Of a stretch of DNA of 45,881 nt, positions 1-45,881 are shown piece by piece; the stretch's first letter is position 1; the number at the start of each line of letters is the position of its first letter. The position numbers and the translations under genes are program-made. The notes under the pieces were generated by a model. The model saw only the letters and a program-made list of their open reading frames with translations. It searched no databases and was not told the DNA's origin. Origin of the DNA: an uncultured Eubacteriales bacterium (GTDB lineage: Bacteria; Bacillota; Clostridia; Peptostreptococcales; Anaerovoracaceae); NCBI GenBank assembly GCA_900315485.1, contig OMZI01000023.1, forward strand, positions 1 to 45,881, given 5' to 3'.

Positions 1-72
1 ATTTTTTGCACGCGATCTTGAGGGTGGGCCCAAAGCTGGGCGGGCTTCAGGAGCGTGCTTTTCTTCTTTTAA
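1..72 (+). terminator. Hairpin followed by T-rich tract at left edge
   Basis: GCACGC at 8-13 can pair with GCGTGC at 53-58, with an inner hairpin GCCCA/TGGGC, and is followed on the plus strand by TTTTCTTCTTTT. This looks like an intrinsic terminator, or the 3' end of a structured RNA, belonging to a transcript that enters from the left. The source gene is outside the window, so its identity is unknown. Confidence 0.35.
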
Positions 73-116
73 AACTCCACATTTACTTTACACTAACCTG
101 CAGCGCCTTATCCGGG

Positions 117-151
117 ACATAAAACACCCGGCATCTGCTGACGCCGGGTGT
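117..151 (-). terminator. Intrinsic terminator after prs
   Basis: A perfect 9-bp stem, ACACCCGGC (124-132) with GCCGGGTGT (143-151), lies just downstream of the prs stop codon. On the minus strand it is followed by TTTTATG. The other side also has a T-rich run (CTCATTTTCTTCTT), so it may act in both directions. Confidence 0.7.
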
Positions 152-163
152 CTCATTTTCTTC

Positions 164-1120
164 TTAGTCGTTATGGAACATTGTTGAAATCGGCTTGTGG
201 CAGTAGATCCTGCTGATGGTCTCAGCGAAGATGTGTCCTACCGAGAGAACGGTGAACTTGTCGAGTTTCTTCTCTTCCGGAATAGGAATGGTGTTCAGGA
301 GGACCATCTCCTTGATCGGGCTTGCCTCGATCCTCTCGAGGGCCGGGCCGGAAAGTACAGCGTGTGTTGCGCATGCATATACGCTCTTGGCGCCGAGGTC
401 CATGAGAGCCTGAGCAGCATTGCAGATGGTGCCTGCAGTGTCGATCAGGTCGTCGAGGATGATGCAGTTTTTGCCTTCAACATCACCGACTACGTTCATG
501 ATCTCGCTCTTGTTGGCCTCAGGTCTTCTCTTATCGATGATGGCGATAGGAACGTTGAGAGGCTTTGCCATGTTGCGGGCTCTTTTTACTGAGCCGTGGT
601 CAGGCGAAACGATTACGAGGTCGTCGAGTTCCTTAAGTGCAAAATAGTCAGTCAGCATCGGCTGTCCGAGCATGTGGTCTACAGGGATGTCGAAGTAGCC
701 CTGCTCCTGTGATGCGTGGAGGTCCATGGTGATTACTCTGTCGATGCCTGCAGCCGTGATCATGTTAGCTACGAGCTTGGCTGTGATCGGATCTCTCGCC
801 TTGGCCTTGCGGTCCTGTCTGGCGTATCCGTAGTAAGGCATTACGGCTGTAACACTGTTGCAGCTCGCTCTCTTGAGAGCATCTGTCATGATGAGAAGCT
901 CCATCAGATTGTCATTTACCGGATCGTTGGTGGACTGAACGATAAAGCAGTCTTTACCTCTTACTGATTCCCAGATGCTTACACTGATCTCGCCGTCGCT
1001 GAACTTGGTAACAGTCGACTTGCCGAGTTCAATGCCCATGTGCTCTGCGATCTCCTGCGCGAGCTCAGGGTGTGAATTACATGTGAAAAGTTTGAGGTTA
1101 GCATATTTGTCATGCGCCAT
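164..1120 (-). CDS. prs: Ribose-phosphate pyrophosphokinase (PRPP synthetase)
   Basis: It makes PRPP from ribose 5-phosphate and ATP in the cytoplasm, feeding purine, pyrimidine, NAD, His and Trp synthesis. The 318-residue product has the class I family's normal length. Visible motifs are SDGEIS (41-46), the [12 protein letters not shown] loop (101-109), the VSPDHG segment (171-176) and the PRPP-binding DDLIDTAGT (223-231). The open frame extends 31 codons further upstream, but ATG at 1120 is preceded by a perfect AGGAGG with 8-nt spacing, and the upstream residues do not resemble the family, so this start is preferred. It lies 119 bp downstream of murC, in the order purR-murC-prs, a grouping common in Firmicutes. 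No separate promoter is obvious in the gap. Confidence 0.95.
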
Positions 1121-1239
1121 GTCGTCGTCCTCCTGATGAAAGTTTGAGTGGTGAGTTGTTGCTAAAACTGTTCGATGCATGGACTTGGCGTCCCGTCTCA
1201 TTTTCTCGCTCATTTGGTGATGTTCATTCTCCCTTCCGG

Positions 1240-2619
1240 TTACTCCTTCGCAAGCAGCATCTCTCCGACTTTGTAGACGTCCCCCGCGCCCATAGTCATC
1301 GCGATGTCATCCTTGCCCGCGAATTTGTTGATATAGCTGACAATGTCCTCAAAATCCTTTACATAATAGATCTCCCTGTCGGGATACTTGTGTTTCATCG
1401 CCGACATCAGCTTGTACGACGATATATTATAGACGTCCTTTTCTCTTGCTGCATAGATGTCCGTCAGGATCAGCACGTCCGTATCCTGGAATGCATCCAC
1501 GAACTCATCAAACAGCGCCTTGGTCCTTGTGTAGGTATGCGGCTGGAAGACGAGCCACAGCTTGTTGTGCTTCACATTCTTAGCCGCCTTCAGGGTCGCC
1601 TTGATCTCAGTCGGATGGTGAGCGTAGTCATCGATCACCATTACCCCCTTGCTTGTGACTCCGTTGAAGTCAAAACGTCTGTTGGTGCCGTGGTACTCCT
1701 TGAGCGTGCGTGCGATCGTCGGAATGTCGACCTTCAGGAATGATGCCGTAACGAACGCTGCCATCGCGTTCAGAACGTTGTGTTCTCCCGGCACGGACAG
1801 CTCAAGAGAAGCGACTTTATTCCCCTTGCGGTAGATGTCAAAGCACGGGAAGCCACTCTCGTTGAACTTCATATTCTCCGCATAGAAGTCGTTGCTCTCG
1901 CTGTATCCGTACGTGATCTTGTTCCTGTGGTCTCTGAGAATGCTCTTGACGAACGGATTGTCCCCGTATGCGATGATCACACCGTCCTTAGGGATCTGTT
2001 CCACAAAAGTGCTGAAAGACTTGACTATATGTTCCATATCCTTGAAGTAATCAAGGTGATCGGAATCGATGTTAAGAATGACGCCGATGCTCGGCCTCAG
2101 CTGCAGGAAGCTGTCCATGTATTCGCAGGCTTCCGTGACAAAATATGTGTTGTTCTCGCCGATCTCAACGTTTCCGTGGATCTGCGGGAGGTTCCCTCCT
2201 ACGAGTATCGTAGGCTTGTAGTTGGCATTCCTGAGTATCAGGGACGTCATTGATGTTACAGTTGTCTTGCCGTGAGTTCCGCAGATCGCCACGGAGTTCT
2301 CATAGCGGTCCATGATGGCTCCAAGTACCTGCGCTCTTGAGAAGAGCGGTATGCCGAGCTCATGTGCCCTGATAACTTCAGGGTTCTCATCAGATACTGC
2401 TGCCGAATATACTATCGCATCCACTCCCTCTACATTCTCGGGTTCGTGAGAAGTGAAGACCTTGATGCCAATGCTCTCAAGATGCCTGGTGACATCGGAC
2501 GGCTTGATGTCCGTTCCGGTCACGATGTGACCGTTGTCAGCAAGGATCTCAGCAACTGCCGAGAGACCGATGCCTCCGATCCCCAGACAGTGAATCCTCT
2601 TATATTGTGTAAAATCCAT
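1240..2619 (-). CDS. murC: UDP-N-acetylmuramate--L-alanine ligase
   Basis: This cytoplasmic Mur ligase adds L-alanine to UDP-MurNAc with ATP hydrolysis, the first step in building the peptidoglycan stem peptide. The 459 residues match the family length. The N-terminal domain begins with the nucleotide-sugar loop GIGGIGLS (13-20). The central ATP loop is GTHGKT (114-119), and the DYAHHPTE motif typical of MurC lies in the C-terminal part. ATG at 2619 follows AGGGG with 9-nt spacing. A consensus promoter (2719-2747) lies upstream, so murC can be transcribed without purR. Confidence 0.95.
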
Positions 2620-2718
2620 ATACCGGTTCCCCTTTATATATCTGCAACGCCCGCGCCTGCCCTCAGTTCAGATATGCGCAGAAAGGCGCAGACTGTAATA
2701 CTCGTCACATGCATAATG

Positions 2719-2747
2719 ATTATATTGAAATACCCCTGCTCTTTCAA
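2719..2747 (-). promoter_or_regulatory. Sigma-A-type promoter for murC
   Basis: Minus-strand TTGAAA (2742-2747), a 17-bp spacer, then a perfect TATAAT (2719-2724). The murC ATG is about 100 nt downstream. Further upstream (2785-2812) the motif TGTCAGTTT occurs twice in tandem and could be an activator or repressor site; that part is speculative. Confidence 0.7.
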
Positions 2748-2851
2748 GGTGAAGAAGGCCGTATTTTGTTCAAATTTGAGCACTTCTGTCAGTTTGTGTC
2801 AGTTTCGTGAAAACTGCTCTTCATCACCCGGACAGAGGTCCATGCCGGATA

Positions 2852-3670
2852 TTACTCAGATTCGATAAGCCCTTCATTAGCCCGGATCGAAATGACCTTA
2901 TTCTCCTCATCTATCTCATCGATAATGAGCACGGATGTATAATTGCTGACCTTCTTCTTTTCAGGCAGTCTCGATTCAAGAGCGACTCCGATTCCGACTG
3001 TCTCAACATCAAATTCGCCGAGAATGTCCTGGATCCCCTTGAGGCTTCCTCCGCCCCTCATAAAGTCATCTATTACTATAGCCCTGCTGCCCGGCCTGAC
3101 CGCGCGCTTGGCAATAGACATCTTCTGGATGTGCTCATCCGTTCCGCTGAAATAGTTGATCGAAACAGTCGAGCCTTCGGAATATCTCGCTTCACGTCTT
3201 ATGACTACGAGCGGAAGGCCCAGCATATAAGCCGTATGCGAAGCGATCCCCATTCCCTTGGTCTCAACAGTCACTACATAATCGGCTCCGAGGCTGTGGA
3301 ATCTCTGAGCAAAGATCCTCGCGATCTCTGCGCAGATGTGTCCGTCGAACATGATGTCCGATGTATACAGGTACTTGCCACCGAGCATCCTCGTTGTATC
3401 TGAAAGAGCTTCGATCATTTCAGCCTGAAGTTCACGGATACGTTCGTCAGATATTCCCGGGATATAGCGGATGCCTCCGCCCACGCCCTGTATGCTCTCG
3501 ATACGTCCCGAACCGTTATCCTTCAGTATTTCATTGATCAGCCTTATGTCCTCAGACAGGCTTGACTTGGCGATGTCGTACTTGTCGCAGAAGTGCCTGG
3601 ATTCAAAAAGACGGCACGGATTCTGCAGCAGTTCGTCCATCAGCATGCCTACTCTCTTGTTTTTCTTCAA
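2852..3670 (-). CDS. purR: Purine operon repressor PurR
   Basis: A 272-residue protein with an N-terminal winged-helix segment (about 1-70) and a type I phosphoribosyltransferase domain (about 75-272). It carries the PRPP-binding motif DDFMRGGGS (201-209). This is the Bacillus-type PurR, which represses purine genes and releases DNA when PRPP is high; it has no known catalytic activity. The TTG start at 3670 follows AAGGAG with 7-nt spacing and its own promoter (3755-3784). Placement next to prs fits the shared PRPP signal. The family assignment is strong; the regulon here is inferred. Confidence 0.9.
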   Translation of the reverse strand: MKKNKRVGMLMDELLQNPCRLFESRHFCDKYDIAKSSLSEDIRLINEILKDNGSGRIESIQGVGGGIRYIPGISDERIRELQAEMIEALSDTTRMLGGKYLYTSDIMFDGHICAEIARIFAQRFHSLGADYVVTVETKGMGIASHTAYMLGLPLVVIRREARYSEGSTVSINYFSGTDEHIQKMSIAKRAVRPGSRAIVIDDFMRGGGSLKGIQDILGEFDVETVGIGVALESRLPEKKKVSNYTSVLIIDEIDEENKVISIRANEGLIESE

Positions 3671-3701
3671 GGTATCACTCCTTTCCCCTCTGTCCGGTCA
3701 T

Positions 3702-3715
3702 AATTCCGAACAATT
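3702..3715. promoter_or_regulatory. Possible PurBox half-site in purR leader
   Basis: The plus-strand sequence AATTCCGAACAATT fits the core CCGAAC flanked by A/T that is recognised by Bacillus subtilis PurR. It sits between the purR promoter and start codon, which would suit autoregulation. A clear second, inverted half-site at the usual distance was not found, so the call is tentative. Confidence 0.35.
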
Positions 3716-3754
3716 AAGCCGTTTTCAGGTTAATGATAGCCGATTTCTATGAAC

Positions 3755-3784
3755 ATTTTACTCTCCCGTACGCGTCACGGTCAA
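3755..3784 (-). promoter_or_regulatory. Promoter for purR
   Basis: Minus-strand TTGACC (3779-3784), an 18-bp spacer and TAAAAT (3755-3760). It lies about 85 nt upstream of the TTG start. Confidence 0.55.
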
Positions 3785-3813
3785 TAATAATGCAAAATGA
3801 CGATTAGCTGTCT

Positions 3814-3920
3814 CCGGTCGCTGTATGCTTTCACATCGCTCCGGACCGGCGTCTGTAGCGTACATCCGGGAAAACTATTGCAGTTTTCTATGGAATCGCA
3901 TCCCCCGGATGAAGTACAAT
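3814..3920. promoter_or_regulatory. Nested inverted repeats upstream of desulfurase gene
   Basis: The non-coding stretch 3785-4007 holds three inverted repeats. CATCCGGG (3863-3870) pairs with CCCGGATG (3904-3911). Inside it GAAACT-like arms (GAAAACT 3870-3876, AGTTTTC 3882-3888) form a 7-bp hairpin with a 5-nt loop. CCGGTC (3814-3819) pairs with GACCGG (3844-3849). A possible -10 box TACAAT lies at 3915-3920, but no good -35 is present. This could be an operator or structured leader for the plus-strand gene at 4008. I do not recognise a known riboswitch class. Confidence 0.4.
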
Positions 3921-4007
3921 AATCATGATTGATGAGGTATCCGGAACAGACCTTATCGATCAGAAGGAATTAGAAAAATAAACATTTTGCTTCGGAAGGA
4001 ATTATCT

Positions 4008-5195
4008 ATGGAAAAAATCTATCTGGATAACGGTGCGACTTCATTCCCTAAACCTAAAGAAGTCGCCGATGCAGTATATGAATACATGACCTGCTGCGGT
4101 GCCAACATAAACCGCGGAGGCTATCAGGAAGCATACGATCTTGAAGGCACTGTCTTCGAGACCCGCGAGATGCTCACTGATATGTTTGACGGTCCTGACT
4201 GCAAGAATGTCGTATTCACCAAGAACGTCACAGAATCTCTGAACATCGTACTCAAGGGATTCCTGAGACCGGGTGACCACATCCTCTGCTCCTCCATGGA
4301 ACACAATGCAGTAATGAGACCGCTGGTGCAGCTTGAGAAACAGGGCGTGGAGTTCTCAAGAATACCGGGAACAGAGGCCGGTGAGCTGGTGCTCGATGCA
4401 GTCGAGGACATGATAAAGCCTAATACGAAAGCTATCGTCATGACTCATGCCAGCAACATATGCGGAACGGTCAACCCGCTTAAGGAAGTCGGAGAGATCT
4501 GCAGAAAGCACGGCCTTAAGTTCATCGTTGACTCCGCTCAGTCCGCAGGCATCCTGCCTGTAAGCATGAAGGAGATGAACATCGACGCTCTCTGTTTCAC
4601 AGGTCACAAGTCACTCCTCGGACCGCAGGGGATCGGCGGATTCATAATAGCTGAAGACATGATCCCTCTCATCGACCCTATCCTCTCGGGAGGCACCGGA
4701 TCAATAAGCCACACCGAAGAGATCCCGGATTTCATGCCTGACAGATTCGAGCCGGGCACCATGAACCTTCCGGGCATCGTAGGTCTCAATGCAGGCCTCA
4801 ACTGGATCAGGAAAAAAGGCATCGATGCAGTTGCAGCACATGAGCTGGCACTCACTGAGAGATTCATAAACGGGCTTCTTCCGCTCGAGGAAGCCGGTCA
4901 CATCAGGATCTGCGGTCTCAAGGAATGCTACAGAGAAAAGGACGGCGTCACAGTCCCTGTTCGCACAGGTGTCGTTTCGATCCAGACTCTCAAAGTCGAC
5001 TGCGCTGATGCTGCATTCAGGCTCGACTTCGAATTCGGCATAGAGACAAGAGTCGGCCTTCACTGCGCACCTAATGCACACAAGACTCTCGGCACATTCC
5101 CGACGGGCACTATCAGATTCTCCTTCGGAAACTTCAATACCGGGGAAGACGTCGATGCAGCAATAAATGCAGTCAGGGAGATCTGCGGAGCATAG
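4008..5195 (+). CDS. Cysteine desulfurase family protein (class V aminotransferase fold)
   Basis: A PLP-dependent enzyme of 395 residues, expected to remove sulfur (or selenium) from cysteine-type substrates. The start YLDNGATSFPKP is typical of the TIGR01977-like branch of SufS/NifS relatives rather than housekeeping IscS. The PLP lysine is K201 in TGHKSLLGPQG, the PLP aspartate is D175 in VDSAQSAG, and the candidate sulfur-accepting C353 lies in GLHCAPNAH. ATG at 4008 is chosen because AAGGA lies 7 nt upstream; an upstream in-frame TTG (3987) has poorer support. It is a single-gene unit with its own leader and terminator and has no scaffold or carrier gene beside it, so the sulfur acceptor is unknown. 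Confidence 0.85.
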   Translation: MEKIYLDNGATSFPKPKEVADAVYEYMTCCGANINRGGYQEAYDLEGTVFETREMLTDMFDGPDCKNVVFTKNVTESLNIVLKGFLRPGDHILCSSMEHNAVMRPLVQLEKQGVEFSRIPGTEAGELVLDAVEDMIKPNTKAIVMTHASNICGTVNPLKEVGEICRKHGLKFIVDSAQSAGILPVSMKEMNIDALCFTGHKSLLGPQGIGGFIIAEDMIPLIDPILSGGTGSISHTEEIPDFMPDRFEPGTMNLPGIVGLNAGLNWIRKKGIDAVAAHELALTERFINGLLPLEEAGHIRICGLKECYREKDGVTVPVRTGVVSIQTLKVDCADAAFRLDFEFGIETRVGLHCAPNAHKTLGTFPTGTIRFSFGNFNTGEDVDAAINAVREICGA

Positions 5196-5233
5196 AAAGA
5201 TACCCTGCACAGCACTGATAATAGAAAAGAAAA

Positions 5234-5275
5234 ACCTGCAGTTCCAGCGCTTACGCTGACTGCAGGTATTTTTGT
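5234..5275. terminator. Bidirectional terminator between convergent genes
   Basis: The stem ACCTGCAGT (5234-5242) with ACTGCAGGT (5259-5267) encloses a second stem CAGCG/CGCTG. ATTTTTGTT follows on the plus strand and GGTTTTTCTTTTC on the minus strand, so it can end both the desulfurase transcript and the sugar-kinase/gtrA operon. Confidence 0.8.
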
Positions 5276-5320
5276 TGCTTTCAGGTTTTCAGACAGTCCC
5301 CTTCATGCCTGTGCAGGAAC

Positions 5321-5770
5321 TTATGCGGTATGCTCCGCCTTCCCCTCTTTCGCTTTCTTCTTCGCGGCAATATCGTTGTTGTCCATCTCGTTTCTGTATA
5401 CCACGAAGGTGTCATAGAGGTACTCAAGCGACAGGTTAAGTGCCATGTTGAGAGCTGTAACGAGATACTCATTCCAGTGCAGTGTCTCAGCGAGATAGTT
5501 GCCGAGTATCGTCGACGCCGGAGTGAATACCAGATAGAAGGCGAAAACCATCGCCATCGCTCTCGGCACATTCTTGGTCGACTGGAACGTGTAGCGTCTG
5601 TTGATCGTAAAGCACCACACGACTGAGGCCACAAGTGCTGTAAGATAGCACGGCCAGTACTTAAGGCCTGTGAACTCATTCATCAGAGTGAATACAGCGA
5701 GTTCTATTATTCCGGCCGAAGCGGATACAATTACGAATTTGAGTGTCCTGATAACTTCTTTCTTTTTCAT
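5321..5770 (-). CDS. GtrA-like family membrane protein
   Basis: A 149-residue protein with four predicted membrane segments and the GtrA-family pattern: an early K-F-x-x-V-x-x-x-x-x-G stretch and the INRRYTF motif after the second helix. GtrA relatives are thought to help move lipid-linked sugars across the membrane or to assist cell-wall glycosylation. The charged tail is rich in Lys/Glu. Its ATG overlaps the stop of the upstream FGGY kinase by 4 bp (ATGA), so the two are translationally coupled. Why a GtrA protein ends a sugar-catabolism-like operon is unclear. Confidence 0.75.
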   Translation of the reverse strand: MKKKEVIRTLKFVIVSASAGIIELAVFTLMNEFTGLKYWPCYLTALVASVVWCFTINRRYTFQSTKNVPRAMAMVFAFYLVFTPASTILGNYLAETLHWNEYLVTALNMALNLSLEYLYDTFVVYRNEMDNNDIAAKKKAKEGKAEHTA

Positions 5771-7428
5771 TTTGATCTCCGGCTCAAAATTTTCTCTGGT
5801 ACCTGTATTATGACTCTCTGGTCTTCACTGTTTCCTTCTGCAAGCGACTTGAACAGCACCTTGTTTGCATTGTACAGCTTTTTGAAAGTCCTGTAATACT
5901 TCTTATATGCCGCATGTTTATCCTTGTCAGGTGTATATACTTCCGCCACAGGGATGAAGTCCCTGACGCAGTCGAGATCAGGTATGAGCCCGAGTCCGAC
6001 CGCTGTGACCGCGCATGCTCCGACAGAGCCTACATTCTGAGGTGAGTCCACAGTCTCGATCACTCTTCCGGTAATATCTGCAAGCATCTGACAGGATACC
6101 GGTGACAGCGCACCGCCGCCCACGAACCTTATCCTCTTTGACGACTTCAGCCTGCGGTCCTGGCATTCGAGCATCCACCTGAGATGGTAGAACACGCCCT
6201 CGAGCACAGCATGGATCATCTCTGTTTTGCCCGTATCGAGGCCGATGCCGAAAAACATCCCCTTCGCATCCGGGTCTTCAAAAGGACAGCGGTTGCCGTG
6301 CAGCCACGGTGTGAATATGACACCGCCCGACCCCGGCGGCACGTCTTTGATGACTTCCGTCATGTAGCTGTACAGGCTGGTGTTCCGCTCCTCGTAGTCT
6401 GAAGGTATGTTTTCTTTCTTTATGTACACGCCGATCTCGTCCAGAGCGAGGTGGTCTCTCACCCATTCGAGGCACTTTCCGGCGGTCTCCATTTCGGCAA
6501 AATAGTTATATTTATCCCGCTCGGCTCCTATGATGGATGCGATCATTGCAGTAACGTCGACCATCTGCTTGTCGGTGACGGTTATGACCCATCCGGAAGT
6601 ACCGCTGTAAATGTGGGTGTCACCTTTGCGGACAGCACCGGCGCCTACTCCGATAAGCGATGAATCACCGCCTCCGCCGTATACAGGGATGCCCTCAGCG
6701 AGCCCGAGGTCCTGCGCTGCCTTCGCGGTGAGTCTGCCGGCCATCTCAGTGGACCTTACTATATCCGGCAGATGCTCACGTCTGACGCCGAGGATCCCGC
6801 ACATCTCTTCACTCCAGCCCCTGCTTTCAGGCCTTATGTCATAGAGGAAAGTGGCAAACGCCTCGTCTTCTGTCATCGTGAAGCTGCCGGTGCACCTGAG
6901 GATCAGGTAGTCCTTGACATCGAGCCACTTGTAGACCTTCTCAAATATCTCCGGCTCATTTGCCTCGACCCACTTGTATTTCCATACCGGATCCTTGACG
7001 CTGCCTGCTACGGCACCGGTTATCTTAAGGCTCGGGATCAGCTTGGTAATATTCGCACCGGCTATCTGGATACCGTTCGCGATGCCCTTTCTGATCTCCT
7101 TTCTCGCCCTCTGATCCATGTAGCTCATAGGCCGGCGCAGAGCATTGCCCTCCCTGTCTACCAGCACGAGCCCCTGCATCTGCGAGCAGAACGAGATGCC
7201 TGAAACCATGTCAGGAGTGATTTCCGGATCTTCAAAAATTTCCCTGGTGCTCTCGGCCATACCGCGCCACCAGTCCTCGACATCCTGTTCAGCTCCGCCG
7301 CCGTCAAGAATGTACAGAGGATAGCTCCTTGATGCGTATTTAAGGAGCCTGATCTCCTTGTCCACTTCAAACAGGCATGTCTTGACACCGGTTGTTCCTA
7401 TATCATATGCAAGTATGTATGATTTCAC
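5767..7428 (-). CDS. FGGY-family carbohydrate kinase (xylulokinase-like)
   Basis: A cytoplasmic sugar kinase of about 553 residues with two actin-like ATPase halves. The first half starts with YDIGTTGVK and the second contains the YSGTSGW and FVGGGALSP motifs, both typical of FGGY kinases. Closest in feel to xylulokinases, but the substrate cannot be read from sequence. An upstream GTG (7437) is only 2-3 nt from the GGGGCGG ribosome-binding site, so GTG at 7428, with 7-8 nt spacing, is preferred. It follows the class II aldolase with an 84-bp gap containing two small hairpins (GGCTGC/GCAGCC and GCCGC/GCGGC) and no terminator. In context it would phosphorylate the product that the aldolase cleaves. 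Confidence 0.85.
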   Translation of the reverse strand: MKSYILAYDIGTTGVKTCLFEVDKEIRLLKYASRSYPLYILDGGGAEQDVEDWWRGMAESTREIFEDPEITPDMVSGISFCSQMQGLVLVDREGNALRRPMSYMDQRARKEIRKGIANGIQIAGANITKLIPSLKITGAVAGSVKDPVWKYKWVEANEPEIFEKVYKWLDVKDYLILRCTGSFTMTEDEAFATFLYDIRPESRGWSEEMCGILGVRREHLPDIVRSTEMAGRLTAKAAQDLGLAEGIPVYGGGGDSSLIGVGAGAVRKGDTHIYSGTSGWVITVTDKQMVDVTAMIASIIGAERDKYNYFAEMETAGKCLEWVRDHLALDEIGVYIKKENIPSDYEERNTSLYSYMTEVIKDVPPGSGGVIFTPWLHGNRCPFEDPDAKGMFFGIGLDTGKTEMIHAVLEGVFYHLRWMLECQDRRLKSSKRIRFVGGGALSPVSCQMLADITGRVIETVDSPQNVGSVGACAVTAVGLGLIPDLDCVRDFIPVAEVYTPDKDKHAAYKKYYRTFKKLYNANKVLFKSLAEGNSEDQRVIIQVPEKILSRRSK

Positions 7429-7521
7429 TGCTTTCACCGCCCCTGCTTTGTGTCATATACAGTGCCGGCTGCATTATCAGGCAGCCTCTTCCTTTCTCAG
7501 CCGCAACTACGGCGGCCGGTG

Positions 7522-8619
7522 CTATTTTGCATTCTTAAGCTTGGAGTACTTGTTCAGATATACGACCCTCTGCAGCCTTGCATCCACATAGCTGAGAGGC
7601 TTTGCGTGCCTTACATAGCATGCGGCCGCACAGTTCTTGCTGACGATCATTGCCGCAGCATCCGCATCATCCTGTGTCCTGCCTGCGCACACTGCGCCTA
7701 CTCCCCTTACGAGTACCGCATTGCGCCCTATCATAGGGTTGAGTGCAGGATGCATTCCGCCCATCTGGTGCAGAGCTCCCGTCATCGGGATACTCAGGCG
7801 GCCGAGTCCGTTTTCAACAATGCCTCCGAAGCCTCTGGCATTCGATCCCGTATTGTAGCCGAGCAGAGCTCTCTGTACGGTCTTCGGGTCGTTGTCCACA
7901 ACTATCATGTCAGGTCCGACTATCTGGGCAAAATCATCGATGTACGCTCCGACCCTGACGCCGGCCTGGCAGCACTCCATGATGTACTGGTCCCTGACGA
8001 CCGTTACGCACGGGAATATCTCGCACTTTACCTTCTCAGTGTCGATCCACTCCCTGGTGAACATATCATGGTCAGGCACTCTCTTATCTACCAGTCTTTT
8101 GCTCAGCTCCTCGAGCTGTTCAGCCTTTTCGAAGGCGCTCTCCATGTCGCCGGCAACTATAAGAGCCCCGTGCCTTGCCATCAGGAACGTATCGATGTCA
8201 GGGTTGTCCCTGACTTTGACCTCAACATTTCTGACCAGCTTCTTCGTCCCCGGCAGAGCGTATTCTGCACAAGGAGCAAAGCTCACATCCCTGCACTCTG
8301 CTGCGAGTGCGGATGCATAATACTGGTGCGTGTGGATTATGAAGTTCACATTGTCGCGGAGTGCATATGCTGCAGCATAGACACCTTTCTCGCTGCTCGG
8401 CCTGATATCGCCTTCCCATGAGCAGTCGCTCACCTTCACGATGACAAGCTCCTCCGGCTCGAGAGTATCGTAGCCTCTTCCGCTCGGAGTGATGATGAAC
8501 TCATCCACTCCTATCCTTGCGCTTATGTTGCCCCACGTGCGGGCTATGAGCTTGTTCTCAAGCAGCCTGTGACCGGCCTCGATCACGATCTGCCTTGCTT
8601 CATTTTCGTTATAGAACAT
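7522..8619 (-). CDS. Class II aldolase/adducin-family protein with extra C-terminal half-domain
   Basis: The first 200 residues form a complete class II aldolase domain: GNIS (30-33), TPSG (44-47), the acidic residue E77, and metal-binding H96, H98 and H150. These match fuculose-phosphate aldolase and ribulose-phosphate 4-epimerase. Usual members end near 210-230 residues; this one has 365. The remaining 140 residues again look like an aldolase fold (a VVDNDPKTVQRALLG stretch, conserved Gly-rich loops) without the metal histidines, so a tandem or decayed second domain is likely. ATG at 8619 follows GGAG at 7 nt. It lies 18 bp downstream of the aminotransferase gene. Confidence 0.8.
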   Translation of the reverse strand: MFYNENEARQIVIEAGHRLLENKLIARTWGNISARIGVDEFIITPSGRGYDTLEPEELVIVKVSDCSWEGDIRPSSEKGVYAAAYALRDNVNFIIHTHQYYASALAAECRDVSFAPCAEYALPGTKKLVRNVEVKVRDNPDIDTFLMARHGALIVAGDMESAFEKAEQLEELSKRLVDKRVPDHDMFTREWIDTEKVKCEIFPCVTVVRDQYIMECCQAGVRVGAYIDDFAQIVGPDMIVVDNDPKTVQRALLGYNTGSNARGFGGIVENGLGRLSIPMTGALHQMGGMHPALNPMIGRNAVLVRGVGAVCAGRTQDDADAAAMIVSKNCAAACYVRHAKPLSYVDARLQRVVYLNKYSKLKNAK

Positions 8620-8637
8620 ATTGGTTCTCCAGTCTTA

Positions 8638-10122
8638 TTACTTATCCAGCTTTCCGCAGTTAGCGAATACCCTGTTGAATCTCGTAAGCACATCGTCGAT
8701 CATCTCTTCAGTGTATGCCGCGCTGGTATACAGCCTTGATCCTGCGAGTGTTACGAGCCCCTCTGCCATGTATGCGGCCCCGATGTGCTCCATCTCTATC
8801 TGTCTCCTGCCCGTCTCCTTCAGGATCTTAGGCAGCTGCCACGGCCTGGACCAGTCTATGGCAAAATGCATGGTTCCTACGCTGTCGAGGTGGCATACCG
8901 AGCCCTGGTTGAACGCTACGAACGGCAGGTCGTGCTTTCTGATCAGCTCCTGCAGTCCTTTTGTGAGTCTGTCTCCCATGCGGCCTGCGACCTCACATGC
9001 GTTCCTCTTCTCGATCTCGCAGATAGTAGTGTAGCCTGCGATGCATGAGAGCGGAGTCGCTGCAACGGTACCTCCGCAGAGTGCTTTCTTGACCTTCTTT
9101 CCGGATGAATCGAGACCTGCCCCGAGGTGAGCCATGCAGTCCTCGTGTCCGCCGACTCCGCCTGCTCCCGGATATCCGCCGGCGATGACCTTGCCGAATA
9201 TGGTCAGGTCAGGATCGATGCCGAAATACCCCTGTGCTCCGCTGAGTCCGATACGGAATCCCGTAACGACTTCGTCGCATACGAGGAGCGCGCCGTACTC
9301 ATGGGCGAGTCTCTCGCAGCCTCTTACGAATGCCTTGGTCACAGGGCGGGTGCCGCTCTCAGGTCCGATCGCTTCGATGAATACGGCAGCAGTGCCGCCG
9401 TCCAGCTTGTTTCTTCTGAGCTTGCGTTCGAGATCCTCGAGATCTCCCGGGAAGAACTCATCAGTGTGTCTGAATACATAGTTTGGAATGCCTCTCGACT
9501 GGATGCCCTTGGTTCCCGGGATCCTGATGCCGTATGCCAGCTGATCGGACCATCCGTGATATGCACCGCCCATCTTGAGGATGTTCTTGTGCCCTGTCTT
9601 AAGGCGCGCGATCCTTGCCGCCACCATGCAGGCCTCAGTACCCGATCCGAGCATCCTGAACTTATCTACGCTCGGCACGCACTCGCTGATCTTCTTAGCC
9701 AGCTTGAGCTCGTATTCGTGGAAGAGTCCCGTCGAAGGACCGCAGTCCTTCAGAAGGTCGATTACTGCATCTCTTACTACCGGGTCGTTGCTGCCGATCA
9801 CGATCGGTCCGCCTGTCTGAAGCAGATCATAGTATTCATTGCCGTCTATATCATAGAGTTTTGCCCCCTCGGCCTTCCTGATTGCCAGTGGGAACGGATA
9901 GTTGAACGCGAGATTGTGCTGCACTCCTCCCGGGATGTACTGCTTGGCCTCGGCCGTCATGGCCTTGGAACCCGCGCACTTTGCCTCGAAATAGTTCTCA
10001 ACATAGTTCTTAAGCGCATCTTCCTTAACACCATACACCGGGCCGTCTCTCAGCTCATCAAGCTGCTTTATCACCGATTCAGCATCCACATATTCATCGA
10101 TCGCAAATCCATTGTATGCCAT
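8638..10122 (-). CDS. Class III aminotransferase, glutamate-1-semialdehyde aminomutase-like
   Basis: A PLP enzyme of 494 residues. It shows SGTEA (160-164), the D283 of CDEVVTGFR that contacts the PLP ring, and the Schiff-base lysine K311 in FGKVIAGG. It resembles HemL-like proteins, but the 50-residue N-terminal extension, the absence of other haem genes and the sugar-enzyme neighbours argue against haem synthesis. It more likely transaminates or isomerises an amino-sugar or hydroxy-amino acid. ATG at 10122 (AGGAG, 8-nt spacing) is preferred over a TTG two codons earlier. It is the first gene of an operon with a promoter at 10197-10226. Confidence 0.8.
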   Translation of the reverse strand: MAYNGFAIDEYVDAESVIKQLDELRDGPVYGVKEDALKNYVENYFEAKCAGSKAMTAEAKQYIPGGVQHNLAFNYPFPLAIRKAEGAKLYDIDGNEYYDLLQTGGPIVIGSNDPVVRDAVIDLLKDCGPSTGLFHEYELKLAKKISECVPSVDKFRMLGSGTEACMVAARIARLKTGHKNILKMGGAYHGWSDQLAYGIRIPGTKGIQSRGIPNYVFRHTDEFFPGDLEDLERKLRRNKLDGGTAAVFIEAIGPESGTRPVTKAFVRGCERLAHEYGALLVCDEVVTGFRIGLSGAQGYFGIDPDLTIFGKVIAGGYPGAGGVGGHEDCMAHLGAGLDSSGKKVKKALCGGTVAATPLSCIAGYTTICEIEKRNACEVAGRMGDRLTKGLQELIRKHDLPFVAFNQGSVCHLDSVGTMHFAIDWSRPWQLPKILKETGRRQIEMEHIGAAYMAEGLVTLAGSRLYTSAAYTEEMIDDVLTRFNRVFANCGKLDK

Positions 10123-10196
10123 TTTCAATACTCCTGTGATTACTCTTTATCCCCTCGTCCGCAGAGCATCTCCGCGGAACAGTTAAATACTTTTAT

Positions 10197-10226
10197 ATTA
10201 TACACCTGGTAAGAAGAATGTGACAA
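10197..10226 (-). promoter_or_regulatory. Promoter for aminotransferase-aldolase-kinase operon
   Basis: Minus-strand TTGTCA (10221-10226), an 18-bp spacer and a perfect TATAAT (10197-10202), about 75 nt upstream of the aminotransferase ATG. The -35 box is contributed by the CATTGTCAC arm of a REP-like palindrome. Confidence 0.6.
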
Positions 10227-10277
10227 TGGGGACAGTTCGCACTGCTATGTTTACACCAGGTACAGCTCTCATTGCCA
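10202..10277. repeat. REP-like palindromic element, diverged copy
   Basis: TGACAATGGGGAC (10221-10233) and CTCTCATTGCCA (10266-10277) are imperfect inverted copies of the arms of the element at 17310-17338. A second inverted pair, ACCTGGT (10204-10210) and ACCAGGT (10255-10261), is interleaved. The arms resemble short palindromes dispersed in many Firmicutes and often linked to Y1 (RAYT-type) transposases; that link is from memory, and no transposase is present here. Confidence 0.5.
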
Positions 10278-10327
10278 CTTTTTCCGTAAGCTTCACCACT
10301 AATGGTAACGGATTGGCGTAATCTGCT

Positions 10328-10700
10328 CGTTTTGCCTCCAAAAACGCCAACCGGCCCGAGCACCTGTGGCGTAGGATCGACCGTTTTGCCTTCAAAAACG
10401 CCAACCAGCCCAAGAGCCTATGGCGTAGGATCGATCGTTTTGCCTTCAAAAACGCCAACCGGCACAGGAGCCTGTGGCGTAGGATCAATCGTTTTGCTTC
10501 CAAAAACGCCAACCGGCCCGAGCACCCGTGGCGTAGGATCAATCGTTTTGCCTTCAAAAACGCCAACTGGCCCGAACACCTGTGGCGTAGGATCGACCGT
10601 TTTGCCTTCAAAAACGCCAACCAGCCCAAGAGCCTATGGCGTAGGATCGATCGTTTTGCCTTCAAAAACGCCAATTGGCCCGAGTGCCTGTATTGCAGAA
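10328..10700. repeat. Tandem repeat: seven 54-bp units
   Basis: Units begin with CGTTTTGCC at 10328, 10382, 10436, 10490, 10544, 10598 and 10652, exactly 54 bp apart; the seventh is degenerate after about 35 bp. Each unit contains CGTTTT/AAAACG arms around a 7-nt loop and ACGCCA/TGGCGT arms around a variable 17-nt segment, so a transcript could fold into alternating hairpins. Because 54 is a multiple of three, long reading frames run through it on both strands, but none has a convincing start. The array lies between the gap terminator and the aminotransferase-operon promoter. Confidence 0.85.
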
Positions 10701-10746
10701 GAATGGTACATTTGCTAAAGAATTGGTCTACCCTGTATCTTCTTTT

Positions 10747-10779
10747 CAAAAAAAAGCAAAACCCCGGCCGGAGCCGGGG
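10747..10779 (-). terminator. Intrinsic terminator after gap
   Basis: CCCCGGC (10762-10768) pairs with GCCGGGG (10773-10779) around a 4-nt loop. On the minus strand the hairpin is followed by TTTTGCTTTTTTTT. It lies about 90 bp past the gap stop. Confidence 0.85.
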
Positions 10780-10870
10780 CTTGATCATTCAGTATTCGTA
10801 GTGTGATCTGTATTGACCACCGTTCGCAAGTTATTCGAACGGTTCTGATGCTGATCACTCTAAGCCGGAA

Positions 10871-11881
10871 CTAGATGAGTGTTCCCATGTGCTTGAGTGT
10901 TCTGCAGAGCTGGCTTACATAGCTCATCTCGTTGTCGTACCATGCAACTACTCTAACCTCGAAGATGTGTGTTCCGCACTGCTGAGCGAGAGTCTGTGTA
11001 GCGTCGAAGAGTGAACCATAGCTCATTCCGATAACGTCGCTGGAAACGATCTCTTCCTCAGTGTATCCATAGGACTCAGTAACTGCAGCCTTCATAGCTT
11101 CGTTGATGCCCTCTACGGAAACTGTGTCTGTCATATCCTTGAGTGTAGCGTCGAGGATTGTGATGGAGCCTGATGGAACAGGTACTCTCTGAGCGGATCC
11201 GATCAGCTTGCCTGCGAGTTCAGGGATTACCAGACCGATAGCCTTAGCAGCGCCTGTGCTGTTAGGAACGATGTTGATGGCACCGGCTCTTGCTCTTCTG
11301 AGGTCACCCTTTCTGTGTGGTCCGTCGAGGATCATCTGGTCACCAGTGTAAGCGTGGATAGTTGTCATGAATCCTGTTCTGAGCTCTCTGTAGTCAGCAA
11401 GTGCCTTAGCCATAGGAGCGAGGCAGTTTGTTGTGCAGGAAGCGCCGGAAACGATTGTATCCTCAGCTGTCAGTGTCTCGTGGTTTACGCCGTAAACGAT
11501 TGTAGGGAGGTCATTGCCTGCAGGAGCAGAAATGAGAACCTTCTTAGCGCCGGCGTCGATGTGAGCCTGGCTCTTAGCCTTTGATGTATAGAAACCTGTG
11601 CACTCGAGTACTACGTCGATACCGAGTTCTCCCCAAGGGAGCTTGCTTGCATCTGCTTCAGCGTATACAGGGAAGAACTTTCCGTCTACCATGATTCCGT
11701 TCTCAGCCTCTTCAACTACAGCGTCGAATCTCTTCTGTACTGAGTCATTTCTGAGAAGGTATGCGAGCATGTGAGGGCTTGTCAGGTCGTTGATAGCAAC
11801 GATCTCGATATCCTCTTCCTTGTAGAGCTTTCTGAAAGAAAGTCTTCCGATACGTCCGAATCCATTGATTGCAACTTTCAT
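10871..11881 (-). CDS. gap: Glyceraldehyde-3-phosphate dehydrogenase, type I
   Basis: This glycolytic enzyme oxidises glyceraldehyde 3-phosphate to 1,3-bisphosphoglycerate with NAD. At 336 residues it is full length. The NAD fold begins with INGFGRIGR (5-13), the catalytic cysteine is C149 in SCTTN, the catalytic histidine is H176 in IHAYTGDQ, and the C-terminal WYDNEMSY motif is intact. Codon use is the most biased in the window (few rare codons), in line with high expression. ATG at 11881 is preceded by AGGAG with a rather long 11-nt spacing. It is a single-gene unit with promoter at 12036-12064, about 150 nt of leader, and a strong terminator. It is not linked to pgk or tpi here. Confidence 0.97.
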
Positions 11882-12035
11882 ATTAATCTAATCTCCTTTC
11901 GTTATGGATCCCCGGTCCCTTCTTCTGCCTTTTCCGAACCCCAAGGCGATCCTTACTATCTTGTCTGTTATGAGCCTTCCGGCCATCATCGGGCCTGTAC
12001 ATTTCAGTCGTTTTTCCAAACCCTAAATCTCGGAC

Positions 12036-12064
12036 ATTCTATCACTATTTGATAATTATCTCAA
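12036..12064 (-). promoter_or_regulatory. Promoter for gap
   Basis: Minus-strand TTGAGA (12059-12064), a 17-bp spacer and TAGAAT (12036-12041), in an AT-rich stretch. It predicts a 5' leader of about 150 nt, in which I see no recognisable riboswitch. The rest of the non-coding region (12065-12249) is AT-rich and then ordinary, with no clear terminator for the gene at 12250. Confidence 0.6.
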
Positions 12065-12249
12065 TCGATTTCGATATTTTTTCGTCAATATTTTGTTTTA
12101 TTTCAAAACAACACCGCAAAGTATTGGTATTTTGTCACTATAAACAGGCAAAATGTTTACAGTTTCCGTCAGGTGCGGCGGGCAAAGCTCTCTGCTGCTC
12201 TCATGTTTCAGCAGCCCATCATGACCGCGAAGGCCGGAATCTCAGCCGC

Positions 12250-12453
12250 CTACTTTCTCCCCGACCCCGGCAGCACATACAGAATGATGCCGATAACCAC
12301 AGCCAGTCCCAGAGGCTTGGCGATGTTGTCAGCCCATGTGAAAATGTATCCTGAATGCGTGATGAATGTTCCTGCGATCAGCTCGCACAGGTTCCACACA
12401 GCGATGAATGCTATAACATAAGCTGCCATTTGAGCATACCTGTTTTTGATCAT
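12250..12453 (-). CDS. Small membrane protein, unknown function
   Basis: A 67-residue protein with two hydrophobic stretches (about 10-30 and 45-62), a basic N-terminus and a GSGRK tail. ATG at 12453 is preceded by AAGGAG with 6-nt spacing, a very good ribosome-binding site that makes it a likely real gene despite its size. It begins 44 bp after the stop of the GTPase-NYN gene, with no terminator between, so it is probably the last gene of that operon. I do not recognise the family. Confidence 0.6.
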   Translation of the reverse strand: MIKNRYAQMAAYVIAFIAVWNLCELIAGTFITHSGYIFTWADNIAKPLGLAVVIGIILYVLPGSGRK

Positions 12454-12497
12454 AGCCCTCTCCTTTTTTAAGTTTAATCAGCGATCGTTTCTGTTTG

Positions 12498-15287
12498 TTA
12501 CAGTGCGCTCCGAATCTCCTCTTCGGTCCGCGCAAGAATACTCATGAACTCGCGCGAGGATATCCTCAGTGCGCCGTGCTCGAATGAATCCTGCTGTACC
12601 AGCATGTCCGAGCTGACGACATATATCCTGCGGTTTTTCATCGCATTGGTCATGAGTCCGATGCGTATATCTGCAGGTTCATTCTCAGAGGTGTATATCA
12701 CTCTGACTCCGAGATGGTCCTCTTCATATCCCTCGCCGCCTGTGACATTATATGCGTCGAATATTACTGCTGTCTCGGCACCTGTATATGCCGTATAGTT
12801 GCAGAGTCTCTCAAGAAGCTGATCCCTCGCTCCTCCCATGTCCTTCTTCGCAAGGTCCGTGAGGTATTCATCTGCATGGATGAGATTGTAGCCGTCTATT
12901 AGAATGACAGGTCTCTCCTCCGGTGCGGACTGAGTCTTTTTCTTCTCATGTTTCTCGCGTATCTGCTGATTGCGGAGCTCGTCAGCTGCCTTCTGCTCTT
13001 CCGTCTTCTCAGGCATTTCGTACTCAGGGCCGAATCTGTTCTCCCTTGCAGACCTGCCTGTACGCTCCTTAGCCGGTCCGTAGGTCCGCTCGAATATCAT
13101 ACGGAGCTCCTTCTCTGCAGCGAGCTGGCGCTTTCTGGCTTCTGAGTCAGACCTGCCGCCATGCATGGATCCGGTGTATCCGCTCCTGTCTGAGGCGTCA
13201 TCTGTGTACAAACCGCCTGCCGCTCCGTATGCAGAGTCAGTGCTTCCTGTGTTTCTGTATCTTCTGAGCACGCTGCCTATATGCATGTGTTCAGGTACAT
13301 CATCCCACTTTATGATATCGCTGCCTCCGTGTGACACGAATACAGAGTCTGCCGGATTGTCGATGTCTCTTTCAGGATCATATCCGGATTCCTCTATGAC
13401 CCTATCAGCATCGTGGCACGGTGCGTATCCCGCAGGAGTGCATGTAAGCCTGCCTGTGCCGGATGTATATGAGATCAGAGTCTGCTGGTATCCGGCGATC
13501 TCAGATGCAGGCACACGCCCGCGTATCCTTGATGTGTCGCCTTCCTGCTCAAGAGACTCCTGAGTTCCGCCCATCTGCTGAATATCTGTCATAGCACGCC
13601 CTACAGCCTGCGACGGCAGCTCTATCTCGTACTCATTCCACGGCTCGAGCAGTGCAGCCGCGCCCGCAGCGCGGGCCTGCATCAGAGCATTCCTGACCGC
13701 CCTGTATGTCGCCTCGCGGAAGTCCCCGCCGCTTGTATGCTTGTCATGGGCTCTTCCGGCTGCAAGAGTTATCCTTACATCGGTGACAGGAGCGCCCGTC
13801 AGGACTCCTCTGTGCTCTTTTTCATCTATGTGAGTGAGTATCAGCCGCTGCCAGTTCCGTGCAAGCTCATCCTCAGGTGTTATGCTGCTTATGACTACAC
13901 CGCTGCCCGGTTCGCCCGGTTCAACTATAAGGTGCACCTCGGCATAGTGCCTCAGCGGCTCGAAATGCCCGACGCCTTCGAATACATCAGTTACGGTCTC
14001 AAGGTACAGCACCTTGCCGCTCCCGAATGTAACATCGTAGCCGTATCTGTCCTTTATCATGGCGGTCAGTACTTCCAGCTGGACCTGCCCCATGAGTCTT
14101 ATCTCTGTCTCACCCGTCTCCTGTATCCTGCGCACACTGAGTGACGGATCCTCCTGAGCCAGCTTCTCAAGATCCTTCATGACAAGGTACGGGTCCATTC
14201 CGGCAGGTCCGCTGACCGTGTATACCATGAAAGGCCTGATGACAGGATCCGCTGCAGGCATCTCTGCTCCGAGCGAGTCCCCCGGCATCACATCAGGCAG
14301 GCCTGTCAGTGCACATACCGTTCCGGCCTCAGCCTCATTCACGGAAGTGAACCGGCTGCCCGAATATATCCTGATCTGATTGATTTTGGTCTCGCTATCT
14401 TCCTGCTCTCTCCCCTGCACTCTATGATGTACAGTAACCGTATCTCTGGCCCTGAGTGTTCCGCCTGTTATCTTTGCGAATACAAGCCTGCTCCCGTCAT
14501 CACCGGCAGCCGTCTTATATATCCTGGCACCGAACTCATCACTGTATTCAGGCATGATAGTAAACCTGCTCAGGATCTCGAGGAGATCCTCTATCCCTTC
14601 CTGCTTCAGCGCCGAGCCGAATATGCACGGAACTATCTCGCACCTTCTTACCGCATCAGCGATGCTCTCATCATCCGGAGCCCCTTCAAGCTCACCTTCG
14701 AGCACCATATCCGCAAGCTCAGGAGAATGAAGAGTGATGTCATCTATGAACTTCTCCAGCCCGGCGGCATCTGCGCCCTCAAGCACTCCGCTGAAATCCA
14801 CCGGCCCGCATCCGAGTTCATCCGCAAGCTCGGCAAGGAGGTCCTCCTTCTGCCTGACAGCGATATCCATCTTATTTATGAACACGAAAACAGGGATGCC
14901 CCTGTCAAGGAGCAGCCTGTACAAAGTCCTCGTATGCGCCTGCACGCCTTCCGATCCGCTGACTACCAGAAGAGCGTAGTCTAAAACGGACAGCGCGCGC
15001 TCCATCTCCGCCGCAAAGTCGACGTGTCCCGGAGTGTCGATGAGTGTGAACTCAGTCTTCCTGTCTTCCGGGCCGGCCGTGAACAGGGCCTGCCTCGAGA
15101 AAACAGTGATCCCGCGGTTCCGCTCTATCTCGCTGTCATCGAGAAAAGCGTCGCCGTGGTCGACCCTGCCGATCTTCCGGAGCTCACCTGTTCTGTACAG
15201 GATGGCCTCAGAGAGAGTCGTTTTGCCCGCATCGACATGCGCAAGTATTCCGAGTGTTATTCTTCTTTTCGCATCCTTATATGCCAT
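12498..15287 (-). CDS. TetM/EF-G-like ribosomal GTPase fused to YacP/Rae1-like NYN nuclease domain
   Basis: 929 residues. The first 650 or so resemble TetM/TetO ribosomal protection proteins: P-loop AHVDAGKTT (16-24), switch I RGIT (58-61), DTPGH (84-88), NKMD (138-141), then the beta-barrel domain and EF-G-like domains III-V, ending like TetM with a YTSG..L..AGY segment. A charged, low-complexity linker (about 665-785) leads to an NYN/PIN-type domain (792-929) with LIDGYN (D798), FDAYN (D844), ENEPADIR (D873) and SSD (D894), the acidic set of YacP/Rae1. B. subtilis Rae1 cuts mRNA in the ribosomal A site. A ribosome-acting nuclease is inferred. Drug resistance is not implied. No clear Shine-Dalgarno precedes the ATG, which lies 23 bp after the upstream gene. 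Confidence 0.85.
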   Translation of the reverse strand: MAYKDAKRRITLGILAHVDAGKTTLSEAILYRTGELRKIGRVDHGDAFLDDSEIERNRGITVFSRQALFTAGPEDRKTEFTLIDTPGHVDFAAEMERALSVLDYALLVVSGSEGVQAHTRTLYRLLLDRGIPVFVFINKMDIAVRQKEDLLAELADELGCGPVDFSGVLEGADAAGLEKFIDDITLHSPELADMVLEGELEGAPDDESIADAVRRCEIVPCIFGSALKQEGIEDLLEILSRFTIMPEYSDEFGARIYKTAAGDDGSRLVFAKITGGTLRARDTVTVHHRVQGREQEDSETKINQIRIYSGSRFTSVNEAEAGTVCALTGLPDVMPGDSLGAEMPAADPVIRPFMVYTVSGPAGMDPYLVMKDLEKLAQEDPSLSVRRIQETGETEIRLMGQVQLEVLTAMIKDRYGYDVTFGSGKVLYLETVTDVFEGVGHFEPLRHYAEVHLIVEPGEPGSGVVISSITPEDELARNWQRLILTHIDEKEHRGVLTGAPVTDVRITLAAGRAHDKHTSGGDFREATYRAVRNALMQARAAGAAALLEPWNEYEIELPSQAVGRAMTDIQQMGGTQESLEQEGDTSRIRGRVPASEIAGYQQTLISYTSGTGRLTCTPAGYAPCHDADRVIEESGYDPERDIDNPADSVFVSHGGSDIIKWDDVPEHMHIGSVLRRYRNTGSTDSAYGAAGGLYTDDASDRSGYTGSMHGGRSDSEARKRQLAAEKELRMIFERTYGPAKERTGRSARENRFGPEYEMPEKTEEQKAADELRNQQIREKHEKKKTQSAPEERPVILIDGYNLIHADEYLTDLAKKDMGGARDQLLERLCNYTAYTGAETAVIFDAYNVTGGEGYEEDHLGVRVIYTSENEPADIRIGLMTNAMKNRRIYVVSSDMLVQQDSFEHGALRISSREFMSILARTEEEIRSAL

Positions 15288-15310
15288 ATATTATTGCGAT
15301 TTATCTTTTC

Positions 15311-15634
15311 TCAGGAGCGCCTTAGCTTCCAGAGCAGGTCAAAGCAAAGCCTTCGGAACGGAGTGTCACCGCCGTCGTTCAGATCGATCGGGTCGGCATG
15401 TCTCATCAGGTATCCGAACCAGCCGGCTCTCATGCAGATATAGAAAACGACCGCATGGAAATATATCTCCCTGGCAAGCTTCTGCCGGGTCATGCCTTCT
15501 ATCTTTCTCTCCGCCAGGATCCGGTCGGCCTCCCTGAGGCAATTCTCCTTGTCTAAGAAGCGGATCGCCGACGGAATCGAGAGCTTTTTCAGGTCTCTCT
15601 CACGCTTGCGTTTTCCGGGTATCATTCTGCTCAT
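15311..15634 (-). CDS. Hypothetical basic protein
   Basis: A 107-residue, Arg/Lys/Leu-rich protein with no membrane segment or motif I can name; the middle contains a helical stretch with REIYFHAVVFYICM. Its ATG follows the TAG stop of the flavoprotein gene directly (TAGATG), with only a weak GAG as ribosome-binding site, so it probably depends on translational coupling. The downstream neighbour is the GTPase-NYN gene. It may belong functionally to either. Confidence 0.6.
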   Translation of the reverse strand: MSRMIPGKRKRERDLKKLSIPSAIRFLDKENCLREADRILAERKIEGMTRQKLAREIYFHAVVFYICMRAGWFGYLMRHADPIDLNDGGDTPFRRLCFDLLWKLRRS

Positions 15635-16522
15635 CTATTTCTCAGCAAGGTACTCTACGATCGTATGAGCGGCTATATTGCCCTCTCCTACGGACTTGGC
15701 TATCTGATAAGGCCTTCCGGTGCAGTCTCCTGCAGCGAAAACGCCCTTGATGTTGGTGTTCATCGCTCTGTCGACGATAATATGCGCTCCGTCAAGTTCG
15801 AGATCCTTGAGAAGAGTCGTCGGTGCGATCGAGTTTCTGAGGCAGAAAATGCCGTCAACAGCCACCTCGGTGTCGTCTGTGAGGACGACTCCGTCCGCCT
15901 TGAGACCGCCTTTGATCTTCTTCACAGGCTTTGGAAGCATCTCTATCTTGCCTGCGTTATCGCCTTCAGCTCCGCTGCCGTTTCTGCCGTACTTACCGCC
16001 GGCATATCCGGATGCTACGTACACTTTATCTGCGAGCTCAGCAAGATAGTCGACCTCATGCTCGAATCTCTCGTCACCGCAGAATACTGCGATCGTTTTT
16101 CCCTTATAGAGGAAGCCGTCGCATGTAGCGCAGTAGCTGACTCCGCGGCCGAGCATCTTCTCTTCGCCTTCAAATCCCCTGGCTGCAGCTGCTCCTGTAG
16201 CCAGGAGGATGGTCCTGGCCTGATATACGTCCGAACCGGCCGAAAGCATGAACATGTCGCCCATCGGCATGATGGCGGTGACCATCTGCTCTGTTATCTC
16301 AAGACCCATCTCTTCAGCATGTGCCTCAAACTTTCCAACGAGATCCTTCCCGGAGATGTATCCCATTCCCGGGTAGTTCGCGATCTTTTCGGACTTCTCA
16401 ACCTTGGTGCTGAGGTTCTTCGCTCCCAGCCATATGAAGCTCTTGTTGTGCAGCTTGAGATTGATAGCCGCGGACAGTCCTGCAGGGCCTGTTCCGATTA
16501 TTGCAACATCATAAATGTCCAT
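15635..16522 (-). CDS. Thioredoxin-reductase-like FAD oxidoreductase
   Basis: 295 residues. The FAD fold begins with IIGTGPAGLSAA (8-19), the redox disulfide is C131-ATC-C134-D, and the C-terminal FAD motif is GVFAAGDCTG. The second nucleotide domain departs from standard TrxB: GGGDSA is replaced by FCGDERFEHE (147-156), and the HRR-type NADPH 2'-phosphate site is missing, replaced by a Gly-rich stretch near 172-190. A ferredoxin-dependent or other electron donor is therefore possible, as in the clostridial FFTR type. ATG at 16522 follows AAGGAGAG. First gene of the operon with the 107-residue protein and GTPase-NYN. No thioredoxin gene is adjacent. Confidence 0.85.
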   Translation of the reverse strand: MDIYDVAIIGTGPAGLSAAINLKLHNKSFIWLGAKNLSTKVEKSEKIANYPGMGYISGKDLVGKFEAHAEEMGLEITEQMVTAIMPMGDMFMLSAGSDVYQARTILLATGAAAARGFEGEEKMLGRGVSYCATCDGFLYKGKTIAVFCGDERFEHEVDYLAELADKVYVASGYAGGKYGRNGSGAEGDNAGKIEMLPKPVKKIKGGLKADGVVLTDDTEVAVDGIFCLRNSIAPTTLLKDLELDGAHIIVDRAMNTNIKGVFAAGDCTGRPYQIAKSVGEGNIAAHTIVEYLAEK

Positions 16523-16626
16523 TATTCTCTCCTTTTTCTGTCCTTAAAAAATACTGATACCCTTCGGTTTACACTTGTTTCCCCCTCATATGAGCGCCTT
16601 GCGGCACTGCAGAAAATTCCAGAATG

Positions 16627-16635
16627 ATTGTATCA
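16627..16635 (-). promoter_or_regulatory. Possible extended -10 promoter for flavoprotein operon
   Basis: Minus-strand TGATACAAT (extended -10 plus TACAAT) lies about 105 nt upstream of the flavoprotein ATG. No -35 box is evident at 17 bp, as can be the case for extended -10 promoters. Confidence 0.4.
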
Positions 16636-16655
16636 CAAACTCCCGTGCTGCAGGC

Positions 16656-16697
16656 ATAAAAACCTGCTCCGGATCAGGATCATTTCCTTCCGGAGCA
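16656..16697 (-). terminator. Intrinsic terminator after HMA remnant
   Basis: A perfect 9-bp stem, TGCTCCGGA (16665-16673) with TCCGGAGCA (16689-16697). On the minus strand it is followed by GGTTTTTATG. It would end transcripts coming from the tetR promoter. Confidence 0.65.
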
Positions 16698-16728
16698 TTC
16701 TGTATCGATTCAGTACGTCATACTGCCG

Positions 16729-17061
16729 CTATACTGCGACCTGCTCGGTGCCTGTGACCTTGTAGTCAGTACCCTTCAGCAGGCGGGCAAAATCCGCTTC
16801 GCTCTTCTCGCTTTTGGAGAGGACTTCGGCTCTTGCGCGGCCGAGATTGACATGCGCCCATGTGTCGCCGGATGCATTGATTGCATTCTCGACTCTTGCA
16901 GCGCAGTTGGAGCACATCATGCCCTCGATACCTACGTTGTATCTGTACGGATAATGCGATTCATCCGTATCTTCTACAGGCTTGGCAAGTACGGATTCAG
17001 CACTGCCGCAGCAGCTCCGGCGGCGCTTCTTACCGCTTCCTCTGATGCAGCCACGTGACTC
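16729..17061 (-). pseudogene. Remnant of heavy-metal-associated (HMA) domain membrane protein
   Basis: An open frame of 110 codons has no usable start before ATG at 16920 (63 residues). Read from 17061 it gives a basic stretch, then SCCGSAES, then HYPYRYNVGIEGMMCSNCA and a complete rest of an HMA domain, with metal-binding Cys in MCSNC. This order (basic, CCG, linker, HYPY, HMA) is that of a clostridial family whose N-terminus is a membrane helix. That helix and the start codon are missing. The frame overlaps the 3' end of the truncated tetR in another frame, so a deletion probably joined the two genes. A short HMA peptide could still be made from 16920, but it would lack the first beta strand. 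Confidence 0.6.
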
Positions 17062-17273
17062 TCAAGCCACTTCTTCATGTCCGTAACAGCCGGCTCTACG
17101 AGTGCCTCAAACATGGCCTCCTTGCTGTCAAAGTGCCTGTAAAGCGCAGCCGCAGTAAGGCCGCACCGCTGCCCTATACGCCGCATCGATGCCTTATCGT
17201 ATCCGAATTCGGAAAACTCATCCATTGCAGCGCGTATTATTATCTCGTGACTCAAAGATTTATCTCTCGGCAT
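16974..17273 (-). pseudogene. Truncated TetR-family regulator
   Basis: A 99-residue product. Residues 1-60 form a complete TetR helix-turn-helix (AAMDEFSEFGYDKASM... LYRHFDSKEAMFEAL). Normal members have about 190 residues; the ligand-binding and dimer domain is missing. The last 29 or so residues (Ala-rich) are encoded by DNA that in another frame reads as the HMA protein, so the true tetR part probably ends near residue 70. ATG at 17273 follows GGAGGGG. Promoter and palindromic operator upstream are intact, so a short DNA-binding peptide may still be expressed. Confidence 0.65.
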
Positions 17274-17309
17274 TGGCCCCTCCGTGCCGGCAGCAGTTAT
17301 TTACAAAAG

Positions 17310-17338
17310 ATGACAATGAGAACCGTCCCCGTTGTCAT
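17310..17338. repeat. REP-like palindrome
   Basis: GATGACAA and TTGTCATC arms flank a GAGAACCGTCCCC-type core. The same arms recur, diverged, at 10221-10277. It lies in the tetR leader. The motif resembles dispersed palindromes of Firmicutes; a genome-wide count was not possible. Confidence 0.6.
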
Positions 17339-17340
17339 CA

Positions 17341-17364
17341 TAGTTAGTTAAAATTAACTAACTA
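17341..17364. promoter_or_regulatory. TetR operator palindrome
   Basis: Perfect inverted repeat of two 11-bp arms, TAGTTAGTTAA and TTAACTAACTA, separated by AA. It lies directly downstream of the -10 box of the tetR promoter, as expected for an autorepressor site. Confidence 0.75.
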
Positions 17365-17366
17365 AT

Positions 17367-17395
17367 AATTTAACCTCTATTCCCCAAATTGTCAA
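17367..17395 (-). promoter_or_regulatory. Promoter for tetR remnant
   Basis: Minus-strand TTGACA (17390-17395), exactly 17 bp, then TAAATT (17367-17372). The operator begins 3 bp further downstream. Confidence 0.7.
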
Positions 17396-17429
17396 CCTTC
17401 GCAGGCAAAAAAACTATTCACATTATTAC

Positions 17430-17463
17430 GGCAAAATAATAAGGGATGGCATAACGCCATCCC
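17430..17463 (-). terminator. Intrinsic terminator after pepD
   Basis: GGGATGGC (17443-17450) pairs with GCCATCCC (17456-17463) around ATAAC. On the minus strand it is followed by TTATTATTTTGCC. Confidence 0.65.
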
Positions 17464-17508
17464 CGCGGTATTATGAATGATATTCAGAGGTCACTGGCAT
17501 CCCTCTGC

Positions 17509-18957
17509 CTACTTGCAGGCTGCGAGTACTGCCTTGACATACTTCCAGGTCCTCTGTACTGATTCGATGTCCATCCTCTCATCAGGCGTGTGTACTCCGA
17601 GGAGATTCGGTCCCAGGCATATTATGTCGAGGTCCGGCTTCTTGCCCATCAGGATACCGCCTTCAAGACCGCCGTGTGATGAGAATATCTCAGGCTCTTC
17701 GCCGTACATCTTCTTATATACGTCAACCATGATCGGTCTGAGTTCGGATTCAGGCTTGTACGGCCATGCCGGGTACTCGCTGATGAGGTCGATGTATGCT
17801 CCGGTAAAATCGCAGCACAGCTGCAGTCTGTTCATCATCTCGATGAGCTTGCTGTCGACAGAGCTCCTGCACTGGAAGCTTACTCTTACCTCGCTGTCCA
17901 GAGTCTTCACAACGCCCGGGTTCAGTGATGTCTCAACAGCACCCTCTACCGAGCGGTCCATTGTCTGAACGCCGTTAGGTGATGCATAGATGAATCCGAT
18001 GACATTCCGTGTGGATTCAGCATCCATTGCATCGTATGTTCCCGCGGCACCGGTCTCTGCCATGATCTTCATGTCAGGCTCATTGCCGAAGTACTCTTCA
18101 CCGACAGTCCTGCCCATCTCCTCGAAGGCCTGCGCGAATGCTGCCGCCTTGCCGCTTTCAATGATGACCTCTGCTGTGCAGTCCTTGGCGATGACGTTGG
18201 CGCCCATGCCGCCTTCGATATGCATGAGACGGATATCATAATCCTTTCCGAGTGCATACAGGATGCGGGCCATGTCCTTGTGGGCGTTGCCCCTCTGGTT
18301 CTGGATGTCGTTGCCGGAGTGGCCGCCTCGGTAATCCCTTATCTTAAGGGTCACTGAAGTTCCGCTGCACTCCGATCTTCTGAACGGGATCACGATGTCG
18401 CAGATTTTGGCACCCGCGCATCCGACTGTCAGGCGTCCCTCATCCTCGCCGTCGAGGTTCAGCATCTTGCGGCCCTTGAGAAGTGATGTGTCCAGATTGT
18501 GCACTCCGTCCATCCCGATCTCCTCATCGACAGTGAAGAGAGCTTCGATCGGCGGATGCGGTATATCATCGCTTGCGAGAACAGCCATTGCGAATGCCAG
18601 CGCAAAACCGTCGTCAGCTCCGAGTGTCGTTTCGCGCGCTCCGATGTAGTTGCCGTCCACGAAAAGGTCGAGCGGCTCAGTGTCAAAGTCATGGTCTGAA
18701 TCAAGTGTCTTTGCTGCCACCATGTCCATGTGGCCCTGCATTATCACAGGTTCGCTGTCCTCATATCCCGGAGTCCCCGGCTTGTATATGATCACGTTTC
18801 CGGTCTCGTCCTGAACATAGTCAAGCCCGTGGTCCTTAGCGAACCGCACGCAAAAAGCGCTGATCTTTTCGTCCCTGTATGTTCTTCTCGGGACCATGGA
18901 CAGCGCTTCGAATTGCTCAAATACTTCCTTTGGTTCGATGTTACTCAGTACACCCAT
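17509..18957 (-). CDS. pepD: Aminoacyl-histidine dipeptidase (M20 family)
   Basis: A cytoplasmic metallopeptidase of 482 residues that cleaves Xaa-His and other dipeptides. The metal ligands of the M20 family are visible: H76 and D78 in MQGHMDMV, D115 in LGADDGFA, and the catalytic/metal pair E145-E146 in TVDEEIGMDG. The dimerisation lid domain occupies about 185-400. ATG at 18957 follows AAGGAG with 7-nt spacing. It stands alone, with a promoter at 18989-19017 that carries a palindrome in the spacer, and a terminator at the end. Confidence 0.92.
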   Translation of the reverse strand: MGVLSNIEPKEVFEQFEALSMVPRRTYRDEKISAFCVRFAKDHGLDYVQDETGNVIIYKPGTPGYEDSEPVIMQGHMDMVAAKTLDSDHDFDTEPLDLFVDGNYIGARETTLGADDGFALAFAMAVLASDDIPHPPIEALFTVDEEIGMDGVHNLDTSLLKGRKMLNLDGEDEGRLTVGCAGAKICDIVIPFRRSECSGTSVTLKIRDYRGGHSGNDIQNQRGNAHKDMARILYALGKDYDIRLMHIEGGMGANVIAKDCTAEVIIESGKAAAFAQAFEEMGRTVGEEYFGNEPDMKIMAETGAAGTYDAMDAESTRNVIGFIYASPNGVQTMDRSVEGAVETSLNPGVVKTLDSEVRVSFQCRSSVDSKLIEMMNRLQLCCDFTGAYIDLISEYPAWPYKPESELRPIMVDVYKKMYGEEPEIFSSHGGLEGGILMGKKPDLDIICLGPNLLGVHTPDERMDIESVQRTWKYVKAVLAACK

Positions 18958-18988
18958 GTTATTGCTCCTTACTATGCGTCAACAGATA

Positions 18989-19017
18989 TAGTTAACAGCG
19001 GCACAATGTGCCTACAA
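18989..19017 (-). promoter_or_regulatory. Possible pepD promoter with operator palindrome in spacer
   Basis: Minus-strand TTGTAG (19012-19017), 17 bp, TAACTA (18989-18994). Within the spacer, GGCACA-A-TGTGCC (19000-19012) is a perfect 6-bp inverted repeat, positioned so that a bound protein would block RNA polymerase. Confidence 0.4.
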
Positions 19018-19068
19018 TGTAATAGTAACGCAAATGAGCTTTAACGTAAAAGGAACTAATTGGTCATA

Positions 19069-19650
19069 TTAGCCGAGCTGCTTGTTGCACCACTCCTGCC
19101 AAGCCTTGACAGTCTTAGGTCCTCTCTCTCCGTCGACCTCAACGCCCAGGAATTTCTGCATTGCCTTGGATGTGCCAGTGCCCCAGAATCCGTCAGCCTC
19201 AGCGCCTACCTTCTTCTGGATAGCCTTGATGGTCTCTTCTCCCATGATGCCGTCTTCCTTGCATCCGAGGATGTGCTGTGTAGTAGTGATGGTCTTCTTT
19301 CCCCACTCACCGTCTACAGCCAGCTTGTATTTGGAGTCAGCTGCGGCCTTGGCCTTTGCTGCTTCTGCTGCCTTTGCTGCCTCTTCTTCCTTAGCCTTGG
19401 CTTCTGCTTCAGCCTTTGCCTTAGCTTCTGCTTCTGCCTTGAGTTTTGCCTCTGCTTCTGCAGCCTTGGCCTTTGCTGCTTCAGCTGCTTCTGCTGCAGC
19501 CTGTGCAACAGCGGATGTCTTTACATCTGCAGCCTTCGCAGTATCAGCTGCCTTAGCCTCTACTGCAGCCTTAGCTTTTACGCCGGCTTCCTTAGCCTTG
19601 GCTTCTGTCTCTTCCTTAGTCGACTTCTTGAACTTATCAAATAATCCCAT
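19069..19650 (-). CDS. Ala/Lys/Glu-rich helical protein with four 20-residue PG-binding-like repeats
   Basis: 193 residues starting MGLFDKFKK (an amphipathic, possibly membrane-associating end); no signal peptide. Residues 10-105 consist almost only of Ala, Lys and Glu and should form a long helix or coiled coil. The rest has four repeats with exact 20-residue spacing: DGEWGKKT (113), DGIMGEET (133), DGFWGTGT (153) and DGERGPKT (173). Such D-G-x-x-G-x-x-T repeats occur in peptidoglycan-binding tails of clostridial lysins. Without an export signal its target is uncertain. ATG at 19650 (GAGGTG, 4-7 nt) is preferred over an upstream in-frame start. Weakly biased, repetitive codons (GCC/GCA, AAG/GCA) suggest internal expansion. 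Confidence 0.75.
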   Translation of the reverse strand: MGLFDKFKKSTKEETEAKAKEAGVKAKAAVEAKAADTAKAADVKTSAVAQAAAEAAEAAKAKAAEAEAKLKAEAEAKAKAEAEAKAKEEEAAKAAEAAKAKAAADSKYKLAVDGEWGKKTITTTQHILGCKEDGIMGEETIKAIQKKVGAEADGFWGTGTSKAMQKFLGVEVDGERGPKTVKAWQEWCNKQLG

Positions 19651-19820
19651 TTTGCACCTCTTTCTGCCGGTCATAAGACAGTACCGGCCTCATCGTCAGT
19701 ATTACGATATACACTAAAATTATAGACCGATTCCCGCAGCCTTTCAATTACAAACTTGCGGCTGATGCCGCACAAGCCCTGCGGCCGGCATGCCGGATTC
19801 CGTTCAGCGGAACGCATCAA

Positions 19821-19850
19821 TTGTGTGTGTCCCGCCGTACTTTTTATGAT
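19821..19850 (+). promoter_or_regulatory. Promoter for STAS-kinase gene
   Basis: TTGTGT (19821-19826), an 18-bp spacer and TATGAT (19845-19850), about 48 nt upstream of the ATG. Just upstream (19757-19795) small hairpins TGCGGC/GCCGCA and GCCGGCATGCCGG are present between the divergent genes. Confidence 0.45.
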
Positions 19851-19897
19851 AATATTATATCTGACAGATTATGAGTATTTGATCAGGAGACAATTTG

Positions 19898-21082
19898 ATG
19901 AAAGAAGTAAGAGTTGAAATAAATGACGGCATGATCAATGTATGGCTCAGCGGTCATATCGATTCTGCCAACGCTGAAGAAGTCAAAAGCGAACTCTTCG
20001 GAAAGATCGGCGATGCTGCAGGTCCTGTCACTGTAGATGCTTCCGGACTTGAATATATATCGAGTGCGGGGCTCAGGATCCTTCTTCAGCTTCGCAAGAA
20101 GCACGCAGAACTTCACATCACGGATGTAAGCCCGGAGGTCTATGAGATTTTCGATGTAACAGGCTTTACCCAGATGATGGATGTGTCCAGAGCATATAAG
20201 AAAGTTTCGATAGACGGATGTGAGGTCATCGGCAAAGGAGCCAACGGCACCATCTACAGGATAGACAAGGATAATGTCGTAAAGGTGTATAACAATGCGG
20301 ACGCTCTTGAGGATATCCAGCATGAACGTGAAGTCGCAAGGCTCGCTCTCATCCTCGGCATCCCTACCGCTATCTCATACGACATAGTCAAGGTCGGCGA
20401 CAGCTACGGTTCGGTATTTGAGCTTCTGAATGCGAGATCGTTCTCCAAGATCCTTGAGACTGAGCCTGAGCGCATCGGCTGGTGTGTCAGCGAATATGTC
20501 GAACTTCTCCACAAGATCCATGATACAGAGGTTCCTGAAGGCAAGCTCCCTGACATGAAGAAAACAGCTCTCGGCTGGGCTAAGTTCATGAAGGATCACC
20601 TGCCTGAGGAGACAGGAAGCAAGCTTGTGAAACTCGTTGAGGATGTTCCTTACAGCAATCACATGATCCACGGTGACTATCACACCAAGAACGTCGAGCT
20701 CACCAATGACGAGGTGCTGCTGATCGACATGGACACCCTCGCAGTCGGAGATCCTGTATTCGAATTTGCATCGATATACAATGCGCTTATAGGGTTCTAT
20801 GAGCTGAACCACGACGGCGTAGTCGAATTCCAGGGATTCAGCTACGACACATCTGTCAACTTCTGGAACAAGGTCATGGCAGCATATGCAGGAACCGACG
20901 ATGCCGCAGTGATCGAAAGCCTTTCAGACAGAGCCCGCATCATCGGCTATACCCGCCTTATCAGAAGATCCATCAGAAGAGGCGGACTTGAAGATGAGCA
21001 GAGGAAGAAAGAAATCGACCACTGGACGGAAGAGCTCATCGGGCTTGTATCCCGGATCGACTGTCTGTCATACAAAGCATGA
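19898..21082 (+). CDS. STAS domain fused to aminoglycoside-phosphotransferase-like kinase
   Basis: 394 residues. Residues 1-95 are a STAS (anti-sigma-factor-antagonist-like) domain with the phosphorylatable-site segment YISSAGLRIL (S55/S56). Residues 107-394 are an APH-type kinase: Gly-rich loop IGKGANGTIYRI (111-122), VVKVY lysine K129, catalytic HGDYHTKN (D260, N265) and metal-binding D277 in LIDMDT. The architecture fits a family catalogued as TIGR02172. It might phosphorylate a STAS partner or a small molecule; this is not known. ATG at 19898 with AGGAG at 8 nt is chosen over TTG at 19895. Two SpoIIE-type phosphatase genes, one fragmentary, lie in the window and could act in the same switch. 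Confidence 0.8.
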   Translation: MKEVRVEINDGMINVWLSGHIDSANAEEVKSELFGKIGDAAGPVTVDASGLEYISSAGLRILLQLRKKHAELHITDVSPEVYEIFDVTGFTQMMDVSRAYKKVSIDGCEVIGKGANGTIYRIDKDNVVKVYNNADALEDIQHEREVARLALILGIPTAISYDIVKVGDSYGSVFELLNARSFSKILETEPERIGWCVSEYVELLHKIHDTEVPEGKLPDMKKTALGWAKFMKDHLPEETGSKLVKLVEDVPYSNHMIHGDYHTKNVELTNDEVLLIDMDTLAVGDPVFEFASIYNALIGFYELNHDGVVEFQGFSYDTSVNFWNKVMAAYAGTDDAAVIESLSDRARIIGYTRLIRRSIRRGGLEDEQRKKEIDHWTEELIGLVSRIDCLSYKA

Positions 21083-21095
21083 TCTTAAATACCAC

Positions 21096-21137
21096 AAAAG
21101 CCTTCAGCACGTTTCAGTTCAGTGCCGGAGGCTTTTT
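21096..21137. terminator. Bidirectional terminator between STAS-kinase and phosphatase fragment
   Basis: AAAAGCCT and AGGCTTTTT arms with a partly paired CAGCAC/GTGCCG interior. T-runs follow on both strands (CTTTTTCATTT plus; GGCTTTTGTGG minus), serving the convergent genes. Confidence 0.65.
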
Positions 21138-21167
21138 CATTTCCCGTATTTTCAGTACCGGAACACA

Positions 21168-21590
21168 TCAGTGCCAGTCCTTTTCCTTCATACCTCCCTG
21201 TATGTATCCTTCAGGGATCCATTTTGACATATTGCCCGGTCTTCTCCAATTTCTGTTCTTGCGTCCGGCCGGATTTTTGCGGTATTTCTTTTTGAACTCC
21301 AGACAGAGCATTGTGAGGTCATCGAACTGAGGTGCTTTGCCGACAAACAGGTCTGTTGCGCGCTTGACGCTTCTCAGTATCTCATCCGGAGTATCATTCT
21401 TCACGGAATTCAGCACCTCGATCAGGCGGTCAGTTCCGAACAGCTCCTCATCTTCGTTCGTTGCCTCCGGCACACCGTCAGTATACAGGAACAGTTTTGA
21501 ACCCGGCTCGAGCTGAAGATCGTATGATTGATACTTCATGTTCTCCATGGTTCCGAGAACAAAACCATGCTTGTCCTTGAGTATCGCGAT
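21168..21590 (-). pseudogene. 3' fragment of a SpoIIE/RsbU-type PP2C phosphatase
   Basis: From about 21590 downward the frame encodes KDKHGFVLGTMENMKYQS, LFLYTDGVPEATN, LFGTDRL and QFDDLTMLCLEF: the last third of an RsbU-like phosphatase with two of its metal-binding aspartates (TDG, FDD). The first two-thirds, including the GDFYD and DVSGKG motifs seen in the full homologue at 40948-42321, are missing. Upstream the frame runs in an unrelated way through the end of the neighbouring gene (stop at 21620). About 30 extra basic residues follow the domain. It is probably an inactive remnant of a gene cut by deletion. Confidence 0.7.
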
Positions 21591-21619
21591 AATCCGGCTC
21601 ATTCTCCCGCTGTTCCGGT

Positions 21620-22252
21620 TCATTCTGCCGCTGCAGGTCTGCTGTCTGCAGAAAACAGAACGAGTCCTCCGCGCCTTATGTGCCCTGTGTCCCACAGTCT
21701 CCTGAGATCAAGCCACTCATACGAGCTGTATGTGACAGCTTTTACAAGCACGGTGCTCTGATCATCACTCACTTCATATCCGTTTATAAGGAACCAGTGC
21801 CAGTTGTAGTCAGCATATTTTCTGTCCCTGTGGTTGAGTATGAGTGTCGGAACCGGATATCCCGCATCTATCTGCCGCATGACCGCTTCCGCTGCAGCCT
21901 CGTACGGTTCAGTGCCTTCCAGAGTCGTCATCGAGACAGAATCCACTCCCCTGTCTCTCAGATATTTTGCGTATCCGTCCACGAATATCTCCGTCCTGTC
22001 GATCCCGGACATCCGCGGCCACAGGTACTTCTCCATTATGTGCGCAAAATCCACATAATCGCGTTTTGAGAGCCTGTGCACATCAAAAGGGTATATTCCT
22101 TCTATTCCGAGATTCAGCGCAAAATACAGGCTGCTGTCGCAAGCTGTCTCCGCACCGCATCCGCCGATACGCATCATAAACGAACGGAACCAGCCCTGAT
22201 TGCCGCCGTATGAATTGCCTATGTAGAAATGTTCAAGCTCCCTTCTGCGCAT
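21620..22252 (-). CDS. Conserved hypothetical protein, possible C39-like Cys-His fold
   Basis: 210 residues. GGCGAETACDS (C32, C38) near the N-terminus and YNWHWFLINGYE (H152) later match, in order and spacing, the Cys and His of papain-like C39-type peptidases or their relatives, where W-H-W-V-x-I-x-G is common. No signal peptide or membrane helix. Whether it cleaves anything is unknown. ATG at 22252 follows AAGGA. Its start overlaps the end of the EamA transporter gene by 20 bp, so both are co-translated. It ends close to the phosphatase remnant. Confidence 0.6.
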   Translation of the reverse strand: MRRRELEHFYIGNSYGGNQGWFRSFMMRIGGCGAETACDSSLYFALNLGIEGIYPFDVHRLSKRDYVDFAHIMEKYLWPRMSGIDRTEIFVDGYAKYLRDRGVDSVSMTTLEGTEPYEAAAEAVMRQIDAGYPVPTLILNHRDRKYADYNWHWFLINGYEVSDDQSTVLVKAVTYSSYEWLDLRRLWDTGHIRRGGLVLFSADSRPAAAE

Positions 22253-23111
22253 GCGGATCCTTTCTGACTGTTATAAGCACTCCGATGAACACCAGCACGA
22301 TCCCTGCTACCTGCCTCAGGCTTATCGACTCACCGAGCATCAGATATGAGAACAGCGCCACGAATACCGGCTGCGAAGCGTAGATAAGTGTCGTGTGCCC
22401 GGCAGTGCTCAGTTTCTCTGCAGTTGTCTGGAGTATGAAGCCGAGAGCTCCGCATCCGAGTGCCAGATACAGGAGCTGCCACCAGCCTGCTGAGCTTGCA
22501 GGGAGTCTCAGCCCGTCTTCAAGTATGAGAGAGAATATGAATCCGTATATTGATACGAATATGAGCTGGAATGTGCCGAGCAGCACCGGGTCGTCCTCTC
22601 TTGCATATCTCTCTGTGTACAGCATCTGGAATGAATAGAAGAATGCGCTCAGTATGCACACGCAGTCCCCTTTGTTGAGGGTGAAGTTCCCGGACAGGCA
22701 CATGAGACCTACACCTGTAAGGGTTATGAAAATGCTGATGACATGAGCCCTGTCAGGCCTCACCTTCTCCTGTGCGAAGATTATGAGCGGTGTGAAGAAA
22801 GCCACAAGACTCATCATGAAGCCGGCATTGGATGCTGTAGTGTATTTGCAGCCTACTACCATGCACAGGTATGAGAGGAACAGGAACGTCCCCAGTATGA
22901 ATGCATGCAGAGATGTCCTGCGGTCCAGGTTCCTGTAACGTTTTATGAAGATAATAAAACAGGCAGCGAACGCAATAAGAAATCTCAGCGCTACCATATT
23001 GAACACATCCAGCTCTGCCAGGATCTGTTTGGAGAATATGGTCATCGCGCCGAATATCATCGTCGCTGCCAGCATCATCATATCGCCTGCTAAATAGTTC
23101 GGCTTTTTCAT
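22233..23111 (-). CDS. EamA/DMT-superfamily transporter
   Basis: A 292-residue inner-membrane protein with about ten hydrophobic helices in two similar halves, each an EamA domain (about 8-135 and 150-285). Typical features are the early GAMTIFSKQIL stretch and the ALGFILQTTAEKLS segment near the start of the second half's last helices. Family members export amino acids, purines or drugs; the substrate here is unknown. Its ATG overlaps the stop of the AI-2E gene (ATGA, 4 bp). Confidence 0.85.
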   Translation of the reverse strand: MKKPNYLAGDMMMLAATMIFGAMTIFSKQILAELDVFNMVALRFLIAFAACFIIFIKRYRNLDRRTSLHAFILGTFLFLSYLCMVVGCKYTTASNAGFMMSLVAFFTPLIIFAQEKVRPDRAHVISIFITLTGVGLMCLSGNFTLNKGDCVCILSAFFYSFQMLYTERYAREDDPVLLGTFQLIFVSIYGFIFSLILEDGLRLPASSAGWWQLLYLALGCGALGFILQTTAEKLSTAGHTTLIYASQPVFVALFSYLMLGESISLRQVAGIVLVFIGVLITVRKDPHAQKGA

Positions 23112-24292
23112 TCCTGTTCTTTCTTTTTGCGGGTCCCCGTCCTTCCGGAAGGCTTCTCTGAAGCCTTTGCAGCTTCCGCTGCTGCCTTCGCTTCTGCTTT
23201 CAGTCTGTCCTCCCTGCGCTCGAGATACCTGTCAAACTGTATCTTGATGAGCGCTGCCGTAGGCACTGCGATGAGCATTCCGACAAAACCTCCGACCGCA
23301 CCGCCGCCTATCAGTGCAGCGACTACAAGCAGCGGATGCACCATTACATTGCTGCTCAGGAGTCTCGGATTGATGATATTCCCGTCTACGAACAGAAGTA
23401 TCGCGAGCACGATCGCTCCTGCGATGAGTTTTGTCCACGCTCCGGTCGGTATGCATACCAGCGCCAGAGTGAGATAGCCTATAACAGGTCCGACATACGG
23501 AATGAGATTTCCGCAGCCTGTCAGGACACCGACTACCGTGCCGTTAGGCACTCCTATTATCATCATCGCGATTGTTGTCATAACACCGATTATCGCCGCA
23601 TCGATGAACTGTCCTCTGATGTATCCCGAGAAAACTCTGTCTGCATCCGCCAGGAACTGCTTCATTCCGGCAGGTGAAGAATTACCGGAGATTATCCTCA
23701 AAGCACGCATCCAGTATTTGCTGATGTTGCCGTCGTCGAGCATGAAATATATAGCAAAGATCACTCCGAACAGAAGGCCGGATGCGACATTGCTGACCCC
23801 GTTCACTATGGCGCTCGCGATCCTGCTGATGCGCTCAGCTGAAAGTCCGAACATGCTCAGATATTCTTCCAGCTTGGTGGTGAACGATGTGAAATCATGC
23901 TGCATGTATGAAATCAGGCTGCTGATATCACCCTCGCTGATCGTGCTGACGGTCCTGACGAGTGTGAATACCAGTACTCCCAGGATCCCGAATACTATGG
24001 CGAGAGCAAGTATTATGCTGATAACAACAGAACCTGTCCTCGCGATCTTTTCAAGGCCTCTGTCCCTGAAGTAGATCTCCAGCTTTTTCACTACAGGCCG
24101 CAGCAGATAGCTGATGATGCCTCCTATTATGATCGGCCTCAGCACTGCCATGAACAGTCCCCACGCCATGGACCACACGCCTCTTGTGTTATACAGGAAA
24201 TACAGGATAAGCGCTGTAATTATGACGGTTATTGCTGCATATGAGCACAGCTTTATGTATTTATGGTCTAAACTTATCAGAGGTTTTTTCAT
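23108..24292 (-). CDS. AI-2E family transporter
   Basis: A 394-residue membrane protein with an N-terminal pair of helices, a long extracytoplasmic segment (about 110-160) and a C-terminal cluster of helices with the conserved GNLIPYVGPVIG (about 275-290) and P-rich loops of the family. The C-terminal 40 residues are Lys/Ala/Glu-rich. Members range from autoinducer-2 exporters to Na+/H+ antiporters. The substrate cannot be assigned. ATG follows AGGAAAGGA. The YdjM-like gene ends 13 bp upstream. Confidence 0.85.
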   Translation of the reverse strand: MKKPLISLDHKYIKLCSYAAITVIITALILYFLYNTRGVWSMAWGLFMAVLRPIIIGGIISYLLRPVVKKLEIYFRDRGLEKIARTGSVVISIILALAIVFGILGVLVFTLVRTVSTISEGDISSLISYMQHDFTSFTTKLEEYLSMFGLSAERISRIASAIVNGVSNVASGLLFGVIFAIYFMLDDGNISKYWMRALRIISGNSSPAGMKQFLADADRVFSGYIRGQFIDAAIIGVMTTIAMMIIGVPNGTVVGVLTGCGNLIPYVGPVIGYLTLALVCIPTGAWTKLIAGAIVLAILLFVDGNIINPRLLSSNVMVHPLLVVAALIGGGAVGGFVGMLIAVPTAALIKIQFDRYLERREDRLKAEAKAAAEAAKASEKPSGRTGTRKKKEQE

Positions 24293-24305
24293 TCTTTTTC
24301 CTTTC

Positions 24306-24899
24306 CTAGTGAAGGGATGCCCATATCACAAGGATGAGCCATGCTGCCCCTGCGATCTCACACACCCTGTTCGCCATCCGGTCTGCGTAGAACAGTCCGA
24401 GGCTCACGCCTTTCTTCGCCGGATAGAATAATCTTACCCGCTTTTTGTTTGTCATATCAAGCAGAATATGTGTAATGAATGCGATCGCAAAAGGTTTTGC
24501 ACACTGCGGGAAGATGAGATACAGAAAACCGGTCTCCAGCAGCAGCGCGATAAGTGAATGTGAAAATCCCCTGTGCGCCGCCACATTGGCAAATGCCACT
24601 GTTATAACAAGTCCGGCGACGCCTGCACACCACAGATATGAGCCGCTTTCCGCTATATTCCGCCACATGCCCGCATCAGTAAGTTTGTCTGTTATGAGGG
24701 CCGCAGCGGTTATGACTGCTGCCAGCACTCTCTGCTTTGATGCATCTCTTCTTTCAGCCGGCGAGTCGCAGTCAATGTCGCATATCAAAGAACCGGCAGC
24801 CGCTCCTGCTATAACAGGTAGAGCTGCCGGCACTGTTTCCGGCATTGCCAGTGTCCATGCCGCTGCCATTCCGATTGTAAGGTGTGCCTTACCGAGCAT
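24306..24899 (-). CDS. YdjM-like membrane-bound metal-dependent hydrolase family protein
   Basis: 197 residues with several hydrophobic helices. ICDIDCDSP (about 39-47), the AHRGFSHS motif (about 107-114) and a later HILLDMTN are the conserved His/Asp groups of the YdjM (DUF457) family, named as metal-dependent hydrolases but without a proven reaction. The ATG shares one base with the ridA stop codon (TAATG), showing tight coupling. Confidence 0.8.
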   Translation of the reverse strand: MLGKAHLTIGMAAAWTLAMPETVPAALPVIAGAAAGSLICDIDCDSPAERRDASKQRVLAAVITAAALITDKLTDAGMWRNIAESGSYLWCAGVAGLVITVAFANVAAHRGFSHSLIALLLETGFLYLIFPQCAKPFAIAFITHILLDMTNKKRVRLFYPAKKGVSLGLFYADRMANRVCEIAGAAWLILVIWASLH

Positions 24900-25267
24900 T
24901 ATGCCTCAGCAATTGCCTCGATCTCACACTTCACTCCCTTAGGGAGATCCTTGACTGCAACACAGCTTCTTGCAGGCTTTGATGTGAAGAACTCTGCATA
25001 TACTGCGTTGAATGCAGCAAAGTCAGCCATGTCAGCAAGGAAGCATGTTGTCTTGATGACCTTGTCGAACCCGGAACCTGCTGCCTCCAGAAGAGCTCCT
25101 ACATTCTTGCAGCTCTGTGCAGCCTGCTCTTCGATGCTGGCCGGAACCTCGCCTGTTGCAGGATCTACAGGAATCTGTCCTGATGTATATACGAATCCGT
25201 TGCTGATGTATCCCTGTGAATAAGGTCCGATTGCACCAGGTGCCTTGTCAGTTGCGATTACTTTCAT
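24899..25267 (-). CDS. ridA: RidA-family enamine/imine deaminase
   Basis: A 122-residue cytoplasmic protein of normal length. It speeds hydrolysis of reactive 2-aminoacrylate and 2-aminocrotonate to the keto acid and ammonia. Active-site R100 in PARSCVAV and E115 in CEIEAIA keep the E. coli spacing of 15 residues; the start GPYSQG (14-19) is also typical. ATG follows AAAGGGG at about 10 nt. It has its own promoter (25319-25346) and lies after ilvE, two genes beyond ilvA, whose product creates the enamine that RidA clears. That functional link is known for the families. Confidence 0.93.
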   Translation of the reverse strand: MKVIATDKAPGAIGPYSQGYISNGFVYTSGQIPVDPATGEVPASIEEQAAQSCKNVGALLEAAGSGFDKVIKTTCFLADMADFAAFNAVYAEFFTSKPARSCVAVKDLPKGVKCEIEAIAEA

Positions 25268-25318
25268 TACTCTATTCCCCTTTCGTGAAGTCGTGAACAG
25301 TGTTGACTATGCAAGTCC

Positions 25319-25346
25319 ATTATACATTAATATCAATTCTTGTCTA
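25319..25346 (-). promoter_or_regulatory. Promoter for ridA
   Basis: Minus-strand TAGACA (25341-25346), 16 bp, perfect TATAAT (25319-25324), about 50 nt before the ridA start. It lies inside or just after the small frame at 25333-25428. Confidence 0.55.
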
Positions 25347-25428
25347 CGGTAATAACAACGTCTCCATTGGTTTCGCCCTTTGCTTCGATCTCAAGTGCGG
25401 ATGCACCTGCGTACGGCTGTTTACGCAT
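25333..25428 (-). CDS. Small ORF after ilvE (uncertain)
   Basis: ATG at 25428 lies 2 nt after the ilvE stop and opens a 31-codon frame, ending at TGA. The peptide is mixed and hydrophilic (ALEIEAKGET, DVVITVDKN) with codon choices like those of the neighbours. There is no clear ribosome-binding site, so translation would have to be coupled to ilvE. No known family. It could equally be a chance frame or the worn end of a lost gene. Confidence 0.3.
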   Translation of the reverse strand: MRKQPYAGASALEIEAKGETNGDVVITVDKN

Positions 25429-25430
25429 TT

Positions 25431-26510
25431 TTAGAGTGTTACCACCCAGTCGCCCATAGGATCTTCGATCTCGCCGGTCTGCATTCCATAGAGAGTATCG
25501 TAGAGCTTCTGGCTCAGCTCGCCTACCTTCTCACCGTTGATCGGATATTCAGCATCCTTGTAGCTGAGAAGTCCGATAGGCGAAACAACGCAGGCTGTTC
25601 CTGTTGCCCATGCTTCTGTCAGTGTGCCGTTCTTGATGGCCTCGATGACTTCCTCGATCTCAAGACGCTTCTCTTCTGTCCTGACTCCCCACTTCTTCAG
25701 GAGCTGGAGTGCGCTGTCTCTTGTAACGCCCGGCAGGATGGAACCTGTCAGCGATGATGTGTATACGGTGTCGCCGATCTTGAAGAATGCGTTGGAAGTT
25801 CCTACTTCCTCTACATACTTGTGCTCCTTGGCGTCGAGCCAGAGAACTTCCTCGCAGCCGTGCTTCTTTGCCTCTGCGCCTGCGATCATTCCGCAGGAGT
25901 AGTTGCCGCCGCACTTTGCGAATCCTGTGCCGCCTACTGCAGCTCTGATGAACTCTTCCTCTACCCAGATGCGGCTGCCGTGGAGCTCCTTGTCGTTGCC
26001 CTCATAGTAAGCAGCTACAGGCGTCATGATGATGCAGAAGAGGTATTTCGAAGCCGGATGAACTGCCATGCTTGGCTCCGGTGAGATGATGAACGGACGG
26101 ATATACAGTGATGTTCCCGGTTCTTCAGGTACCCAGTCGATGTCTGCCTTTACAGTTGCCTTGACTGCAGCGATGAAGAGATCAACATCGATCTCAGGGA
26201 TGCAGAGTCTTCTGTTGGAGTTCTGCATGCGCTTTGCATTCATGTCAGGTCTGAACAGGTTGACGCCGCCCTGAGGGTTCTTGTAAGCCTTCATGCCCTC
26301 GAATGTCATCTGGGCGTAGTGCAGTGTGGTTGATGCCGGATCCAGCTGAAGCGGTGCATACGGAACGATGCGTCCGTCGTGCCAGCCCTGTCCTTCATCA
26401 TAATCCATGAGGAACATGTGGTCAGTGTAGACCTTTCCGAATCCGAGCGCCTTCTGATCAGGCTTTTCCTTAGGTGTAGTTGTTCTTGTTACCGGGAATG
26501 TATAGTTCAT
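25431..26510 (-). CDS. ilvE: Branched-chain amino acid aminotransferase
   Basis: 359 residues, matching the longer class IV (BCAT II-like) enzymes. It transfers amino groups between glutamate and the keto acids of Ile, Leu and Val, the last step of all three pathways. The PLP lysine is K199 in GFAKCGGNY; EEVGTSNAFF and the LTEAWATGTA segment bind PLP phosphate and substrate. ATG at 26510 follows AAGGAGG. The gap to the ilvA stop is 25 bp, so it is part of the same operon. Confidence 0.95.
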   Translation of the reverse strand: MNYTFPVTRTTTPKEKPDQKALGFGKVYTDHMFLMDYDEGQGWHDGRIVPYAPLQLDPASTTLHYAQMTFEGMKAYKNPQGGVNLFRPDMNAKRMQNSNRRLCIPEIDVDLFIAAVKATVKADIDWVPEEPGTSLYIRPFIISPEPSMAVHPASKYLFCIIMTPVAAYYEGNDKELHGSRIWVEEEFIRAAVGGTGFAKCGGNYSCGMIAGAEAKKHGCEEVLWLDAKEHKYVEEVGTSNAFFKIGDTVYTSSLTGSILPGVTRDSALQLLKKWGVRTEEKRLEIEEVIEAIKNGTLTEAWATGTACVVSPIGLLSYKDAEYPINGEKVGELSQKLYDTLYGMQTGEIEDPMGDWVVTL

Positions 26511-26535
26511 CTTTCTTTCCTCCTTGAATGAAATG

Positions 26536-27741
26536 TTACTGTACCAGGTTGAATCCTTCTGCCGTCAGTGTGTTTCTGACCTGCTCGAGCTGCTCGAAGT
26601 CTCTCGTCTCTATCTCGAGTGTCAGTACGCAGCTTGTTACCGCCGTGTTAGGATCGGAATGTCCGTAGTGGACTCCGGTTACGTTGGCTCCGCATGAAGC
26701 GATGATGGTAGCTACGTCCACAAGCTGACCCGGCTTATCTTCAAGCGCGATCATGAGTGTCGCGTTTCTTCCGCTTGTCACAAGTCCTCTTGTTATTACG
26801 CGGGAGAGGATGTTCACGTCTATGTTTCCGCCGGATACCAGACATACCACGTTCTTGCCCTCTACAGGGATCTTGTCTGCCATTACCGCTGCAAGTGATA
26901 CAGCTCCGGCGCCTTCAGCGATCAGCTTCTGCTTCTCTATGAGTGCGAGAATGGCAACTGCTATCTCATCCTCTGTTACTGTAACTACGCCGTCAACGTA
27001 GTCTTTGATGAGCTCGAATGTAAGGTCTCCCGGGTGCTTGACAGCGATGCCGTCTGCAAAGGTATTGACTGTGTTCAGTGTCACCTGCTCATCGTACTTG
27101 AGGCTGTCCGCCATGCTGGCAGCTTCCTTGGCCTGTACTCCGTATATTTTGATACCAGGCTTGAGACTCTTGGCCGCATAAGCGACTCCGGAGATGAGCC
27201 CGCCTCCGCCTACAGGTACAACGATGACATCAACATCCTTGAGCTGGTCAAGGATCTCAAGGCCGATGGTTCCCTGGCCTGCGATGACATCAGGATCATC
27301 GAACGGATGGATGAATGTAGCGTGCTCTTCCTCCTGCAGCCTGCATGCATACTGATATGCATCATCATAAGCGCCCTTGACGAGAGCTACTTCTGCTCCG
27401 TATGACTTTGTGGCCTGAACCTTGCTGATAGGTGCGCCGTCAGGCATGCAGATAGTGGCCTTGATGCCCATTCTCCTGGCTGCGAGTGCTACGCCCTGTG
27501 CATGGTTGCCTGCGCTGCACGCAACGATGCCGGCAGCCTTCTCTTCATCTGTGAGTTTGCTTATCTTGAAGTAAGCGCCTCTCAGCTTGAAGCTTCCTGT
27601 TACCTGCAGGTTCTCTGTCTTGAAGTAGACCTGGTTCTTTCCGCTGAAATGCGGTGAGTAGATAAGGTCTGTTTTGCGGGCAACATCCTTCAGTACGAAT
27701 GCTGCCTGATATATTCTGTCGAGTGATAGCCTGTTACTCAT
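26536..27741 (-). CDS. ilvA: Threonine ammonia-lyase with ACT domain
   Basis: 401 residues. It deaminates threonine to 2-oxobutanoate, the first step to isoleucine. The PLP lysine is K52 in TGSFKLRGA; the phosphate loop is VGGGGLISG. A single C-terminal ACT domain (about 325-401) replaces the two-part regulatory region of the long E. coli IlvA. This short form can serve biosynthesis or catabolism; its place in the ilv-leu operon favours biosynthesis with Ile feedback. The upstream DUF815 gene stops 13 bp before its start. Confidence 0.93.
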   Translation of the reverse strand: MSNRLSLDRIYQAAFVLKDVARKTDLIYSPHFSGKNQVYFKTENLQVTGSFKLRGAYFKISKLTDEEKAAGIVACSAGNHAQGVALAARRMGIKATICMPDGAPISKVQATKSYGAEVALVKGAYDDAYQYACRLQEEEHATFIHPFDDPDVIAGQGTIGLEILDQLKDVDVIVVPVGGGGLISGVAYAAKSLKPGIKIYGVQAKEAASMADSLKYDEQVTLNTVNTFADGIAVKHPGDLTFELIKDYVDGVVTVTEDEIAVAILALIEKQKLIAEGAGAVSLAAVMADKIPVEGKNVVCLVSGGNIDVNILSRVITRGLVTSGRNATLMIALEDKPGQLVDVATIIASCGANVTGVHYGHSDPNTAVTSCVLTLEIETRDFEQLEQVRNTLTAEGFNLVQ

Positions 27742-27754
27742 CTCTTTTCCCTTC

Positions 27755-29161
27755 TTACTTCTCCTTGAGCCTTGCCGCCTCGCCTCTCAGCCATGTTATG
27801 AGCTGGCTCGCTGTACGTCCGCTCATGCCGCCGTGGCGGAGTTCCCATTTTCTTGCTATATCTGAAAGCTCCTTCTCGCCGATATCTATTCCGTTACGCC
27901 TTGTGAGCTCTCTTACTATGTTCAGATATTCGCCTGCGTTAGGCTTGGAGTAGAATATCGTTACACCGAACCTGCTCGCGAGCGAGAGCTTTTCCTCCAT
28001 CGTATCCGAACGGTGGATATCTTCGTTGTATTCCATGTCCTGTCTGTCGCCCCAGGTCTCCCTGATCAGGTGTCTGCGGTTGGATGTCGCATATATCAGG
28101 ACCCTGTCGGATCTCGACTCGAGAGCACCCTCCAGCATAGCCTTGAGCTCCTTGTAGTCGCTCTCGTTTTCCTCGAATGACAGATCATCCAGGAATATTA
28201 TGAATCTGTAGTTTCTCTTCTTGATCTCAGACAGCACCTGTGACAGCTTGCTTCTGTCAGCCTTGGATATATCCACGATCCTCAGTCCGCGGGCAAAATA
28301 GTCGTGCATCAGTGCGTGTACGCTCGTGGACTTTCCTGTGCCGCTGTCGCCGTACAGAAGGACGTTGTTGGCGTGCACACCGCTGACGAATGCTTCCGTG
28401 TTCTCCTTCAGAGTCTTCTTCTGCTCCTCGTATCCGACGAGATCATCGAAGGTGACATCCTCTGTGTCCGTAACCGGCACGATCCTCATCGCATCCTCGC
28501 CCTCTGCTATGCGGAAGGCCTTGTACAGACCGTAGATGCCGACTCCGTACTGGGCATAATACTGAGAGATGATCTCACCGAACGCCCTGACATCACTTGC
28601 GTTGGCAAGCTTGCTGCTGAGTATGCGGATCTGCTTTCCCGTGCCGTTTTCTGTTTCCTGAGCGAAAGGCATGTGGTATTTTGCCATCATGGCAAGCAGG
28701 TCAGTGCCTGTCGCTTTGCCGAGTGCATCAAGGTCCAGGTGCATCAGCTCCCTGAATATCTCAAAGTCTCTCTCAGCGAGCTTCATCATCGTCGATGTCC
28801 TGCCGGCAGGTCTTCGCTCACAGGTAAGAGTGAATGCGTTCTCATGCATCATCATCATGTAGGCGATCCACTGCTGCCATATATTTCCGTACAGTGCAAA
28901 CTCGGTAGCGAAGGACACGAGCCTTCTCGTGAGCTTCATCACCTTATCTGCAGCAGCAGGATCAGCCTGCCCCTGCGCAGCCGCACTCTTCGTCTTGCTT
29001 CCGCGTTCGGCGACAGCGCGGACTTTGCCGTATGCGTCCACCATGACCTGCTTCTGTGCCGGTGCTTCCGGTGCAGCATAACGGATCACGGCAAGAGTGT
29101 CATGCCAGTCCGTATTTATCTGTCCCTCATCACTGTAGAATAGAAATCTGAAATCAGACAT
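27755..29161 (-). CDS. DUF815-type AAA ATPase
   Basis: 468 residues. Residues 235-440 are an AAA+ domain with Walker A GDSGTGKS (271-278) and Walker B FLDDLSFE (323-330). The preceding TFDDLVGYEEQKKTL is the family signature. The first 230 residues are helical and unassigned, including a MMMM run at 102. DUF815 proteins are widespread but their role is not known. ATG follows AAGGAG. It sits between leuB and ilvA with gaps of 33 and 13 bp, inside an otherwise pure biosynthetic operon, so it is transcribed with amino-acid genes. Confidence 0.85.
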   Translation of the reverse strand: MSDFRFLFYSDEGQINTDWHDTLAVIRYAAPEAPAQKQVMVDAYGKVRAVAERGSKTKSAAAQGQADPAAADKVMKLTRRLVSFATEFALYGNIWQQWIAYMMMMHENAFTLTCERRPAGRTSTMMKLAERDFEIFRELMHLDLDALGKATGTDLLAMMAKYHMPFAQETENGTGKQIRILSSKLANASDVRAFGEIISQYYAQYGVGIYGLYKAFRIAEGEDAMRIVPVTDTEDVTFDDLVGYEEQKKTLKENTEAFVSGVHANNVLLYGDSGTGKSTSVHALMHDYFARGLRIVDISKADRSKLSQVLSEIKKRNYRFIIFLDDLSFEENESDYKELKAMLEGALESRSDRVLIYATSNRRHLIRETWGDRQDMEYNEDIHRSDTMEEKLSLASRFGVTIFYSKPNAGEYLNIVRELTRRNGIDIGEKELSDIARKWELRHGGMSGRTASQLITWLRGEAARLKEK

Positions 29162-29194
29162 TTATGCTCCTTAATTATGTCCCGTAAGCCCGGC

Positions 29195-30268
29195 CTATGC
29201 CATGTGCTCCAGGATCTTGTCCTTCATCTGGCTTCCTGTAAGCCATGTCTCATCCTCAGGCGCTTTGATATCCCTTGTCCTCCATCCTTCTTCAAGAACT
29301 TCGGAAACCGCATTCTCGATGTAGTCGGCCTCTTCTGAAAGGTCGAAAGAGTATCTCAGCATCATCGCTGCAGACAGGATAGTCGCTATAGGATTGGCGA
29401 GTCCTGTTCCTGCGATATCCGGAGCAGAGCCGTGTATCGGCTCATACATTCCTCTGGATGTCTCACCCAGCGATGCCGATGCAAGCAGGCCTATGGAGCC
29501 TGTTACCTGCGATGCCTCATCAGAGAGGATGTCTCCGAACATGTTGGATGTGACAATAACATCAAAGAATGAAGGATCTCTGATGATCTGCATCGCTGCA
29601 TTGTCAACGTACATGTCGTCGAGCTTTACATCCGGATACTCAGTCTCGCCGAGTCTGTGAACGGTCTCTCTCCAGAGCCTCGAGGACTCAAGAACGTTGG
29701 CCTTGTCCACGCTTGTGACGTGGCCCCTGCGCTTTCTTGCTGTCTCAAAGGCTCTCCTTGCGACTCTCTCGACCTCAGCGACACTGTACTTCTCGGTATC
29801 ATATGCCTCGTCGCCTGCCTCATTTCTGCCCCTGTCTCCGAAATATATGCCGCCTGTGAGCTCGCGGACTATCATCAGATCGAATCCCCTGGCCGCGATG
29901 TCCGGTCTCAGCACGCACGCATCAGCGAGTGCCGGCTGGATCTTTGCAGGTCTCAGATTTGTATAGAGTCCGAGCGCCTTTCTCAGGCCGAGAAGCGCCT
30001 TCTCAGGTCTCAGATGGTTAGGCTGGCTGTCCCATTTAGGGCCGCCGACCGCTCCGAGCATGACGCTGTCAGCTGCGAGGCATCCGTCCACGGTCTCCTG
30101 CGGAAGCGGGATACCGCACTTGTCGATCGCATTTCCTCCTGCGGCATATTCGGTAAAAACGAACTCATGGCCGAATTTTTCAGCTGTTTTCTCAAGAACT
30201 TCGACCGCATCAGCGATTATTTCAGGTCCGATACCGTCGCCCGGAACAAGTGCTATGTTGTATTTCAT
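29195..30268 (-). CDS. leuB: 3-isopropylmalate dehydrogenase
   Basis: 357 residues. It oxidises and decarboxylates 3-isopropylmalate to 4-methyl-2-oxopentanoate with NAD in leucine synthesis. Start VPGDGIGPEI, the substrate-binding arginines around LRPAKI and VRELTGGIYFG, the catalytic Lys/Asp set (VDKANVL, NMFGDILSD) and HGSAPDIAG for NAD are all present. ATG at 30268 (GAGGG, 8 nt) is preferred over a TTG five codons upstream that lies in the Shine-Dalgarno region. It follows leuD. Confidence 0.96.
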   Translation of the reverse strand: MKYNIALVPGDGIGPEIIADAVEVLEKTAEKFGHEFVFTEYAAGGNAIDKCGIPLPQETVDGCLAADSVMLGAVGGPKWDSQPNHLRPEKALLGLRKALGLYTNLRPAKIQPALADACVLRPDIAARGFDLMIVRELTGGIYFGDRGRNEAGDEAYDTEKYSVAEVERVARRAFETARKRRGHVTSVDKANVLESSRLWRETVHRLGETEYPDVKLDDMYVDNAAMQIIRDPSFFDVIVTSNMFGDILSDEASQVTGSIGLLASASLGETSRGMYEPIHGSAPDIAGTGLANPIATILSAAMMLRYSFDLSEEADYIENAVSEVLEEGWRTRDIKAPEDETWLTGSQMKDKILEHMA

Positions 30269-30321
30269 TTCTTTAGCCCTCAAAAGTCTGTTTGTCGGTA
30301 TAAATATATCCGTAAACTATG

Positions 30322-30813
30322 TTATTTCCCCTGCTTTTCCTTCAGATAAGGCAGAAGTCCGCCGCTTTCAACGATCTTCTGAATGAAAGGCGGGAAAGGT
30401 TTTGCCTCAAATACCTGTCCGGTTGTCTCATCTGTGATCTTCCCGGTCTCAGTATCCACGGTCACGATGTCTCCTGCCTTGATGGCCTCGCTTGCCTCAG
30501 GGCACTCGAGGATCGGGAATCCGATGTTGATCGAGTTCCTGTAGAAGATACGGGCAAAACTCGCGGCGATAACACATGTGATGCCGCTTGCCTGTATCGC
30601 GACAGGCGCGTGCTCTCTTGATGAGCCGCATCCGAAGTTCCAGCCACCCACCATGATGTCGCCTGCCTGCACAGCGCCTGCGAAGGAGCTGTCGATGTCC
30701 TCCATGCAGTGCTTTGCAAGTTCGGACGGCTCAGGTGCGTTGAGATATCTTGCAGGGATGATTACGTCAGTGTCGACGTGATCTCCGAATTTCCATACTT
30801 TTCCTCTGATCAT
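30322..30813 (-). CDS. leuD: 3-isopropylmalate dehydratase small subunit
   Basis: 163 residues. It forms with LeuC the isomerase that converts 2- to 3-isopropylmalate. Family features: KFGDHVDTDVIIPARYL near the start and GCGSSREHAP in the swivelling domain. ATG at 30813 has a perfect AGGAGGT at 7 nt; the GTG three codons earlier overlaps that site. Only 12 bp separate it from the leuC stop. Confidence 0.95.
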   Translation of the reverse strand: MIRGKVWKFGDHVDTDVIIPARYLNAPEPSELAKHCMEDIDSSFAGAVQAGDIMVGGWNFGCGSSREHAPVAIQASGITCVIAASFARIFYRNSINIGFPILECPEASEAIKAGDIVTVDTETGKITDETTGQVFEAKPFPPFIQKIVESGGLLPYLKEKQGK

Positions 30814-30825
30814 GTCCCTCACCTC

Positions 30826-32121
30826 CTAATCCTGCGCAAGATGGCATACTTCTTCTTCAATGTCTGCTGCGTCAGGAACAGCCACACATCCTGCAACTGC
30901 CGAAGCTGCAGCTACAGCAGGGCTTGCAAGGATGACTTCACTCTCAGTGTGTCCCATACGGCCTACGAAGTTCCTGTTGGTAGTTGCGACTGCTCTTTCT
31001 CCTGCAGCCATGACTCCCATGTGTCCTCCCAGGCACGGTCCGCATGTCGGTGCGGATACGGCACATCCTGCCTCTACGAAGGTCTTTACGATGCCCTCTT
31101 CGACGCACTTAAGGTAGATCTCCTGAGTAGCAGGAATGACTATGCATCTTACACCGTCAGCTACCTTCTTGCCCTTGAGTATCTCGGCAGCTGATCTCAT
31201 GTCGCTCATCCTGCCGTTGGTGCATGATCCGATAACGACCTGGTCGATATGGAGGCCTGCAACCTCTTCAGCCGTCTTAGTGTTGGACGGAAGATGCGGC
31301 ATGGATACTGTCGGCCTGAGCTCTGAAAGGTCGATGGTCACGACTCTCTCATATTCAGCATCTTCATCAGCTTCAAATACTGCAGGTTCTCTTTCAAATC
31401 TGCCCTTCACATATTCCATGGTCTTATCATCGACAGGGAAAATGCCGTTCTTTCCGCCTGCTTCGATCGCCATGTTGGAAATGGTGAACCTGTCATCCAT
31501 GCTGAGTTCAGAAACGCCTTCGCCTGCGAACTCGAGAGACTTGTACAGAGCTCCGTCAACACCGATCTCGCCTATCAGATGCAGGATCACGTCCTTGCCT
31601 GATACGAACGGCTGCAGCCTGCCTTTCAGTTCTACCTTGATTGCAGGCGGCACCTTGAACCAGTTGAGTCCGGATGCCATTCCTGCCGCCATGTCAGTTG
31701 AGCCGACACCTGTTGAGAACGCACCGAGCGCTCCGTAGGTGCAGGTATGTGAGTCAGCTCCGATGATGCAGTCTCCCGGGCCTACAATGCCCTGCTCAGG
31801 CAGGAGCGCGTGCTCGATGCCTACTGTTCCTACATCATAGAAATGGCTTATTTTGTGCTTTCCTGCAAAATCCCTTGATATCTTGCACAGCTCTGCTGAC
31901 TTTATGTCCTTGCAAGGTGTGTAGTGGTCAAGAGCTATTACGATTTTGTCCTTATCAAATACTTCCGTAAAACCGGCCTTCTCAAATACTCCGATTGCGA
32001 CCGGTGTAGTGACATCGTTGCCCAGAACGATGTCGAGCCTGGCTTCGATCAGATCCCCTGCATGCACTTCAGGCAGTCCTGCATGTGCGGCAAGGATCTT
32101 CTGTGTCATTGTCATGCCCAT
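30826..32121 (-). CDS. leuC: 3-isopropylmalate dehydratase large subunit
   Basis: 431 residues, the shorter (archaeal/clostridial HacA-like) type of LeuC rather than the 470-residue E. coli form. The [4Fe-4S] cluster cysteines are in [10 protein letters not shown] (Cys), [10 protein letters not shown] and [10 protein letters not shown]. It works with LeuD. The first ATG (32121) follows GAGGGGG at about 9 nt; ATGs two and four codons later are also possible. Confidence 0.95.
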
Positions 32122-32160
32122 GATTCTTTTCCCCCTCTCAGGTATCTCCTGCGGCCTGTA

Positions 32161-33717
32161 TTACGCCTCCGCAGCCTTGCTCTGCACCTCGAGTTTGGCA
32201 TCAAAGGCAGCAAGCCTGTTGAGAGCCTTGAGGTAAGCATTTACGCTGGCTTCAATGATATCCGTCGACAGACCTTTTCCGGTAAAGGTGCGGCCGTGCG
32301 CGTTTACCTTGACCGTTACGTCTCCGAGCGTGTCCTTGCCCTCTGAGATCGAATGGATGTTGAAGATGTCAAAGGTATGCTCGGACGGCTTCATTATCAT
32401 GTCGATCGCATTGTATGCCGCATCTATAGGACCGTCTCCCAGAGCTACATCCTGGTACTTCTCACCATCCTTTATAAGACTTACAGTGCATGTAGCAGTC
32501 GTGAAGTTGCTTGTGGATACCTGGAACCAGTCGAGCTTATAGCCGTCTTCAGTATCGGTATATATATCACCTGTGTTGTGGGTAGCTATGGCTTCAAGGT
32601 CTGCGTCAGTGATGTTTTTCTTCTTGTCGCAGACGATCTTGAATTCTTCGAAGCAGCTGTTCAGCTCTTCCCTGGTCAGGGTGTATCCGAGCTCTTCAAG
32701 ACGCTTTGCGACCGCGTGACGTCCTGAATGCTTGCCGAGAACTATGTTGTTGACATTGAGTCCTACCGACTCAGGCGTCATGATCTCGTAAGTCTTCTTG
32801 TTGGCAAGAACTCCGTGCTGGTGTATGCCTGCCTCGTGGGCAAAAGCGTTCTTTCCTACGATCGGTTTGTTGATCGGTGCAGTCTGTCCGATGATGTTGT
32901 AGACAGTCTTGCTCGCACGGTGGATCTGCGTCGCGTCGATCCCGGTGTCAGCTTTGAACTCGTCCTGTCTTGTCCTGAGAGCCATTACGACTTCCTCCAT
33001 GGAAGTGTTGCCTGCTCTCTCACCGAGTCCATTGATAGTACACTCTATCTGTCTTGCACCGCCGCGGACTCCTGCCAGTGAGTTGGCAGTCGCCATTCCG
33101 AGGTCGTTATGACAGTGAACTGAGAATACCGCCTTCTCTGCACCGCGGACGTTCTCCTTCACCTCTCTGATCAGGTATTCCATCTCTTCAGGTGTTGTAT
33201 ATCCGACGGTATCCGGCAGATTGATGGTGGTCGCACCGCTCTCGATAGCAACAGCCGTGATCTTCTTGAGGAACTCGATGTCGCTTCTTGTCGCGTCCTC
33301 AGCTGAGAACTCGATGTTCGGGCAGAACTTTCTTGCATATGCAACCATCTGTTTTGCCTGCTCAAGTACTTCGTCCGGAGTCATCTTGAGCTTGTATTCC
33401 ATGTGTATAGGAGAAGTCGCAATGAAGACATGGATCCTCGGATCCGCAGCTCCCTTGACCGCCTCCCATGCTGCGTCGATGTCCTTGACATTGCAGCGGG
33501 CCAAACTCGCAACGGTACAGTCCTTGACGTTCTCCGCGATGGTCTTTACAGACTCAAAATCCCCCGGAGATACGATGGCAAATCCCGCCTCGATAATGTC
33601 GACCTTGAGTTTCTCGAGACAGTGCGCAACCTCTATCTTTTCCTGGAGGTTCATGCTGCAGCCCGGTGACTGCTCTCCGTCTCTGAGTGTCGTATCAAAA
33701 ATTTTTACCTGGTCCAT
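32161..33717 (-). CDS. leuA: 2-isopropylmalate synthase
   Basis: 518 residues, full length. It condenses acetyl-CoA with 3-methyl-2-oxobutanoate, committing carbon to leucine. Start FDTTLRDGEQSPG holds metal-binding Asp and the catalytic Arg; SVHCHNDLGMA gives the metal histidines; NGLGERAGN is conserved. The C-terminal part (about 390-500) is the regulatory domain that binds leucine. ATG at 33717. An 81-bp gap after ilvD contains the small palindrome GTGCACTGCAC but no clear promoter. Confidence 0.96.
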   Translation of the reverse strand: MDQVKIFDTTLRDGEQSPGCSMNLQEKIEVAHCLEKLKVDIIEAGFAIVSPGDFESVKTIAENVKDCTVASLARCNVKDIDAAWEAVKGAADPRIHVFIATSPIHMEYKLKMTPDEVLEQAKQMVAYARKFCPNIEFSAEDATRSDIEFLKKITAVAIESGATTINLPDTVGYTTPEEMEYLIREVKENVRGAEKAVFSVHCHNDLGMATANSLAGVRGGARQIECTINGLGERAGNTSMEEVVMALRTRQDEFKADTGIDATQIHRASKTVYNIIGQTAPINKPIVGKNAFAHEAGIHQHGVLANKKTYEIMTPESVGLNVNNIVLGKHSGRHAVAKRLEELGYTLTREELNSCFEEFKIVCDKKKNITDADLEAIATHNTGDIYTDTEDGYKLDWFQVSTSNFTTATCTVSLIKDGEKYQDVALGDGPIDAAYNAIDMIMKPSEHTFDIFNIHSISEGKDTLGDVTVKVNAHGRTFTGKGLSTDIIEASVNAYLKALNRLAAFDAKLEVQSKAAEA

Positions 33718-33798
33718 AATAATCCTCTAGTCTTAATGCAGCGCCCCTGTCTGATCAGTTCTGAACAGGTGCACTGCACTGCTGAATATAAATACGTC

Positions 33799-35460
33799 TT
33801 ACTCGAGTATCGCACCCTTGTCTGCCGAACTTACAAGCTTGGCGTATCTTGCCAGGTAGCCTGTCCTGATCTTAGGCTCCGGACATACCCATGCGGCGCG
33901 TCTTGCTGCCAGCTCCTCATCGGAGACCTTGAGCTCGATAGTCTTGTTGATTATGTCAATAGCGATCATGTCGCCCTCTTCAACAAGGCCGATATTGCCG
34001 CCGGATGCTGCCTCAGGGCTTACGTGTCCGATGGACGCACCCCTGGTGGCGCCTGAGAATCTTCCGTCTGTGATCAGTGCTACCGATTCGTCAAGGCCCA
34101 TTCCTGCGATAGCAGATGTAGGATTCAGCATCTCTCTCATTCCAGGGCCGCCCTTAGGTCCTTCGTATCTGATGACTACAACGTCACCTGGATTGATGCC
34201 GCCTGCATAGATGACCTTGATAGCGTCATCTTCGGAGTCGAATACTCTTGCAGGTCCCTCATGCTGCATCATGGATTCCTTGACAGCAGCCTGCTTGACT
34301 ACGCATCCGTCAGGTGCGAGATTGCCCTTGAGAACTGCTATGCCGCCTGTCTTCATGAACGGATCCTCGAACGGACGGATGATCTCAGGGTTGAGATTCT
34401 TTGCGTGCTCGATATTCTCGCCCATTGTCTTAGTCGTTACTGTCATTACTGACAGGTCGAGAAGGTCACCCTTGGTGAGCTCCTTCATAACAGCGTATAC
34501 GCCGCCTGCGTCCTCGAGGTCTTCCATGAATGTGTCGCCCGCAGGTGCGAGGTGGCACAGATTAGGTGTCTTCGAGCTGATCTCGTTGGCCATGTCAAAA
34601 CTGATATCGACATGCGCTTCGTGAGCGATCGCAGGAAGGTGCAGCATAGTGTTCGTAGAGCATCCGAGTGCCATATCGACTGTCTCAGCATTGTGGAATG
34701 CTGCAGCTGTCATGATGTCGCTCGGCTTGATATCCTCTTCGACAAGCTTCATTATCTGCATACCTGTGGCTTTCGCAAGGCGGATCCTTGCAGAAAGCGG
34801 CGCAGGGATGGTCCCGTTGCCCGGAAGTGCCATTCCGATAGCCTCTGTCAGGCAGTTCATCGAATTGGCTGTATACATGCCGGAGCATGATCCGCACGAC
34901 GGGCAGGCCTTCTCAACGTAAGTCTGAACGTCCTCTTCATCCATCGTTCCTGCATGATAAGCGCCTACTGCCTCGAACATGTGCGAGAGGCATGTGCGGC
35001 GTCCGTCAGGAAGACGGCCTGCAAGCATCGGTCCGCCGGAGCAGAATATTGTAGGGACATTGATCCTGGCAGCAGCCATGAGAAGTCCCGGTACGTTCTT
35101 GTCGCAGTTCGGGATCATTACGAGACCGTCGAACTGATGGGCGATCGCAAGAGCCTCAGTGGAGTCAGCGATAAGGTCTCTTGTAACAAGAGAATACTTC
35201 ATGCCGACATGTCCCATGGCTATGCCGTCACATACGGCGATCGCCGGTACGAGGATCGGAGTTCCGCCTGCCGCACGTACGCCCGCCTTGACCGCATCAG
35301 CGATCTTGTCGAGGTTCATGTGGCCCGGAACGATCTCGTTATATGAGCTGACAACGCCTATGATCGGGCGCTTCTGCTCTTCCTCGGTAAGACCGAGGGC
35401 GTACAGGAGACTCCTGTTCGCCGCACGGTCAACCCCTTTCTTTATCTGATCAGATTTCAT
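33799..35460 (-). CDS. ilvD: Dihydroxy-acid dehydratase
   Basis: 553 residues. It dehydrates the dihydroxy acids of the Val/Leu and Ile branches. Fe-S cysteines lie in [28 protein letters not shown] and the typical GCSTNT loop follows. The frame extends 21 codons upstream, but ATG at 35460, preceded by AAGAGGAAAAGGAA and matching the family's MKSDQIKKG start, is preferred. It lies 13 bp after ilvC. Confidence 0.96.
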
Positions 35461-35473
35461 TTCCTTTTCCTCT

Positions 35474-36493
35474 TTAGTTGGAAGCATTATCCAGATCGCT
35501 GTCATTCTTCCAGAGCATCTCATCTCTGAGCTGCTTTCCTACGATCTCCATCTGATGTCTTCCGAGCTGTGCTCTCTTGGAGTTGAAGAATGTTCTTCCG
35601 TTCTTGTTCTCAGCGATCCACTTTCCTGCGAATGTTCCGTCCTGGATGTCTGAGAGTACCTTTCTCATGTTAGCCTTGATCTCATCGTGAGGCAGTACGC
35701 GAGGTCCGCTTACGTATTCACCGAACTCAGCTGTGTCGGAGATGGAGTAGTTCATTCCTGCGATACCGGCCTTGTTGATAAGGTCGATGATCAGCTTCAT
35801 CTCGTGGATACACTCGAAGTATGCGTTCTCAGGCTTGTATCCTGCCTCTACGAGTACTTCGAATCCGCACTGCATCAGGTCTACTACGCCGCCGCAAAGA
35901 ACTGTCTGCTCACCGAAGAGGTCAGTCTCAGTCTCTTCGTCCATTGTTGTCTCGAGGATTCCTGCACGTGCTCCGCCGATTCCTGCGATGTATGCAAGAG
36001 CGATGTCATATGCTTTGCCGGAAGCGTCCTGCTCAACTGCTACGAGGCAAGGTACGCCCTTTCCTGCTACGTACTGGCTTCTTACAGTGTGTCCAGGTCC
36101 CTTAGGAGCTGCCATGAATACGTCAACGCCTGCAGGTGCAACGATCTGCTTATATCTGATGTTGAAGCCGTGTGCGAAAGCGATGGCGTTGCCCTCTTCA
36201 AGGTTAGGTGCGATCTCTGTCTTGTATACCTGAGCCTGAACTTCGTCGTTGATCAGGATCATGATGATGTCAGCCTTCTTGGAAGCCTCTGCTACTGTGT
36301 AAACTTCAAATCCGTCCTTCTCAGCTACAGGCCAGCTCTTGCCGCCCTTTCTGAGTCCTACGATTACATTGCATCCGGAATCACGGAGGTTCAGTGCGTG
36401 AGCGTGTCCCTGTGAACCATATCCGATGATCGCGATAGTCTTTCCGTTAAGTGCATCAAGATTACAGTCTTTCTCATAATACATTTTTACCAT
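35474..36493 (-). CDS. ilvC: Ketol-acid reductoisomerase, class I
   Basis: 339 residues. It isomerises and reduces acetolactate or acetohydroxybutyrate with NAD(P)H. Cofactor loop [19 protein letters not shown], then the metal- and substrate-binding Glu/Asp residues in SDTAEFGEY and EVLVEAGY are present. The length fits the short class I form. Upstream in-frame codons exist, but MVKMYYEKD is the family-like start (36493; only GGGG upstream). The start overlaps the ilvN end by 20 bp. Confidence 0.95.
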
Positions 36494-37031
36494 AGCTGAA
36501 TTCCCCACTTTCTTTTGATTCATCATTAATAGTTGCAATACCTCTTTCAATCGCTACGACACCGGTGCGCGCTATCTCAAGCACCTCGAATTCGCTGAGG
36601 ATGTTGAGAAGTCCGTTGAGCTTGTCAGCATCTCCGGAAATTCCGATTGTCAGTGTCTGAAGCGATACATCTATGATCTGAGCGCGGAATATGTTGGCGA
36701 GCTGCATGATGTCGTTGCGGCGGTCGCTTGATTCTGCGCGGACCTTAACTAACATGAGTTCACGGTAGATCGATGACTCTGCATTGAGCCACTTTACCGA
36801 ATGGATCGGGTACAGCTTGCGCAGCTGGTTGCAGAGGAGCTCCGTATGAGGCTCATCCGCGAGGACGTCGATCGTGATACGGGTTATGCCCGGGTTCTCC
36901 GTCGGTCCTGCCGCGAAAGCTTCGATGTTGTATCCCTTGCGGGAGAAAAGTCTGGCTATCTGAGACAGTACTCCCGGCTCGTTATCTACGAGGAGAGCAA
37001 GAGTCTGTCTTTTTACTTCGGTTTTTTCCAT
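36474..37031 (-). CDS. ilvN: Acetolactate synthase small (regulatory) subunit
   Basis: 185 residues: an ACT domain (about 8-82; [26 protein letters not shown]-type) and a C-terminal regulatory domain. It binds IlvB and gives valine feedback. ATG at 37031 follows AGGAGGGAGG at 5-6 nt. It lies 13 bp after ilvB. Confidence 0.95.
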
Positions 37032-37044
37032 ATCTTCCTCCCTC

Positions 37045-38754
37045 CTATATCTTCATAAAATCTGTGATGTGGCTGCCGCCTCCGACCATCGGACGGACCA
37101 TCTCGTCTATGTCGAGCACACAGTCTATGACGCAGCCCTTTCCGCATTCCATGGCCTCATTGATGGCAGCTTCGAGGTCCTTCTGATTGTTGACTCTCCA
37201 GCCCCTTAGACCGTATGCCTCTGCGAGCTTCACAAAGTCCGGTCCGCGGTCTGTGAGTGTCGTCTCAGAGAAGTTCTTATTATATATGAGATTCTGCCAC
37301 TGACGGACCATTCCGAGCGTCTTGTTGTCGAAAACGAATGTGATGACCGGAATGTCGTAATACTGCTCAGTGCAGAGCTCGTTGCAGTTCATCCGGAAGC
37401 TTCCGTCGCCGGCAACATGTATGACTGTCTTGTCAGGGTTGCCGACCTTGGCTCCGATAGCAGCTCCGAGTCCGAATCCCATAGTGCCGAATCCGCCCGA
37501 TGTGATCAGCTGTCCCGGGTAATCGAAGTGGAAATGCTGTATAGCCCACATCTGATGCTGTCCGACGTCAGTCGCTACGATCGTATCCTGAGGAACCAGT
37601 CTTGCGATCGTGTCGCAGACCTGCTTAGGTGTGAGAGTGTCGCCGCCCTCTTCATATACAGTCTCTGTAGGATACGAGAATACGAATTTCTTCCACTCAG
37701 CATGTTCCTGCTGGGTAAGTCTCTCATTCAGCATCCTGAGGACTTCCTTCGCATCACCGATAATGTGGTGATCCGTCATGACGTTCTTGTTGATCTCGGA
37801 TCTGTCGATATCTATGTGTACGATTTTCGCCTGCTTTGCAAAGGACGAAGGATCAAGAGCAACACGGTCAGAGAACCTGCATCCGACAGCTATGAGAAGG
37901 TCGCAGTTGTCGCATGCTATGTTCGATGCCTGTGAGCCGTGCATTCCGATCATGCCTGTAGTATGAGGATTGCGGCCCTGCATTCCGCCGCCGCCCATGA
38001 CTGTGATGGCAGTCGGAGCATCAACGAGGTTGCAGAATGTATTGAACTCCTCGTGAGCCCTCGCTCTTACAACTCCGCCTCCGCAGATGAGCATAGGCTT
38101 TTCAGCCTCACCAATCATCTCTACCAGCTTGTCGATGTCCTCTTCATCGATCGAAGGGATCTTGAAGTCCGCCATGTCCCTCTCATACAGGGTCTGCAGA
38201 ACTCCGGTCTTCTTGTGCTCTGAGCGCGGGATGAATTCGTACTCAGCTTCCTCAGCAGTAACGTTCTTGAGGATATCTATGAATACAGGTCCCGGACGTC
38301 CGCTCCTCGCGATGGCAAAAGCCTTTCTCACCGTATCTGCGAGCTTGTTCACGTCAGTTATCTGGAAGTTGCTCTTGGTTATAGGGAGCATGATCCCTGT
38401 GCTGTCGACCTCCTGGAAGGAGTCCTTGCCGATGAGGTTCTCCGCTACATTGCATGAGATGAACACCACCGGGGATGAATCCATGTAGGCAGTCGCAACA
38501 CCGGTCGTAAGGTTGGTAGCTCCCGGTCCCGAAGTCGAGAATGCGACTCCGACCTTGCCCGTGCTCCTCGCATAACCGTCTGCCGCGTGCGAAGCGCCCT
38601 GCTCGTGTGCTGTCAGATAATGTCTGATCTTGCCCCTGTACTTGACAAGAGCATCATAGACATTGAGTATGGTGCCGCCCGGATAGCCGAATATTACCTC
38701 GACATCCTGTTCGAGCAGGCATTCCATCAGAATATCTGCGCCGGTCAATCTCAA
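37045..38754 (-). CDS. ilvB: Acetolactate synthase large subunit
   Basis: 569 residues. A ThDP-dependent enzyme making acetolactate from pyruvate, or acetohydroxybutyrate with 2-oxobutanoate. The catalytic Glu lies in the N-terminal HEQGA segment, FAD-binding residues in the middle domain, and the ThDP motif GDGSFRMNCNEL...DN near 440-470. The frame extends to an ATG at 38820, but that lies in the attenuator hairpin. The TTG at 38754, followed by RLTGADIL and preceded by AGGAGG at 8 nt, is the true start. First structural gene of the operon. Confidence 0.95.
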   Translation of the reverse strand: MRLTGADILMECLLEQDVEVIFGYPGGTILNVYDALVKYRGKIRHYLTAHEQGASHAADGYARSTGKVGVAFSTSGPGATNLTTGVATAYMDSSPVVFISCNVAENLIGKDSFQEVDSTGIMLPITKSNFQITDVNKLADTVRKAFAIARSGRPGPVFIDILKNVTAEEAEYEFIPRSEHKKTGVLQTLYERDMADFKIPSIDEEDIDKLVEMIGEAEKPMLICGGGVVRARAHEEFNTFCNLVDAPTAITVMGGGGMQGRNPHTTGMIGMHGSQASNIACDNCDLLIAVGCRFSDRVALDPSSFAKQAKIVHIDIDRSEINKNVMTDHHIIGDAKEVLRMLNERLTQQEHAEWKKFVFSYPTETVYEEGGDTLTPKQVCDTIARLVPQDTIVATDVGQHQMWAIQHFHFDYPGQLITSGGFGTMGFGLGAAIGAKVGNPDKTVIHVAGDGSFRMNCNELCTEQYYDIPVITFVFDNKTLGMVRQWQNLIYNKNFSETTLTDRGPDFVKLAEAYGLRGWRVNNQKDLEAAINEAMECGKGCVIDCVLDIDEMVRPMVGGGSHITDFMKI

Positions 38755-38775
38755 AATACTTTCCTCCTTATCTAT

Positions 38776-38813
38776 AAAGAAAACCCTACAATCACCTGAA
38801 GTTGATCGTAGGG
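38776..38813 (-). terminator. Attenuator terminator in ilvB leader
   Basis: On the minus strand CCCTACGATCA (38803-38813) pairs with TGATTGTAGGG (38784-38794), one G-T pair, then TTTTCTTT. It lies between the leader peptide and ilvB, so transcription ends here unless the hairpin is prevented. Confidence 0.85.
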
Positions 38814-38908
38814 TCTGCATTTACTGTCTTATCTGCCTGCATGCGGCCGTCCAGTCATGTGCATATCATGATTCAACTCAAGGCTACCTATTCATTACAG
38901 CCCCTAAG
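38798..38908 (-). promoter_or_regulatory. Mutually exclusive attenuator hairpins of ilv-leu operon
   Basis: Three regions can pair. Region 1 CTTAGGGGCT (38899-38908, the end of the leader peptide's Leu/Ile codons) pairs with region 2 AGCCTTGAG (38877-38885). Region 2's downstream part GAGTTGAATC (38870-38879) can instead pair with GATCAACTTC (38798-38807), the 5' arm and loop of the terminator. Ribosome stalling in the peptide would free region 2 and block the terminator. No T-box motif (AGGGTGGNACCGCG) is present. The fold is by eye and not computed. Confidence 0.65.
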
Positions 38909-38974
38909 GATGCTAAGGCCGAGAATAAGCTCGATGATAATCATGATAATGCTTAAGATTGAACTGAATGCCAT
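38888..38974 (-). CDS. ilv-leu operon leader peptide
   Basis: A 28-residue peptide begins MAFSSILSIIM, continues IIIELILGLSIL and ends with a polar tail; 8 Ile and 5 Leu make 13 of 28 residues, no Val. ATG at 38974 has AAGAGGAG at 6 nt. Stop TAG at 38888 lies in the region-1/2 hairpin. This is the layout of IlvL/LeuL-type leader peptides. When charged tRNA-Ile or tRNA-Leu is scarce, the ribosome stalls and transcription continues. The gene is too short for normal gene callers. Confidence 0.8.
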   Translation of the reverse strand: MAFSSILSIIMIIIELILGLSILRGCNE

Positions 38975-39061
38975 TCAGGTCTCCTCTTAAAAGTCCTAAA
39001 ACCGTTGAAAAACTAACATTTTCAGAACATCGCCGGTTCTTCTCTCCGACGTGCTTAATGT

Positions 39062-39090
39062 ATGTTATCACTCATATATACGATTGTCAA
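39062..39090 (-). promoter_or_regulatory. Promoter of ilv-leu operon
   Basis: Minus-strand perfect TTGACA (39085-39090), 17 bp, TAACAT (39062-39067). It lies about 90 nt before the leader-peptide ATG. Confidence 0.75.
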
Positions 39091-39190
39091 GTTTAACAAA
39101 TTATAATCCTTAATTTAGTGCAATTTTACATTTATTCCACAATGATTTCAGTCACATGTGAGGAAAAATGTCTGAAGTGCAAAGCCGCGG

Positions 39191-39790
39191 TCACTCTCCC
39201 GGTCTCCCGGCTCCTGCGTAAAGCGAGTACGGGAGACCGTACCCCTCATCAGTTACAGGAACTGCATAGATCTCGCAGTTACCGACATATTTTGACCAGT
39301 AGCTGCCGTCCGATCCGGGTGTCAGATACTCAAGAAAGCCTTTCATAGCTATGGCGTGAGTGGATATCACGACGCTGCCCTGTCTTGCTTCTTCGATGAT
39401 CTCATCAGCGAATTCCCCGGTCCTTGCAACTACAGATGACAGCTGCTCCATGCCCTCAGGTGCAGGCGTTCCGGCAAAATCCATGAAAAACGCTATCACT
39501 TCAGGTGCAGGCGATGTGAGATCCATGCCCTCATACGGGCCGTAATCCATCTCTATGAGACGCTCATCGGTCATTACATCATCTGTGCCGCATGCAAGCT
39601 TCGCTGTCTCCACAGCTCTGATGAGAGGACTTGAATATACCCTGTCGGCCTTTATGCCCTGCTCCCTGAGAGCTGCGCCCGCATCGAGAGACTGCTGCCG
39701 TCCCTCTTCATTAAGAGGCAGATCGCTTCTTCCCTGCAGCACCTTCTGCTTGTTCTTCGCCGTCTGTCCGTGTCTGATTATATACAGCAT
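39191..39790 (-). CDS. Histidine phosphatase family protein (phosphoglycerate-mutase-like)
   Basis: 199 residues. RHGQT (6-10) carries the phospho-accepting His, with the second catalytic His in ISTHAIAMK and the conserved Glu in LIEMDYGPYEG. Such proteins remove phosphate from sugars, nucleotides or proteins; the substrate is not clear. It starts 2 bp after the DUF4317 stop. At its end GGTCTCCCG/CGGGAGACC (39201-39238) forms a 9-bp hairpin within the last codons, and no standard terminator precedes the ilv promoter. Confidence 0.8.
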   Translation of the reverse strand: MLYIIRHGQTAKNKQKVLQGRSDLPLNEEGRQQSLDAGAALREQGIKADRVYSSPLIRAVETAKLACGTDDVMTDERLIEMDYGPYEGMDLTSPAPEVIAFFMDFAGTPAPEGMEQLSSVVARTGEFADEIIEEARQGSVVISTHAIAMKGFLEYLTPGSDGSYWSKYVGNCEIYAVPVTDEGYGLPYSLYAGAGRPGE

Positions 39791-39792
39791 AT

Positions 39793-40941
39793 TTATTCCT
39801 CATCAAACTCAACTGCGATCTCAACTCCGTTCACTGTAACGGTCTCGCCTACCGGCACGAGGATGTACGTCACCCCGTCGATCGTCTTAGTCTTGAGTCT
39901 GAGTGCATTGTCCGCCTCGGTCACGATCCTGGTCTCAGGTGTCTTTACCTCGAATTTCTTCTTCTGGATTATGTTGTTGATGTTGAAGTCCGACGCTCCG
40001 TCGAACCTCTCCTCTACAGTCTTTCTGAATTCTCCTATGCCTTCCTCGCTGACCCCTCTGTCCGCAAGGAGGTCCTCAACATCCTCAAGAGCGATCACAG
40101 GCACAGTTACCGTTTCATCATCCTTGCTCTCTTCTGCTATCACAGACATCCTTGCCTGAAGAGCAGTGACGAGGTCGAGGCTGCATTCCTTTCCGAGCGC
40201 ATCGGCCAGTGATGTGTTGAAGGCCTCCTTCTGTACATCGGCTGCCATCGGGAGCTGCTCCGATGCAAACAGAGCCTCTATAAGCTCGTCATGGATATCC
40301 GAGCTGCTCTTTGAGTAGTATGAGACCCTGTATATGTCTGCACCGCCGTCATCGAGCACCGGGAACATGAATCCGAGCGCAGGAGCCGCAAGCAGCGTTC
40401 CTGTCGATATGCCTCTGAACTCCTGCTCCTCGGCGTCGTACTGAAGCGCCGCCTTGGAGCTCTTGACAGGACAGATCGCGCATATAAAATACGTGAACTG
40501 TTCCACGGATTCCTCCGACCACTCTTCTCCCCTGACGTCCTTCGTCTTAAGGTCGTATGTATCCGATGCGAGCAGTATCACGTAGCTGTCTCCGTCATTA
40601 TGGAAACTCTCTTTTATCCTCTGATACAGAAGCTCCCTCATATTAGGATCTTTGAGGGAGGCATCTTTCAGAGCCATGAGCAGCCTGTGCTCATCACTTT
40701 TATCTACCTGGTCCGGAGTGAACTCTATGTCTATGAGATTTCTCTCCTGTGTTCCCGACAGCACCTTCTTGAGTGTTGCCGCATACATCTCCTTTTCTTC
40801 CGTATCCATCCCGAGCACCGGGATCTCCATCTCAGCGACAGTATCTCCGGCGCCGTTCACATAGCAGCCGTAAATGCTGCTGAAATTCTCAAGTGTTGAA
40901 TCTATCCTTTTTCTTATTCTTCTAATATCTTCAGGTGTCAA
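39793..40941 (-). CDS. DUF4317 family protein
   Basis: 382 residues. The start MTPEDIRRIRKRI and the acid-rich DDGGADIYRVSYYSKS middle segment are typical of DUF4317, a family of Clostridia with unknown function. No signal peptide, membrane helix or catalytic motif seen. Lies 6 bp after the phosphatase 40948-42321, so the two are co-expressed. Confidence 0.75.
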   Translation of the reverse strand: MTPEDIRRIRKRIDSTLENFSSIYGCYVNGAGDTVAEMEIPVLGMDTEEKEMYAATLKKVLSGTQERNLIDIEFTPDQVDKSDEHRLLMALKDASLKDPNMRELLYQRIKESFHNDGDSYVILLASDTYDLKTKDVRGEEWSEESVEQFTYFICAICPVKSSKAALQYDAEEQEFRGISTGTLLAAPALGFMFPVLDDGGADIYRVSYYSKSSSDIHDELIEALFASEQLPMAADVQKEAFNTSLADALGKECSLDLVTALQARMSVIAEESKDDETVTVPVIALEDVEDLLADRGVSEEGIGEFRKTVEERFDGASDFNINNIIQKKKFEVKTPETRIVTEADNALRLKTKTIDGVTYILVPVGETVTVNGVEIAVEFDEE

Positions 40942-40947
40942 AATTTA

Positions 40948-42321
40948 TTATTCCTTTTCTGTAGTATTGTCTGGTCCTCTGTACTCGATGCACATCATAG
41001 TCATATCGTCGAACTGATCATTTTCCTTCACAAACCCGGCAACGCTCTGATTGACCTTGTCCATCGTTTTCTCTACGCTGTCGCCGGATGCATGCATAAG
41101 GCATTCAAGGAGCCTGTCTTCTCCGAACAGCTCGTGTCTGCTGTTTTCAGCTTCCGTTATACCATCAGTGTACAGAAGGATCTTGTCGCCCCTGTTCATC
41201 TCAATGACGTTCTCGGTATACGGCATGTCCTCCATAGCTGCCAGAACGACCCCGCTCCTTGTTCTCACAAACGAAGGCATGTCTGTTATCAGCACCGGAT
41301 GGTTATGGCCTGCATTGACATATCTCAGTTTTCCTGTGTCGAGATTGATGATCCCGATCCATGCAGTTACGAACATTTCAGCTTCGTTGTTCCTGCACAG
41401 GCTGTTATTGGCAGCAAACACCGCCTTTGCAAGATCATGATAATCCCTGACGCAGCTCTGTATCGTCTGTTTTGCATTAGCCATGAACAGCGCTGCAGGT
41501 ATTCCCTTGCCGGATACATCCGCAATTACCAGTGCCAGATGCTTATCGTCAGTGAAGAAGAAGTCATAGAAATCGCCGCCGACTTCCTTCGCTGCTGTCA
41601 TCGAAGCTCTGAGATCCAGTTCTTCGCATCCGGGATTCCGGTCTGTTACGGTTGGCAGAAGTGAGTGCTGTATGACAGTAGCTGCCTGCAGCTCCGATCT
41701 GAGCCGGCTCCTCTCCTCAGCAAGGCTCTTCTGATTCCATATATATTTAATCAGGAAGATGAGCATCATGAATCCGGTCGCATTTATAAAGACGAACGGA
41801 AGCGCGATCTGTCTGCATATCTCCTCGGCAGTCTCCTGCGGTTTCACCATCAGCATTACGATTATGAGGTGCGTTCCCTCCATCAGTACGCCGACTGTGA
41901 AAGCCCATATAGGAGTAAATATCTTGCCCTGCAGGTCACGGGAAAGCCATCCGCAGATGATTCCGATCAGACCGGTCGCGACCACGCAGGCCTCAGCTGT
42001 GATCCCGCCCATGGTGTATCTGTGTATTCCTGCTACCAGTCCGGCTGTGATGCCTGCGATAGGCCCCGCAAGAAATCCCGCCAGCATCGGGCCGATGTCT
42101 CTTATAGTGACTATGGCGCCGTTTACATCTATTCCGGACAGGTTTCCGTATATGCCAAAGACGCCGCCGGCCAGGCCTATCATAAAGGCATGTAACCGCT
42201 GGCTTTTGGTGGTCGCAATATTGCTCAACAGATCACTTCCTCCTATCACACCGGCTATGACCAGGAATACTGATAGTGAGCTTATCAGTCTGACGAAGAC
42301 TGTTCCCATTGCAGAAATCAT
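40948..42321 (-). CDS. LytS-type 5TM receptor fused to SpoIIE/RsbU phosphatase
   Basis: 457 residues. Residues 10-195 contain hydrophobic helices with the IRDIGPMLAGFLAGPIAG (about 74-91) and GIHRYTMGG pattern of the 5TM-5TMR_LYT sensor domain. A short helical linker (200-220) leads to a PP2C-type SpoIIE domain with GGDFYD (248-253), IADVSGKG (266-273), YTDGITEA and FDDMT, the set of metal aspartates. It would dephosphorylate a STAS-domain protein in response to a membrane signal. Target unknown; the STAS-kinase at 19898 is one candidate. ATG after GGGGGAAAAG. Confidence 0.85.
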   Translation of the reverse strand: MISAMGTVFVRLISSLSVFLVIAGVIGGSDLLSNIATTKSQRLHAFMIGLAGGVFGIYGNLSGIDVNGAIVTIRDIGPMLAGFLAGPIAGITAGLVAGIHRYTMGGITAEACVVATGLIGIICGWLSRDLQGKIFTPIWAFTVGVLMEGTHLIIVMLMVKPQETAEEICRQIALPFVFINATGFMMLIFLIKYIWNQKSLAEERSRLRSELQAATVIQHSLLPTVTDRNPGCEELDLRASMTAAKEVGGDFYDFFFTDDKHLALVIADVSGKGIPAALFMANAKQTIQSCVRDYHDLAKAVFAANNSLCRNNEAEMFVTAWIGIINLDTGKLRYVNAGHNHPVLITDMPSFVRTRSGVVLAAMEDMPYTENVIEMNRGDKILLYTDGITEAENSRHELFGEDRLLECLMHASGDSVEKTMDKVNQSVAGFVKENDQFDDMTMMCIEYRGPDNTTEKE

Positions 42322-42342
42322 TTCTCTTTTCCCCCTGATAAA

Positions 42343-42417
42343 CTATACCGTCATGGCGTAAATCATTGGGATAATAACGCACAGCACCCATCCGGCAACA
42401 AGCAATGAGGTATTCAA
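42343..42417 (-). CDS. Small hydrophobic peptide ORF
   Basis: A 24-codon frame from TTG at 42417 to TAG. It encodes one hydrophobic helix (LLVAGWVLCVIIPMIYAM). AAGGAG lies upstream at 11 nt, slightly long. It fits between the PhlG-like gene (stop 42433) and the phosphatase (start 42321) and could be a single-pass membrane peptide. No homologue is known to me. Confidence 0.4.
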   Translation of the reverse strand: MNTSLLVAGWVLCVIIPMIYAMTV

Positions 42418-42432
42418 ACCGTTGGTTTCTCC

Positions 42433-43218
42433 TTACATATTGATATAATGCAATCTGCCGTCTTCACCCCATCTGACGGACAGATCACAGTGAACGTTTT
42501 GCGAAGGATCCGGATGATCCTTCCACAGGTCGTACAGCTTCGGCAGGAATACAGGCCACTGGCTGGCCTCGTAGTCCTCGTGATCTGTTGCATAATTAGG
42601 AACCAGTTTTGCATCCGGGTCCTTTTTAAGAATATCGATTATGAATCCCGGAGGCATCGAAGCCCTGGTATTCGTAACCGTAGCTGTTATATGTACTATT
42701 CCGCCAGGTACATCCTCCCACTCGTGAACGGTTGAGTCCACGAGTTCTCCGGCGTCGTTGAAGACGCCCTCACAGATGACGTGTCCAAGCGCTGTCGTGA
42801 ACGGATAGAAGTCAGTCAGATGCAGCCTGTGTATCTCGACTCCTTCTCCTCCGAATACAGGAAGTGCAGGGTCGGTCGTCTCAGCTATGATATGGATCGA
42901 ATCCTCGAATCCGTACTCATGAGGAGTCTTAAGCCAGTTGAATCTCTTGTGAGATCCCGGAGCCCACAGGTAGTATCCCTTCTCCATGTTGGCCCAGAAC
43001 CAGTCAAGCATCTCTGAGGTCAGGCCCGGCAGAAAGTGATGCCTCTGCGAAGGCAGAGCGTAGCCCTTATCTAAGGCTTCCTGAGTCAGCTCCAGCGGAG
43101 CCAGCGGCGGCTCCGGCTTTGCCGGCTTTTCAAACGGTACGAAAGGTACCCCTTCATTTTCCTGAAACGGGATATGAGTCTGTCCCGCGCTTGCTACATA
43201 TAACGTCTTGTCTGTCAT
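42433..43218 (-). CDS. DAPG/phloretin hydrolase (PhlG)-like protein
   Basis: 261 residues. The segment LPGLTSEMLDWFWANMEKGYYLWAP-SHKRFNW is typical of the PhlG family, whose members break carbon-carbon bonds in 2,4-diacetylphloroglucinol and, in the gut Eubacterium ramulus, in phloretin. Several His/Glu (HRLH, VHEWEDVPGG, AT-HEDYE) could bind a metal. Substrate unknown; no flavonoid genes near. The signal sequence is absent. ATG at 43218. Confidence 0.65.
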   Translation of the reverse strand: MTDKTLYVASAGQTHIPFQENEGVPFVPFEKPAKPEPPLAPLELTQEALDKGYALPSQRHHFLPGLTSEMLDWFWANMEKGYYLWAPGSHKRFNWLKTPHEYGFEDSIHIIAETTDPALPVFGGEGVEIHRLHLTDFYPFTTALGHVICEGVFNDAGELVDSTVHEWEDVPGGIVHITATVTNTRASMPPGFIIDILKKDPDAKLVPNYATDHEDYEASQWPVFLPKLYDLWKDHPDPSQNVHCDLSVRWGEDGRLHYINM

Positions 43219-43289
43219 TTTCCCCTCTTCTGATCCGGTTTCATACCAGTCGTTAACTTTTATTTAAACATAACGGACAGCATCGTGCA

Positions 43290-43763
43290 TTATTCCGCGA
43301 TCACAACGCCGTCGAGTATCTCATGGAACACAGCAAGGCTTTCATCCCTGCGCGCCTGCCTGCCGTAAAAATGGAAGTAGAAAAGATTCTCTTCGCTCTT
43401 GACTACCAGCGATTCACCGGTCATGTGGATGCCCTGGACGATATAGTTGTAGTCGAGTCCTCTTGCCACCTGCCCGTCGATCTCACGCTTGACATCATCG
43501 AGCCATACATAGTTGAACTGCTTCATGCTTTTGCTTATATGCTTTGCCATGCTCCCTGCGGTCTCACGGGTACCGAGGAGCCATGCAGACAGCGCGTTGA
43601 CCTTCGTCCACGCGACGGAAATGACTATGTGCCTCTCTGAATCTGAAATGCACAGCCCTTTGCCGCCGGCGATAAGGTTCATCTTCTGCAGTTCTTCTTC
43701 AGTCAGCTGGCGGAAGCCTTCCGGACAGTCCATATACAGCTTGTTATCTATTGAAATTCTCAT
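43290..43763 (-). CDS. Conserved hypothetical protein
   Basis: 157 residues, soluble. It begins MRISIDNKLYMDCPEGFRQL and alternates beta-like and helical segments, with a hydrophobic LVVKSEENLFYFHFYG strand near 120-133. It has a general Mog1/PsbP-like flavour, but that is only an impression. Immediately downstream of the lipoprotein gene (12 bp) and upstream of the PhlG-like gene (71 bp). Confidence 0.6.
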   Translation of the reverse strand: MRISIDNKLYMDCPEGFRQLTEEELQKMNLIAGGKGLCISDSERHIVISVAWTKVNALSAWLLGTRETAGSMAKHISKSMKQFNYVWLDDVKREIDGQVARGLDYNYIVQGIHMTGESLVVKSEENLFYFHFYGRQARRDESLAVFHEILDGVVIAE

Positions 43764-43775
43764 ATCAATGCCCCC

Positions 43776-44483
43776 CTATTGATTATCTCCGTTTGCTATT
43801 TCAAATACGGTCCACCACATGGCAAGCGTTTCTTCGCTGTCAATGCTGCCTGTGTATTCCGCATCTCCCAGGTACCATTTTCGTGCCTGATTGTCATATA
43901 CGATCTTTCCGTCTGTACCGGCAGATCCGAAGTGCACATTATAAATACTCTTAGCAATGCGGCCGTCATCGCCGGCTTCATATTCCACGCTCTTAAGCAC
44001 AGGATCCATCGACCAGAACTCATTGGCAAGCCCTGCAAGTGTGGAAAGAGAATACATGATCGCGTCGTGCTCCTTACCCTCCATCTGTGCTTCACTAATG
44101 AGCATGCATGCGGTCAGGTCCCTGAAGAACTCCTTAGGGAAGGTACGGCCTTCTTCAAGCGCTTTCTGCGCCTCATCTGTCATCTCCCCGAAAGTGCACC
44201 TGAAAGTCGGGAGCACAGTGCTGTCCGTAATGCCTCCCGGTACCGGTGTGATCTCTATCTTATTATTGACCTGCTTCAGTTCAGCATAAACACCCGGCTC
44301 TGCAGCAGGTGTTTCCTCTGTTTCTTCTGTATCCTCAGTAACAGTCTCTTCAGCTTCATTAGTCTCTGCATCGCCTGCCATGGCAGCATTATCAGCTCCC
44401 GAGCATCCTGCTGTCACAAGAGCAATGCATATAAGAAGTACTATAAGCCCTGCAAGGCCCTTTCCTTTCAGTATTTCTGTCAT
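43776..44483 (-). CDS. Putative lipoprotein
   Basis: 235 residues. A signal peptide with hydrophobic core (about 10-22) ends in VTAGC, C27 being the probable lipid-bearing cysteine; T at -3 is slightly unusual. A Glu/Thr/Ala-rich tether (30-65) follows, then a soluble domain without a recognised family. It would sit on the outer face of the membrane. Co-transcribed with the next gene (12 bp). Confidence 0.75.
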   Translation of the reverse strand: MTEILKGKGLAGLIVLLICIALVTAGCSGADNAAMAGDAETNEAEETVTEDTEETEETPAAEPGVYAELKQVNNKIEITPVPGGITDSTVLPTFRCTFGEMTDEAQKALEEGRTFPKEFFRDLTACMLISEAQMEGKEHDAIMYSLSTLAGLANEFWSMDPVLKSVEYEAGDDGRIAKSIYNVHFGSAGTDGKIVYDNQARKWYLGDAEYTGSIDSEETLAMWWTVFEIANGDNQ

Positions 44484-44510
44484 CTCAGACCCCCTGTCCT
44501 TCTGATCCTG

Positions 44511-44870
44511 TCACACTTCCACGTAGACAGTCAGTGCAACTAACGCAATAGTGATCTCCGTCTTTGGCTTGCCGTTCAGCGCAATGCCTTCAGGATTTGC
44601 TCCTCCCTGATGCACCTCAGCCTCAACATTCCACCACTCAAGGTAGTCTGTTACTACAGACGGATCCACCTCTTCCGGATGCGGAGCATAAATATCTGCC
44701 TTGATGAATGCCTGCGTCTTGCGGTCTGTGATCTCAAAAATCTCAGATATGCCCGCCATGCAGCAGTGATGGACCGCATCCTTGGTCGCCTTAAGCACAG
44801 CGTTGTTCTGATCTCCGCCGTGCATATCCACACCCTGTCCGAATTCAATTATAAGTCTCTTCAATGCCAT
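44511..44870 (-). CDS. Lin0512 family protein
   Basis: 119 residues; LKRLIIEFGQGVDMHGGDQNNA at the start and A-V-x-x-C-C-M-A-G-I match the small Lin0512 family, which has no known function. It is the first clear gene of the run down to 39191. In the upstream 180 bp a minus-strand TATAAT (44974-44979) has no good -35. Confidence 0.75.
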   Translation of the reverse strand: MALKRLIIEFGQGVDMHGGDQNNAVLKATKDAVHHCCMAGISEIFEITDRKTQAFIKADIYAPHPEEVDPSVVTDYLEWWNVEAEVHQGGANPEGIALNGKPKTEITIALVALTVYVEV

Positions 44871-44960
44871 ATTAAGTCCCTTGCCTCTCTTATGCTCTCA
44901 GCCTGATCGTGACCGTATGTCTGTGTTGATTCAGATTCATGTCTCAATTCTACCTGATTG

Positions 44961-45044
44961 CTAGCTTTTTATTATTATAATACTATCCCTAAATGATTTT
45001 TCATATAGATACCACATGCCCATCGGCATTCCCGAATAATTCAT
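44961..45044 (-). pseudogene. 5' remnant of ATC-hydrolase-family-like gene
   Basis: ATG at 45044 with a perfect AAGGAGG at 4 nt opens a 27-codon frame starting NYSGMPMGMWYLYEKSFR. That resembles the start of L-2-amino-thiazoline-4-carboxylate hydrolase-like proteins of Clostridia, which are about 150-230 residues long. After SFRDS the frame turns to an Ile run and stops. The rest of the gene is absent before Lin0512, so a deletion is likely. The family match is from memory. Confidence 0.5.
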
Positions 45045-45053
45045 TTTGCCTCC

Positions 45054-45728
45054 TTAGCAGCCGTCAATCCCGAACACTTCATCAAACAGGATCGAAATGG
45101 ATCCTTCGCTGCAAAATTCTCTGACGGAATAACCGAGATTCGGAGCTTTGTACGAATCGTCTGCTCCGGCGTCTTTTAATGCCTGCAACACACCTCTGAT
45201 ATCTTCGTGCAATTCCTCTGTAAAGATCCGGTCTTTCCCTTCACGATGTTCCACATAATTGTATGATGGCAATATCTGCTTTGCCTGCAGCGCAAAACGG
45301 TTTAATCCTGAATTGCCATATGAATCAAGCGCTTTAACATCTGCGCCCATATCCAACATCCTTTTCAGGACATCGAGAGCGTCAGCCGCTTTCTCCTTTG
45401 TTGAGAAAACCTTGAAGCCCATATGTTTATCATCTATATTCCACCTGCATGACATCACAGCACAGTTGATCGCATCATGAAGCACCGGTGTTCTCCATTC
45501 GTTGCAGCAGGTCTCATCCTCGATAAAGTTCACATCCGCACCCATATCCAGTAAATGGTTGGCAATTGCGGTATTTCCCGTTTTGAGCGCAACCTGCAAA
45601 GGCGACTGCCCGTCATCCTTCTTAGGCGGCTGCTTTGCAACACAATTTACCAGTTCAGGTTTCTTTTCAATGATTTGCCTTACCATTTCAAAGTCAGATG
45701 TTCTTATAGCAGTAAACAGTTTCTTCAT
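45054..45728 (-). CDS. Ankyrin repeat protein
   Basis: 224 residues, three or four ankyrin units: about 1-32, 40-72 (SPLQVALKTGNTAIANHLLDMGADVN), 80-140 (A-D-A-L-D-V-L-K-R-M-L-D-M-GADVKAL) and 140-185. It is a likely protein-binding module without signal peptide or enzymatic domain. More AT-rich than the genes to its left. ATG at 45728 follows AAGGTGAAG-like sequence at short spacing. The remnant at 44961 begins 10 bp after its stop. Confidence 0.8.
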   Translation of the reverse strand: MKKLFTAIRTSDFEMVRQIIEKKPELVNCVAKQPPKKDDGQSPLQVALKTGNTAIANHLLDMGADVNFIEDETCCNEWRTPVLHDAINCAVMSCRWNIDDKHMGFKVFSTKEKAADALDVLKRMLDMGADVKALDSYGNSGLNRFALQAKQILPSYNYVEHREGKDRIFTEELHEDIRGVLQALKDAGADDSYKAPNLGYSVREFCSEGSISILFDEVFGIDGC

Positions 45729-45793
45729 GCCGCTTCACCTTCCTGAATTATTATTCTCTTCCAACCAATCTGTCGTCTTAGTCAAACGGGAAT

Positions 45794-45881
45794 CTACAGT
45801 GCTAATTCCATCAGCCAGCAATCTACTTTTTCTCCCTCAAACATCTCATGTTTTGGAAGTGATTTAATGATTTTAAACCCG
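45794..45881 (-). CDS. C-terminal end of a GNAT-like acetyltransferase (partial)
   Basis: An open frame enters from the right edge, ends with TAG at 45794, and reads GFKIIKSLPKHEMFEGEKVD then CWLMELAL. GF-x(n)-D-x-x-x-M-x-L is the usual ending of GNAT acetyltransferases. Only 28 residues are visible, so the call is weak. Confidence 0.5.
   Translation of the reverse strand, partial: GFKIIKSLPKHEMFEGEKVDCWLMELAL

Follow-up and report, generated by a model that had tools for sequence, protein, structure and literature searches.

Proteins in which a Tet-like GTPase is fused to a YacP-like NYN domain have been described in ten Clostridiales species by Atkinson 2015 (PMC4342817), the accessible text of which places them in the Tet subfamily and suggests a role in antibiotic resistance. 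The same portion of that paper states that loop 3 of Tet proteins dislodges the drug (PMC4342817). The architecture was thus already published in 2015 and is not new; a literature search for YacP/NYN domains fused to TetM/EF-G-type GTPases returned Atkinson 2015 only, and Condon 2018 may mention the fusion too. How A-site nucleases such as Rae1 pick the ribosomes on which they cut is an open question in the field.

Here, we analyze a member of this family encoded in a 45,881-nucleotide stretch of DNA from an uncultured Eubacteriales bacterium, the whole of which is referred to below as the window. The gene (12498-15287) lies on the minus strand, as do all features given below, and is a single intact ORF encoding 929 amino acids: an EF2-family GTPase followed by an extension, a linker, and an NYN_YacP domain. 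Pfam models delimit the GTP-binding domain (GTP_EFTU, residues 8-241, 14565-15266), domain II (EF-G_D2, residues 254-339, 14271-14528), domain III (EFG_III, residues 369-422, 14022-14183), domain IV (EFG_IV, residues 424-538, 13674-14018), domain V (EFG_C, residues 546-626, 13410-13652), and, at the opposite end, the Rae1-type nuclease domain (NYN_YacP, residues 795-927, 12507-12905), which scores 119.7 bits against a curated cut-off of 24.6. An earlier note on this DNA had described one protein combining a GTPase with a Rae1-type NYN domain, and the intact ORF with Pfam domains in both halves bears this out. The long linker that it reported between them was partly correct: 106-180 amino acids separate residues 626 and 795 in 68 aligned rows, but the first ~50 of these belong to a C-terminal extension of the GTPase subfamily (residues 627-676, 13260-13409) that is common to NYN-less relatives. 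The variable linker itself (residues 677-789, 12921-13259) includes a short motif, ELRMIFERTYGP (residues 727-738, 13074-13109), that recurs in fused proteins.

The NYN half keeps the four acidic residues of YacP/Rae1, as the earlier note had stated: D798 (codon at 12894-12896), D844 (12756-12758), D873 (12669-12671), and D894 (12606-12608). Their conservation was followed in a set of relatives of which 80 of 141 were kept, the alignment comprising 79 rows from blastp matches of at least 240 bits plus the window protein. Eleven of the 80 rows do not span all four acids, namely five from ORFs that are open at a contig end (L017, L070, L074, L083, and L086), one that is the leading fragment of an interrupted gene (L037_b), and five Bifidobacterium rows. 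Aspartate occupies the four positions in 70, 69, 69, and 69 of the 80 rows, respectively, the other rows being gapped there, and none of the 69 fused rows that reach these positions has lost an acid. Regular loss of the acids among homologs, which the earlier note had named as an outcome that would refute its reading, is thus not seen. The four residues also match aspartate in all 20 of a set of stand-alone Rae1-type proteins, picked from the listed NYN_YacP matches, one per genome, and phmmer aligns the NYN half with the B. subtilis YacP structures 5mq8 and 5mq9 (E=1.3e-21) at all four acids. Relative to the aligned protein L010, dN/dS is 0.037 for the GTPase, 0.065 for the NYN domain, and 0.207 for the linker, and by this measure both halves are under purifying selection. 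The retention of the acids in all 69 fused rows that reach them, the selection on both halves, and the match to Rae1 crystal structures together argue that the fusion is not a product of chance.

On balance, we favor the reading that this protein serves these Clostridia as their Rae1, and is thus an mRNA endonuclease that depends on the ribosome and is recruited by its fused EF2-family GTPase. The fusion would then probably be the cell's ribosome-guided mRNA cutter. The basis for this reading lies in the sequence: both halves are intact and selected, the active-site residues are of the Rae1 type, the copy is usually the sole one, and the Rae1 tail motif is missing.

A search for the architecture across Clostridia, as the earlier note had proposed, revealed wide occurrence, with the fusion present in 28 of 398 genomes of a phylum draw. 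Each of these 28 contains exactly one NYN_YacP match (three, in which its place was unreadable at first, were separately verified as fused), and the same is true of six more fused genomes found via named loci. Among the remaining 370 phylum genomes, 191 have an NYN_YacP match, 187 of them above the cut-off. We considered strict mutual exclusivity of the fused and stand-alone forms and dropped it: genome G643, from an order draw, was verified to carry both, G557 has a second, unplaced match, and in G041, from a family draw, an 88-aa ORF gives a partial second match. Two NYN_YacP matches occur in G508, neither among the matches listed. The fused copy is usually, and not invariably, the only NYN_YacP gene found in its genome. 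The gene is also dispensable, since 29 of the 60 genomes drawn from the family have an NYN_YacP match, or 21 of 35 when good genomes alone are counted, as do three of five other members of the genus.

Stand-alone and fused proteins differ at the C-terminus. A motif of the form E-x-hydrophobic-R-R/K ends 16 of the 20 stand-alone proteins and lies 59-63 residues past the TSD motif in the 15 rows where the distance is measurable. In B. subtilis Rae1, R166 is the final residue of this tail, EKWRR, and the available text of one paper groups rae1 R166P with the loss-of-function mutations (PMC6613710). The ExxRR tail is absent at its stand-alone place from all 69 fused rows: 37 end fewer than 53 residues past TSD (one of them, L065, owing to a contig end), and the remaining 32 have tails without it. 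A regular expression applied to the last 40 residues gave five fused matches at first; a check of position found six motif matches in fused rows, all 20-31 residues past TSD rather than 59-63. A changed form, ExxRLG, is present in 10 of the 69 rows, and the window protein terminates ahead of the tail position (the R166 region).

The GTPase also occurs alone. Five Bifidobacterium loci (with an NYN_YacP match in none of the five genomes), a plasmid gene of Ligilactobacillus salivarius, and six genomes of the phylum draw encode the GTPase without the NYN domain, which means that it has a function independent of the nuclease; the six phylum proteins terminate 1-4 residues past the extension. A stand-alone Rae1 accompanies the NYN-less GTPase in four of these six genomes, compared with 191 of 370 overall, so the two do not clearly travel together. 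A tree of the GTPase, which omits L017, L070, L074, and rows with 560 or fewer amino acids of the GTPase half, contains one fused clade spanning many families and fits a single fusion with later loss of the NYN domain. The persistence of the NYN-less GTPase in several lineages and the length and poor conservation of the linker would suit an arrangement in which the halves act separately, one as a ribosomal GTPase and the other as an RNase on rRNA, tRNA, or free mRNA that the fusion merely keeps near ribosomes. We regard this as unlikely, given that one fused clade has been maintained across many families, that fused proteins repeatedly carry the short linker motif, and that the fusion gave up the stand-alone Rae1 tail motif.

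The GTPase half is apparently intact, as the earlier note had claimed. The motifs AHVDAGKTT, RGIT, DTPGH, and NKMD are present with the positions for GTP hydrolysis unaltered, and a G domain with catalytic motifs together with domains II-V identifies the protein as an EF2-family GTPase. It falls outside the housekeeping EF-G group, scoring 253.7 bits with the EF-G equivalog model against 659.4; the SYHEVDS tip of EF-G is found instead in two other proteins of genome G000, of 717 and 660 amino acids. The best NCBIfam model is tet_protect, and this match, along with the Tet-subfamily placement and role proposed in the accessible text of Atkinson 2015 (PMC4342817), favors an antibiotic ribosomal-protection protein whose RNase domain aids drug resistance. 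The score of 403 bits, however, is far under the curated cut-off of 775, and the tip of domain IV is unlike that of Tet(S), OtrA, and EF-G. Loop 1 of this tip reads EGVGHFEPLRHYAE (residues 437-450, 13938-13979) and loop 3 GRAHDKHTSGGDF (residues 511-523, 13719-13757). The general form of loop 3 is GRAHxKHTEGGDFR, in which K516, H517, and T518 are each found in 77 of the 80 rows (the remaining three being gapped), and it resembles neither the tet(S) loop, YYSPVSTPADFR, nor an otrA-like loop. The earlier note had called the GTPase TetM/EF-G-like; its decoding-site tip is not of the Tet kind. Moreover, the gene has no fixed neighbors, and only 2 of 72,556 plasmid records have a place covering at least 80% of the query, the listed one being a 518-kb Monoglobus record. 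A resistance function accordingly seems quite improbable to us, and where such genomes contain genes annotated as "Tet-like", these may act in mRNA decay rather than in resistance.

The window lineage carries G877 and V897 at positions where glutamate is found in 57 and 43 of the 69 fused rows, respectively, and it has a short C-terminus, features that might indicate that its NYN half has become a catalytically weak RNA-binding module. This would be surprising in view of the four acids, present in every fused row including the window protein, and the low NYN dN/dS against L010, and we give it little credence.

Two ORFs lie upstream of the fusion gene: one of 107 amino acids without a Pfam or NCBIfam match (15311-15634), and one encoding a thioredoxin-reductase-like flavoprotein (15635-16522). 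The earlier note had placed the gene in an operon with a redox flavoprotein. The flavoprotein is indeed upstream on the same strand, with the 107-aa ORF between, but it is a local neighbor rather than part of a conserved operon. Copies that are 73-98% identical occur in five fetched relatives' loci, where the next-best matches are 29-30% identical; the flavoprotein is a clade-restricted neighbor. A conserved operon was rejected after 86 loci were clustered and judged by eye: 84 fell in the cluster of the GTPase itself, whereas the second largest had only 12, in mixed orientation, and the rest had 7 or fewer. Neither Rfam matches at gathering score nor tRNA genes were found across the window. 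A role as an effector in stress or defense, with mRNA being cut on ribosomes after phage attack, for example, might explain the patchy presence in the family (29 of 60), but a PADLOC search at E 0.01 of the fusion protein and its two upstream neighbors gave no match, and we consider such a role very improbable.

How might the favored ribosome-dependent endonuclease work? The earlier note had both halves acting at the A site. On steric grounds it is unlikely that both would fill one A site simultaneously, and the order of events must therefore differ from that simple picture. We propose that, when a ribosome pauses, the GTPase half with GTP bound would dock on its factor-binding site and, from what is known of the family, that domain IV would enter the A site. 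Hydrolysis of GTP might then shift or remove whatever holds the A site closed, with domain IV backing out. The NYN domain, on its long linker, could next occupy the freed A site and, in the manner of Rae1, cut the codon exposed there, so that ribosome rescue would be presented with a truncated mRNA. As a whole, the proposal describes a one-chain bacterial no-go-decay factor whose GTPase opens a paused A site and hands it to its own Rae1 nuclease, in which cutting is GTP-gated, and which replaces free Rae1 in most of these Clostridia, the GTPase instead of the Rae1 tail serving to find ribosomes; in this full form it is possible but tentative. That such a natural fusion is intact in many Clostridia, and in most cases the one Rae1-type gene found, suggests that the choice of ribosomes can be put under GTP control, an idea that it makes testable.

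Compared with known systems, the protein has the same architecture as the clostridial Tet-NYN fusions in the accessible text of Atkinson 2015, with no difference in kind seen; the resistance role is that paper's. Tet(M), Tet(O), Tet(S), and Otr(A) share the EF2-family GTPase with 27-31% identity over approximately residues 8-623 and differ in tip loops 1 and 3, whereas the fusion has the additional C-terminal extension of ~50 amino acids and scores below the cut-offs. The GTPases that lack NYN, from Bifidobacterium, L. salivarius, and the six phylum genomes, are similar to the fused proteins in loop 1, loop 3, and the C-terminal extension but have no NYN domain, and the Bifidobacterium rows are without the linker motif. 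The Rae1/YacP protein of B. subtilis (5mq8, 5mq9) shares the NYN_YacP domain, the four acids, and most conserved motifs; it is a stand-alone protein of 170 amino acids with the EKWRR tail, whereas here the domain stands behind a GTPase and the tail is missing. An ORF labeled by its length as an EF-Tu-sized GTPase is often near stand-alone Rae1 genes, and none is beside the fusion in the window. Finally, in eukaryotic no-go decay, Hbs1-Dom34 with Cue2 brings a translational GTPase and a nuclease to stalled ribosomes, although there the nuclease fold is unrelated and the proteins are separate.

The gene at window positions 12498-15287 (minus strand) encodes, in an uninterrupted ORF, a protein of 929 aa in which the five domains of an EF-G/Tet-type GTPase (residues 8-626) are followed by a C-terminal NYN_YacP domain (residues 795-927; Pfam). 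The earlier note had described an intact GTPase joined to a nuclease domain retaining four acidic residues, and both parts of that description hold. In an 80-row alignment of the window protein with 79 blastp rows from a scan of genome contigs, D798 is aspartate in 70 rows and D844, D873 and D894 are each aspartate in 69; all remaining rows are gaps, and thus homologues do not regularly lose these acids. GTPase residues K22, R58, G59, T61, D84, G87, H88, N138, K139 and D141 are invariant in the rows covering them, and I60 is replaced by valine in a single covering row. A phmmer search with the last 144 residues (E up to 1) matched solely B. subtilis YacP (5mq8/5mq9; E=1.3e-21) in an alignment that pairs all four acids, and fused and stand-alone domains have in common the motifs DGYN, AR, FDA, an AD motif, an SD motif, Q898 and GA-x-R. 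Judged by its sequence, the nuclease half of the fusion is Rae1. The window lineage has G877 where 57 of 69 fused rows have glutamate, and V897 where 43 of the 69 do.

The GTPase lies in an ORF of 857-937 aa in 28 of the 398 genomes of the phylum draw, which comprised the window's own genome and others of at least 90% completeness. In the family draw, the GTPase is found in 27 of 60 genomes and NYN_YacP in 29; one genome (G029) has the two halves on separate contigs, and in the NYN-only genomes G026 and G049 the matching ORFs are 444 and 372 aa long, respectively. Compared with the closest relative (L010), dN/dS is 0.037 for the GTPase, 0.142 for the extension, 0.207 for the linker and 0.065 for NYN; against L012, L018 and L013 the synonymous sites are saturated or nearly so. 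The fusion is not a product of chance. A family member with a fused copy also has a second GTPase paralogue (G059:C16:55151-57067), a 649-aa ORF matching residues 7-677 only. Two human faecal records without annotation, MT835563.1 (L128, 4001-6562) and MT835514.1, both titled 'Bacteriophage sp.', match 98% of the fused protein's length and are perhaps bacterial contigs filed under phage. Two plasmid records cover at least 80% of the query; one of them, a Monoglobus record of 518 kb, was among the matches listed and carries the fusion under the annotation 'translation factor GTPase family protein'.

That the fusion takes the place of free Rae1 is a strong rule, not an absolute one. In the phylum draw, each of the 28 genomes with the fusion, which like all genomes counted here are not independent of one another, has exactly one NYN_YacP match. 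This match was placed in an ORF of 874-927 aa in 22 of the 28; G000 and G004 were located individually, G419 was placed from coverage reaching residue 926, and the fetched loci of G263, G149 and G450 confirmed the fusion. A match occurs in 191 of the other 370 genomes and exceeds the cut-off in 187, and six additional fused genomes outside the draw have one match apiece. In the order draw (198 genomes), at least 40 genomes have a match that lies within an ORF 827-1286 aa long; these were taken as fusions by their length, except in G643, G624, G557, G028, G034, G047 and G048, where the fusion was read directly, and the 1286-aa ORF, on reading, is an 880-aa fusion. Of these 40 genomes, 38 have a single match. 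In G643 (L139, L140) the fusion occurs alongside a free Rae1 whose tail reads EQMRR, possibly a transition state, and G557 has a second match whose position was not assigned. The free Rae1 of G643 lies near an EF-Tu-sized GTPase ORF. Besides its fused copy, G041 of the family draw shows a partial match within an ORF of 88 aa, and families f59 and f142 have members with the fused or the free form.

A C-terminal E-x-hydrophobic-R-R/K motif is present in 16 of 20 stand-alone Rae1 proteins, 59-63 residues downstream of the TSD motif in the 15 measurable rows; in B. subtilis Rae1 it reads EKWRR and ends at R166. Among the 69 fused rows, 37 stop before the position of this motif (L065 owing to a contig end), it was not found in the longer tails of the other 32, and ten of the 69 have ExxRLG instead. 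In a suppressor screen, rae1 R166P and a small deletion of nucleotides 469-473 are among the alleles taken as loss of function (PMC6613710). Because of these presumed loss-of-function alleles and the absence of the motif from fused rows, the tail seems to be required in free Rae1 and abandoned in the fusion, where the GTPase may compensate for it. The otherwise variable linker of fused proteins contains a recurrent ELxxIFxRTYG-like motif (window 13074-13109; strict pattern in 41 of 69 rows, loose pattern in 62 of 70), which a pattern search did not find in five Bifidobacterium rows.

In a GTPase tree rooted on EF-G-type proteins, obtained by a short search with SH-aLRT as its only support measure, all 78 fused rows fall in one clade of support 100. 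This clade includes five Bifidobacterium proteins and one L. salivarius protein, all without NYN, and six NYN-less proteins from the phylum draw lie outside it. A single fusion event followed by NYN loss best fits this tree; the NYN tree (69 fused and 20 stand-alone rows) requires two changes. The NYN-less GTPases indicate that the GTPase is able to work without the nuclease. Furthermore, four of six phylum-draw genomes with an NYN-less GTPase have a free Rae1, with no clear co-occurrence. Together, these two points weigh most heavily against a tight functional dependence between the halves. An NYN-less GTPase gene on Ligilactobacillus salivarius plasmid pA17A (L127, 3408-5926) is divergently oriented to rpsN (ribosomal protein S14) and 'putative metal homeostasis protein' genes.

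EF2-family GTPases dock beside the A site and insert domain IV there. Published work describes Rae1 as an endoribonuclease of the ribosomal A site (PMC6613710, PMC12320835). Since one A site can hardly hold both halves together, we propose that they act sequentially: the GTPase half would dock on the ribosome, GTP hydrolysis would free the A site, and the tethered NYN domain would then move into the A site and cut. The parts are seen in the protein, whereas each of these steps is inferred. We lean slightly towards the view that the protein is the Rae1 of these species, with the GTPase as its targeting module; the bolder reading, a fused Rae1 gated by GTP, is tentative and in our judgement rather doubtful.

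Upstream of the fusion, on the same strand and across a 23-base gap, lies a 107-aa ORF directly preceded on that strand by a thioredoxin-reductase-like gene; shared strand and close spacing make co-transcription of the three likely in the window's clade. The redox flavoprotein that the earlier note placed in the operon is thus retained as a same-strand upstream gene, but a close copy was found in only five relatives' loci, and clustering of the neighbouring genes of 86 loci did not reveal a general partner. Elsewhere in the window, a 54-bp tandem repeat (10327-10691; 6.8 copies, 85% match) sits within a 196-aa ORF without a family match (10198-10788, minus strand) adjoining GAPDH. On the minus strand at about 16725-17273, an ORF of 99 aa with a TetR N-terminal domain stops right before a short stretch in a different frame whose predicted product, CSNCAARVENAI, is HMA-like (labelled by eye); the arrangement suggests either truncation of a regulator or the junction of a deletion.

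The GTPase-NYN architecture has been known since 2015, when Tet proteins with a YacP-like NYN domain were described in ten Clostridiales species and a resistance role was proposed for them (Atkinson 2015, PMC4342817). Searches of an open library that joined NYN or YacP with GTPase terms yielded no other report, key Rae1 papers lying outside its scope. The results on the sole copy, the tail and the tip loops go beyond the available text of that study, and may have been published earlier elsewhere. The GTPase half is a separate subfamily. Among the matches listed, its NCBIfam scores are far below the curated cut-offs for Tet and EF-G, and fusions and NYN-less relatives have in common an extension of about 50 aa after domain V (CHN...SVFCxHGxG..W). 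Two fused genomes of family f73 (L130, L137) are a natural tip variant, with a degenerate loop 3 ([N]KYTDG), a changed loop 1 and a good NYN match. At the tip of domain IV, loop 1 of the fused GTPase is GVGHFEPLRH and loop 3 is GRAHxKHTEGGDFR, unlike the tips of tet(S) (YYSPVSTPADFR), of an otrA-like protein (GFAGPLSAAGDFR) and of the EF-G-type proteins of the window's own genome (SYHEVDS).
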